In this document: positions 1 to 64,000 of the stretch, in pieces
Layout: the number at the start of each line of letters is the position of its first letter
Position numbering within the stretch: the first letter of the stretch is position 1
NCBI RefSeq assembly: GCF_000264995.1
Contig: NW_006767433.1
Span: 3,774,209 to 3,838,208 of the forward strand
Length of the DNA: 64,000 bases
Reading direction: 5' to 3'
DNA from: Punctularia strigosozonata HHB-11173 SS5
Taxonomy: Eukaryota; Basidiomycota; Agaricomycetes; Corticiales; Punctulariaceae
Position numbers and translations under genes: made by a program
Notes under the pieces: model-generated
What the model saw: only the letters and a program-made list of their open reading frames with translations
What the model was told of the DNA's origin: nothing
Database searches by the model: none

Positions 1-135
1 GTTTCCCACGCTTTCATTATGCTCAGGGCGTTTCCCTTTCTTATTCTTAGTGGCTTCATAGCCTTCAGTTACTACTCTCTGGGCGTCAATGGCGACTCCC
101 GCGCTTCTCAAAGTACGTGTTCCGGACATTCTCAT
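1..135 (-). CDS. 5' end of an unidentified gene, cut by the window edge
   Basis: The minus strand is open from an ATG at 135 (a second in-frame ATG lies at 129) to the window edge, giving about 45 residues beginning MRMSGTRTLRSAG and continuing with a lysine-rich stretch (TKNKKGKRPEHNE). There is no stop and no obvious splice site. The gene would be divergent from MRE11 with about 490 bp between the starts. The fragment is too short to assign a family. The coding call rests only on the open frame and its charged composition, so it could be chance. Confidence 0.3.
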   Translation of the reverse strand, partial: MRMSGTRTLRSAGVAIDAQRVVTEGYEATKNKKGKRPEHNESVGN

Positions 136-626
136 GTACCGTTTGATTTGTTTCAATAATATACGGCGTGTTCAAAAAAGTGTAAAGTAGCTAGCTTATG
201 TAATGCTATGCTACGACGCGACTTGGCCGAAACAGAACAGAACCGAGTGGTATTGAGCAAAAGAGATACGGTACATGGTAGAGTAGCAGGCGTTTATATG
301 CCTACGCCTCGTAGTAATGTGATTTGGGCGCCATATGGTATTGAGGCGCCATCGTTGTCGTTGTAAGTGACCGCATCCAATGGGATGCGGTATTTGGTCT
401 ATTGCATCATGCCGCCTCGCGGCGGCTTACAAAGCGTATACGGTACTACTATACTACCGTTACACTCAGAGTAACTCAGTGGTCAGATAAATTGGTCTAC
501 CGCGAAATGATCACGTGCGCGTCGGTCCGCGCGGCTAACGCTCAGCGCGTTCATTCCTTTCATCTTCCTGCGCGATAACAATTGCATATCATTAGAGCCC
601 TGACGCCCGCGACTGCTTGGAAGAAA
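136..626. other. Intergenic region upstream of MRE11
   Basis: No coding frame is convincing here. The stretch holds a small perfect inverted repeat around 409-425 (GCCGCC/GGCGGC arms) and is presumably the shared promoter region of MRE11 and the gene cut by the left window edge. Confidence 0.4.
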
Positions 627-3548
627 ATGAGTCAAACTTCCCGAAATCAGACACCACTCTTGGCGGGGGTCATCTCAGACTCGTGTGAGTCGCGTTACGG
701 GTTCCAGAGAGAACGCGACTCAAGGCCAGGCATCTGTGCGCGATACAGCTCCGGACGATACCATACGCATTATGCTTGCAACTGACAATCATATCGGTTA
801 CAACGAACGGGACCCTATCCGAGGCCAGGATTCGATCAATGCTTTCAAGGAAATACTTCAACTCGCCGTTAAACACGATGTGAGCCATGCCTTGCCGGCG
901 CAGTTCCGTGACAGGATCTTACAGAGCTCTCATTATCGCCTAGGTCGACTTTATTCTTCTTGCTGGTGATCTATTCCATGAAAATAGGCCGTCGCGAGAC
1001 TGCCTTTACCAAACCATGGCTTTGCTGCGCGAATACACGCTAGGCGACAAACCAATCCAAGTGGAGTTGTTGAGTGATCCGGAAGAAGGAAAGGCGTCCG
1101 GATTTTCGTTCGTGAGACTCGAAACACTTCCCTTGACCGGCCCTAACTAGGAGGACTATAATCAGCTTTCCTGCAATCAACTATGAAGATAACAACCTGA
1201 ATGTTTCAATACCGGTGTTCTCTATTCACGGCAATCATGATGATCCTCAAGGCGCTGGGCCGGTACGTTGCTCCGCTCGCACGAGTGGGCAATACTGATA
1301 CTATAACCTTCGGTTAGGAAGGAGCCTTATGTGCTCTCGACATGCTCTCCGTTGCCGGCCTTGTAAACTACATGGGTAAATTCGATTTGCCACTATCAGC
1401 TTCAGACGCGCAGAACCCAGAGCAACCGAACGGCATCACGGTTAAACCCGTCTTGCTAAGGAAGGGGAACACGCGTCTCGGCCTGTACGGTGTTGGTAAC
1501 GTCAAAGATCAGCGCATGCATTTCGAGCTACGAAGCAACCGTGTACGAATGTTTATGCCTAAGGATAAGGATGATTGGTTCAACGTACTGCTAGTACACC
1601 AAAACCGGTATATCACAGCTCAATCACAGATTCATCCAGCTGACTATCCCAACAGGGTCAAACGTGGTCCTCAAGAGTACGTACCTGAGGGCATGTTCGA
1701 TGATAGCATCGATCTGGTTGTCTGGGGTCACGAGCATGATTGCCGTATCGTCCCTGAACCGGTAGCGGGGAAAAAGTACTTCATCACGCAGCCGGGGTCA
1801 TCTGTAGCGACTTCGCTTGCGGACGGAGAAGCACTGGAAAAGTGGGTCGTGCTGAATTCATTCCCTCATATTCCAGTTAATCATCGACCATACCTAGGCA
1901 TGTCGCGCTGTTGCAGATTCAAGGCAAAGAATTTCAGCTGACGCCGATTGCCCTTCGAACGGTTAGGCCATTTGTGATTGAAGAGGTCGTTCTCTCTGAA
2001 ATCGCGGACGAGGAAGGGCTGGATCTCAGTGAGCAGATGGAGATCACGAAGTTCCTCAAAGCCAAGGTTAAGATGTCCATGTCATATTTTTGGCGTTATT
2101 AACAATCATTGTCAGGTTAACCACCTGGTACAGAGAGCCAACGAAATCTGGGTGGAGCGCAACCAGCGCTCCATAGAAGATGGCGAGGAGCCACTGGATC
2201 CAATGCTACCACTTGTTCGACTTAAGGTGGATACTACCGGTGTCTCCGAAATGTCCAACCCAGTTCGGTTCGGACAAGAGTTCACTGGCAAGGTTGCCAA
2301 CCCGCGAGATGTCCTTGTGTTTCACCGTGCCAAAAAGGCTGCGGCACGAAGTTCCAAAGCTAACGCTGCGGAGCAACCGGAGCTTAGCATCGATGATCCG
2401 GAGTTGACTATAGCGGAAAAGCTCAGCAGGGTCCGAGTACACACCCTCGTGCAGGAGTATCTGGCTGCGCAAGAACTACAGCTGTTGAGCGAGAGCGGCA
2501 TGTCTGATGCGATCCAGGTGTTTGTGGACAAGGACGATCCGCATGCGATCGCAACGTGATTTTTTTCATGCTTGAGATATCGATATGTCGGCTAATCTTC
2601 TGGAAGGCACGTCTCTGCAATGCTTAAGAACCTCATCAAAGGTGTAAATACTGCGGAGGAAATGGACGAGGAGGCCCTGGAAGAAGCGGTACAAGCCGAC
2701 TTCTCTTGCGCTCCGTTTCTATGCATCTGATTCAACCTTCCAGTTCTCTAGAGCGAAGGAACAGACGGAAAAACTCTATGCTGAGAAAGAACAGGCGAAA
2801 CAGGCAAAAGCCAAGGTTAGTTTAACCGCCCTCACCCCATGCAGGTTGTTGATCACCCGTCTGTGACAGGGCAAGGCTAAGCCAACGGTTGATGGCGTTG
2901 ACTCAGACGCATCCGTAGATAGCATGGCTATGGACGTGGATGGCTTGGGTGGAGCGGGAGGATCTGACTTTGATGAAGCATCTGAAGACGCGGTTCCTCA
3001 GAAGAAGGCGCCGACCAGGGGCGGGAAAACAACCGCTCCCCCGGCGAAAAAGCCTTCAAGGGCGGTTAAATCCACAGCCAAGGTGGCGAAAGGCAAAGGG
3101 AAGCGAGCCGTGGTACGCTCACGTCGGTCTGACCTTCGGTGGTAACTGACTCACTTCACTAAGAGCGAAGACGAAGACGAGGATGAGGTTCTAATTTTGG
3201 AAGATGAAGGTGATGATACGCCCGCTCCAACACCCGCGCCCGCTAAGAGAACAAGCCGAGCAGCCGTCCTAAGGTACTTATTATTGGCATATGCGACTGA
3301 GGTTCATCTAACGTCGTTAGTTCTACGACGAAGGCACCAGCCAGAAAGAAAACAGCTGCAACGTCATCCAAATCAACACAAAGTACGCTGACGTTCGCAT
3401 CTTCAGGGAGAACAACATCAACACGCGCTGCAGCGACTAAAGCAAGAGGGAAGGTCAAGCAAGTGGTTAGCAGCTCATCCCCAGGGGTTCGCGATCCATT
3501 ATTCACGCGAATTTTGCGCAGGTGGAGCTTGGCGATAGTGACGAATGA
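627..3548 (+). CDS. mre11: Double-strand-break repair nuclease MRE11
   Basis: Nuclease subunit of the MRE11-RAD50-NBS1 complex, which senses and resects DNA double-strand breaks in the nucleus. All four metallophosphoesterase motifs can be read across the exons: TDNHIGY near residue 45, [13 protein letters not shown] from about 944, HGNHDDP at about 1230 and VWGHEHDC at about 1720. The MRE11 DNA-binding domain follows ([21 protein letters not shown]), then a long basic and acidic low-complexity tail with KAPTRGGK and repeated PAKK/SRA patches, typical of fungal MRE11. About ten short introns are inferred. The start at 627 gives [14 protein letters not shown], joined after a short intron to the conserved core. 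The last exon reads VELGDSDE and stops at 3546-3548. Confidence 0.93.
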
Positions 3549-3803
3549 TGCATCACCCACTTCTGGGGTAGCGCTATCCCGGTTACACATATATTATAGG
3601 CCATTCATTATACTAGGGGTGATTGTATCCGCGCCGAGACTGACTGTGAACGTTGGATCACGTCCCTGTCCTGTCTAAACGTGGTTGTCATACGATGATG
3701 TGTCGTGTCTCTAAGAATTTTGTCTGTTCCGCTGGCACTTAGTCTACGACCGTGTTCTCTGTTCCTCAGTGTAATGACGGGAAGGCGAGGCAACGTCCGC
3801 ACA

Positions 3804-5143
3804 TCACTCGGCCTTGGTTTGTGGTCCTGAAGCTCGCCCGTTTTCCATCTCCTCCATGGGGACGCGATCATACGACACGCCGCGGGTATGCTGCGGGGGG
3901 GCCGGTGCAAGTGACTCATTATGCTTCACCCAGGTGTACCATATGGAGCCAGCGAGAATAGTGGCGATAGAAGCTGCACGTCCACTACTACAGTAAGGCA
4001 CTGGGAGGCTCAAGAGTAACGCGCAGACGTACGTGGTGATTACATCATGGAACAACCAGACACCAAGGAAGGAGGCGGCTACGCCGCGCACGGCGGAGGA
4101 AACCATATGCGTGATAGGAGACGTGACCTTGATGGAGAGTAAGCTGGCAATGCTCATAAGGAAACCGAATACGCCCTGTTCTGATATTTCAGCTCCTAGA
4201 TACGTAAGAACATGCGGTTACGAACAGTAATGAGAGATCCCCAAACGAAGGTCAGGAGTTTGCCGCTCGTGTCCGGACCAAACAGAAGATTCCAGACCGA
4301 GGGACCTTCGCCAGCTAGGATGATTAACGGTGCCAGGATAGCTGCACTGAGCAGGTTGTTGTACCAAGACAACTTCAACGCGCTGCCTTGCACAGCAGCG
4401 AGACTCCTTTTGATGACAACAGAGTGCGTCGCCGTGATAGCCGACGACGCAACACCGAAGAAGATGCCAGTCCCAGATATCGGCGTTCCGTCGAGAAAGA
4501 CACCAACAAAGAAGCCGGCGGTGACGACGGCGCAAGCAAACGACGCGAGCGTCGAAGGGCGTGAATGCAAAACGAGCAGTGAAGTAAGCACGGTGAAGGG
4601 CAGCACCAGGCCACGAGCAACTTGGTAGAAGGATGCATCAACGTATTTGAGGGTGTAGTTGCTGAAGCTGTCGGGAATGACTTTGAGCTTGGTCCTGACC
4701 GTCGAGGGTTATACTTGCATACCTGAGGCCAACCACGTTAAGCCCTACCATGGGACCCATTTGCTTCACGATAACAGGGTCGAGCTCAGTGGGAACCTGC
4801 ATGAGGCCAAATGCATTGACTGCTACGAAGAGTACGACCGCAATCAGAAGCTGCGTGAACAAGAAAAACAGCGGCGCGTCGGTAGTGTTTAGAACCCATT
4901 TGTTGCTGAAACACGGATTAGTCGGAGCCACGGGTATATTAGTGAGAGTGTATGTACGCCATAACCATCTGGGAATAGTATGGCATGAGCATTGATGCAG
5001 TGTGGGACATGAACGGACGTACCGCCAACGCCGCAACAAGGTAGAATGACACGGTGGCAAACTGGGAGATAGAAACTTAAGGATCTCGTAATGGCGTTCG
5101 GGGGAGTGTCATACCACCAATGACCTGTTTTGACCCTTTTCAT
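3804..5143 (-). CDS. Nucleotide-sugar transporter, SLC35C/TPT type (probable GDP-fucose transporter)
   Basis: Multi-pass membrane protein of the triose-phosphate/nucleotide-sugar transporter family, expected in the Golgi membrane. Readable segments include NKWVLNTTDAPLFFLFTQLL, a helix ending ARGLVLPFTVLTSLLVL, then ITATHSVVIKRSL, WYNNLLSAAILAPLIIL, IKVTSPITHMVSSAVRG and a terminal helix followed by TWVKH. The SxxxKxTSPxTHxVSxxxK/R-like block fits nucleotide-sugar carriers. The short cytosolic tail ends GPQTKAE. At least six exons are inferred: exon 1 is 19 bases (5125-5143, MKRVKT) and a microexon of 11 bases lies at 4958-4968. The GDP-fucose assignment leans on similarity to the SLC35C group and on the divergent GDP-fucose synthase next door; GDP-mannose or another substrate cannot be excluded from sequence alone. 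Confidence 0.75.
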
Positions 5144-5332
5144 CGTGTGTCTTGGCCATAGCGGGTGCTTAGAGAGAGATACAGTAAGCTGGGAGGAAAC
5201 GAGCGCGCGGTGGCAAGAACGGGGAAGCGGTGGCAGTGCAGAGAACTGATGTACACCGATCGCACAGCCACGATAGGGCCGTCTCGATTCCTTCAACCGC
5301 GACCTGACGCGACAATCCAGTACATCCCATAA
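5144..5332. promoter_or_regulatory. Divergent intergenic promoter region of transporter and GDP-fucose synthase
   Basis: Only 189 bp separate the two start codons, so both genes must share or interleave their 5' control regions. No unambiguous TATA or CCAAT element was recognised. The function is inferred from gene arrangement. Confidence 0.5.
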
Positions 5333-6717
<1,385 letters not shown>

Positions 6718-7066
6718 AGTGGCGACGCGCTTGGATGTGATGTTGACATTGGCCTGATATGTTTGGAAAACAGCTTCGAGTTCGGCCGGATGGACGCGGA
6801 GAGCTCGTAGACAATGACATACTCCCTAGCTCAGGTCGCGGGCCGGTCAAGTATAGTATCGTGATTGCTGCCAAATATAGATCTGGGGAATGGATGGCTG
6901 TGCTCATACGTAGCTCGTAAACGATCGGATGCAAATCGGACGTGTTGCCTTTGCAAGTCTGTCACGGTGAACCACCATCGACCCCAAAGCATCCAAGACT
7001 CATAGCATTGGCCTAGTAATCTCATCACACGCTACCAACGTCGAAACTATATCAAACGCCCTCACG
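6718..7066. other. Intergenic region between GDP-fucose synthase and the ArfGAP gene
   Basis: No gene is supported. It holds the 3' flank of the synthase and the promoter of the ArfGAP gene, both on the plus strand. Confidence 0.4.
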
Positions 7067-8739
7067 ATGTCCAGCGGCATGAACAAGATCACTGCTGAGC
7101 GTAATCAGAAAGCCGTACTGGAGCTGGTGAACCAGCCCGGAAATACCACCTGTGCAGACTGCCATGCGCATAATCCTCGATGGGCGAGTTGGAACCTCGG
7201 TATATTCATATGGTAAACAACCTTATCCACATGCAACGGGACGAGTGGTTGGCTGAATAACTGTTATGCGTAGTGTCCACTGTGCTGCCGTGCACAGGAA
7301 GATCGGAACCCACATTACCAAAGTGTATGCCGCAAAACTGCTACATAACGTAGAAATAAGCTGGTTAACATTGATAGCTTAGGAAGAGCTTGACCCTCGA
7401 TTCATGGACTAAGGAGCAAGTGGAAGTATGTCCTTTCGTCCTTCCCTACTGCTTGGCTACAGTCGTAATGTCCCCACCTCAGACCATGCGTTCCATTGGC
7501 AATATAGCCTCCAACAACAAGTATAATCCGGATGAAACTCGTTTTCCGCCACCGGCCAACATGATTGACTCGGAGCGTGACTCAGAACTTGAGAAGTACA
7601 TCCGTGCCAAATACGAATTCAAGCGATTCATGGCGCGCCAAACACGGGTCGAGCAAGTCCTCGGGCCATCGCGAAGCGTCGCAGATTTCAAGAGGGACCA
7701 GCAAAGCAAGTCTACGCTCCCCGCTATCAACTCTCCTAGCACCGCAAGTGTTTCTGCGCCATATCGCCCTACCAGTGCTGCACCGACAATGGCGCAGTCA
7801 GCAAGTGCATCATCATCCTACTCTAGTCAGATATCCCGTTCTGTATCGCAGCCAACCAATCGTCCATCGACGCAACAAACGCCGACACAGCAGCAGGCGG
7901 CAACATCTGGCAACAGTCCTTTGTGGAACGACCTTGCCTCACTACAGGCTCCTTCTACCTCGTCAACACTGCCCCTACAATTTTCGCCAGTTCCCACACA
8001 GCCGATAGGCATACCCAACTCAACAAACACGTTGCAGCCGATGGACATGGGTGCGAGCCCATTTGGATCGGCCCTGACCATCGGAAACATGGGGTATGGA
8101 ACTGGAGCTGGCCCGACAATGACGAGCAACAGTGGCAATATGGGAATGGGCACTAGTTTCGGTATGTTGGGAACCAGCCCCGCCATGATGAACTCAGCGA
8201 GCACCAGCACGCCTGTACCGGGATCGTCCCCCTATGGAGCCGGAGGTTTTGGTACCACGAACCCATTTCAGCATATGCAACCTCAAGCTACGGGACTCGC
8301 ACCCGGACTGTACAATGGGACGCATAACCCATTTGGGCAACAAAATCCGCTCGGGCAACAGTTTCAACCATCACAAATGGCAGGATCGTTCCATGGCCAA
8401 AATCCGTTCATGCAGTTCCCGCAAATGCAGCAGCCGCAGGCGTCGCTTCTTTCCCCCCAACCACAACAACAGTCCTCGCCCTTCATACCAGGACAAGTTC
8501 CTCATGGACTCATGCCGCAGCAGCAGTTTGCGGCGTCGCCGTCACCTTCCAATCCCTATGCGCCGCCGCTGGCCCAGCAGTTCGGCACCCCCTCTCCGTC
8601 GATAGCGTTCGGGCAGCCTTCCGGCCTCAACCCGAACTCTGTCCCCCACGGTGCGGGGATGGGAAGTTGGCAGAGCACGCAGCAGCTTCACCAACCAGGT
8701 GGGTTTGCCGGGCAGACCGGTGCTTGGGGGAGTATGTAA
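7067..8739 (+). CDS. ArfGAP-domain protein (AGE2/SMAP-like)
   Basis: GTPase-activating protein for Arf GTPases in Golgi and endosome vesicle traffic. The start at 7067 (MSSGMNKITAERNQKAV) leads into the C4 zinc finger: CADC, sixteen residues, then CVHC, read across an intron at about 7212-7272. The arginine finger region CAAVHRKIGTH follows, and further exons give KSLTLDSWTKEQVE and NKYNPDETRFPPP. After roughly 150 residues the protein becomes a long low-complexity tail rich in Gln, Pro, Ser, Gly and Met, with NPF-like motifs (TTNPFQHMQ, NPFGQQNP, NPFMQFP) that in other proteins bind EH domains. One long last exon ends WGSM at 8739. The tail composition and NPF motifs fit SMAP/AGE2-type ArfGAPs better than COPI-linked GCS1. 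Confidence 0.88.
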
Positions 8740-8913
8740 GTGTGGGTTGGTTGCGGGCGTTTCGTAGACAGTTTTACCGGACCAAAGCATGGTTCATGTA
8801 ACATCATATTCTACAACGGTCAGTCGATGACAGGCATCATCATCATCATGAGTACGTGGATTGTAATCACCGGTGATTGGCTGGGTTGAAAATGGGAATG
8901 GATGGACATTCGA

Positions 8914-10069
8914 TCAATCAAGAGACCCGGTGCCCTCGCCACGATCTCCACCAACGATTCGCTCAGATTTAGCTTCACACCTGACTAAGTTGCGTATACG
9001 ATCTAGGAGGTGTGAAAGGGACACGCTGATACCGCCTGTGGTCTCCGCGGCAGCAACGACTGCATGTTCGACATCGGAGCGTCGCATACGTGGTCCCCAG
9101 ATACTTTCCTGGAATTCGCAAGATGTCAGGTTTGGTGAGATTGCCAGTGGTGCGGCTTGCGTACATGATATACGTCAACAAGTCTCATCTCGACGAGGGA
9201 AGGCATTGGCAGAGCAATGGTGGCAGCTATGGCTGCAGGCGGTAGAAATACCACTTGGCCCAGATACACCGTTTTAAGGCGTGCCAGAGAAGGAAACAGC
9301 GGGCGATATAAAGCGTTGCCATCGGTGTCCCTAAAAGGGAACAAGGTTCCGGTGAAGGAGATGTTCGTCAACTTTAGATGCACCAGATTCGACCACGATG
9401 CCATCGCGAGTGTCACGCCGTATGCCGCATTAGGTACGATCTGTGGCAAAGGTGCAGGGGCGAACATCGTCAAACAATAGGTTCTAACCCACCGACGCAG
9501 AGAAATGGTGCTCCGGATCGGGACCTGTCCATACAAACGTCCTTGGGCTAACAGGAGATCTTCAGATTCGGCGTAAGGGGTAAAAGTAGGAGAAGACATC
9601 CTCACTTTGCATACGATAAGGCGTAGAAGATGGTAAGATATTCCGCTCGTTGGAGAGAGTGCATGCAGAAGAACAAGGTGTTGAGGGAAAGCTGGCTCGC
9701 AGCCCGATGCAGAGGGTCTGAGGACGGCTCATTCCCCCCGACCAAAGGAGGCAAACCACGAAACCCTGGGACGGTGCCGACCAAGCGGCGTAGCAAACTT
9801 GCTAACCAAGTAAAGGTTTGGGCTTGGGGTATACGTCCGGCGAAGTTCAGGGCGATCGTCTTCGGTGTGCATCGGGGGGATGCAAGGGTCTCTGATAGCT
9901 TCTGAAGCTGGTTTGCAGATACGAGGATCAGTCTTCCGTAAAGGAACTGTTCGGCCAGTGAGTGAAACAGGTGATTGACGCAAAGAATATCGGCTGGTCG
10001 AGGGTGCACATTGACGGCGAGATACACAATTTCGTTGATTAGTTCGTGAGGGAGATCGAGGAGCTCCAT
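8914..10069 (-). CDS. F-box-like protein
   Basis: The start at 10069 gives MELLDLPHELINEIVYLAV, a clear F-box-type N-terminus, which in this group typically binds Skp1 in SCF ubiquitin ligases. The rest is an LRR-like or degenerate hydrophobic body (NLVHLKLTNISFTGTLF, LARLKTVYLGQVVFLPP, LVEMRLVDVYH) typical of the large Agaricomycete F-box families, whose targets are mostly unknown. Introns are likely around 9590-9620 and 9120-9180, and the last exon ends GEGTGSLD. The neighbouring PEX39-like gene is divergent, with 118 bp between the start codons. The exon joins in the middle are less certain than the two ends. Confidence 0.7.
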
Positions 10070-10187
10070 TATTGTCGCCCCGCTGCGTTATCAACCTCTC
10101 GCGACGTTGCCAAGACGGAATACAAAGCACAGCCACCAACTTGTCCGTTTATACCTTCACCCTAAGCCTCCGCTCGAGCTCCTGCCA
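10070..10187. promoter_or_regulatory. Short divergent promoter region (F-box gene / PEX39-like gene)
   Basis: 118 bp between two divergent start codons. No specific element was recognised; the role is inferred from position. Confidence 0.4.
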
Positions 10188-10783
10188 ATGACTGGAAGTG
10201 ATGACCGCCTGAGCGCAAGCGATTCCATTAGCAAAGAGGCGCTTGAACTGTACAGCAAACACTCCTTCTCGTCTGATCAGGCATATCAAGTATTGTGCGC
10301 TTGCCTCAGTAATGAACGGGTTCTCAACGGTGATTGAAGCAAGGAGTTGCAAGCGTCATTGCAAGCGGCACCTTAGAGGGCAAATCTGACGCCGAGCAAG
10401 ACGAAATTCTTAGGAAATCCCGGGTATTTTTCTTCAATCGGTGAGTTATTGCAACTCCATCCGATCGCTGGTCGCTGAAGTGGGCCGCGCTTCAGTACAT
10501 ATGGCACCACCTTGACCGTGGAGGAAGTCGCGCTTCTAGAGCGGGAGGATATCGTGCCCGCGCAGATTCCACAAGAGGCCCCACCGGCATTGTCGTTCGC
10601 GGAATTGAAGGCGCTAATCGAGCAGGGGGAGCTGGACCAGATACCGAACAACAGGAGGATACCGGAAGGTATTCATGTGAGTGACGATGGTCATGCAAGC
10701 TCCTCTCATATGCAGAACATATGCAGATGGAGGCGCCGAGCGAGTCGCGGGCGCCCGTGCGCAAGAAGCCTTGGGAGAATTGA
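10188..10783 (+). CDS. PEX39: PEX39-like peroxin with C-terminal KPWE motif
   Basis: Four exons join without a stop: 10188-10289, 10340-10440, 10496-10676 and 10727-10783 (441 bases, 146 residues), all with GT-AG introns of 50-55 bases. The protein starts MTGSDDRLSASDS, has a helical N-terminal part, a stretch FFFNRTYGTTLTVEEVALL, a core SFAELKALIEQGELDQIPNN followed by IPEGIH, and ends RAPVRKKPWEN. The order (a small helical FxELxxLIxxG...IP core, then a C-terminal KPWE) matches the fungal/human family (yeast Yjr012c, human C6orf226) recently named PEX39, where KPWE helps PEX7 import PTS2 proteins into peroxisomes. The small size fits. The family match is from recognised motifs, not from an alignment, and the start could lie slightly elsewhere. 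Confidence 0.72.
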
Positions 10784-11299
10784 CTTGTGCCGTAAGCGAA
10801 CATGAATCTCGGACGCGCGTATTATGTGCACACCCCCAATGCGTGCACGGAGAGCCAGGCTGGCGTTTACCAGCATGGGTGTTGGGGGGTTGGGACTCGG
10901 CAGTCCTCGAATACATGTACTGGGACCGTTCGCCTCTTGGTCGCATCATCGATACTGTATCGTATATCTGTTGTGCTCTGGTGTTCGTCACCGTTGCTGT
11001 ATGGCAAGCTTGGCGCTGCGGGCGGTGGGCTCACATACGCTAGTGTATCGCGCCAAAGTAGGTTCGACGTCCAAAAACGTACGGTATCGGCGTCGTAAGC
11101 AATGGAAAGAGTGGGGATGGAAGGGGATGTACGGTGGATCTCTGCTTTCCGGGTTACGTCCGATCAGACGCGAAGTTGGCACCTGCCGGCCGTCACGCCG
11201 GCCTGAAGAGCGCGTCTCAAAAACGCGGCCAGGTCGAGTCTTGGTCTTGGCCCTACCTTGCTCTCAACGTCGTCCGCCGACCAACCGTCAAACCTCAAC
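10784..11299. other. Intergenic region upstream of UDP-glucose dehydrogenase
   Basis: 516 bp with only chance open frames. It contains the 3' flank of the PEX39-like gene and the promoter of UGD1, both on the plus strand. No element was recognised. Confidence 0.4.
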
Positions 11300-13075
11300 A
11301 TGTCTCCCAAGGTCACCAAGATCTGCTGTAGTGCGTAGACAAGCTGTTTGCTTTGCCATTACGACTGAAGACCGGAACGCGTTCCAGTCGGTGCTGGCTA
11401 CGTCGGTGAGACCGCCAACATATAACAGCACCGGGGCGGCTTGCTTACCCCGTTGTTTTGCAGGCGGCCCTACTTGCGCTGTTATTGCGCTCAAGTGCCC
11501 GCACATCACCGTCACCATCGTTGATCTCAACCAGGCCCGCATCGATGCTTGGAACAGCCCCAACTTTGATCTCCCAATCTACGAACCTGGTTTGGAAGGT
11601 GTCGTTCGCCAGGCTCGCGGACGCAACCTGTTTTTCTCCACGGACGTAGACAAGGGAATCAAGGAGGCGGATCTTATCTTCGTTAGCGTCAACACGCCCA
11701 CCAAGAAGAGTGGTGTTGGCGCTGGCTTCGCGGCCGACCTCAAGTACGTACCTTCTCCGACTGTTACATGCGTGTCTCTTGAAATGCAATTGGCATTGAT
11801 ATATTTGTTGTTAACATGATCACTGACGCGTTCTGATAGCTACGTTGAACTCGCCACCCGCCGTATCGCCGCCGTCGCGGAGTCTTCCAAGATCGTGGTC
11901 GAGAAGTCGACTGTCCCTTGCCGCACCGCAGAGTCCATGAGGACAATCCTTGAAGCGAACTCCAAGCCTGGATGCCACTTCGACATTTTGTCTAACCCTG
12001 AGTTCCTTGCTGAGGGCACGGCTATCGAGGATTTGCTCAAGCCCGATCGTGTTCTCATCGGCTCCTTACAGACCGCCGAGGGAAAGGCAGCTTGTGCGGC
12101 TCTCAGCGAAGTTTATGGAAACTGGGTGCCGTGCGCCATCATTTATCTTGAGGGCGTAGAATCTTTACTGACAGGCTGCTAGTAAGGACCGCATCCTGAC
12201 GGTCGGCCTCTGGTCGTCCGAACTTTCGAAGCTGGCTGCCAATGCCATGCTCGCTCAACGCATATCCTCCATCAATGCCCTCTCCGCTATTTGCGAGGCA
12301 ACTGGCGCGAACATCGATGAGGTTGCGAATGCTGTTGGCAAAGACTCGCGTGTCGGTCCCAAGTTTTTGCGTGCTTCGGTCGGATTCGGTGGTTCCTGCT
12401 TCCAGAAGGACATCCTCAATCTCGTCTACCTCAGCGAGAGCCTGCACCTTCCAGAGGTCGCTGCTTACTGGAGACAGGTCGTAGACATGAATGAGTATCA
12501 GAAGCGTCGCTTTGCCAAACGGGTTGTCGACACCCTCTTCAATACCATCACCGGCAAGGTACGCATGCTGTCCGTGCAGTTCACCGGTGACTAACTATCT
12601 TCTCCAGCGCATCGCCGTCCTCGGCTTCGCCTTTAAGGCAGACACCGGAGACACTCGCGAGTCGGCGTCCATCAGCCTAATCAGGGACTTTGTTGCTGAG
12701 AAGGCCTATGTCACTGTCTACGACCCGAAGGTTACAGAGGAGCAGATCTGGCTAGACTTGGCAGAAGCGCTGTCGCCGACACCTCTTGAGAGCAGTGAGT
12801 TGCCGTGTTGACGCACGCCTTTCTCCAGCATTAAATCGTTCCTAGTCCAGAAGCAGGTCACCATCGTGCACTCTGCCCTGGAGGCTTGCAAGAAATCCGA
12901 GGCCGTCGTGATCGCCACGGAATGGAAAGAATTCCGTGATATCGCTTGGCAAGAGGTCTATGATAGCATGAACAAGCCCGCGTTCGTCTTCGATGGTCGC
13001 CTCCTCGTAGACGCCGACGCCCTTCGTAAGATCGGCTTCAGCGTGACCACTATCGGTCGCGGAGAGAGGCTTTAG
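11300..13075 (+). CDS. ugd1: UDP-glucose 6-dehydrogenase
   Basis: NAD-dependent four-electron oxidation of UDP-glucose to UDP-glucuronate, the precursor of UDP-xylose and glucuronic acid polymers (in basidiomycetes, capsule and wall glycans). The start gives [10 protein letters not shown], joined through an 18-base microexon (11388-11405) to the Rossmann motif [15 protein letters not shown]. Further family blocks are [42 protein letters not shown], the catalytic cysteine block [12 protein letters not shown], the lid [13 protein letters not shown] and the C-terminal NAD domain ending TIGRGERL at 13075. At least six introns of about 50-80 bases are inferred. All expected catalytic features are present, and nothing suggests truncation. 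Confidence 0.95.
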
Positions 13076-13458
13076 GCGAGGCTGTCTGCATGCCTGTGGA
13101 GCATCACGTAGTTCCCTCTTGAAACTCTTGGACGGATGTTTGGTCATACGGCTTTCCCTACTACCTTAGATCGCCATGGATGTTATACCAATACAGTAGC
13201 TCAGACCTCGCGCTCACGGTCGATCTTCCTGATCATCATACATGGTATTGTACCGGATTGAATGCAGTGACTCCCACGTGTGGCTGGGAGGACCTGTGTC
13301 TGCTCGTGTTTCGGAGTTGGGCTTGTCCATCGTCCTTCGCATACGGCCATTCCAGATTGAAGACTGATCGCCCCGGGCGCTCTACAATCACCCGCACACG
13401 CTGCATTTCCATTCGCGCACAGTATGTATCTGTGACTGACACCGCTGCATGATTAAAG

Positions 13459-16400
13459 ATGACCGATGAACCTTCTCGCATCGCGAGGTAAAGATCGTCT
13501 TTCCCTCCATTTTTGAGGTCAAGGCTCACTCAATACTGTAGAGAAGCAAAGAGTATACACCAAGGCTTGAAGGAACTCCTCAAGACCAGAGAACCATGGG
13601 ACAAAGAAACCGAGTTCCAACGGAGGAAGTAGGTGTATGACCGCCCGATTGTGACCGAATGCTATATGCTGAACATGAGAACCAGCTTACGCCGCCAGTA
13701 TCTCCGACTTCTGCTCTTACATCCATACACGAACCCTTCTCGAGATGCCGAGACACACCTATGGATGCAAACGTCTTACGCCTTCATCTCCAGTTACAAA
13801 CAACGGATCACCGAACTCGATACTGCGCTCCAGGGTACTCCGCGTCAGAACAAAAGCAACACGAACGGTCACGGCCCTGTAGAGTACCGCAAACTCCTTC
13901 GGCGTTTCCGCCAGTTCCTTGCCGACGAAGAGAAATTTTGGACTCAACTTCTGACAAGATATCGCCGGTGCTTCGAGTTGGAAGAGCTTCAGCCTGCACT
14001 ATTAGCCCTCGGTTTCGCCATCGAAGGCGAAGAAGAAGAGGTTCCGGATGACGCCCAAGGAACCAGACGTTCGGGCGGGCGGAACCGGTTTGAATTCCCT
14101 CCTCAGGAAGCTTCAGCATCCGTCCTTCCCGCAAATGCGACACAGCGCGCGGCCCTACTCTCCATTTGCAGCAAAACGCTCGTCTGCCTCGGCGACCTTG
14201 CACGCTACAAGGAACAGTTTAACGAAGGCGGCGGGCGACCTAAGGCCATCCAGGAATATGGACCTCCTGCTGCGCAGTCGAAGCGCAACAATCGGAACAG
14301 GCCTCCGGACGTATCTCGAAACCGCAACTACGAGATAGCGCAACAACGTTATGAACATGCTCGCTTGATATCTCCGTCGGAAGGCAACGCCGCGCATCAG
14401 CTTGCCATCCTCGCTGCTTATCAGAAGGATGCGTTTGGCGCACTGGTTCATTACTACCGCGCGATGTGCGTTCGGCAGCCGTACGACACAGCGTCTGAAA
14501 ATTTGAGTACAGTGCTGAAGAAGGCCTTGAAGCAATGGGAGGCAACTCGCAGTGGCCAGCGGCCCACAGACCCCCCAAATCTCTCTCGATTCAAGGAGGA
14601 TCTTGTTGTTCTACACGCTTTGTGGAATCAGGATGCGAAATCGGACGTAGAAAATGGGTAAAGATCTCACAGGTCGCATCGAGACATCCTCTGACAAATG
14701 TACATTGTTAGCTCACCGTCAATTCGTGCGACGCAGGCACAGCAGATTCGAGTCGAGACTGCATTCCGGACCCTGGTCTCCCAGCGCAATATGCCGATCG
14801 ATGTCATCTCGAAGGTCATCGTAATAGCCGTAGGTGCCCTTTGGCGAGAACAAATGGTCCGCCAGCCGAATTGCAGAGGTAAACCCGCGCAGCGCTCGTT
14901 TATGGAATCCCTCATTCGGCAGCACATCCTCGATCTGTTCAGATCGCTGTTGGATATCGGTGTCCAGGAACTGAAGGAAGGTGGTTCCGTGGACGCTGTC
15001 CCGCGCGCGGAGGAGGATCTGGCCCAGAGGATTACTGCAACCTTCAGGCGCACACTACCTGCCCTCCGCATCTCCAGCAAATGGGTGCGAGCGAATATAC
15101 GAGATCTCGCTGGTGATGACGTTGCAATACCATCCTCCGTAGGGAAACGCGGCGACGCCCGAAGGCATAATCGAAGCCAGAGCAGGGTCTCGACGGATAC
15201 TGCACCTGCCAAAACTCGACAACAATTTTGGGAAGCGTATGCAGCATTTGCAGATGCATTAGCACGTACTTTCCCCCCACAGCAGCTTCCTCCTCTTGAT
15301 GCGCCTCTGGAAGAAGATATTGACATGCGTGGATTCCTACCTCTCAGAAATTTAATGTTCGGAGAATCAGTCGTATCCCGAACACAATCTACTATCGCAG
15401 TAGCCGACAACATGGCGGGTCACGCTCATCCAAATATTGAACAGCTCATGAGGATCTGGGATCTCCTCGGTGACGTACGCAGTGTCGCTGGGTCTGGGGT
15501 GAGTCGCAGTTAGAAAGAAGTACGAGGTCTGTACTCTATGCTAATGTATTGATTGATAGAAAACGCCTGTGTCCATCGTTGATGGGCATTTCCTCGCAGG
15601 CCCGGCGTCATCGTCTACCACCGCGCTCGCAGCGAGTTCCGCTCGAGCGCAAGAATCGGCGCCAAGTTCTGCATTTACGATTATTGGAAAAACAAGTGAT
15701 CTCATTGCCGAAGATGACACTGGAACCGACACCAACCGCGCCGACGATGATCTCGTCCGGGACGCCTTTCGACAGGCCCTTGGTGGGTCTGATGACGACA
15801 CTGAGGAAGACGAGATTGTGTGGAATCCCCGGTACGCACGCACGCATCGGTGCTTAGTGCAGCGTTCATTCCAAGTATTCCAGAGCCCCTGCATCGCCGC
15901 CAAGTGTTCCTATCGAAGCTCTGTCCACCATCCGTGCGAGAACCATTGCACCACCACAAACTTCCATCAGCCCTGGCCTTCCTTTGTCTGATTCTTCACC
16001 TTCACGTCAGCCACCCATTGGTACACCTAGGGTTGCGACTAAACCTGTCCAATCACCACTGACTGCCGAGGAACTCGTGAATAGTGTGATGGGCTACGAC
16101 CGTAGTCCTGCGGTATCATCGACTCCTCGCTCGCCGGTGCTACAAGACTCTGGTGCTCGGCCCCTTCCCTTTGGCAACGGTTCACCTCTCGTCCCGACAC
16201 AATCAATCTGGTCAACGCCCCTTGAGCCCAGCATGCCGTTGTTACCGTCCCAGGGCTTGCGATCTTTTGCCAGCGACGGTCAATCTGGTCACAATATTGG
16301 CCAAAATACGCTTAATCGGCCAGATTCATTTCTCCGTCAGCAGCCTCTTCCGGCTACGTACGGTGGACTTGGCGCCAGACAGCGAGCTCCATTCCAGGAT

Positions 16401-16751
16401 CCACAGAATTGGCTCCCCTCGCCACACAACGCATTCGATGGTCATGAAATGTACTCCTCAACTCCTTCCGGCCATCGGCCTTTGCCGGCACAGATATCAA
16501 TATCCAGTCACGCACCGTACGTCGATCCTCACCCAGACATGCTGCCCGGCGCCGGATTCCATCACGCTCGCAACCCCTCGCGGGCTGCATTCTCAGACCC
16601 AGCCATCGTATCCATGTCCTTTGGGCCTCCTGCGAGCATCAACCCGGCGCCCGGCCCGCGTGATATCGGGCCCGGCGGATATGGCGTGGGTCCTGCTTAC
16701 GAGCCCATGGCTGCACTATCGCTGAACCCTAAGCTGTATGGTCCCCCTTGA
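13459..16751 (+). CDS. EST1/SMG7-family protein
   Basis: The start at 13459 (MTDEPSRIAREAKSIHQGLK after splicing) leads into KETEFQRRKTSLRRQYLRLL, the N-terminal 14-3-3-like helical domain of EST1/SMG5-7 proteins, which act in telomerase recruitment and nonsense-mediated decay. The family signature is visible as ISPSEGNAAHQLAILAAYQK and GALVHYYRAMCVRQPYDTASENL. The EST1 DNA/RNA-binding helical domain then has FPPQQLPPLDAPLEEDIDMRGFLPLRNLMFGE. The C-terminal third is acidic and then Pro/Ser-rich low complexity ending LSLNPKLYGPP. No PIN nuclease domain was found, so SMG7/EBS1 type is more likely than SMG6. Introns are inferred near 13488-13540, 13630-13680, 14660-14750, 15500-15560 and 15830-15990. 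Confidence 0.85.
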
Positions 16752-17302
16752 CTAGGCGCACTAGGCTAAGAGGAGTACTCATCTCCCGACAATTATTCCT
16801 CCAAGCAACCGTGGCATCGCCCATCACTTGCGTACACCACGGGGCTGCCTCAGGAAGGTCCTGTCGGCGTCCATGCCCAACGATTCAAGCTGAGGTCCCC
16901 GAGTGGTCTAGCGATTCTGGTAGGAGGCGAGCTGTCAGACGATTACGCGATGTAATTAAACGCGCCCCTGCCTAATTCTCCGACTATTTCCAGCGGACGC
17001 GGATGTTATCCTGTGCAGGTGTTGCGTCGATGTTGTCTACGTTACCCCATGTCCGCGTGTCGTGGTAGAGCAGAGGCCGCTGTTCCACATCTTCCTGTAT
17101 GCATCTTTTCGTCCTTTGATCCACGACATGAAACACTATGACGGTGGTCCCGATACACCGCAGAAAAAGAGGAAAGGTCTACGTAGATTGCTTAGTTTAC
17201 TACGATTACTGGATACATTTTGACTCGATTGTCCAATGAGCTCACAGCCTGTTGCGTGTTGTACAGTGCAGAAAAAGTCCGATGGAAGAACCCATTCTCG
17301 CC
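16752..17302. other. Convergent 3' intergenic region
   Basis: 551 bp between the EST1-like stop and the stop of the minus-strand Zn2Cys6 gene. No coding frame or RNA gene was recognised; it presumably carries the two 3' UTRs. Confidence 0.4.
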
Positions 17303-20300
17303 TCACTGACTCGAAGTGGAAACATGGCCTGTGGATGACGGGAGATCGATCAGCCGCTGTGACCTTCGACAGACCGACGGGGTAAGCAACGCACCGAACA
17401 TGTCATATTGGGTCTGGGGCGGCTGGTAGGACGACGCGGGCTGCCCCTGAGCACCAGGCGCATCCCCGCCGGGACCCATTTGCTGCTCCTGCATACCGTA
17501 CGTCAAACCGAGCTGGCCGAGGGTCGAGTAGTCGTTCCAGTACTGTGGGTATCGACCGCTGCCGTTGCCGCTCACACCGCCCGCCGGCGTGCTCGATCCA
17601 CCCTGCCTCGCGGGCGCACGATGGTCAACAAGACCGGTACTGTACTGCTGCGGGAGGGCGGACGTCGAGAGCCCGCCTGCGTACCCGCTCATTTGCGGAT
17701 CCGCCGGCCACCGTTCGTACTGCTGTTGGCTGGCAAAGTACGGGAACTGAGCGCTGCTGGGCGAGTCGCCTGGGATAGGAGACTGAGATGGGTATCCGGC
17801 TCCGTCCGGACGTCCAGACTCGGAAGGCGACGCCGAAGCAGGATCATCCTCTGCGCGGTCAGATGCAAGCCTCTTCGTCCGGGGCTCAGCGAGGCGAGGC
17901 GCATTTTGGAGCGGTACATCGTCCCTGTGCACTTTAGAGCCTCGGAGCAGCTCCCAGGCGCGACCGGCGCTGGGCCAGACGATGTCGATATGTTTCAACA
18001 CATGCATGATTTTTTGCAATCCTATGCGAGATTGCGGGTCGTCGGGATAAGTGGTCACTGCGCATAGACACGTGAGCATATGAAAGGAGAATAGAAGGTA
18101 GAGGCATGCTCACGTGTGGTTACGTGCATGATACCGGCGGTAAAGACATAATAAGATAGAAAGACAGGACACCGATGGATGCAGAAACGGTCGAGATATA
18201 TGGATACTGTACGTGCGGAAGTCAGCGGCGGCACTGCCAGCGAATTATCGGATAAAACGCACCAATAGACGTGATATGATTAGCGGCGCGTACACAGGCA
18301 TCAAATTCTTTTTTGGCGGTGGAACAAATTTCGGTGTCCTCGCCATTTTGGATGCACCGGGGTAGGTGACGAATGCTAGAACATCGATGAGCCAGAGCAT
18401 TTTACTTGCAGGTACGACGGCTGAACGTACAAAGGACGGTGCAGGAGAAGGACGGTAGTCCAATACTGCATATGAAGCGTGAGGACATGCGGAGGCGGCA
18501 CATTGGAAGGAGGAGCGGCAACGTCGTAACGGATGCTCTGGGGCAAGTCCAGGTACCACTTGTCGAGGTCCTCCTCAAGACGGAGGGCAGCGGAGTACCG
18601 GCCTTGCGATGGCTTGATCGCATAAATGTCCCGCATGAGTTTACCGGTGATTAGGGCTGAGACGGAAGATGAGCGAAAGCGACTCGAAAAGGAAGACGAC
18701 AAATGCTCACAGAGCTTGGCGGACGCATTGAAGCACGAAATCAACCGCGCGGGAACCGGCGGGTAAGGCTCGAATGTCTTGTCGCTCGGGACAAGGGGCT
18801 CCGAATTCACCGGCTGCCAGTCTTCCGTCTCTTCGGTCTGTCCCAAACGCATCAGCATCCGAGAAAAATGACTACGCAGCGAGTCGCTGACCTCGGCATC
18901 GCTGGGGAATGTCTGGTCAAAGTCATGGTCAAAGATCGCCAGCGGTCGACCTTGAACCACAAATCAGAAACGAAAGTCAAAACTCGGATCGTGCGACGGT
19001 AGCATACCGATATACGCAGAAACATATCGGTCCATGATCACGCACGCCCACCAGATCCGCTTCCTGGTCTGCATCTCCTGCTCACCGAACATCCTCCTGC
19101 CGACCTTGAACTGCCACCGCTCCGCGGTCTTGTGCATCCCGAGATCCTGGGCCATGCGCACCGCCATGCCGATGTACAACCACGCCTGGGCCATGGCGCC
19201 GATCCCGATCTCGCGGTAGCCGAGCAGGAGCAGCGCTTGGACCGTGCACGGGCGCGAGCTGGCGTACGTGCGGTCGAGGATCGTCTTGGCCGCTTCGCCA
19301 TACGTGTCCCCGGCGGGCCACATCGAACCAGGCGGAGGGGGCAGCGGCGCCTCTGCGGAGGACGTAGAAGAGTAGCGCGCGGCGACGGCGAGCATGGAAA
19401 AGAGCAGGATGGTCGGAATCCGCCGCGGGCGCGGGTCGTCGAAGGGCGAGGCGTGTCGGGAAGAGTTGCTCACGTTGCATGAGCCAGAACCGGAGTAGGG
19501 CGAGTCGGGCGCACTACCGACCAGCCTGCGGGGCGGAGGCGATTAGCGTGTCGTATTCACGTGGTGAGAGAGATAGGAAAAAAGACCACGTACCCCGCTT
19601 TGAAATCTTCGAGGAACGCGTCCTTGTGCACAATCGGCAGCGACGGGTGCACATAGGTGAAGTAGAGACCGAGAAGGTGCTCCTGCACTTGCGGACTGGG
19701 AAGCCTCGCTACGAGGTCGTCTTCGACGCGGGCGCTCAGCATGCCTTTGGGCAGTGGGGGCCATATGCGCGCTTTTGGGAAATGCCAGATGCCGCCCTCT
19801 TGCCGCGGCCCGTCTGGGCGTCGCTGGGCGGCGAGAAGATGGAGGCCGCTCGCCTTGCCATGCCAGCGCACTTGGGCGTCCTCGTTGAGGGAGAGCTGGC
19901 CGACGGCGTCCGTGAGGTCGTCGTCATCGCCAGAGAGGTCGTCCAATGGGCTGTGCGCGTGTTCGGAGTCTGCGCGGAACGACTGCTGGTGCTGCTGGTG
20001 CTGTGGCGGATAGAGGGACTCGGGAGAGCGTCCGTCGGGGGAGGACGTGGCGGAGGCCGGGGGCGGCTGCAGGCGCGCGAGGGGCGGTGCGTTGCCTTGG
20101 CCGGAGGGCGCGCGCGAGGAGGCGGCTGTCAGCGCCGGGGACGGCGAGCGGTGGTCGGCATTGAGCCGCCTGCGCTGGTGGAGCCTCGTGGCGGGGGAGG
20201 CGGACCGGTCGGAGGCGCCGTCCGCCGTGCCGCGAACCGCTGCGGCGGCGTGTAGCTTGGCGACGACGCTGTCCTGCCATTCGTTCGAGGGACTGTGGAA

Positions 20301-21431
20301 GATCGAGCGTGAGTGCACGTGGCTGGGGCGGGCGGGGCGATGCGCACTGGGTGGACGACAGCGAGGACGGGGCGGGCGGCGGGCGCGGAGTCGGTTTACG
20401 GCCGCCCGCGGTGCCGTCGCGGCGGCGGCCCTTGCAGCCGTACGGCGAGTTGTCGACGCGGTCGATGATGTCGCGCGCGAGCTGGTCCTGGGGGGGAGGG
20501 GCGCGCAGGTTGAGCAACGCGGCTTCCATGTGGGGAAGTAGAGTTCGGGCGTACCTCCGAGAGATCTTCGAAGAGGGTGCGGGCGCGGGCGTCGCCAGAG
20601 TCGAGTAGGATGCCGATCAGCGCCTCGGTCTGGTGCAGCCGGGCCTCGATCGCGTCGATGTAGCCCTTCGGCGGCCCGCGCTTGCGAGAGGGCCCGAGGA
20701 ACGTGCACGGCGTGTTCAGCATCACGCAGTTCTTGCACGGCTCGTTCGCCGACGAGCGCTCGCACTTGCATTTCGACTTGCGGCACTGGTCGCACGCTGC
20801 GGCGGGCGGGCGTCAGTTTCACGACGACGGCGAGCGGCGGAGGCCCGAGCGCAGGCTAACCTTTCGAGCTCCGTCTCCTGACCTCCTTTTCGTTCTTCTT
20901 GTGGGCGCCAGAGGGCGTGGACGGGCCGGTGCCCAGGGGCGAGTACCGCTCGTCGTCCGGCTCGTCGTACTCGTCCGACGGCACCCGGTGGGCGTCCTCC
21001 AGCGTGGTGATGTGCGGGAGTACCATCGAGCCCGCGGAGCCGTACGCACCGGCGGCGACCGGCGTCGTCGACGGGATGGGCACATGCTGCTGGTGCGGGT
21101 GCGGGTGCTGCTGGGCGTTGCTCGGACCCGGGGCAGAGACCGGCCAGTGGGTCTGCGCGCCGGGCAGAAAGGAGAAAGACGCGGAGGGTGGCTGGGTGTG
21201 AGAGTAGGCGGGGTGCGGCTGGGCGTACTGCTCGATGAGCTGGTTCGTGTTCATGCGGGGGTAGCCCGGCTGGGGCTGGACCGGGTAGCGAAAGGCGGCG
21301 GGGAGGTCAGGCGAGCCGGGGGCTTCGATCTTGACAGGCTGGCGGACGGCGTACATCTGCGGCGTCTGCTGCCTGCGGGGGTCGGGGGGCGGGGGGTAGT
21401 AGGGCGGATAGGAGTACTCGGGGTGGGTCAT
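17303..21431 (-). CDS. Zn2Cys6 fungal-specific transcription factor
   Basis: A large regulator on the minus strand. The N-terminus from 21431 (MTHPEYSYPPYYPPP) is Pro/Gln/His-rich and runs to a basic stretch EKEVRRRSSKG. After an intron the Zn2Cys6 cluster reads CDQCRKSKCKC, with the later cysteines in EPCKNCVMLNTPC, then a linker and coiled-coil-like dimer region RKRGPPKGYIDAIEARLHQ. The middle-homology (fungal_trans) domain is recognised by the blocks ARYSSTSSAEAPL, AQAWLYIGMAVRMAQDLGMH, MQTRKRIWWACVIMDRYVSA, GRPLAIFDHDFDQTFPSD, PVPARLISCFNASAKL and MQYWTTVLLLHRP. The tail is Gln/Ser/Gly-rich and ends STGHVSTSSQ. Targets cannot be told from sequence; similar layouts occur in carbohydrate-utilisation regulators. 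The 18.9-21.4 kb part is unusually GC-rich, which creates long shadow frames on both strands. Exon joins in the Pro/Arg-rich linker are uncertain. Confidence 0.85.
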
Positions 21432-24113
21432 GGCCGGCGGCGTCGACGCCCGCCGCGTCCTCGTTTAAAGCAGACGAAAACTGTGGCTGCTCTGGTGATA
21501 GACGATGGAGAGGAGAGAACGGCTGCAGTGGCTGCAGTCCGGGCCATGACAAATGCCCAAAGTCACGCCCTCGCGCGTCGCCCCCCAACGCGCTGCCCGT
21601 CCCGTCCGCCGAGCCCAAGATCCACCGATCGCATCCATCTCCCCATTCTGCGCGCACGGACGGCGGCGCAACCAGGCCTGAGTGACACACCCCCGACGCC
21701 GCGCCCCTTTCGCCGACGGCTCATCCCTCCTCTCGCCTTCGGCCGAGACCTTCCAGAAACCGTGCACCATCCTTGGCCATCTTATCTGATGCTCGTGCGC
21801 CCCCCGCAACGCCGACACACCCCTCTCGCCTTGGACGACGAGGCGCCCGGAGCATCGAGGGGCGACCAGAGACGCCCCCCGACGCAGGGCGGACCTGATC
21901 GGCGTCTCATCGTTTATGCCGTCGGCATCTACCGCATTCGCGTCAAAGCGTCCGACGGCCTTCGACGGACATTGGCGCGCGATCCTTCGAAACTTTTCAA
22001 GGGGGGCCCGGATGACCGCATCCCGGACAACGCCGCTACGCCAAAACACGCGGACGAGAAAAAGTAATTTGTACAAAGACCGGAAAACGATGCGCGGGAC
22101 CGGAGCAGTTCTCGTCCCCAGCCCCTCCGTCGTCGCAGCGTCATCACAGGAGGGGGCCTCGGCTCATCCCATCCGCGACTCTGCAATGGCCATATTTCGG
22201 GAACGCAGAGGCCGAAACCCCGTTCTATGGCTGACACACCGCGGCCTCGGACGTGCCCCCGCCGCTCCCAGACTGAGTACGGCTGCACGCCTGTTTACGC
22301 TCGAGAAACGCTCGACCCGCGTTGGACCGCATGGCGCGCGAGCGTTCACGAACGCACCGGGTGAGACGAACCCATCTTTCCATTGAATATACGCCAACCC
22401 CCTTCGAGATCATCGCGCGTCGCGCCACGGATACAGACGCATCACATGGGCTCATCAGATTCCCGTACTTCAGATCCACCAAGCCCACGTACCCAATCTC
22501 ATCGACTGATCAATCAGAACGAGAAGCCCGAGCCGTCTGCGAAGATCGTTCCAAATCCTCGACGCGCGGGACCGCCTCCTCCAAGGAACCCGGCGCGTGC
22601 GGCTTTTGGGGTGCCCCCCCGTCCGCCCTGGCTCGCCGCGCTGCCGAACCCGCTCTCCTTCACCCGTCCATTTTCTTTTTCTCTTGTGGCGCTCATGTGC
22701 TTTTTTTCTTCTTCTGCGTTTCACGAAAGCGTAACGTGGCGGAGCCCAAATCGTCGATCTGGTAGGCGGAGATAGTAGGCGATCTCCAGCTAATCACATC
22801 TCGCAAAGATGCGCCATATTGGCCGCTTCCCGTATCTGGCTGTGGCGCAGCCCAACGAGTTTCGAACAGAAAAATCGAGCTGCTGCAGTGTCCTTCGCAC
22901 AGGGCCTGGGACACGCTCACGGCCAACTGAGTTACCTCACGCACCCGTCAGAAACGGAATTAGAGTGTGGGGCGGGACTTTGACTATGCACTGCATGTTT
23001 TGGCGGGCTCCCGCGGACACCTTTGCCTACTGCGGAGAACTTTAGCACACTGCAGATACACTCTATTGCTATGACCGAGCTGCTTAGCAACCGTAATGGC
23101 CGCCATCCGTATGAGCCCCGGCGGGCGAGCATGCAATCACGGACGCAGCCACGGACTAAGCCAAGGATCGCAACGGCCGCGGCGATCGAGGGACCGGATG
23201 CATTCGTCATCGACGTCCGGACACTCCTCCTCCACGCCATCGTGCCGATGCAGGCTTTCTCGCACCTTTGAGACTCGGAGAAGTTTCGCTCGTCCGAACG
23301 AGAACGCGAAAAAAAACGCATTCGTGGTCGTCAAGTCGTCAAGGACTGAGGAAAGGTAGAGACGTCTATTGAACTGCGGAACTAGAAGCAGGTATCCATC
23401 GAGGGGGGGACGTCCCCCATGCCAGTTTTCGACGCCATGGAGGAGCCTGGACATGTTCGACGGAGGTACTACGCGACACCCTGGAACAGCCCTACGCCCT
23501 GCCCGAATGCTAGCGGATGCCATCCCAACCTCCGCCGATGAGACAGGAGCCTCGGGGCGGGACGTCGGACTTGTAGAGTACATAGCGTTCGGGTCCGTGC
23601 TTGTCCAGTAATAGTAGTAGCGACTGTGCGAGACAATGCGTGGAGCGGTCGTTCGAGGGTCCGAACGGAGGAAGGTAGGGAGGAAGGACTAGCGCAGGGC
23701 GGTATTCGGTTCAGACGCGGGTGTTGAGCATTACGGGTCCGGGTCTGCTTCCGGTTACGTTCGTAAGTGATCCTCGATATGTGTTATGCTGCCCCAAGTG
23801 CGTCGTCTGGTAACGCGTGTAGAGTCGTGGTTCTCCAGAGGATCGACAAGTACATAATCCCTGTCCTGATCCTGCAGACAGAGGATGACAAGAAGCTGTG
23901 CAAACACCGCCACTGATCATGAATACGTCGTATTATTCAAGCCGTTTAGCGGTCCTGTAGGATCTGACAACACCGCGGGCTGCTGCTCTACGCACAAACC
24001 GACTGCACTGAGAGGTCATTCCTGTGCATACATTCGAACCAGGTGAAGCCATAAAGAACCTGCTACCAGTGGATCGGTCGATATCAACATCGCGACTGAT
24101 ACAAGGCGGCAGG
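21432..24113. other. 2.7-kb gene-poor region upstream of the Zn2Cys6 gene
   Basis: No gene is supported on either strand. Open frames are short, overlap each other and follow the GC bias in the first kilobase. The region contains T-rich tracts near 22670-22720 and a poly-A tract near 23310. It lies between the divergent starts of the transcription factor and the USP-like gene, so it could hold distant promoter elements, long 5' UTRs or a noncoding RNA, but nothing specific was seen. Confidence 0.45.
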
Positions 24114-26817
24114 ATGGTCCAAAGACCCGCCCAATACTCGACTAAGCCTCCAAAAGACCAAGCAGCCGCCATACAAGCAGCCGCTCCTAAACCCACCCAT
24201 GCTCGCCCCGGCTCACCTGCACCGACTGCTGCGGTGCCACCCCGTCCGTCCAACCCGGCGCCGATCCCCAGCCATGAAGAGCAGCAGTCGGTCACGCTGC
24301 TCGCCGAGATGATGGGCGGCCTCGACCATACACTGGTCCTGCGCGTTCTCCGTAAATACGGGGGCGACTCAGAGAAGGCGGCCGCGGCACTGCTCGAGGG
24401 CGATACGGGCGAAGTGCCCGAGACCCGAAGAGATCTCCGTCCTGCCCTGCCAACTTACAACGACGGTACGCGCACACATCATGCTCCAATGACATGCACT
24501 CCCTTTGCTCAATTCGCGATGCTCAGCCAGTGCCCGCACCGTCACATCTACGGTGTCCACCGGTGCGAAAGGGTCCGTCATCGACCTCACGGCCGAAGAC
24601 GAAGATCCTCTCCCGCCACTCCTTCCTCCTGACGGAGGCCCTCAGCCCCAGATACCAGAAATCGATCCCGACATCGCCCTTGCGCTCCGCGAGTCGCTCA
24701 AACCCCTCGCCGTCACTCAAGATGACCGGCCCTTCAGCCAGCTCGTGCCCATCAACGACAACAACACTCAGGCCCCGAGCGATAACTGGGCCGTGGTTCG
24801 CTCTGACGTACGCGCGTCTTTCTCTGGACTCGTGTGACCTGCTGCGACCTGAGCCATCGGTTGCAGCAACCGATCAATGCTGCTTGGAGCCAAGAGGACC
24901 AGTCGATGAGTCAAGCCATCGAAGCGAGCCTTACGGAGCACGTCGCCGCTGACGAGTATTACATGCCTCCCTTGGAAGATCATTTGCGACGCGACGAACG
25001 GTACGCGCATCTCCCTGAACGATCCCATATTGTCCTGTCTGACTGACTCCACGATCAGGCCCGTAACGTGGCGACATACGGATAGCAAGAAGGCCTACGC
25101 GGGATTGATACTTCAAGCACTGTATACCATCCCTCAAGTGCGCAAACGCATCTCGCGCTGGCGGCCTTCTGTCGTAGAGAGCCCTGCACCTGTAGACGCG
25201 ATGGCCGAAGACGATGCACCTGTCCGTGCATTCACGCCCCCAGCAGAAGGGAATGGCACGTCACCTCCCTGCTGAACTGGTCGAGGTCATCTCTGAATGT
25301 TATACAGCAACCGCCATGTGGCGCTTGATGCAAACCTTCGCTTACATGGATCTCGGATTGCTCACCGGCCTGACCCACGACGACGTATTGGATCTTTTGG
25401 GAGCACAACCAATGTCGTCGCATCAGGAGCAACCTGGCGACGCTTCATTCCGTGGGTACCTCCTCTCTTGTCATATAGACTCGCTACTTCAATGTTCTTC
25501 AGGCTTTCTTGAACACCTCATGAGACTTATTGACGCGGAATTGATGGACCGGCCACCAGAGCCGTTATCGTGAGCGTCGGTTTGCTTGTCCCACGTAAAT
25601 TTGAGGGACTCAGATGATCGACAGCCTCTTTTACATCCCGGTCGTCAGAGTCACCGCGCGAGACCTGGCCGAAGGTCCGGACGACCTGCTCTCCTCGCTA
25701 TCCGATGCCCAATCGGACTCGTTGGTCGATTCTGCATATATCGACGAACCCGGTGACGTATTCATCTTCCAAATCATACGCAATCATGTTCCGCCGCCTG
25801 GGGGTCGAAGGTTGTTTCGATACCCGAAACACATCTATTTGGATCCCTTCCTGAGGGAGAATGCTGACCTCAGTCGCGAAAAGCGAAGACTGAAGAAGGA
25901 GATCGAGGATCAAGTCTCGAGGATGGGCACGAGGAAATTAGCAATAACAAGATTTAACGTGAGTATCGTCCCTGTACGTCGGCCGACTATAGCCAAGTGC
26001 ATCCCACGATATCTCTCTAGAACCGAGATACGCTGGGCGATCTGCGCTCTTCCATATACTATTTCGAAAACGTTGCTCAAGCAGGTGAAGACGTGGAGAG
26101 ACAGGAGTCGATCGATACTACTACACGAAAACTGAAGTCGATACTCACAAAGCTCGAGGATGAGCTCAAAGGTCGATTGAGCCTGAGTCTATCCATGAGC
26201 TGCTTTGACATCGTCCAGTAGGAATCGACGAACGTATCACTCGATTGAAAGAAGACGCTGCCACCGTCTTAAATTGTCCTGAGTTGCAGCAGCTTCGCGT
26301 AAGTACATGCAAATGTCGTTTGCTGTCGCTCTGACCCGATGATCTCCAAGTACGACCTTCGGGTAGTTCTTGTCCACGACGGTCTCCCAGGGCGATCTCA
26401 CCTCCATTCCTACACTCAAGTGAAGGGCAAATGGTGGAAGACTGTAGACTGGGAAGTCAGCGAGGCTGCGGAAGAAGACGTCTTCACAGACTCGGCTGGA
26501 CTGCACCTCGGTGCGGGTCCGTACATTCTGATGTACAGTCGCGCCCTCCCGGATGACTTTGACGACACCCAACTCGGTTGGCCGGAGGCCCTCAAGGTCA
26601 GGTCGTATGCTCGCCGCTTGCTGCCGAACATTCACGATCGTGTTCATAGGAAAAAATCCGCGACGACAACGTAACCTACTTACGATCGCTACCTCATGAG
26701 CTCGTCGGGCAAGCGTACCGGCTCGACGAGGAGACTCTGCGATTACTCCGGTCATCGGAGACGTCGAATCCAAACCCTTTGATGTCAGACTCGTCCGCTA
26801 TGGACCTTGGATTATGA
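24114..26817 (+). CDS. USP25/28-like protein with CUE-like domain and UIMs, probably catalytically dead
   Basis: Order of parts: Pro/Ala-rich N-terminus from MVQRPAQYS; a CUE/UBA-like domain VTLLAEMMGGLDHTLVLRVL followed by GGDSEKAAAALLEG; a UIM-like helix IDPDIALALRESLK; a second UIM-like helix EDQSMSQAIEASL; then a USP-type fold. The His box is recognisable (LRVVLVHDGLPGRSHLHSY, WWKTVDWEV, GLHLGAGPYILMYSR). At the position of the Cys box, just after the UIMs, the exon reads RPVTWRHTDSKKAYAGLILQ and then ALYTIPQVRKRI, with no GNTC-type motif and no cysteine. The layout resembles human USP25/28. Joins such as 24466/24519 and 25000/25060 fit in frame. The last exon after 26650 ends SSAMDLGL. 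A ubiquitin-binding scaffold is more likely than an active protease; this is inference. Confidence 0.72.
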
Positions 26818-27152
26818 TTTCCTTCCTAGGGTCCGTTCGGTTGTGACAACGCACTTAATCATCCCGTGACACAATGAGGCAACCGCGCTCAGAAATCTTG
26901 GTAGTAATGCTAGCAGATGATGGATGACCTAACAAGAAAACCCGTAAGGGTGTTAATTTTGTCAGGCATGGATAAAATGCTTTATACATCGAATGGTATG
27001 AGTAAGATCCGACATTAATAATAAGATGCGATCTGCACAAGTTGTCGGTCCCGTCTAGATGTTATGAAGTGAAGAAGGCTATACACTAATGCTCTGAATG
27101 GAGGTGACCACACTTGAACCAAATAATGTTAGGCAATCCCGTTATTCCTGCC
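26818..27152. other. Convergent intergenic region
   Basis: 335 bp of AT-richer sequence between two convergent stops. Nothing recognisable beyond presumed 3' UTRs. Confidence 0.4.
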
Positions 27153-29350
27153 TTAGTCGTGTTCCATGTGGACCAGCTCTGTGGCGTTCGCCAAGATGCG
27201 CTGGAGCGGCCATCTCTCCGCATTGCCCACCTTCAAGTCCAGGACGTCGCCAATCTCATCGCACGCAGTGAGAATGGTGTCGATGTCCTCCTTGGTGTGC
27301 GCCGCGCTCACGCAGAACCGCACTCGGCTGGTGACCAGTGGCGTAGCGGGATACGCGACCACGACCACGACGACCGGGGTCTTGCGCTGACGCATCATGC
27401 GCCAGAACACGCCCATCTTTCCTGGGTTGAAGAGCAGAAGGGGGATGACGGGTGAGTTGGGATTGCCGTACACGATGAAGCCCAGTTTCCTCAATCCACG
27501 GGACAGGTAGCGGGAGTTGAAGGCAAGGCGGCGAAGACGCGAGCTACCCTCCGAACCGTCCGCAAGGGCGCGAGGAAGGTTCATCCAAGTGGGCAACAAC
27601 GAGGCCGGCGTGGGTCCGGGATGGCTGTACTGCACGACATCGGTCTGTTGAATTGTGCTGGTCGACGAGGATGCGGAAAGGCCTGGGACCGGGGGAGAGA
27701 CACCCATGATGCTGCTCATGCTCGCAACAATCTGAGTGAGTACGGGAGGTGACATGGCCTCAGCGTAAACCCCAGAGTAACCGCGAAGGCGGAGGCGGTT
27801 GATGATCGCCTTGGAGCCGGAGATGTAGCCGCCAGCAGCACCGAAGGACTTCGTGAATGTGCCCATGAGGATATCGATCGAGCGCGGGTCGACACCAAAG
27901 TAGTCACAAACACCACGGCCATGTGGGCCAATCGCGCCGATCGAGTGTGCCTCATCGACGAAGAGATAGAACTGCATTTCGCATGAGCATCATTCACGAC
28001 AGACTGGTCTGAGGATTTACCTTATACTTCTTCTTCATCTCTAGGATGGCAGGCAAATTGACCATGGTGCCTTCCATGGAATACAGGCCCTCAACGATGA
28101 TTAGAATCTTTTTCCACGGACGATGAGTCTTGGGTTGTCCTTGACTGATGACCTCGCGTAGAAGAGACTCGAGTGCATTCATGTCGTTGTGCTTGAACAT
28201 GCGAACATTTGCGCCGCTCTGCCTGACACCGACACGGATGGAAGCGTGGTTGTACTCGTCAGAGATGACCAAGCATCCTTTGCCAACAAGAGCAGGGATG
28301 ATTGTGGAGTTGGTTGCAAAACCCATCGAGCTGATCAACGAATCTTCCATCCCGACAAACCGCGCGACCAGCTGCTCGCTAAGCAAATGAAGGTCCAAAG
28401 TGCCAGCATCCAGTCTATGACCACAGGCCGAAACACCATAGCGGCGAATGGATTCCTCGACGGCGTCCGCACATCCACCACGCGCTTGGGCAAAACCGAG
28501 GTAGTTGTACGACGAGATGTTGAGGGTGCGCGTCTTGGTGCCGGTCAGATGCTGCGTCTTGTGATTGTCGTTGGAATACCGATCATAGACGACGATCGTG
28601 CGACCGGCAACTCCTGTGACAGGAACAGCAAAGCAATCCTCGATACGACTCTTCAATCGGCGGGTATAGAACGAGTCGAAGTCCGAGTTGAGGGGTGCGT
28701 AACCCTGAGCTTCGAGTAAGCAAGTGATATAAAAACGTGATTGAGAGCGCGAAAGACGGGCGAAATCCACGTGGAGTAGTCGAAAAGGATATGTAAAGCA
28801 AGGAAGTGCTTACATCGGCGGGCATCAGATGACGGTATTCTGCTGACTTAGCGCGTTTTCCAAAGAAGTCACGGACGTGGCCCATGCAAATGAGCATGAG
28901 GTAGCTAATATAAGTTGTGAGGAGAATATAGTATGGTGGGTCCTGCTCGACATGGTCCAACGCCTCAGTTCCAGGCGTGTGCTGCGAAGTGTAGCGGTAT
29001 TCCTCGTTGGCGCAATGACCAAACTCTGTGTGCACGGTCGTAAAGACCTGCTCCGACGTCGGGGGCACCACGGGGAGCGCCAGGGTGCCATTCGCGTCCA
29101 TGTCTTCTTCTTCTGGAAGGGTCTCCACAGACGACGTGGTGACGGAGGACGAGAAGGAGAGCGCGGGGGTTGCGGTCGGGGTCGGGGTCGAAGCCCGGCT
29201 ATTGGCCCCAGCGTTTCGGGCGCGGGCACTGGCGTCGGCTTGCTTGACGGCGGCGAGGTAGGACGCGGCAGACTTGAGGGAGGACAGCGACGACGACGAC
29301 TGTTTCTTGCCAAACATGCTTGGCGTCGGCGACGGGGGATTCAACGCCAT
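27153..29350 (-). CDS. lcb2: Serine palmitoyltransferase subunit 2 (LCB2)
   Basis: PLP-dependent subunit of the ER-membrane enzyme that condenses serine and palmitoyl-CoA, the first step of sphingolipid synthesis. The start at 29350 (MALNPPSPTPSMFGKK) precedes a Ser/Ala-rich N-terminal part and a membrane helix PYYILLTTYISYLMLICMG. The catalytic domain then follows: NISSYNYLGFAQ, YGVSACGHRLDAGTLDLH, VISDEYNHASIRVGVRQSGA, KKILIIVEGLYSMEGTM, VDEAHSIGAIGPHGRGVCDY and the PLP-lysine block GTFTKSFGAAGGYISG. The protein ends HMEHD at 27153. Two or three introns are inferred, near 28700-28815 and 27960-28020. A Ser/Thr-rich insert around 27640-27700 is typical of basidiomycete LCB2. An upstream open stretch lacks an ATG, so 29350 is the best start. 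Confidence 0.95.
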
Positions 29351-29773
29351 TGGGGAGGGGACCTCAAGTGTATCTTCGGTGCGTTTAGGACCTGGAGCGT
29401 ATTGACACCAGGGAGGATCCAATCCGTTACCAGTGGGAGAAGTCAAGGAGAGGGTGATGACAGTCTTCTACGTGTATATGGTCGGCTAATGAATTAGGGT
29501 GGCTTGGTCGTGTGCCCCTCTGGTCAAGTACGCAGAACAGCGCTCCGAGTCACATCCACACCTGAAACGAATTGCTGCCTCACGCAAAAGGCTGATTCAA
29601 GGCTTGGAGACCGGCACTCATACGCCGACATTGCTGCAGCCGCTGCACGCCAGTCTCTTATATGTCATCAAATCAGCAGTAAGATGTCGTTCAGTGAGAA
29701 CGAGTCACAGCGGCGCTGTCGTCGGCGAACATACGGCGTGGTTCAGTCGAAGGGTCGAATAAAATGCTGGGGA
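29351..29773. other. Region between LCB2 and the inverted-repeat element
   Basis: No supported gene. A short open frame at about 29693-29780 (MSFSENESQ...) runs into the transposon and matches no family known to me. It holds the LCB2 promoter. Confidence 0.35.
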
Positions 29774-29781
29774 TAAGAAGG
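29774..29781 (+). repeat. Left target-site duplication
   Basis: TAAGAAGG directly left of the element, identical to the copy at 30608-30615. Confidence 0.75.
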
Positions 29782-30607
29782 AGGACCGGTGCGAATACCG
29801 CCAGAGCTCCGATCCACACAGCCACCAAAATCCCCGAAAAACACCCGTTTACGGGCGCGAGCTCCGATACCAAAACCCCGAAAACATGGGGGTAGAGGGC
29901 AAAATGTTACATCCTGGTCTGCTCCGAAAACAGGCGATTAGGAGCGGGGTTCGATCCAAGATCCCTGAAATTGGAGCCCAGACGTGACAACCGCTAGGCT
30001 ATGAGACACTGGCTGGGTACCCATCCAGAAAATTATTGCCTGTTTGGCATGCGCAAATTCGAGTCCCCACTGCGCTCATCTACTCACTATACTTTTAGAG
30101 CTCGCCATGTCCCGAATTGCTTCCACCACCATTCTCTCCACCGATAGGCAGAATCAGGCAGGCTTCAAGTGCTTGGCGCACGTACAAGGATCTTGTCCGC
30201 TGCATCCAGGACGTGCTAATAAAGAACACGGAAGAATTTCTGAGAGCTGTGAAGTCCCCGAACAGGCAAACAATGGGAGCAAGCAATGAGAATGGCGGGA
30301 ACATGGACAAATCGAGCACGGAGACGGAGACGGGGATGTGAACATAGTCGGGATCTGGACCCGATTGAGACGACAAGGAGTGCTCTGGTGCACAACTAGG
30401 TACACTGAAGTGTATTAGGCGACGGTGAGCTGTGAAGCGTCTCGGAGAGCTCCGATCCCATTTTTGCCCCGAAAATCGTCAATTCGGGGCCATGTCTGAT
30501 GTCAAATCCCCGAAATTCGGCCTCTTGGGACCTTCACCGGAACCCCGAAAATGGCCGAAATCGCCTCTTTGAGGGATCGGAGCTCTGGTGGGGTTCGCAC
30601 CGGTCCT
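29782..30607. mobile_element. Non-autonomous DNA transposon (hAT-like MITE) with 8-bp target duplication
   Basis: 826 bp bounded by 34-bp terminal inverted repeats (29782-29815 and 30574-30607), matching at 31 of 34 positions and starting AGGACCGGTGCGAA. The flanks carry an identical 8-bp direct repeat TAAGAAGG at 29774-29781 and 30608-30615. An 8-bp target duplication points to the hAT superfamily. The interior has no transposase. Near both ends the motifs GAGCTCCGAT and CCCCGAAAA recur several times (for example at 29831, 29876, 30467, 30508 and 30541), as expected for transposase-binding subterminal repeats. The exact target duplication and high repeat identity suggest a fairly recent insertion. 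Confidence 0.8.
29941..30010 (-). other. tRNA-like segment inside the transposon
   Basis: On the minus strand an A-box-like TAGCCTAGCGG (29991-30001) is followed at tRNA spacing by a B-box-like GGATCGAACCC (29947-29957). The acceptor and T stems do not pair properly, so this is not a working tRNA. It may be a tRNA fragment or a SINE head captured by the element, or a chance match. Confidence 0.35.
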
Positions 30608-30615
30608 TAAGAAGG
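30608..30615 (+). repeat. Right target-site duplication
   Basis: TAAGAAGG directly right of the element, identical to the copy at 29774-29781. Confidence 0.75.
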
Positions 30616-31097
30616 TCACAAAATATTTCCCACAGGGTTAAGCGAGTAAGCCAACATCGCTCTTGGTCCCCCTCCTACAAGACCGACGACGACGACGCGG
30701 AAGATGCCCGTACGATACGTCTTACATCGGAAGGTTATTTGTATGTTAATAAGCTGATACTACTACTGAGAATGTGATCCGGTTGCGAATTCAGGCTCGC
30801 CACGCATACTGCTCTTCTGAGATGATTTCGTTGTTCGAGCGTGTCTTGTGTCTTGACACCCATGAATCATGTGCGGTTGCGAAGGCACGGCTGGATGTTC
30901 GAAGGCTGGGCACGTAGGTAGACATCGACTATGAGTATGATGGGCAAGTAGTGATAGCATACACCAGTGCAAAAGATGCATTGCCACAGATGAACAAACA
31001 TGGCCATACTTATATTGTCATCCTGCGACGCGCAACTCTGCTTTCACGCCTGAACTGCCAATCTTTTACGACTTTGAAGACTTGCTTGCTGCGCGGC
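30616..31097. other. Region upstream of the SZRD1-like gene
   Basis: 482 bp with a short open frame at about 30640-30777 (containing SYKTDDDDAEDA) that matches no family I recognise. It presumably contains the promoter of the SUZ-domain gene. Confidence 0.35.
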
Positions 31098-31759
31098 ATG
31101 GATCCTTGGAACGATATCGGTGTAAATCCGTTTCGACTGTCCCTACGTCAAGACATCTCAGTGCCCGTTTCTTGACTTGGCAGTCATCTACCACCTCGAA
31201 GCGGGCTGCTGTCCCTGTGAAACCTGTTCCAGACAGCTGGGACGACGATGAGGATGAAGACGACAATCAGAAGATATGGGAGGACGCGTGAGTGACTCTG
31301 ATACCCCTTGGAGTAGACTAGGAGGACGCTGTACGGTATCTGACCATAAGGTGCAGGAATTCCCATGCCCCCATGCCTCAGCTGATCATCACGAATACGA
31401 GCACAAGTGCGGCATCTTTGCCGCCTCCAGCTGCCGCAATACAGCCTGCGATGCGTATTTTGAAACGTTCCCCGACAGCCACGCCTCAGCCTACACCCTT
31501 GCCTAACTCGACTTCGCACAAAACTTTGGCCGAGCGCGAAGCGCAATATCAGGCTGCAAGGCAACGCATATTTGCCAATAGCCACGCAGAACCGATCGCC
31601 CCTTCGATTTCCAAGTTGGCGGAGGGCAAGGTCGCCTCTACGCCGATGATTCTGCGAGATCCTCGAGGTCCGGAGTTCGGCGACGGAAAACTAGAGGGGT
31701 TTTCTAAGAGGACTATCACGAAACCAGACAGTAACACACACACTCGCGGACAATCGTGA
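31098..31759 (+). CDS. SUZ-domain protein, SZRD1-like
   Basis: A small protein with the layout of animal SZRD1: an acidic start PDSWDDDEDEDDNQKIWED, then PAMRILKRSPTA, the SUZ block KTLAEREAQYQAARQRIF, and a SUZ-C-like tail MILRDPRGPEFGDGKLEGF followed by KR. SUZ domains bind RNA and often accompany other RNA-binding modules. The start is inferred: ATG 31098 (MDPWNDIG), an intron from about 31122 to 31190, then the exon beginning SSTTSKRAAVPVKPV. A second intron lies at about 31290-31357. If the first exon is wrong, only the first eight residues change. Strand and end are firm. The role in RNA metabolism is inferred from the family. Confidence 0.68.
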
Positions 31760-32043
31760 CATACGGCCTATCAGTGTACTCTCTTGATTTGAATCGGCGG
31801 TCTTGCTGTTATATATTGGACCATATCTCCTTGCCTATGAAGCGCTGATCACACGGTCTCATGTATGGCACCAACAGATTAGACCGAGCCCGCTCATGGT
31901 ATATTGGTCTGTTGATCATCGCGATTACATCTCACGGTAGAGCAGGCTCCGCTATATACAGCAAAACTTGTCGGTTCTGAAAAGCAGGTCGTGGCCGAGG
32001 CCGCGAAGCCACTGGTATCGATAGATGATGGTGAGGGGCCTTG
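31760..32043. other. Convergent intergenic region
   Basis: 3' flanks of the SZRD1-like and RAX1-like genes. No gene seen. Confidence 0.4.
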
Positions 32044-33137
32044 TCATCGGCGGGTGAAGGGAATCGCGAAGGTGATGGCGGCCACCAGTATCCCAAACAA
32101 GGCGGCCAATGTAGTCGCTAGCAACGCCCGATGCAGATGCGCCGACCTGATTGCCTTCTCTTCAATGCACCTAGCGAAGGATGTGTTGCTCAGCCGATCT
32201 GACGCATGGCAGGATACGGGCACGTACGTCCTACAACCGGGCTTTTCGAAGCCCGGAAATCCTCTTCCAACCATTCGCGCTTGTCGTACGAAGCCGTAGA
32301 CGGGACAAAATCCGGAAAAAGTGGCCTGACCGAGTAGCAGCGTCATCGCAGCTGGGAATAGGACAGCCCAGCGAGCGCCTCGGGGGTAGTGCGGTAGCAC
32401 GAATCCGGTGACGATGAGACCAACAGTTACGATACCGAAACATATTGCACCGGCCATGCGTACAGCAATTTCATCTGCGCCCACGTTCTTACTGACGTGT
32501 TTGAGGAATCGCGGTAGGGAATTCGTGAGCATTAAGTCGTAGCATTGCTGTTGAGCACGGCTGAAAGTCTCTGTGTCACATATTCCTTCCCTGTGAGCTG
32601 CCAGGATCTGCAAAAAGTCGTGGTCATGAATCAAATGATCAGCCAATTCGCAATTGAGGGTTACCTTCTCTCGGGTGGCAGAGTCAATATTAATCTCTTC
32701 TGGGACGCCCGGTTGTATGAAACGGACGATGATGGCATGAATAACGCCTTCATAATCCTGAGAACCGTATTCACGTAGGCATGAAGCGAACGCGGCGTTC
32801 CGGCGCATGATTGTCACTTTGTCGACCTCGGAGAGCGCCTTGAGGTATGCAACGGACATCCAGAAGTCCAACGACTGAGACGCCACAAAGAAGAGTCGGT
32901 GAGCCGTTTGTGGGATCGTTCGTAGGTGCCTACCTCTGCCCCATATTCCTCCGTCAACATGTAATCCCGGAAGTCCTGCAGAGAAATGGGCGGCTTCGTC
33001 TTTCCCTCCAGAAGCTTCCGGAATTCAACCTTCGGTATTCCAATTGAAGCGAGAGAAGTAGCAGACGATGTGTATGAAGAGAATGACAATCTAGAAGATG
33101 AACGAAGACGGGCATGAGGCGCGTCAACCAGCGACAT
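32044..33137 (-). CDS. RGS-domain membrane protein, RAX1-like
   Basis: An RGS domain followed by a C-terminal membrane region, the layout of yeast RAX1 (bud-site marker) and fungal relatives that may modulate G-protein signals. The start at 33137 (MSLVDAPHARLRSSSRLSF) precedes a Ser-rich stretch and the RGS beginning FRKLLEGKTKPPISLQDFR, which continues after one intron (about 32883-32938) with AESLDFWMSVAYLKALSEV and ends near NSLPRFLKHVSKN. Three hydrophobic segments follow: ICFGIVTVGLIVTGFVL, WAVLFPAAMTLLLGQATF and LLATTLAALFGILVAAITFA. The last residues are PFTRR. A longer N-terminus from upstream in-frame sequence (to about 33293) is possible. Confidence 0.75.
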
Positions 33138-33860
33138 CGCTGAGCTTTGGGGAGGACCAGCGTCCCCGTTATCATAAGGTGATCCTAGGGCAAAGGAGAA
33201 GATTTGACGGGCACACAGCAAGAGTACATTGAAAGGCTTGATTTGCTCCGAGGATGTGTATCCTGGGATCGAGGCGTGGGCTGTGGATTGCATTCCTGAT
33301 CATCGCTGAGAACTTCCGCTGCGTTTCGCAACCGCCATCAGGCGACCTATGACCGAGATGTCGTTGGGCGCGGGACAGGCCTGCAAGAAAACGCTCATTG
33401 GACAGCCAGTCGTTCCCGTGGACGCTATAGACGGTGTTGATCCCAGGGCTGACAGCAAGGATTGCGGACTACCGACGCCGTTCACGATAAGTAGAACTTG
33501 TGTCTGTACAGCAACACAAGGTATGAGCATGCGCGGCCATTTCGGCGTATGTCAAAGCGAGTTAGATGTTATTCATCTCTGAGATGCCCATAGATGCCGA
33601 GGGTTTGACTGCAACACGGCGACATATGACAAGACCGCCCAGGTTACTAGGAGCGGTCACACATCAAGGTGCATCAACTTCTATGATGACAGTGACATGA
33701 TAATGTTCAGAGGCAAAAGCACACGTTTTTCGAACGGCTACACGTTGATTCGTCGTAGTGTACAAATACCTGTAATATAGTACGAGTGCAATGAGAATGC
33801 AATAAAATGCCATCTTTTGGTAATGGAGAGCCGCAAGAGCAATCGTTTGATTTGTATGCA
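33138..33860. other. Intergenic region between the RAX1-like gene and DUS3
   Basis: Contains the promoter of the RAX1-like gene and the 3' end of DUS3. A 76-codon minus-strand frame at about 33300-33530 with an ATG (MLIPCVAVQTQVLLIV) has a signal-peptide-like hydrophobic start, but matches no family and has no supporting exons, so it is not called. Confidence 0.4.
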
Positions 33861-36394
33861 TTATCCCTGACTCTCGTACGAGTTACTCTTGTGCTTGGGC
33901 GTGAACGTCCAGGACTCTGGAGCGGGACCCAGGAACCATTCAGATATTTTGACCCAATCCGCACTATTGTCGCTAGCAAGTAGGGTTTCTGTGGTGGTCT
34001 ACAAGTCAGCCATAGGGCTTTACCCGGAGAGTAACACGTACCCAGATCATCGCGGCCCCGAAAAGCCGGGGGACGGTCATTGAGCTTGCCGGGCAAAACC
34101 TCCAATAGGCCGATGGGAACGTATCGATATTGGAACGATAGCGCCTCGCAAAGATAGCGCCTTGTAGTGTTGATGCCGGCCGTATCCGACCCGAAATGAT
34201 GAAGACCAAACTCTGCGTACTTGCGGATGAGTTCCAGTCGCTCGCGAGAGCTGATATCCCATTCCCTCCGTTCCTTGATTTCGGTGAAAATCCATGGTTT
34301 GATCAATGCGCCGCGGGCCACCATTACGCTGTCAACGCCGCTATGTTCTATATCTTGCCAGAAATCCTGAGAGGAGAAACAATCGCCACCTCCGAAAATG
34401 GGCACGGGGGGCACTGAAATTGCTCAAATCAGCCATGGTATTAAGACAAAAGGGCTTGCATTACAGTTCTCTTCTTCTTCTTTGGCGCGAACAGCTGCCA
34501 CGCATTGCTTGATGTAATCCCAGTCTGCAAGTTTGGCATAACGTTGCTGGCGAGTTCTACCGTGGAGCTGAGAAGACATCAGGAAGACATCAAAAAGTGG
34601 CGTCCACAGAGTGCAACCCGCACCGTCATGGCGGACACGCCGCTATCTAACAATCTTGGCATAAGCTTATGAGCGTTATTTCTCCCTTCTTTGACGCCCG
34701 TTCTCAATTTCACCGTTAGAGGGATTTCGCCAAGTGCTCTGTTCATGCCCACGATGATTTTGCTTAACTTGCTCGGGGATTCTAGAACTGTCAAGCATGT
34801 CAGCAAACTTCATCGGCAGGTTACGGACCGCTTGAATTCGTACGAGCTGATCCACTGCCAGTCTTGAAGACCAAGTCGATGGGACAACCGCAGTTGATGT
34901 CGACAAAGTCGACAGTGTCTCGGCATTCGCGACCGATGACTTCTGCAGCGGCCACCATCGTCGCTGGCTTGCTGCCTGCGATCTGTACGCCGAAAGTGCT
35001 CTCGGACGGGTGCCGGCGAACCAGAGACCATTCCTCTTTGGAACCGGTCAGAAATGAAGTAGCAAGTCCCACTTAGAAACTGCTCAGTAATGCGTTAACG
35101 GGGCGTTCTGGAGACATACTCTCTCCGCAAGTTATATCTGCTCCCAAAGAGACACATAAACGGCGAAACGGCTATTCACGCATTACTTAATCGTCGCAGC
35201 TGAAAATATGTGAAACATACCAGGTTTCCTACGGTAGTTAAAGGGGCGAGATCTATGTGTGCATGTTCGTTGGATTCAGAGTCTCTTCGTTGGAACATTG
35301 CCACATACATGCTTTTTCCCGCCAATGCAAGCGCTTTTTCTCAGCTAGACGCATCGGGACGTCTGGCGTATCCTTTTGTGAGTCTGCAATCTCGGTGAGA
35401 GGAGAGGCGGGAGGTAGCGGTTCTGACAGAGAGACGGGCTCAGAAAATGTGGGTTCTGTGACTCCGTCTTCTTCTACAACCTCATTCTTCTCGGGTTTGT
35501 CCTGATTGCTCTCTTGTAGTTCTTGCAAGTAGGCCTCAGTTATTGGTCGAGGGTACTGTACAGGATGCATTAGTACGCGATCACTGACACCAAGATGGCA
35601 GAACACGCCTTCTTCGTTCGAAGTGCCTTCATAACATCGCTGCCGATGTAGTTCAACTCCGTTGTAGTCAAGGCAGCGCGAGCTTTCCTCTCTTCATCGA
35701 CCTCCAGCTCGAGAGATCCATCCTCGATCTTCCGGGCGTGACCACCAAGAAACCGGCATTTCAATCCAAACCTGCAATATCCTACTTCTTCATGAATCGG
35801 GCAGGATGTATGAAAATCGACGGTAGGATAATCCGCGTCGACTTCCGTGTCATGATCTGGAGCTGGGGAGACAAACGGAGCGACATGAGACAGCCTGGAG
35901 ATCGGCGGAAACCTCAGATCTCTAGGTTTCTGCGAGAGGTAGGCAGGTATATCATGCGCATATCGGCATCTGCAGAAATCACGATGGGGTTCATTGCATG
36001 GCGAGGGTTAGATACATACTCTGCCCCGAATTCGCACATTTGTCCAGCCGCTAGCCGCCAACAAAGATTGACTTCGTCGTGGACCTTATTCCATCGTCTT
36101 CCCTTGTTCGCGCCCTGCCGCTTTCTCTTTTCCTCCTTGGCGATCTTCCGACGTTGGGCACCAGTGAGCTTTTGTGGAGCACCTCCGTGTGCTTCGGTAT
36201 CCTGGTCCTGAGTGGTGTCCGATGCACCGCGGGTGGGATGGTTGGTGGATCCTTCGGCCAGATCATCGTCGGGGACAATCTCGCGACGCACAGGGAGCAA
36301 GTACCTAAGGCCTGGTTCAGTCTGTGAGGATATGTGATTGCCGCGAAGGTTCGTACTCGGCTTTGATGGGTGCCGTGCCAGTCGTGGAAGCCAT
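33861..36394 (-). CDS. dus3: tRNA-dihydrouridine(47) synthase DUS3
   Basis: Flavin enzyme that reduces uridine 47 in the variable loop of tRNAs. The first exon gives [13 protein letters not shown], and an intron (about 36308-36354) joins it to [23 protein letters not shown] zinc-finger region is recognisable ([15 protein letters not shown] before an intron, and later [12 protein letters not shown]), followed by an acidic linker. The TIM-barrel catalytic part has MTSAAATIV-type DUS blocks on the reverse strand: [77 protein letters not shown]. The C-terminal helical domain ends [11 protein letters not shown]. Several short introns break the barrel. Zinc fingers plus barrel distinguish DUS3 from DUS1/2/4. 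Confidence 0.9.
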
Positions 36395-36585
36395 GGCCAG
36401 AGAGGACTGAGCGAGAGCCGGCCGGCTGGGTCCAGGTCGAAGGTCGGGCCAAGCAACGCGACCGTGGCAATCTGCTCACGGCACTTTCGCCACCAAGATC
36501 TCAACTATATCCTAGTCATGCGCAGTGCACTTCGACTGCCATTCACGATCTTCCTGTCATGAGGGGTGTGCTCCGATAAAATAAT

Positions 36586-38277
36586 TTAGTGGTTTGGAAG
36601 GCCGTAATTACGATGATATCTCAGCAACCACTCCTCCGGCTCGCATCCGTCGAAATACTCGACAAGCCTCAAAACCGCGCGACGCGGTGACCATCTCGTC
36701 CAGTTGACAGTATTCTGTTGCGACTGAGGACAATGATGCACGTCCCATATTTGCCTTCCCAGTGCCAGCACCAACAGGTGCTTCGCGTCCGTAGCCAGAT
36801 CGCCTGTAAAGAACATTGGTTGATGTGCATCTTCGTAGCTCAGCGCAAGCAGGGTAAGGGCTGGCAGTTCCGCTATACGCTCTAACTAGATAAAATGAGC
36901 ATTTTCCCACCTGAATGGACTATACTGTCGCACCACAGGAAGGAACCGGTCGGCTTGGAGATCAGAAGGTTCTCCCGCGATGGAGAGGCGCAATGCAACG
37001 AGTCCTTCTGGCAAGCACCCTGCGAGAAACCGTATGAATGTATCATCGGAGTCTTCAGGTACATCCAGTCCCAGCGAGGTTAGATCTGAGAGATCTCGCA
37101 GGACGTGTATGAGTGTTGATGCTACATTCCTGTCGCTTGGAGGTAGCGAAAAATCAACTCGGCGAAGGCGCGCCCGACCTCGGAGAAAGTTCGCGACCTG
37201 AACGTAGACATTGGATATGTCGCCGCGAAAATCTGGTGGCCAGCATATAATTTTCAGCTCGCGCAGTAACGGCAAGGATTCTGGCGATGCTTCGAAAGCG
37301 CCGATGACTAAGGGATCGCGTACGTCCACCAGCGAGAGAGACTGAAGCCGTTCGGCGTGATGGACCACGATGTCAATTTGTGCCGAGCCGTCGACATCAG
37401 TAATTTCCAGGTGGGTCAAGTTGCTGGAGGACAGGATAGGTGAGCACATGCACCTCTTAGCAGCAAAGCAACGCCTACCTAACGAGTCTCAAGGGAACTT
37501 GTTGCATAGCTTGTGATGAAAGAGCCAGGCGCCGTAACGAATGTCTGTTTCCTTCGAGGAATGCGTGAAGCCCGGTGAAGTCAAACCCAAGGACATCGTC
37601 CTCGGAGTTCAGTCCGCTCGTAGATATCGTGATTGTATCCAGTTGCGTCAACCTCTCCAGCCCGAGCGCATCAAGACACTTCATCCTGCGGTCGATGATC
37701 AGAAATCAACGGATTCGAATGACCCACGACAAACTCACGGAAAGAATCGTAAATGGCGAAGTTGCGTGCATGATGACACAAGTGCGTTCACCACGTCCTC
37801 CGTGAGGCCCGGGTGTAGGTGAACCCAATGGAAAGCTTGTAAGTGAGTAAGGAAACGCAGAGCTTTACATAACGTGTCTAAATCAAACGTTCTCGATTAG
37901 CCAAGCTCATTGCTGAAGACGATGAAGGACTAACGTCTGTGGTAGGCAGAAGAGGAACGAGCGTATGCGTGAACCACCATTTTCTGCACACAACGGGCGA
38001 AATGGTAGCTCGCGGAGATATAGTCCAGAATTTCAAGCGATCGCTGTTCCGCTTGTTCTTCAATCACGTACGATTCTTCATCATCACCACATATCAAGAG
38101 CCCCTCGTCACTGAGTTCCCATGCACCAAAGTATACGTGGATGGTTGAGAATAGGGAAGCTACAGCCAAATCATGATGTAGCCTAGAAAGAAACAGCCAA
38201 GTTCTTCTGTCTTCTACAGGCAAATGGTCCAGGATGATGCCCCATAGTTCATGAGGTAGCTGGAGTAGTGGATGCAT
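36586..38277 (-). CDS. F-box / leucine-rich-repeat-like protein
   Basis: The start at 38277 gives MHPLLQLPHELWGIILDHLP and VEDRRTWLFLSRLHHDLA, an F-box. The remainder is a series of degenerate leucine-rich repeats (LTHLEITDVDGSAQIDIVV, LQSLSLVDVRDPLVIGAF, LPLLRELKIICWPP, LRRVDFSLPPSDRN, LTSLGLDVPEDSDDTF), ending LRYHRNYGLPNH at 36586. About three introns are inferred (near 37690-37930, 37455-37475 and 36880-36900). It is likely a substrate adaptor of an SCF ubiquitin ligase, with unknown target. It is divergent from the Dabb gene (334 bp). Confidence 0.75.
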
Positions 38278-38611
38278 GGTCGCCAGTGTCGAGCTATAAG
38301 TAGTGGAATGCAGATATTGCGACTCAGCATTGAGAACTTCGCGACAGGGTAAGTGTAAGAGACAACTGATAATTATGAATGTACGAGTACATTTATCGTG
38401 AGCGACCCCCTGTTCCAGTCCCAGGTGAGTACATGCAGACAGCGCTGGTCCAGACGGTCCGCCGTGAGGCGGTGACAGGGAAATGATGTAAAGTTCCAAG
38501 TGCAAGGCTGTTCCTATTTAAGGACCGTGCCCGGTAATCTACCTACCTATCTGCTCATCCGTACTCGCCAATCAACCTATCGCAGCACAAACACCCTGAT
38601 AGATATATCAT
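38278..38611. promoter_or_regulatory. Divergent promoter region (F-box/LRR gene and Dabb gene)
   Basis: 334 bp between divergent start codons. No specific element was recognised. Confidence 0.4.
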
Positions 38612-39246
38612 ATGCTGAACTGGATCCAACGCAATTGGTCTTCTGATGCCCGTCTTGGTGCGGCAGCCGTCGGGACGGTCGTTGCTTTGTATTTCCTCTC
38701 AAGTCAATTGGGCTCCCGGGCACGTATAGTTTCCCTGGGGTACGTTATACCACGTTCTGCAGAGACGCTCGAACTGACTGGTATTGCATTCCAATCGACT
38801 GCATAAATAGTCACGAAGAGATTATACACATAGTCTTATTCAAGTTCAAGCCAAGCGTGTCCCGGACAGAACAAGAATACCTTTCCCAGACGCTCATTAG
38901 CTTCAGGGATGATTGCAAGCTTCCTGACGGATCCCGTTATATCATTTCCGTTGATGGAGGAAGGAATAACTCACCGGAAGCCGCGGTCACCAGAGGCCTC
39001 ACTGTAAGTGTTAGCCCAGCTCCAGAACGCCCGCCTTGTTGCTATTGACTGCTTTCATGTTGGTCCTATTAGCATGGTTACGTGCTGAAGTTCAAGTCCA
39101 AGGCCGACCGTGATTATTACGCACACGAAGACCCGGTCCATAAAGCCTTCAAGGACAGGGTCAAGGACTCTGCAGAAGACGTGGTTGTCTTCGATTATGA
39201 GGCTGGAGAGTTCATCAGGTCAAGTATCATCAAGAGCGTCGCATGA
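38612..39246 (+). CDS. Dabb (stress-responsive A/B barrel) domain protein with N-terminal membrane anchor
   Basis: Three exons. Exon 1 (MLNWIQRNWSSDARLGAAA) includes a hydrophobic segment VGTVVALYFLSSQLG. Splicing at about 38740-38811 joins it to IIHIVLFKFKPSVSRTEQE, the first strand of a Dabb barrel. After an intron at about 39005-39073 comes HGYVLKFKSKADRDYYAHED, then KDRVKDSAEDVVVFDYEAGE, the standard Dabb ending. Stop at 39244-39246. Dabb proteins are small dimeric barrels; some are enzymes (for example polyketide cyclases) but most fungal ones have no known reaction. The membrane anchor could place it in an organelle membrane. It is convergent with GMD, with 242 bp between the stops. Confidence 0.8.
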
Positions 39247-39488
39247 TGCGACAAAGCACATGCACTGGACACGTAGAATCCGATCCACATGGCTTCAGCC
39301 GTTTTGAATACCATTGTACATCTTGATAAGGGAACGCGTGGAGTACCGTCAAAGGGATCTGCTTCACGATCGAAGTGATAAGCGCAATTCTGAATGTCCT
39401 CCGCATCGTTCGCAAGTAAACAGCGCAAAGAATGTCGACGGTCCATTCCTCGTAATACAAACCTTCCCTTCCGCATTCACGCCACCGA

Positions 39489-40937
39489 TCAATTTTGGTT
39501 CTCAATCAGGCTTTCCGATGCCCGGATGTCCGTCTCTACCATCTCCTTCACCAGGGACGGGAAGTCGACCTTGCGCCTCCAACCCAGTGTCTTCTCGGCC
39601 TTGGTTGGGTTGCCAAGCAGGAGGCTGGTACACGGAATAGGCGTGAATGGAGTGAAACAGGCAGAAGAACGCAGTCTGGCACTTACTCGACCTCAGCTGG
39701 ACGGTAGTAGCGGGGATCAACCTTAACGATGACGTTGCCGGTCTTGGTGTCCACACCCTCCTCGGTGTCGCCAGATCCTTGCCAACTATAAAACAGTCAA
39801 TACCGGTGTTGAGGGATGCCGGCACAGCGACTTACCGGATCTGCGTGCCAACGATGCCGAATGCCCTCTCGACGAATTCCCTAACGGGGTGCGTCTCGCC
39901 GGTCGCAAGGACGAAGTCCTCAGGCTGGTTCTGCTGCAACATAAGCCACATGCCTTCAACGTAGTCCTTCGCTATAAGGCCCATCAGCACTCGTTACCAT
40001 CGAGATGATGAACAGTCACGAACCATGGCCCCAGTCACGCTGAGAATCCAAGTTGCCGAGGTACAAGCACGCTTGTTTGCCAAGGTGAATATCCGCTACC
40101 GCGCGAGAAATCTTACGAGTGACGAATGTCCGGCCTCGCCTCGGGCTCTCGTGGTTGAAGAGAATACCGTTGCAAGCGTACATGCCATACGCCTCCCGAT
40201 AGTTCACCGTGATCCAGTACGCGTAAAGCTTCGCGACACCGTAGGGGCTGCGGGGGTAGAACGGAGTCGTCTCACTCTGTATGGGCTCAACAACCTTGCC
40301 ATAGAGCTCCGAGGTCGATGCCTGGTAGAATCGGACGTGTTTCTCGAGGCCGCAAGTGCGGATCGCGTCCAAGAGGCGGAGGGTGCCAAGACCGTCGACA
40401 TCCCCGGTGTACTCGGCCATCTCGAAGGAGACCTTAACGTGGGATTGGGCGCCCAGATTGTAGACTTCAGTGGGCTTCACGTCCGCGATCACGTAGACAA
40501 GGTTCGTGCTGTCGCTCAGGTCGCCGTAGTGAAGCTTGAACTTGTTAGGACCTGTGCTCGTGTGAGATGGGAGTTCAGGTGGTAATAAAGCATACACATA
40601 CGTTCGTGCTGATCCTCGTAGAGGTGCTGCAGGCGGTTCGTGTTGAAACTGGACGATCGGCGGATGATTCCATGGACCTCGTAACCTTTCGAAAGAAGCA
40701 GCTCCGTGCTATGAGATGTTCAGTAAAGGTTAATATGTGCGGATGCATCGTGGTGCTCACAGGTATGACCCATCCTGACCGGTGATACCTGTTCTACGTG
40801 AGTGGATGATGCTATCTGCGATCGCTTCACAACCCACCAGAGATGAGCGCGACCTTGCGTTTGCGGTATTCCTCCGGCGACGGCAAGTTCAGCTTCAAGA
40901 GAGGAGTGAAAGAGCCCTCAGAAATAGTAGAAGACAT
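39489..40937 (-). CDS. gmd: GDP-mannose 4,6-dehydratase
   Basis: NADP-dependent enzyme converting GDP-D-mannose to GDP-4-keto-6-deoxy-D-mannose, the first committed step to GDP-L-fucose. The start at 40937 gives [19 protein letters not shown], then [11 protein letters not shown] 28-base exon (40761-40788) supplies the Rossmann motif [10 protein letters not shown]. Next come [53 protein letters not shown], the substrate loop [12 protein letters not shown], the catalytic [10 protein letters not shown] (Y-x3-K) and [16 protein letters not shown]. The C-terminal half has [26 protein letters not shown] and ends SESLIENQN. All family motifs are intact. About five introns are inferred. It shares the window with the next pathway enzyme (5333-6717) and the likely GDP-fucose carrier (3804-5143). 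Confidence 0.95.
40761..40788 (-). other. gmd: 28-base internal exon of GMD
   Basis: Codes [10 protein letters not shown] with split codons at both ends. Flanked by a GT-AG intron on each side that restores the conserved nucleotide-binding motif. Confidence 0.65.
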
Positions 40938-41635
40938 CCTCAGATGAAAGAGAGGGAGGTTCAAGGAGGTTCAAGGCAAGTGCTGCTATCCGGGTTTTAT
41001 GAGGTCGATCGGGGCAGGAAGCCGCGTGTCTCTGTGCCTTCGGCCCCCTGAGGAGAATGCGAAAGTTTCATTAGTTCTAGTCCTGGCGGGAGAGGCGCTA
41101 GCGGCATCTCATGCGGTGCCGACTTACGAGTTACGACGTTGCTGCTTGCTGGATGTGGTCGGAAGGAGAGCTCTATCGACGCAGCACTCGGAATCAAACG
41201 CGCCCATCGTCAACCGTGACTTGACGCGCGCCTTCATTCGGCAACGTTTGGGGCGTGGAGCCAGTTGCCTGGCGTTCACCGCGTGTTCCTGCAACCTTCA
41301 TCGCACCACTGCCGTGTTTTTGTCTCGCGCAGGCGAATATTGGTCGCGAACAGGCAGGGAACGACTTCCTCTCAACACGATCACACGATCGCGACTGGTC
41401 GTTCATCTGGAGAACGACCTTGGCCGCGGGAAGCGGAGATAGTGGCTGTGTAGCAGTAACATCCGCCTTTTCACCAACACCGACCGACGCCGACCGCTTA
41501 CGACGCCAGAATTGGTAGCATTGCATACTAGTGTGAGTCCATCGTCAGAACGCGAAGAGAGAGTAGCCTACAAGGCGCAGGGCTCACGGTGTCAGGCCTG
41601 AGTTATCTCTAGGATCGCTCAATATTGTCTTAACT
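40938..41635. promoter_or_regulatory. Divergent intergenic region (GMD and LDO-like gene)
   Basis: 698 bp with no supported gene. Carries both promoters. An imperfect direct repeat (GGAGGTTCAAG twice) lies at about 40957-40978. Confidence 0.4.
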
Positions 41636-42614
41636 ATGTCGGTGAAGCACGATCCAGACGCGGCGCCTCAAACAGGGGAGCTCGAGTATTCGTTTGATCA
41701 TGCGGCATCCGATGTTCGAGGCGTGTTTGGAGGGTATGCCTCATTGGCTCATGTCGTCGTCACTACTTCGAGAACTAAAGCGGAATTTGTGCCAGTTTGG
41801 AGGACGGCTACGCCCATCCATTCATGAGATCCATTGTGCGGCCGTCTCTGCGCTTCCTCCAAGAATCGTTTGCGCGGCACCCTTTGTTGACAGTACGTGC
41901 CCCGGCTCTACGCCATGTTGAATCCCGAGTCAGTGCATACGTTCACCTAGGTATGGGCAAGCGTATTCGCGGTTTTGGCTGCGCTGCCCATCTTCTCGTT
42001 CATGTAAGTGCAAGGATTTGCCGTGCCACATGAGCTGAGCTCCGACATGTAGAGCGTTCACGCTCGTCGTACTGACCTTGACCTTGCTGTCTGCTGTATT
42101 CGTTGCTCTGGTCACAACAGTTGTCGCCGTACTGCTTTCCGGTGAGTTCATGTGATGCCAGTCCTCTGTTCGTCCATCTCACGCCTAAAACACTTCAATT
42201 AAAGGATTCCTCCTTGTCTTCACCCTCGGATTCTTTTTCATTGTGTCTGCTTGGCTCACCGGCACCTTTATCTCCCTCTATCTCGCATACCGGCTAGGTG
42301 CCATCGCCCGCGGGCGCTACACCTCAGTGAAGCCCACAGGAAGTCCGGCCTTACGTGCCCACGCTGCGTTGAAACTCGCTTTGCTAGACTGGGTCGAGGA
42401 GATCCGGTTTCTTCTCCATCTCCAGACTTCGGTGCGCAAAGAAAACTCCGAACCTTTCTCAGGCCGCACTGGCTTCCCAACGGACCTGCAGAAGGAAGAC
42501 GCTGGTACCGAAGCTCAGATAGTCGATGGTTTTTCCGTTCCGCCTCCCACACGCGGAAGCGATGGTTCAGAGGCCTCTGAACCATCGACCGTGGAGAAGC
42601 CGTCCACGTCTTGA
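41636..42614 (+). CDS. Promethin/LDO-like membrane protein (lipid-droplet organisation)
   Basis: Five exons join in frame: MSVKHDPDAAPQTGELEY..., then (about 41791) LEDGYAHPFMRSIVRPSL and RFLQESFARHPLLT, then VWASVFAVLAALPIFSFI, AFTLVVLTLTLLSAVFVALV plus TTVVAVLLS, and GFLLVFTLGFFFIVSAWLTG plus TFISLYLAYRLG. This gives three or four closely packed hydrophobic hairpins after an amphipathic region, the pattern of promethin/LDAF1 and yeast LDO proteins, which partner seipin at ER-lipid-droplet contacts. A hydrophilic tail follows (LDWVEEIRFLLHLQ ...) ending VEKPSTS. The family call comes from the hydrophobic pattern and length (about 220 residues), so another small ER protein is possible. The last 15 codons are part of a 90-bp sequence duplicated at 42932-43021. 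Confidence 0.55.
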
Positions 42615-42659
42615 AGAGGCGTGCCTCTTTGCCGTATCGTTCTTAATGTAACTTATGAT
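42570..42659 (+). repeat. Direct repeat A, copy 1 (end of the LDO-like gene)
   Basis: 90 bp, identical to 42932-43021. Includes the last codons and stop of the LDO-like gene plus 45 bp of 3' flank. Confidence 0.9.
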
Positions 42660-42846
42660 TACCTGAGCTTGCTCAGGTATCTCGGATGCCGGTAATTAGT
42701 AAGCATCAGCAACCGTGGCGGTGCTAAGTTCGTGGCGATGCGCTTTTACCGTGTCAAACTCTTTTTTTAAGAATATTAATGCGATCTACTCGTGCAATGG
42801 CAATGCAAGCGAAGGTGAAGGCGGGGGGCACCCGCCTTTTTTCCAG

Positions 42847-42930
42847 TCAGTAATACCTTCCGTTTCTGAAGGCGCGTGTCAAGGCGCATGTTGCTGAAAT
42901 GATCACGTGAAGAGGGGTCCATGTGCCCGA
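42847..42930 (+). repeat. Direct repeat B, copy 1
   Basis: 84 bp, matches 43021-43104 with a single A/G difference. Confidence 0.9.
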
Positions 42931-42931
42931 T

Positions 42932-43104
42932 GAGGCCTCTGAACCATCGACCGTGGAGAAGCCGTCCACGTCTTGAAGAGGCGTGCCTCTTTGCCGTATC
43001 GTTCTTAATGTAACTTATGATCAGTAATACCTTCCGTTTCTGAAGGCGCGTGTCAAGGCGCGTGTTGCTGAAATGATCACGTGAAGAGGGGTCCATGTGC
43101 CCGA
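42932..43104 (+). repeat. Direct repeats A and B, copy 2, fused
   Basis: Here copy 2 of A (42932-43021) and copy 2 of B (43021-43104) abut with a shared T, while in the first copy they are 187 bp apart (42660-42846). A segmental tandem duplication followed by loss (or gain) of the 187-bp piece explains the layout. Confidence 0.85.
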
Positions 43105-43569
43105 ACTTCCACTTGTTTGAATGTTGAAACCTGCGTTCCAGCCGATAGTAGCTAACCCGACCATTGCATCTCGACGAGCCTTTGCAACATCTCAACGCAT
43201 ACATGTAGCCTACTGTTCGATGGAGTACTCATCGATCTCCTCCAACCAAGACGCGATTATTTCCCGCGCCCGCGTTCATGGGAACGTCATATAATCAGGT
43301 CGACCTGATTTGCTCCGTCTCGGCACATCCAGACGCATCTCCGTGCAGCCTTTCCTGGGCCTCGACATCTGCTTGTACTACTTTACGCATTCGCCCGAAC
43401 GTGCTGCGCCCCCCTAAGCACCTGCTATAGACGTATCCCCCTCGTCCTCTCATCACCATACCGTCCCCAATCTCCACAGCGACGCGCGTGGGCGCTGTCC
43501 TCTTTGCACTCGGCGCCATTCTATTCGGTGTCTTCCTATCGAGCCCTGGGCGGAAAGTATCACCCGCCA
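43105..43569. other. Region upstream of the hemerythrin-domain gene
   Basis: The promoter and probably an unresolved first exon of the next gene. From about 43474 the frame ATRVGAVLFALGAILFGVFL is open into the next CDS and would give a membrane anchor. Confidence 0.4.
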
Positions 43570-44647
43570 TGTCGGCAAAGGGTGATTTGGGTCAGTTCGA
43601 GGACCCAGCAGTCCTTTCTCGCGTCATCGCAATGCGGTACGTCCATGAGGTCACGTCTGTGTATGGGCCGAACCTGATACCGGCTCCAATGTTGCAGAGA
43701 GGTTGCTACATCTCAATTCCCTACAGTGGCTGCAGAAAGACTCGCGTGGGCTATGGCTTGGACGCATCTAGTAATATGGAACTCCGTGCGTTTTACGAAA
43801 TTACGATACAGCTCTGCTCTCATTCACGTCTTTGACAGTGGAAGGCGACGTACTTCTTCGCCGACAAGTATCCTAAAGACGATTTCCCCAGTTATCGGGA
43901 CTTTGCGGCCCTGTCCGTTGATTTCCTCATTGCGCACCATGATGCCGAGGAAGAGACTCTTTTCCCGGAGCTTGAGAAGAAGATCCCGGGGTCAATGGAA
44001 GAGAATGAAGCGCAGCACAAGGCATTCTTGGATGGCGTATGTTCATAAGGACCTCGAGTTCAGGCTGCGAGGTGCTGATGCGGTGGGCCGTGTAGCTCGT
44101 GGATCTGCACGGATACATCACTTCCACAAACGAGTCTGACTTCAAGCCTGCTACTCTTCGTGCGAAGGTAGGCGGTATTTCCAGAATCATGGATTACAGG
44201 GCTAAGTACTCCATGTGATAGTTTGACAACATCCTACTGCCTGTCATGACTCATCTCGCGGAGGAGCTACCTACCATTGAGGGATCGAAGGTGTGCCATC
44301 TCTGTTTCCTCATTATGGCGCAAGAACCGAATTCCATCCTCGTAGATCAAGCAGCATTATGATGAAGCTGGAGCTGCTCAACTGGCTAAGCAGCTTCACA
44401 AAGCTACCCGAGGCGAGTCCACGAAGACGCTGCCGTTCGTCCTCCAGAATCTCCCGCCGGGTAGTCCGTTCCCTCCCGCTCCGAAGTTCGTGACGGGCAT
44501 ACTCGGTCCCTGGGCGTTCTGGTGGAAACACAAGAATCTGTGGAAGGTCAGTTCGCGAGGCCTTGTACACGACCTGTTGCTGAACATAGCACCTAGTACA
44601 CTGCATATCCGTTTAAGCAAGAACTGCCGGACACCGTGCCCATCTGA
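43570..44647 (+). CDS. Hemerythrin HHE-domain protein
   Basis: A four-helix-bundle protein with candidate di-iron ligands: HNVAAERLAWAMAWTHLV after the first intron, LSVDFLIAHHDAEEETLFPE, NEAQHKAFLDG, LVDLHGYITST and LLPVMTHLAEELPTIEG. The spaced His and Glu residues fit hemerythrin-like proteins, which bind oxygen, nitric oxide or iron; the fungal function is not settled. The C-terminal part reads LPFVLQNLPPGSPFPPAPKF and GPWAFWWKHKNLW, spliced to KYTAYPFKQELPDTVPI with a stop at 44645-44647. The ATG at 43570 (MSAKGDLGQFEDPAVLSRV) is used, but an upstream exon adding the hydrophobic segment VGAVLFALGAILFGVFL is likely. About six introns. Confidence 0.82.
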
Positions 44648-45327
44648 CCGTGACACCAATCCTGCGTTTGATTGTACGTCGTGGATACTGGGCTCTGCTG
44701 ATATACTGCTGCTATTTCAAGGAAGGTTACATACCTGAACTCTATGTACAATATCATTGTCTCGTGGAAACTGTTCTGTGCCCCTGTTCTTTGCCCCATG
44801 TACGCGCTTGACACCCAACGCCGCGCCTGCTCGGATACGCCAATAGTCCTTGTATTACACTGACGCCATGAACATGGCTACCCAATCACGGTGCCCTTAT
44901 CAGGGCCTACACGCGCTTTTCTGAATTGTTTCGTCTATCCATCTACCAAATTATACTAACCTGTATTTTCCAGGAGCAGGACATACAAGTCATGACGTGG
45001 ATCGGGGCATCATGTGCGATAGCAAGCGAGGAGCTTTTCTGTATGCAAGAACATTGCAACGACTTGACCTTCGAGATCCGCGGTCAGGTGCAAAGGTAGT
45101 AATGCCGACGATGTCCCGCATATAGTAGAAGGAAGAACTCGCAAGACTGGACTCCGGCCGAGGTATAACCAAGTCTGAATATCTTCGTTCCTCGGTGACT
45201 TTCACGATGACCTTCGCAGTCTACTAACTGTCCTACTCCGAAGAATTGCCAGTTGTTCGGTCGGTGTACCGAGGTCTCTACGCGATGGATATAAGACCCG
45301 GTCTGAACGAGATCGGATCACACCTTC
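44648..45327. other. Intergenic region
   Basis: 680 bp without a supported gene. Contains the 3' flank of the hemerythrin gene and the promoter of the CBM1 gene. Confidence 0.4.
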
Positions 45328-46413
45328 ATGATGGTCAGATTACTCCTCGTAACCGCATCGACGCTCTTATTGGCGACTAACGCTTACGCTCAGAGTGCTT
45401 CCCAATATGGCCAGGTCAGTCTCATGGTTGTATTTCTGGCAACGTTGCGGTGACCGCGACAATCAGTGTGGAGGAATTGGTTGGAGTGGTGGTATGGCTC
45501 GTTTCACCGCCCTCGAGTTGCTCTGACACAAGCTTTCCGCCAGCTACGACCTGCCCTTCAGGATGGGCATGGTATGTTGCGATGCCGACATACCAGACAC
45601 GTACACTCACGCTCATGAATATAAGCACTGTGCTGAACTCGTACTATTCCCAATGTTTACCCGGCGCAGCGACGTCCTCCGCATCCCAGACGACCGTGAG
45701 CTCGTCAGGAGGCGGCGCCCCAACATCCACTTCGACGGGCACGGCGTCCACTAGCACGCCCACTCTCGTCACCGGCATGTCCTTCATCCGGGCGGTTGTA
45801 AGTTATGATGTCCGTAGATTGGTGAATATTGGCCTCACGTCTCATCTCCGTAGGAGGATCCCAATTTCCACAAATACCTGCGGTCGGAGGTCATTGACAC
45901 CGCGTCGGACGCTGTTCTCGGCGATCCCACGACCGCAGCCCAGTTCCAGATTGCGGATGGACAACTGCTGCAACAGAACCCGGAGATGGCAGCGCCATTG
46001 TATGCTCAGGTAGAAGCGTGAGTCGTTCACTCGGAACAGCCGCCGGGAACCAAAGTAACGCTTCATCTTGACAAACAGCCGCGCGAACAGCACCGTCATG
46101 AAGCTCAAGATGTCATGGTCGACAGAGCCGGCTTCGGGAGACAACGCCGGCACGTTCATGTGGTCTGGTGACACGTTGGAATGGGAGAACGCCAGTATCT
46201 CTCGTCCACAGCTTAACGTAAGCCTCTCTTGGGAAGGACGCGAGCATCGGGCTTAGCTGACCTGTTCGTGAAAACCAGGCCTGGCTGGTATGCCCTGACT
46301 CTGCCGGAAACTTGGACGTGTATGTCAACCTCGGGCCGTACGATTATGAGACCCCCGCAGGATGCGCCGACGAGACCATTCACGCCTACACCGGTGCTAC
46401 GCCTACTGCTTGA
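45328..46413 (+). CDS. Secreted protein with N-terminal CBM1 and an uncharacterised C-terminal domain
   Basis: The signal peptide MMVRLLLVTASTLLLATNAY is followed by AQSASQYGQ. Small exons complete a fungal cellulose-binding module: CGGIGWSGATTCPSGWAC (with introns inside), then NSYYSQCLPG, with the usual four cysteines and aromatic residues. A Ser/Thr/Gly linker follows. The C-terminal domain, about 140 residues, has FIRAVEDPNFHKYLRSEV, PTTAAQFQIADGQLLQQN, VMKLKMSWSTEPASGDN, GTFMWSGDTLEWENASISRP, NAWLVCPDSAGNLDVYVN and LGPYDYETPAGCADETIH. No catalytic motif of a known glycoside hydrolase, esterase or LPMO was recognised. It is likely secreted and bound to cellulose; the second domain may be another binding module or an accessory protein. 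Stop at 46411-46413. Confidence 0.8.
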
Positions 46414-46527
46414 TTTTCCAGGCCAATCCGATTGTGTTCCATGCGCAATATATAGTGTTGGCGTATGTTTCGTCCGGTCTGGGGATACCTGAGCACTGAG
46501 GTATGGTACAATGCAAAAAATGCCAAC

Positions 46528-46613
46528 TACCACAGATGGGACTCGAACCCACAACCTTCGCCTCATTCCTCACGAGTAGGAAAGCGACGCCATAACCATT
46601 AAGCTACTGCGGC
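46528..46613 (-). tRNA. tRNA-Arg (anticodon CCU) with a 13-base intron
   Basis: 86 bases on the minus strand. The acceptor stem GCCGCAG pairs with CTGTGGT (two wobbles). The D arm has the A box TAGCTTAATGG. The anticodon stem TCGCT pairs with GGCGA, and the T arm GTGGG-TTCGAGT-CCCAT carries the B box. The anticodon loop has TTCCTA followed by 13 extra bases starting CTCGTGAGG, placed after position 37 as in eukaryotic tRNA introns. The intron contains AGGAA, complementary to the loop TTCCT, the usual anticodon-intron pairing. The gene lies between two protein genes with no overlap. Confidence 0.9.
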
Positions 46614-46905
46614 TCAAGGCGATCTTGCCGTACCGTGTACGAGACCGTGCCAATCACAGATAATCAACCAACGCCCTGACGTCAGTGCCTCCTCGACCCT
46701 GTCACTGTCAGTCGCATGCATTTGAATTGGATGGCTTGGACTAGTATTAACACAACCAGCGTCGGAAAGGGCTGGCAGCTTCAATTCATTCGCATCCCTT
46801 GCGGGTGCAGCAAGGGCCCTCTCAGTCCTCGAGGCAGCTCTATCACCAGTATCACCCGCAAACACGTTGCCCTCCCGTTGCATACTATAAAGTCTGCTCA
46901 CTACC

Positions 46906-49649
46906 ATGTCGAGCTCGCGCCGTCAGGTTCAGCACGTTATGGCTAGCGCCGCTCGTCCGACAAGGAGCAGGTCGAAACTCCGTACATCATCGTCCAACGC
47001 TGCGCACTTCTTGTTCAAAAGCAACCTACCGCGACGATACGCCTCAGCTCGTCCTCCGCCCGGGTTCCAGCACGTGCAGAAAAGACACATGTTTGGAATC
47101 GGAGAAATAGTGAACGTCCTGGCCAATGTATGTCAAGGTCTTTTCTATACTGATTAGACCTTGGAGAATACAATCCTGAAACCCTGGTTCGTTCATGACA
47201 ACTTATTGCCTCTGCACAGCCTGGTGAAGCCGTCCGCTCTCTCACCGAGTCTAGACGATTGCTGGAAGAGGCAAGGCAAGAAATTCGGGAGAACCGCGAG
47301 CGAGCACAACTCCGGCCCGCACACACATTCTCCCCGCTACCTGGTTTCTTTCCGCGCCCTGCGGAGACGCGCGCGCTCGAATGCATTCTCGAGGGCGACC
47401 CGAGCTTTACCGTGCTCTTTGGCGCCAGTTCAGTCGGGAAGGTGGGCATCCGCCTGTCGTCTGCAAGTGCTGCTCAGTCCGTTTGATACGCATAAAAGAC
47501 AGCATTGTTGCGTGAGGTCCTCTCCCGCGACGATTATCATGGTGAGCATTCGATAGCTTGACTGATGGCATGTAATTGCCTAATGGTTGCCGGCCGTCAG
47601 TTTTGCACTTCGATCTCCGAATCGCCGGCTTCGCGGATTTGGCGAGCTTGTACATGAGCCTCAGCCAACAGATGGAACTTTACTTTGAGGCCATTGGCCA
47701 ATCGATGCCAGGGTACGAAGAGTTTGAGAAGGAGGCCTGGGCTTTTAAGGTCAGCTATTTCCCCGATTGCATGCGACGCGCAGAACGATGACCTTTCACA
47801 GCATGACAGGCTCAATGTAGAACGGAAGCTTGCTGAAGTGAAAGCTGATCGGTCCTTTGGTGCTGGGAGCATCAAGACTAGTGACATCGCTCGGTTAATG
47901 GAGCTATTTCAGGTACGTCTCAGTATACCAGTGCATGCATTCCTATTCACGGCGCCGCGATAGAGTTCCTTGCTCAAGTATTGGGTATTTCGGCCGCAGG
48001 GAGAGGAAGAAGCGGATGTAACTCTACAGAAGCAGAAATCTGACACGTTACACCCCGAGGCTCAACGAGGTGGTACCGTACGGCGTGTTGAGACCGGCTC
48101 AGAATTGACGCACGTTGAGCGCGAGGTGGATGCGACACACCCTCCAGCGTCCGATCCTGCCCATGCTTTGCCAATGCAGATCCCGCCGTCCCATCGCAAA
48201 TGGACCGGAAAACTATTCAGCAGTCGCGTGGATCTGCAAGAAGAAGAGGAAGCAACGAAGGGGGAAGAGGAACGGAGGATACCGAAACAGCACCAAACCG
48301 CAAACGAGGGCGAGGAGGGAGAACGGAAGAACGTACGGAAGAAGGTTCCGGTGATATTCTTTGATGAAGCGCATAAGTTGTGGGTTTATTGCTTTGTTGT
48401 CAAGGTAGTGACTCATACAGAGAACGATGTATAGACCAGCACTCATTCGCTCAACCGAGGCGATGAAGTGCATCCTCGACTCAATGCTCGTGCTTACGAA
48501 ACAGGACCGATTGTGCCATGTTATACATGCCACTAGTGATCCGTTTTACCAAACATGGCTGAGGCAGCTGAATGTTATGCAGCACTGTAAGGTGCGTTCT
48601 GTCGCCGCCTTTGCATATGCTTCGGTGGTTTGACGCATTGTACATAGATAATCACTTTCGGGGACTGCTCCAAAATCGAGACGAAATCCTTCTTTGTCGA
48701 AAGGCTGTTGCCGCGCGTGCCGGAGAAACTGAGGCAAGGGTTAAGTTTCGATGATTTGTTTGATGCCTTTGGAGGCAAACTGGCGCACTGGACTGACTAT
48801 GTGACGGATTACGGTCGGTACCATGTTCCTTGCGTTCTCGTACTGGCTAAATCGTCAAGCAGTGAACGCTAATGGACGCCTCGATGGTTAGCGTGTCCTT
48901 TACGCGCAATCTGGTCGTGCCCAACTGACGCGCACCTGGGTCATAGTGGAGCACAGCTCGCATTTTGTGCAGGCGCACGCATTGCTTAACCTGCACCTCC
49001 TCCACGCGTCCCAGGTTCCTTATCATCCAAACGCTGATGGTCGCTCTTCTGATTCGGGCCTCGGCCAGGCAGGGCCCTCCGATTCTCAGCACGATTTCAG
49101 CCGCCAGGCGCCCGGTGGTGGTTTTCGGATATATTCGCCTCTGGCGATGACAAATCCTCACGCGGCAGCTGCCAGTGCGGAGGACACGAGCGAATTTATG
49201 GAGGCACCGGGGTACATGTCGGATTTTGACGATAGGTCGCTCTTGAAGGTGATGAGCAGGCTGGCGCGCGCAGATAAGGAAGTCGAGCTGTGGATCGGGT
49301 ACTTTGGGTTGTGCAGAGAGATGGGGGTGAGGGCGGTCGACGGTATGGTGAAAGGCAAGGGCATTTGGAGACTGAATGTGGCAGCCGTTCTCACAGTTTC
49401 CTAGGGAGGATTCTCGAACTGCGATGGACGGATACTGTGACGCGCGAGGGCTCGACCGAATCAGGGGACGAAGACGAGACGTTAGCGCATGAGTCATTGC
49501 TGGGCCGCGGAGGAACGATTGGACCGAAACTAGTACCCACAACACCCATTATGAGATACGCAATGCGGGAGGTAGTGAACGAATATCTGGACGGCGATGG
49601 AGAAAGCGAGTACGCGAGCATTGATGAGGGGAGTGTGGACGAGTATTAG
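46906..49649 (+). CDS. P-loop ATPase of archaeal type (ATPase_2-like), probably mitochondrial
   Basis: The start at 46906 gives an Arg/Ser/Ala-rich N-terminus with no acidic residues for about 50 positions (MSSSRRQVQHVMASAARPTR), fitting a mitochondrial presequence, then HMFGIGEIVNVLAN. The next exons read TRALECILEGDPSFTVLFG and the Walker A GASSVGKTALLREVLS, DYHVLHFDLRIAGFADLASL, then a Lys/Glu-rich insert. The Walker B box is VPVIFFDEAHKLPAL, and a sensor-like strand HVIHATSDPFYQTWLRQ follows. The C-terminal part, with SFFVERLLP, HWTDYVTDY and an acidic tail ending IDEGSVDEY, is less conserved. Many introns of about 50-60 bases are inferred. A stress- or quality-control ATPase is plausible but the function is unknown to me. 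Confidence 0.75.
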
Positions 49650-49998
49650 GAGAGCGGACCGTGAGCCATGCGTTTATAGCAAGGAAGTTGCATGGGGTCA
49701 TACTATAGTCTGGCGCCGATCCCATTATACATCAGGTATATTTCCGAGGTATGCCAGTGCACCGGCAAAACACGTATCATCTGGGACATGCCTACTCGAA
49801 CCAGATCCATAGCCAGAATTTGTCTGGCATGCTCTGGCTGGGATTCGTGTTGAGAACGACTTACCGAGCTGCGAGTTCGAATATGGACCGCCAGCATCAA
49901 TACAGATTCACAACCGGGAAAAACCTTCCGTGCATGCGGCGCGTAACCATACGGTGATATGTATCGACAAGTTCTGCTCATCTCTTCCAACGCGTAGT
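49650..49998. other. Convergent intergenic region
   Basis: 349 bp between the ATPase stop and the eIF2-beta stop. No gene is supported. Confidence 0.4.
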
Positions 49999-51234
49999 TT
50001 AGCCCGTCTTCTTCCGCTTGCCCACCTGTGCCTGGAAACCGCTCTTGATCGCGTTGACGGAACGTCTCGAACCGCACGATTCGCAAGACATGAAGAAGAT
50101 ACGATTCTCCTTCGTGAGCAACGTGTCGGGAGATTTGCATGTCTTGCAAGTAACGTATTCCACTTTAATGTTGATTGTAGTGAGCTCATGTGACGTGCAC
50201 ATATAAATAGATCTTACCAATGTAGCGCCGGAGGACGTGCTCGATTTGCTTTTGTTGAAATCGGCCCTTGATGACCAAGCGGGACGAACCGTCGACGGAG
50301 CCCGTTGTGCCCATCTCAGCGAACATGAATTGGATGACGTGCTCGGGCTGTCGATGCATACGTTTGCAAATCTCACTAATGTTCGTGAAAATCGTCTTCT
50401 TATTGCCTTCACGAGCAAGCGAAGGAGGGGCGATGGTATACCGTTTCCCTGACGATGTGAGCAAAGCAGGGTTTGCGGCATGCAAGCAAGCGTAAAATCG
50501 GTGAAGAAGCTGATTGAGGGATAAGCCAAGGACTCCGCGTAAGGCACAGAGGAAAGCGCGTCACCTCTGGATATGTGTAATCCCGGTCACTCTTCAGCCA
50601 GGGCTCGTCACTGCCGTCCACACCAGCCGGCGCATCTCCGCGGGCAAATGGATCGTCACCGAGCTCGCCTTCGTCAACGTCGTCCAAGTGAGTGCCGTCA
50701 TTATCGACGCCGTCCTCCTCCTCCTCCTTGGCCTTAGTTTCCTCCAGCTCTTTCTCGAAAGCCTCCATGTCGAAGGCAGCTTTCTTCTTGGAGGATTTCT
50801 TCTTCTTCTTGAGATCGGAGAAGTCAAGGTCCTCTGTTGCTGCCGCATCCTTTGCAGGAGTAGATATACCCGAGCCTTCGCCATCCTGTACAGAATTGAT
50901 CTCAGTACAAGCAGGAACAGCAGAGGCCTAGACGCACCAAGTCGAGCGGAATGTCCTTCTTCTTCTTTTTCTTCTTCAGGTCACCGAACATGGCCTTGAA
51001 CTCGTCATCCTCCTTAGGCGTCTCAGAGACCTCTCCTCCTGCAGCCTGCTTCATCTGCTCGTGAGCCGTTGTCGGGCCCATATCAACTGTTTCCCCATTT
51101 AAGGTGCGAGTATCGATAATCGAAGGCGCTGGAGTAGTGGGATCGGCCTCGGCCGCGAGTGGATCTTCGTTAAAGGCGACGGTCTTTTTCTTGCGCTTTT
51201 TGAGTGAAGGATCAAACAGCGGTTCCTCAGACAT
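49999..51234 (-). CDS. SUI3: Translation initiation factor eIF2 subunit beta
   Basis: The beta subunit of the ternary complex that brings initiator tRNA to the 40S ribosome. The start gives [19 protein letters not shown]. Three lysine blocks, which in this family contact eIF5 and eIF2B, are visible: [18 protein letters not shown] and [12 protein letters not shown]. An acidic middle ([20 protein letters not shown]) precedes the core [22 protein letters not shown], then [39 protein letters not shown] and [20 protein letters not shown]. The zinc ribbon is [15 protein letters not shown] and later [13 protein letters not shown]. It ends QVGKRKKTG at 49999. About three introns. Divergent from ATP3. 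Confidence 0.96.
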
Positions 51235-51497
51235 GGCGGTAGTGGTCGATGTCGATGCCTGCAGGCGATGTGATGATCTAAGAGCAACGCGGAATGACTC
51301 GTGTCGGTCAGAGTGTTATCGTGAGAACTGTCAAACTAGGCTAACAGTGTGACTGAGCAATTGACCTACACGTATTATATATGTAAAAAGGAAATGAAAT
51401 GTCAATATATCTAACCGCGAACTGGCCCCGAGTCTGCTCACCCCTTCGCTTTCCGAGTTGCTCCTCGTCCGCGCCAACGAACTCCCTTACCTTCGCG
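51235..51497. promoter_or_regulatory. Divergent promoter region of eIF2-beta and ATP3
   Basis: 263 bp between two divergent housekeeping start codons. No specific element was recognised. Confidence 0.45.
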
Positions 51498-52649
51498 ATG
51501 CTCGCCCGCCAGTCCCTCGCCCGCATGGTGGCTAGGCCGCCTGTGCTGGCCGCAGCGCCCGCCGATGCTCGCGGGATGGCCACACTCCGTGAACTTGAGC
51601 TCCGTCTCAAATCCGTTCGAAACATTGAGAAAATCACTAAGGTGCGTCACAGCGTAGCGGGTCCGGGGAACATATTGACACCAGACAATCAGTCCATGAA
51701 AATGATTGCTTCGACCAAGCTTGCCAAGGCTCAACGCGCCATGCAAAGCGGCAAGGAGTACGGACTCGCGAACAACGGTACGGCGCCCAGTATATTGCCC
51801 AGCAAGTCCGTGCTGATTGTGAACAGAGGTTTTCGAGCATGCGACCACCGATTCTGCTGCTAAGCGCAAGCTCTTCGTCGTCATCTCGTCCGACAAGGGT
51901 CTGTGCGGTGGCATTCACTCCTCGGTCTCCAAGGCCACGCGCAGGGCCTTCGCAGACACGGAACACACAGATCCGCAATCCCCCATCATGGTCGTTGGCG
52001 ACAAGTCGAAAGCTCAGCTCTCGCGTGTACTTTCTGGCAACTTGACCCTCACGTTCAACCAGATTGGCCGTGACGTCCCCACTTTTGCGGACGCTGCTGG
52101 TGTGGCGGACCTGATCCTCAAGTCGGGTGCCCAGTACGATAGCATCGCCCTTGTGTACAACCGCTTCGTCTCTGCGCTGTCGTATGAGCCTGCAGTTGTC
52201 GAGGTCCGGACCGAGACTGCGTTGAAAGAATCCTGTGCGTCCCTATTAGTGCCTTGTCGTGAAAACTCAATCTTGACGTCTTCTACTTGCAGCTGGCTTC
52301 CGGGCTTACGAGCAAGAGGAGGAACTGACCAAGGATCTGGCCGAATTTGCATTGGCGAACGCCATCTACTCCGCTCTCGTAGAGGGCCATGCGTGCGAAA
52401 TTAGCGCTCGGTGTGTCTTTGTCTTCTGCGATGCTGTATCCGTAAGCTAATCGTTGTTCGCAGTCGGAATGCCATGGATAACGCGTCCAAGAACGCCGGA
52501 GAGATGATAAACGCACTTCAACTGCAATACAACCGTGGTCGTCAAGCAGCAATCACCAACGAACTCGTTGATATCATCACTGGTGCGCCGAATATACATT
52601 CGTCCCTTGTCAGTCCTCACACATTGGCGCAGGTGCTAGCGCGTTGTGA
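51498..52649 (+). CDS. ATP3: Mitochondrial F1-ATP synthase subunit gamma
   Basis: The rotating central stalk of F1-ATPase. The presequence [20 protein letters not shown] has the expected Arg/Ala/Leu mix. It is followed by [76 protein letters not shown] and [18 protein letters not shown]. The conserved C-terminal helix reads [40 protein letters not shown], and a final tiny exon adds ASAL. That last exon is required: the intron from about 52583 to 52632 restores the family ending ITGASAL with a stop at 52647-52649. Five introns are inferred. Confidence 0.96.
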
Positions 52650-52946
52650 GGTGTTTTACCATACGGACTGTAGCTTGCGCGTATATCTGCAGGTGCAATC
52701 GACTTTCTTTGACGCGATTGAGCTCGTTTTACGAATGCCCCATGCGCTACTAAACGAGTCTACTTCGCAGTACCCATTGCGAATCCAAGGATCCACAGCC
52801 TGCCACAATTTCAAACAATTGGCCCTCATCAAACTGCCGCCGTGGAGGCGACTTCGGTTGCCTTCAACGTTCTCTGTGGTGTTGTCGAACCGCAAATTCA
52901 GACTGGTGCAGTGACAATATATCTGCGATAAATACAAATAATTCCA

Positions 52947-53891
52947 TTAAGCATCTATGAGCGTGGCTCGTTCTCTCTCATAATCTATCCTCAGTCTGCT
53001 GGCTCGCTCCCAGAGTGTCTCGCCTGCCCCCCTCGCAGCCTCCTTCCATTCGCGGATAACAGCGCCCTTGGTGTTCGACCCCTCTACCACATACAACCGA
53101 TCATCTCTGCGTCGTGCAGCGTGTATAACTTGGTGCAGCCCAGTACGATCCATCATTTGCACGTCTCGACCCTTGCTTTGCAGGACGATGACAATCATCC
53201 TGAATCGCTCGTGCGCGGTCAACCTTGCGATGGTACGCGATTCTGCGCCTTGCTTACTCCATAACTCGTGATAGTCGACCGGAACGGCTATGTGGGATAG
53301 GCTGAGAAGGTGATCAAGGGGTACGAGGAAAAGGTCGCTGCGCGTGAATAGATGAAGGTGGGTGATTCCACGGAGGAAGAACAGGCCCTGTGGAGTGGGA
53401 GTCCGGGCCGAAAATCCCCATGCGTGCGCGTGCGGTCTTGACAGATCATCCAGCAGGATCGTTAATTCCCTGCAAGGGAATGCGGATGCCCGGCGGCCGT
53501 CCGAGTCGTCGTTGGCTCCCGGAGCAGATGTCCATATACAAGCCGCCATGGAAAGGATAGTAGTTAAGAAAGATGGCGGCAGCGCCAGGTGGGTGACGGT
53601 CGTCTGGAGGTGTAACATGATGGTATGCGGGTCCTCTTCGAAGGGGATGTCACTCTCGAGCCAGAGGTGGCGCAAGTGTCGGATATATGGCAAAGTGCTA
53701 AGACATGCCACTTTATGGCGAGCAGAGCGGAACGGAATGGTGAGCGTGCAGAAGAGATATCGTAACACGAGCTTGCGGGTTTGCGCTGAGACTAAGGATA
53801 TGGCAAGTGCGCTGTCTATCGAGGAAGCCGCGGCAAGATCCAGAACGTACAGCGCAAGCTCCATAGGAAGCTCTCCAAAGGCGCGCGGCAT
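52947..53891 (-). CDS. F-box-like hypothetical protein
   Basis: A long uninterrupted frame. The ATG at 53891 gives MPRAFGELPMELALYVLDLA, an F-box-like start, then LAISLVSAQTRKLVLRYLF, a hallmark of single-exon Agaricomycete F-box-like proteins. The middle has LRHLWLESDIPFEED and ITHLHLFTRSDLFLVPLDHL strands, and the C-terminus has VLQSKGRDVQMMDRTGLHQV, ending ERERATLIDA. An upstream exon is possible: a GT donor follows near 53950 and the frame stays open to 53960. No further domain was recognised and the function is unknown. Confidence 0.68.
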   Translation of the reverse strand: MPRAFGELPMELALYVLDLAAASSIDSALAISLVSAQTRKLVLRYLFCTLTIPFRSARHKVACLSTLPYIRHLRHLWLESDIPFEEDPHTIMLHLQTTVTHLALPPSFLTTILSMAACIWTSAPGANDDSDGRRASAFPCRELTILLDDLSRPHAHAWGFSARTPTPQGLFFLRGITHLHLFTRSDLFLVPLDHLLSLSHIAVPVDYHELWSKQGAESRTIARLTAHERFRMIVIVLQSKGRDVQMMDRTGLHQVIHAARRRDDRLYVVEGSNTKGAVIREWKEAARGAGETLWERASRLRIDYERERATLIDA

Positions 53892-54501
53892 GGGCGAAAT
53901 CCTGCGATGTCCATTAGCAGCTGCCTGTATCGTTGAGGTGATTGTACTCACTAGGAACACTCGGGAGATTATGTTGATTTCTGCATCCTAGCAGTAACCT
54001 TGCAGTTTATGACAGAGAAGCAGCAGATGCTGATCGAATTGGGGTTCGGAAGCACCAGGTTTTAGAGCAGGAGCATCGTGAGCCAGAGTGAGCTTTAAAA
54101 GTACAAGGAAGACTCATCAAGCGAATTAAACCGGATGAGGCCGGACCGAACCCCGATTGCCCTCACATGCTCTTTCTGCGGATTACCAGTCGTCTCGTTC
54201 TGTTCGGATAAGGTCGCGAGGAATTAGCTACGGATCTGTAGACAAAAAGGTGACGTGCGCAGGAGTCCGATCACGACTCCTTCGTCGCGGCAGGCTTCCA
54301 TCCAACTACTTAGTCTTTCGTGTACCAAGCGCTTCTCTGTGAACATCACGTTTATGAATTGTTCGAACCGCTCAGGCGGATTTTCTGTAATAGACTGTAA
54401 TAGGAAACAGACCGTATAATACAATATAACGGTACAACGTGGCAGAGCATCATGGAATCAACGACGCGGTGGTGCGGTTAGATGTATCGAAGCGTATCAG
54501 G
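53892..54501. other. Intergenic region
   Basis: 610 bp with no supported gene. Contains the promoter of the F-box-like gene and the 3' flank of the CAF-1 gene. Confidence 0.4.
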
Positions 54502-57129
54502 CTACGGGGCAATGTCTCCTACTCGGGTTAGCGCCACCCGTCTCTTTTTCTTTGGCGGACCTTCCGTATTGCTCTGCATTTTCTCGCCTTCATCCGGGAT
54601 TTGATCTGCGCGAGAACTCACGATGTTATCATCTACACTAGCCGCAGGCGTCAACGGGGGCTCGCTACGCTTCGTCCCAGTGCTCTGTATCGGGGTAGGC
54701 GTAGAGATCAACTGAGACGAAGGAGTGGAAGAGGAAGTCGTCATGGGTAACGAGTGATGGTGTGCAATAGATTGCAGCTGAAGTGTGTGTTGTTGCGTGT
54801 GGTGCGCCGGGAGAATCTCATCAAATACGACCAGAGTGCAGTATCCGTCCCTCGACGACAGTATCAAGCACTGCCCGTCAGGAGACCTGGAAGACCGTAA
54901 GTCACCACTCGCGCTTGCCAACATGGATGAAGGCTTACCATGTCAGATCTGTGAACTCATCATAGTGAAGTTTCGTGAGCAAGCTGATGGGCCCTGCCTG
55001 CTGGGTATCATGAATGGTGACCGTGTCTTTCGTTGCAACTGCGAAGAGCATCCGATAGGGCAGCGCGAAGACGGAACTTGATGCCGTGGACGGTGTTGAG
55101 AATGGGTTGGGCGTAGAAGCTCTCGATCGCGCAGGCGTCGGCACTCTTAGCGAGTCTGTCGCAGACAACGCCGGAGAGGGCATCGCGGGAGCATGTACAC
55201 CGACAGAACCGGGACGGACGGGGGCAGGGGCAGCGATAGGCGAGCGGAAGGAGTTGGTCGTCGCAGTTTGAGGCGACATTGGGGCCAAAGAATTGTTGTC
55301 CTGTAACATAGGCGCTCCAGAGACGGGGCCTAGAAGATCCACGGACACAAACTCTTCTTTGCCCTTCTCCACTACGATCCGCTTGGGTTCTGTCGGTCCC
55401 GAAGCTGCAACCCCAGGGCGGAGCTCGTAAAGGATGGGTGAAAACCTCACCGCGACGGTGGCCTTCTTATGTCCCGGTAACTGCGCGATGGGGGGCCTTG
55501 CGAAGTTTGCGCGAGAATAGACGTATACGCATGAACTTTGTCCAGAGTCGATATTTTCATCGGTGTTGATCGAGAGATTTCCCTTGCGGCCCCGAGTTGG
55601 TTGGTCATCGGACCTGCCATTTGATAAACGGCTGGTCCCTGGAACGACGGAAGGATCCTCAAACTGCCCGGCTGGTGTCAACAGGAGACCTCCGTCCGGG
55701 CTAAACGTGAGGCGCCGGAAGAAGTTAGTGAAATTCTCGTCTCCATAGAGCTTCACGGTCGCCCAGCTTGACATTGTGGCCGGCAAAGCCCGGATGGCGG
55801 GTAGCGCGGGCATAGGTGATGGCGAGCGCGCTGAGCGCCCTGTATGCAACGAGGAAGCAGGAGAAGCAGGAGTGCTGAAGGACGATCGACGCGACGAGGA
55901 TGATGGCGGAGGAAACATCGCAGCACTCGTATGGGGTGTGCTCGCGACTGAAGTAGACGGAGTGAGGGGAGCGTCGTTCGTCTGACTGGTGGAAGGAGTT
56001 GACAATGGAGGTGCTGCTATCTCATCCTTCAAACGTTCACTAGCAGAGGTAACCACAGATTCGGCATCGCTGGCTGTGGACTCTCGACGTTGCATACGCG
56101 GTCGGCTATGTGAGCTGGAGGTTCGATGGTGGCGCGTCATCTTTGTGTTCTTGCCTACTGCATGTGCCTCGAATCGACCATCCTTACTGGTGATGCTGTA
56201 GATGTGCATCGAGCGATCGCTGCTTTGGGTTGCAATATACTCGTTCAGCGGGTCCCAGGCGACGCCTTGCACATAATGGTTATGCTCGGCAATTTCATGC
56301 AAAAGCTTGCCTGCGGCTAGATCAGTCAAGAGGATTGCATAAGGCAGGCTCGCATGACATACCGTCACTCGCGGAATACACCCTAGCACAATTGTCCGTG
56401 CTCCCCGCGATGATATACTCGCCCGTCGGGCTCCATGCCAGGTCATACACTTGCATTGTGGTGCATCTGAGCGTTGTCATGAGCTTCAACTACATCACGT
56501 AAGCCGAATAACCCACCGAACTGTCACGCGGGCCTTCCAGTACTCTTTCTCGTATTGCTGCTCTTCGGGAGTGAGGTCGCTACCATACGTGGCTGTCTGT
56601 GGTGTCGATGACGGCGCCCATATAATAAGCATCCCATCTATTGACCTCGTGAGTACGAAGCTTCAGCCAGGTCGGACAAGGGGATCGTACCATCTCCCGC
56701 GGACGCGATATATTCGCCTGTTGCTGACATGAAGGACGCACGGAACTCGGAAGGCGTATTCACGTACCATTGGGAGAGAATCTCACCACGTTTACGGCGG
56801 CAGAGTGCCTGCTGAGCGTAGCAAGGTATTCAACCCGCGGCTGGCGCGGTGCGGGTGGCATGGCGCTTGACGCGTCCGCGACCGAACTTGGTAATATATG
56901 CGGATGCACCAGCCATAACTGCGCGCAGGTCTAGTAATGCTTATGGTACGAAGCTTTAGACACATACCCTGACGTGATTATCCTCACCGCCCGTGGCAAG
57001 CTTGTACGCTTGCAACGCGAAGGCCCTGTCCTGCGTTGGACGCGCTTTCTTGAAAGGGGCCGGTTGGAAGTCGCAGGTGGAGATCGGTTTCGAGTCGTGC
57101 CATCGAATTTCCAGTGTTTTGACACGCAT
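54502..57129 (-). CDS. CAC2: Chromatin assembly factor 1 WD40 subunit (CAC2 / CHAF1B)
   Basis: A WD40 subunit of the CAF-1 histone chaperone, which deposits H3-H4 behind replication forks. The start at 57129 gives MRVKTLEIRWHDSKPISTCD and FQPA, the typical family beginning, then LATGGEDNHVRLWLVHP, LSRHSAAVNVVRFSP, IIIWAPSS, ELMTTLRCTTMQ.YDLAWSP-like blocks, and KLLHEIAEHNHYVQGVAWDP followed by LNEYIATQSSDRSMHIYS. A long Ser/Thr/Pro-rich insert then carries SSWATVKLYGDENFTNFFRR, LTFSPDGGLLLTPAGQFED, ATVAVRFSPILYELRPG and FALPYRMLFAVATKDTVTIH. The end is WSPDGQCLILSSRDGYCTLV and a disordered tail with PPKKKRRVAL, a probable nuclear signal. About five introns. Confidence 0.92.
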
Positions 57130-57307
57130 ATCCACGCGTAGGAAGGAGAAGGGAGCAGTTCAAAGAGGTCGAGTTCAAGAACGATGGAGGTCGCTGTTAC
57201 TTGACTTCATGTTCGGGCCTTATGGTCACGCGTCGACTTTGTTCCCACCGCCGCCACGCTACTATTGTAATAGCGATCGATTTGAGGTGGCCCACTGAAC
57301 TACCAAA

Positions 57308-59345
57308 CTACAGTATCAAGCTACCACGCAGAGTCGAAGTCGTTGACGAAAGCAGCTCTGATTCCGGTTGTTGCGTACGCTTACCCTGCATGAGCGCCAA
57401 ATCTTTCGTATCTCGTTGCAATATCTGCGTCAAGTGAGCAAGACCGGTCTGTTGCTCGGAGAGGATCTGAAGGAGATGAGTATGAAATCCAACAGATCAG
57501 CAGTCAACGGTTCAATTCACCTGGGCGATCTGTGCAAGACCCTCATCATCCACTACGGCCCACTGCGACGAATCTCCGTTCTTCCCCGCTCTCTGCCGTG
57601 CCACGAGCACAGAGTTCAGAGCGGCCCAGAGCTCACTGAGCCTGCCTTGCAAGCGGCTCAGACCACCCGGTCGACGTATCTCTTCGTCGATCTCCTCCAA
57701 AGCAGCTCGCAATGCCTCTTCCTCCGGCCGTATGGACGAAGATCGCAAAGACGGTATCAACAAATGCAGGTGTTGAGCAAGCCGCAGCAATCGTTGCTGG
57801 AGCTGTACCTGCATTTTTGCCGCTTTCTGTAAACGGACTGAATTGGACAATTCATGTCGTTGGGCAAGAGCTTTTATCCGTGTTTGGAGCTCCTAGTCCA
57901 CTTGTTAGAGCGAACACAATGATGGTCACGCTGATGTTGTCACCTTCAGACGCTCTTGATGGCTGGTGGCTTGCTGTGTTTGAGCCTCTACCCGTGTTTG
58001 AAGATCATCGAAACCGACGGCAAGTACGGGAACCAAACTGCAAACCAGTAAGTAAATGGGGAAGGGGGAGTGATTGACTGTTCCGCAAACTAACCAACTG
58101 GGATCGGGATTCTCCATTACAGCCTTTTGCCACGCTGCATCGTTGGTGGCATTCGCTGGGCGACCGTATAGATGCACTTGCGCTGGATCGACCATGTTGT
58201 AAAAGAAATGCTGCGAGCGTGTCATAATGGGCGGGGCCGGGTATGATTTTAATGCGGACCTGGAAGCGGCACTCAGGGGACGAAGCGTTCCATGCCGCGG
58301 CGATCCCTTCAATTTTCTGCTGAAGGGCAGCAAATTGTGCATGGGCATCCGCTTGCGATTGGGCAGGCTGGGCAGGGTTTCTGGATGAAAGAAGGCTGTT
58401 TGCACCGAGTGGAGCGGCGGTCGACCCGAGTAGTGGGACGGTCGCAGGTTTGCCAGCACCGCCAAATAGCGAGCCTTGGGCTTGGCTTTGGCCAAATGAC
58501 GAGGAACCGGGTTGAGCTAACGCTGATGACTGCGAGATACCCCCGAAGAGACCTCCCGTCGTCCCGGTGTTTGTGCTGCCAAAGAGTCCGCCGCCCGTCC
58601 CGGTGGCAGAAGTGTTCGTGTTACCGAAGAGCCCGACGGATGGGGCACCGGTCGACGCTGATGTGCGTCCGAAAAGACCACCTCCCGTGGTAGAAGAACC
58701 CTGATTCTGCGTTGTGTTCCCAAACAAACCTCCTGTAGTAGTATTCGCAGGTTGAGTGACTGTATTTCCGAATAGTCCGCCTCCTGCTGCTGGCTGGGTT
58801 GCGGCGTTTCCAAAAAGCCCTCCCCCAGACGATCCCTGAGTTCCCAATGACGTGCCCCCAAAAAGCCCTCCCCCCGCCGCAGGTTGCGGCGCCGTACCTC
58901 CGAACAAACCACTGCCAGTTGCTGGTTGCGTAGTTGTGCTTGGGAACAGGCCTCCGCTAGCGGCTGGTTGTATCGTTGTATTCCCAAAGAGTCCACCTCC
59001 CGATGTCGGTTGGGATTGTGGAGCACTCGTGGATCCGAAGAGCCCTCCGGCAGGTTGTGCATTCGTTGCCGTGCTTCCAAACGCGCCACCGGTCATTTGT
59101 CCGTTTTGTTGCTGGTTCGAATTGTTTCCGAACAAGGCCCCATTTGAAGCGCCCAGGTTCTGGGCGGGGGGATTTCCGAAGAGTCCCCCTGTGGTAGGTG
59201 CTGCTGTGCTATTCGCCGCCGTAGCATTAGCGGCGCCACCAAAGAGGGAAGTGGTTTCCTACGCGGTCGTATTATTGGCGGGAGTCCCAAGTCCACCAAA
59301 AGCACTACTGACGGCGTTTGACGAGGAGTTCCCGAAGATAGACAT
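57308..59345 (-). CDS. NUP57: FG nucleoporin NUP54/NUP57
   Basis: A member of the central-channel NSP1-NUP54-NUP58/62 complex of the nuclear pore. Exon 1 is MSIFGNSSSNA; a 54-base intron (59259-59312) joins it to ETTSLFGGAANATAAN. The N-terminal half is a Gly/Thr/Gln-rich FG domain with about 20 GLFG-type repeats. A Gln/Ala linker (AQSQADAHAQFAALQQKIEG) leads to the NUP54 signature CRFQHFFYNMVDPAQVHLY and FVPVLAVGFDDLQTRVEAQ, then long coiled coils (LRAALEEIDEEIRRPGGLSR, LQGRLSELWAALNSVLVARQ). The end is uncertain: reading through gives a stop at 57308, but a splice after LALMQG is possible. Four introns are inferred. Divergent from ribokinase. Confidence 0.93.
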
Positions 59346-59572
59346 CTCGACAGTGGCGGGATAACCAAGTCTTATTCGCCAGTAACCGCACCGAGACGCG
59401 TTGAGTAAAACGTGACATCCTTGGGTGGCTGTGCAACTTCAGCGATCCAGCCCTAAACCCAAACACCTCCGGGCGTATCGGATTCGGAGGTCAGGTCCGT
59501 TGCTTGGCAGCCGATCCGGTATACATTTAATGTAACATTATAAACCATCTGCGAATTTGTGAGTCTTATTTT
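59346..59572. promoter_or_regulatory. Divergent promoter region of NUP57 and ribokinase
   Basis: 227 bp between divergent start codons. No clear element. Confidence 0.4.
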
Positions 59573-60914
59573 ATGCCGCCCTCAACACCTTCACGAAGTC
59601 TATGTATAGTGCGAGGTTCAATCAGTGAGCAGGAGATTGCAATTGGCAGCGAGTGCAGCGCTCAGAGTTCCAAACCTCAGATGTCGATGAATTCTTCCAC
59701 GGTAAAGTCAGCATAGCTTAGCTTGAGATCTCAAATCTGATTATCCCATGCATATCAGTCCATGATATAGTCAAAGCTGGGGAGACCATATCTTCTACGG
59801 ACTATGAGCGAAAGCCCGGCGGAAAGGGCGCCAACCAAGCTGTGGCGGTTGCAAGAGCAGGCGGCGCCGTGGAGTTCGTGGGCGGGATTGGGGACGACGG
59901 TGCATGGCTGGTCGGCTGCCTAGCAGATGTTGGGGTGGGTGTAAGCGGAATCACCCGGTTCAACGACGTGAGCAACGCTCTTCCATCACTTTGTTGACTG
60001 TCGCATTTACTGACCCGCGACTTTTCGAAGGTTCCGACAGGTCGAGCGATCATTCAGTTAGACAAGAATGGAGAGAACTGTATAAGTGAGCCATACAAAG
60101 TTTCACGTCGTCATACTACCTCATCTTCTTTACAGTTCTGCATCGAGGGGCGAATTACGGACCCGTGCCCCCAATACCGTCGGCATGCCTTCAGAGCGCA
60201 ACGCATCTCCTACTGCAGAACGAAATACCCTACGAAACCACCCTCTTCAGCATTCTCCTTGCGAACTCTCTAGGTATCTCAACCATATTCAATCCCTCAC
60301 CGATACCCTCGGCAGAACAACTACGTTCCTTCCCGTGGGATAAACTCACATGGCTCGTCATGAACGAACACGAGATGTATGCTCTGTATCATGCCCTTGA
60401 CGCGGAGAACGTGGATCTCGGATCCGGGGAAGTGTCTTGGCCCCCGGACTATCAAGGAGGAAGGAAGCCGCCTCCGAGGCTTTTGGTTTGTGCATTCATC
60501 GTCCGAATCCTGAACACGAAGCATTTCTCCCCAAATGTGCACATAGTCTGCACTGTTGGCTCCGAAGGCGTTGTCTGTTACATGCGAAACCTGGGTGGGC
60601 CTGTCTTTCTGCCTGCGTCCGAGCTTAAGGGAGATATTCGTGACACCACCGGCGCTGGCGACTGCTTCACCGGGTATTTCGTTGCGGAGCTCATGAAGTT
60701 ATACGAAGAAACCGGACATCACATCCCGCAGACGACAACTCAAATCACGGACTTGCTGATAAGGTGCAACCAAGTGAGTCTTTCGATGATGACGTTTGTA
60801 TCGATGCGTTCTGACCATCCGTAGGCGGCAGGGATGTGTGTAGAACGGCGTGGCGCAATGGAAGCAATCCCGTCTGACAAGGAGGTTGAGGAGCGACTCG
60901 CTACAAGATCTTGA
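59573..60914 (+). CDS. RBK1: Ribokinase (PfkB family)
   Basis: Phosphorylates D-ribose at O5 with ATP. The start gives MPPSTPSRSLCIVRGSI; a 21-base exon (59681-59701) adds NVDEFFH with split codons, and the next exon VHDIVKAGETISS. Family blocks follow: ERKPGGKGANQAVAVARAG (substrate motif), FVGGIGDDGAWLVGCLADVG, RAIIQLDKNGENCI, NEIPYETTLFSILLANSLG, FNPSPIPSAEQLRSFPW and the anion-hole/ATP motif IRDTTGAGDCFTGYFVAEL with the catalytic Asp. An extended stretch around 60420-60540 is unusual in length and could contain an unspliced or lineage-specific insert. The end is EVEERLATRS at 60914. Introns of about 50 bases. Confidence 0.92.
59681..59701 (+). other. RBK1: 21-base internal exon of ribokinase
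   Basis: Lies between introns 59625-59680 and one starting at 59702. It restores the ribokinase sequence GSINVDEFFHVHDIV, which is otherwise broken. Confidence 0.7.
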
Positions 60915-61111
60915 TCCGCATAGGGTGTCCATAGTATCATTCAATTCCGTGACCTCCGTGATTCGGTGTAATCTGAGCATCTAAGAAGTCGCGTGTAAGG
61001 TAGATTTAAGCGCCGGTGCTGGGATCAGTAGGCGTGAGACAAACTTTAGGTCATACTGCAAGCCACTTTCCCGCGCTCCAATCTCGTTCCTCCGCCTTCG
61101 TCGTCGTCAAA

Positions 61112-61885
61112 ATGAAGGGTACGCTTGCGCCGCAAAACTGTCCGTGTACACTATACTGAGAAATCGTTATTGCTAGTCTACAAGCCTGGCAAAGTACGGT
61201 TTCGCACTCTCCATCGGCGAGCTTTTTCTAACGAAACTGTCCACTCCCGTTCACGTTTGCCTGATCTGCTGCATTCGCTCTTTGCGGCCTTACCATACTT
61301 GCAATCACTTCGAAACGATATCAGGTCGCCATCATCCTCCAAGGCCGGCAGGCGGGCCACAAGGTAGTAGTTATCAAGCAACTCGACGAGGGCACCAAGG
61401 AGCGCCCCTACCCTCATGCCATCGTCGCTGGCGTTGAGCGGTACCCCTTGAAGGTGACGAAACGCATGGGGGCGAAGAAGCTTGCGAAGAGGAGTAAGGT
61501 CAAGCCTTTCATCAAGGTTCATACACACTCCGCCTTCGCTATATGCCATTCACGGCTCACGATCCTTGTCCGCTAATGGCTTGACCCAGGTTGTCAACTA
61601 CTCTCACCTCTTCCCCACACGATACAACATCGAGTTGGAAGGACTGAAAGGGACCGTCGCCAACGAGACCTTCAAGGAGCCTTCGCAACGGGAGGACGCT
61701 AAGAAGACGATCAAGAAGCTTTTGGAGGACCGCTACACATCAGGGAAGAACGCATGGTTCTTCAAACCTCTCAAGGTGAGCGTTCTACGCAACTTCCTTA
61801 CGTCCGTGTTGCCGCTCGTCGGATATTCTTGCTGCCCTATGACAACATAACGCTGACTGCCATCTACTCGATTCTTCAGTTCTGA
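61112..61885 (+). CDS. RPL27: 60S ribosomal protein eL27
   Basis: The start codon exon is tiny (MK and one base). Splicing to VYKPGK and then [20 protein letters not shown] gives the KOW-type eL27 beginning. Next come [57 protein letters not shown] and [20 protein letters not shown]. The family ending [11 protein letters not shown] is completed by a last exon of only six bases (TTC plus stop, 61880-61885) after the intron that follows CTCAAG. Four introns sit in a 136-residue protein, common for fungal ribosomal genes. Confidence 0.96.
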
Positions 61886-62083
61886 TCTCCCCTTGCGTAC
61901 ATTTTCTGTTCAAAACTATGTACATGCTCTGTCGTAGTATGACATTCCATGATCCACATGCGTGCATATTCATCAGCAGGAGTGGTGATGCGTTCTCTTG
62001 TCAGTGTCCAGTCGGCGCCTCTTGGCCGTGGCTGTGTGATGACGGGTTTGTATTGTGCTGTGGCAGTCGCGTGTTCTTAGTCT

Positions 62084-62525
62084 ATGTCTACTATCTCTGT
62101 CAAGGTCGTGTTTGGCGGGGGCCTCGAGCAGTTGTTCTCCAATGAAAAGACTCATGGCATCTCATTGCCAAGTCAGATCCCGGTAACATGGGATCCGTCT
62201 CAAGTTATCAAAATATCGGGAACACAAAGCGAAGAGAAGAGGCCTGTGAACATCACTTACCTCATACACTGGTTGAAAGAACATCTGTTGAAGGAGCGAT
62301 CGGAACTGTTCGAAGAAGGGGGTACAGTGTGAGTCGTCCCGTCCGTCAAGACGACTTCGGCGTATGGCCATGATCTCTCGCAGTGCTAAATCTAGCCCCC
62401 TTGTCAGACGACCCGGCATACTGGTTCTCGTTAACGATACGGACTGGGAGCTTGAGGGGGAAGGAGACTACGAACTCAAGGACAACGATGAGATCGTGTT
62501 CATCAGTACATTGCACGGCGGTTGA
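62084..62525 (+). CDS. URM1: Ubiquitin-related modifier URM1
   Basis: A sulfur carrier for thiolation of wobble uridine in tRNA and a protein modifier. Exon 1 (62084-62329) reads [20 protein letters not shown], then [19 protein letters not shown]. One intron (62330-62407) joins to [20 protein letters not shown], and the protein ends [12 protein letters not shown]. The C-terminal GG directly before the stop needs no processing, as in all URM1. Length is about 120 residues, slightly longer than yeast URM1 because of the stretch [18 protein letters not shown]. Confidence 0.96.
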
Positions 62526-62591
62526 GGTCACGTCTACCGCGGGAAAGCCTGTGTTCAAGATTGATCCCTTGTAAACATTGCTCGGTGGAAC

Positions 62592-63123
62592 TATGAGTCT
62601 TGATCACCTTTGGATTTGTGAGTGATATCGCGACCTGCTAAAGCGACTGATATAGAATGTTCCTCCGATAGTCTATGTACGCTCATTGGGATGTACTCGC
62701 TTCGACTAAGCAACGTATGTTTCGGTTGCATCCGGAGAGTCAATGCACTGCTGTCATATTCAGCCCGGAGCTTTTTCATTTGGTTCATACCGTTGGTTCC
62801 TTTTATGCTGGTGAAGCACCACCTCCGCACTCAAAGGCAAGCGGACTGCCCAAGTCCACTTATTCCGGGCTCATGTGAGTCCTGACCCATTGCTTTCTTG
62901 GTAAGTCGTCACCCCTAGCGGCTTATGGGCGGTCTTGACCATCAACCGTCTCACGCTGATATCCGATGAAAAAAGGGACGCGTTGCAGGATAATGACGGC
63001 GGATTGAGAGCGGTTTCTGGTATTCGAATCGTTGCTCCCACTGTCACCCTTTCGCTCCGCTGTCTTCTGATCCTTGTGGAATTCCGATGTAGGAGGCAGG
63101 CTCGGAGCCAGTCGGGTATGTGA
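62592..63123 (+). CDS. Possible unidentified gene, exons uncertain
   Basis: Two stretches look coding: about 62700-62875 (FRLHPESQCTAVIFSPEL, VHTVGSFYAGEAPPP, KSTYSGLM) followed by a GTGAGT donor, and about 62930-63122 (TINRLTLISDEKRDALQDND and RIVAPTVTLSLRCLLILVEF, a possible membrane segment). I could not join them confidently or match a family. The start at 62592 (MSLDHLW) is a guess. Confidence 0.25.
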
Positions 63124-64000
63124 ACTTATAACGTGAAAGTGGCGGGCGTCCATGTTCTCGCCGTTGAGCCCATAGCCCCTCATAGCAATGAAATGGGAAA
63201 TATGTTCCCCACCGGATTGAGCATATGCAGGTCTCAACCGAGTACTCCTAGGCCTGTGCTGTGTTGGGCTGCTGGGTTTCGTAATGTATGTGGCCTCAGA
63301 CGCATTTGTGGGTGATAACACACTGTGGAGTAGCTTGCCAGCGCATGATGATGAGGCATCCGAAACGGCCTGTCGTTTGTCATACTGTACACAACAATAC
63401 GAATACAGTCAGCGGACATGCTACCATCCCGGGGACGGGCATCGCAGTGCAATAATCAACACGCCGACGGTCGCACGCTTGTGGAAGGTTATGCCGGCAT
63501 CCATGCGGATGCTAGTGTGCTTCCGTACTCTGAGAAGTCGTAGAATAGTCACGGAGGTACTGTCGGTACTATCCACGTCGTAACCAAGTAGCCTTGACGA
63601 TGCTTTCGTTCTGAGCCTTATGAAGTGATGATCTCACGGCACCGGGCGGGCACGATATCCAAAGTGACAAAAAAAAGGCGGTTTGCCTCAGAACTTGATC
63701 AAGGATGCAATCCCGATCAATTACCTTTGATGATTTCGAGCGTCGTACCGAACTATCGCAAATCAGAAGGGATTGAAGAATAGTGACAAGACGTGTTCGA
63801 TCTGCCGGTCCGCTCGCCCGCAACAAGACAGGAAGCGACTTGGTGACCGAGGTGTATGGCGTTCTTGATGTTCTGGACTTCCATTGCAACCTATTTCCAC
63901 CTGAAGCAGTACATAGCGCAATGAAAGCTTGCAATACATGGGGTCCTTGACTATATGGATTGCTTCCACGGCAATACATACCCCGACTGCCTGCTTCTTC
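63124..64000. other. Right-hand end, no supported gene
   Basis: 877 bp. A plus-strand stretch at about 63825-63948 (GSDLVTEVYGVLDVLDFHCN) is open and could be an exon fragment of a gene continuing past the window, but nothing supports it further. Confidence 0.35.

Follow-up and report, generated by a model that had tools for sequence, protein, structure and literature searches.

The question raised by the small spliced gene at positions 10188-10783 of the 64,000-nt stretch of Punctularia strigosozonata DNA analysed here (hereafter, the window) is whether it encodes the peroxin PEX39. This protein, Yjr012c in yeast and C6ORF226 in human, was named in 2025 papers, the experimental systems of which were yeast, human and frog extract. 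According to the available portions of PMC12339391, PEX39 carries a DUF5572 domain with (R/K)PWE at its C-terminal end, and in opisthokonts it is a protein of its own, while in other lineages it is joined to PEX14. Most fungal orthologues have an extra region, termed X, outside DUF5572, while the species named there as being devoid of PTS2 import have no PEX39 (PMC12339391, same portions). PEX39 binds PEX7 mainly via RPWE and draws it out of the PEX13 phase; together with an amphipathic helix, it also promotes the binding of PTS2 cargo, as stated in the excerpted text of PMC12173945. A literature search for DUF5572 returned no match besides PMC12339391; in the same collection, which consists mostly of open-access papers, searches combining PEX39 with basidiomycetes, or using KPWE-domain terms, returned none, and PEX39 combined with Ustilago returned one review. 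At least three papers other than PMC12339391 and PMC12173945 mention PEX39 in connection with peroxisomes.

Scripted splicing of the four exons listed in Table 1 rendered a product of 146 residues, open throughout, with RKKPWEN at its C-terminus. The stretch SFAELKALIEQGEL begins at residue 101, and IP elements are found at residues 117 (IPNN) and 123 (IPEGI). The coordinates, the four exons, the product length, the core, the IP element and the C-terminal ending given in the initial annotation are all present in the sequence. A likely start of translation can be read from the frames. That of exon 2 lacks an ATG and opens just behind a stop at 10331-10333, and that of exon 3 has no usable in-frame ATG, so that an upstream spliced exon is required; since the ATG at 10188 is the sole one in its stop-to-stop frame (10050-10337), it is the natural start. 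For annotation purposes, this provides a model of a small gene with four exons.

Table 1. Exons, introns and KPWE codons of the gene model, in window coordinates
Feature	Position	Strand	Description
Exon 1	10188..10289	+	Residues 1-34, MTGSDDRL...SDQAYQ; based on splice enumeration
Intron 1	10290..10339	+	50 nt, GTATTG...GAAG; weak sites
Exon 2	10340..10440	+	QGVASVIASGTL...VFFFNR
Intron 2	10441..10495	+	55 nt, GTGAGT...TTCAG
Exon 3	10496..10676	+	KPWE-domain core; predicted helix FAELKALIE at protein residues 102-110
Intron 3	10677..10726	+	50 nt, GTGAGT...TGCAG
Exon 4	10727..10783	+	C-terminal tail, KPWE, stop TGA
KPWE codons	10766..10777	+	Protein residues 142-145

The surroundings of the gene are as follows. 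An open frame at 7378-8739 matches the ArfGap profile over its C-terminal portion, at 20.8 bits and thus under the cut-off of 28.7, and continues into a Q/N/P-rich tail. A divergent open frame at 9602-10087 (minus strand), containing MELLDLPHELINEIVYLAV, looks F-box-like by eye and has no Pfam match at E 0.01; some 118 bases (10070-10187) lie between its first ATG and that of the gene under study, and could form a shared promoter. Downstream, on the same strand, a UDP-glucose dehydrogenase gene extends over 11300-12811 (the start, about 11300, was placed by eye); its three UDPG_MGDP_dh domains, as recognised by Pfam, are spread over three frames.

When the 146-residue product was compared with Pfam, the sole matching family was PF17733 (KPWE_dom), with a score of 61.6 bits (E 7.5e-17) against a curated cut-off of 27 bits. 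The match spans product residues 97-145 and positions 1-47 of the 48 in the profile, and the domain closes with the expected (R/K)PWE. We take PF17733 to be the former DUF5572. The initial annotation had described a PEX39-like peroxin and proposed a profile search as a check; that search did not come back empty, and the score obtained bears the description out. The exon 3 frame read on into intron 3, without exon 4, reached 34.1 bits, which is also above the cut-off; the rise on joining exon 4 supports the junction between exons 3 and 4, not the exact acceptor. Two of the many possible splice forms were scored, the second being a 158-residue alternative with different junctions at introns 1 and 3, which gave 49.3 bits. 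A scan of the 33.6-Mb genome with the PF17733 profile returned a single match, that of the exon 3 frame. Comparison of the 146-residue product with solved structures rendered nothing meaningful (one chain, 7oa7, E 1.8).

Judged from its sequence, the gene very probably encodes the PEX39 orthologue of P. strigosozonata. As in S. cerevisiae Yjr012c and human C6ORF226, a PF17733 domain is present in which a predicted helix precedes (R/K)PWE, and the product is small and free-standing, with no other Pfam family; in terms of gene content, PEX7 and a putative PTS2-type cargo gene co-occur with it, as with PEX39. It differs in having KPWE instead of the yeast RPWE, in the single residue behind the motif and in the 96 residues ahead of the domain, which may include the fungal region X. 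It is conceivable, although rather unlikely, that the core and the KPWE are those of PEX39 while exons 1 and 2 are mis-modelled, the true gene having a different first intron, a different start or additional 5′ sequence. The sites of intron 1 are weak, an alternative intron removing 10309-10343 likewise leaves the frame open, and a Pfam search gave no match to residues 1-96 at a threshold as lax as E 1. Against this, the need of the exon 2 and exon 3 frames for an upstream exon, and the lone ATG in the frame that provides it, favour the model in Table 1, and the region X of most fungal orthologues, as presented in the available portions of PMC12339391, fits an N-terminus of this kind.

The KPWE motif is not exclusive to PEX39. 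PEX13 bears it too, at its N-terminus, and the KPWE of PEX13 and that of the present product are predicted to occupy the same PEX7 site (according to the accessible parts of PMC12173945 and PMC12339391). Pfam, moreover, terms PF17733 a 'PEX14-like KPWE domain', and a domain of this type is common to the product and to the PEX14 with a fused KPWE domain that occurs outside opisthokonts. That the locus should be a fragment or pseudogene of PEX13 or PEX14 is nevertheless highly improbable: its spliced frame is intact, and a Pfam search of the product found neither Peroxin-13_N nor Pex14_N. The PEX13 of this genome is a separate gene located elsewhere, detected as the one PF04088 match (143 bits); the first Met of its open frame starts MVSPPKPWERAG, with its own N-terminal KPWE. 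Pex14_N has two matches in the genome (46.5 and 35.9 bits), which also lie elsewhere, in separate genes; neither has a PF17733 match, in contrast to a fused PEX14. As a side observation, one of these two genes may be PEX14 and the other, as a guess, might encode a PEX14/17- or PEX33-like protein.

The motif [RK]PWE occurs once in the six frames of the window, and a DNA pattern for KPWE-x-stop was found once in the genome (reversed-pattern control: 0). From the base composition of the window, however, KPWE-x-stop would be expected 1.77 times per genome, and as many as 1673 chains of up to three GT-AG introns, of 40-120 bases each, lead from the ATG at 10188 to the KPWE ending. Such an ending is therefore not rare on its own, and the case for PEX39 rests on the PF17733 domain score. 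With that score, and with the exon 3 frame alone exceeding the cut-off, a chance open frame that happens to end in KPWE can practically be dismissed.

Yeast Pex7, used as a query, rendered six matches in the genome. Three are adjoining pieces, 42-53% identical to the query, that make up the PEX7 locus at C5:337443-338513 (minus strand); the three outside this locus are weaker (25-32% identical). When a hand-joined middle part of this PEX7 was compared with solved structures, the first was the yeast PTS2 receptor 3w15 (164 bits; next chain, 113.7). The segment YDVAWSEIHENQ retains a glutamate that we take, by mapping onto the human sequence, to be the equivalent of human PEX7 E77. In human PEX7, E77 is needed for binding both PEX39 and PEX13 (PMC12339391, available portions). 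The residue facing yeast R117 is a lysine in the alignment.

Candidate cargo was sought among thiolases, of which 11 domain pieces are present in the genome. The hand-joined core of the thiolase gene at C1:2661840 had as its best solved relative 2iik, the human peroxisomal 3-ketoacyl-CoA thiolase. An upstream ATG at C1:2661257 starts MERIKQLTSHL, which fits the PTS2 consensus [R/K]-[L/V/I]-X5-[H/Q]-[L/A] quoted in the accessible text of PMC9133605 and fails a longer consensus at one position. This longer consensus found nothing on the forward strand of five thiolase loci, and only one match, in an unrelated frame, on both strands of nine loci. A looser PTS2 pattern, applied to part of eight loci, gave four matches: RIKQLTSHL at the thiolase start and three that do not lie at one. 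A second thiolase, at C5:27706-27996 (minus strand), has the N-terminus MAAISNRISQLTGLG, which is PTS2-like without the H/Q-L/A end.

Four matches to yeast Pex5 were obtained, three in two C3 loci and one weak, the loci being assigned as PEX5-like by this one-way match. In the locus at C3:2180410, the stretch NPKFKNSQFLGMMRQL lies upstream of the TPR pieces, and PEX18_PEX21_C (PF25098) gave sub-threshold scores of 17.8 bits with a 482-residue frame and 20.7 bits with a 117-residue piece (cut-off, 25). A six-frame genome scan with PF25098, in which no control gave a signal, returned no match. The putative PEX18/21-like box in this locus fits Pex5b, given as the PTS2 co-receptor of Ustilago maydis in the accessible text of PMC9133605, as well as the Pex5/Pex20 fusion protein that occurs in basidiomycetes according to an excerpt of PMC3764329. 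With Pex5a and Pex5b, U. maydis likewise has two such proteins (PMC9133605, same text), and the pair of PEX5-like loci, of which one has the putative PEX18/21-like box, agrees with a basidiomycete origin. PEX7, PEX13 with its KPWE, the PEX5-like gene with its sub-threshold match to a PEX7-binding box, and the thiolase with a PTS2-like start together lend support, at the gene level, to the PTS2 pathway inferred in the initial annotation; alongside PEX39, the genome has a putative gene set for PTS2 import.

The helix predicted upstream of the motif comes from modelling exon 3 by itself, from a single sequence (mean pLDDT 67.8, pTM 0.33); the blocks that hold the helix have mean pLDDT values of 83-85. 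The 14-residue SFAELKALIEQGEL was not above its shuffles in amphipathicity (10601 of 20000 reached its hydrophobic moment), and FAELKALIEQG has the third highest 11-residue hydrophobic moment in the product.

A mechanism can be carried over from what has been published on yeast and human PEX39. The KPWE at the C-terminus of PEX39 would dock on the side of the PEX7 propeller to which the PEX13 KPWE also binds, and this binding would pull recycled PEX7 from the PEX13 conduit. A short helix around FAELKALIEQ would cover the opposite face of PEX7 and stabilise bound PTS2 cargo, a PEX5-type co-receptor would then displace this helix and, on re-entry, the KPWE of PEX13 would displace that of PEX39. 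From the gene content and the published work on U. maydis, we tentatively propose that PEX39 may pass PEX7 on to a co-receptor of the PEX5 type, namely a long PEX5 bearing a PEX18/21-like box; this would be animal-like, in contrast to the separate PEX18/20/21 of yeasts. More speculatively, the extra N-terminal region of the fungal PEX39 may have a role adapted to that PEX5. The two parts taken together are a plausible idea, held with somewhat less than even confidence.

The gene described here adds one more instance of a known protein and leaves the existing knowledge of the family as it was. A fungus that combines a free-standing PEX39 with an animal-like PEX5 co-receptor would serve well as an intermediate in which to ask what in PEX39 is tied to the co-receptor.
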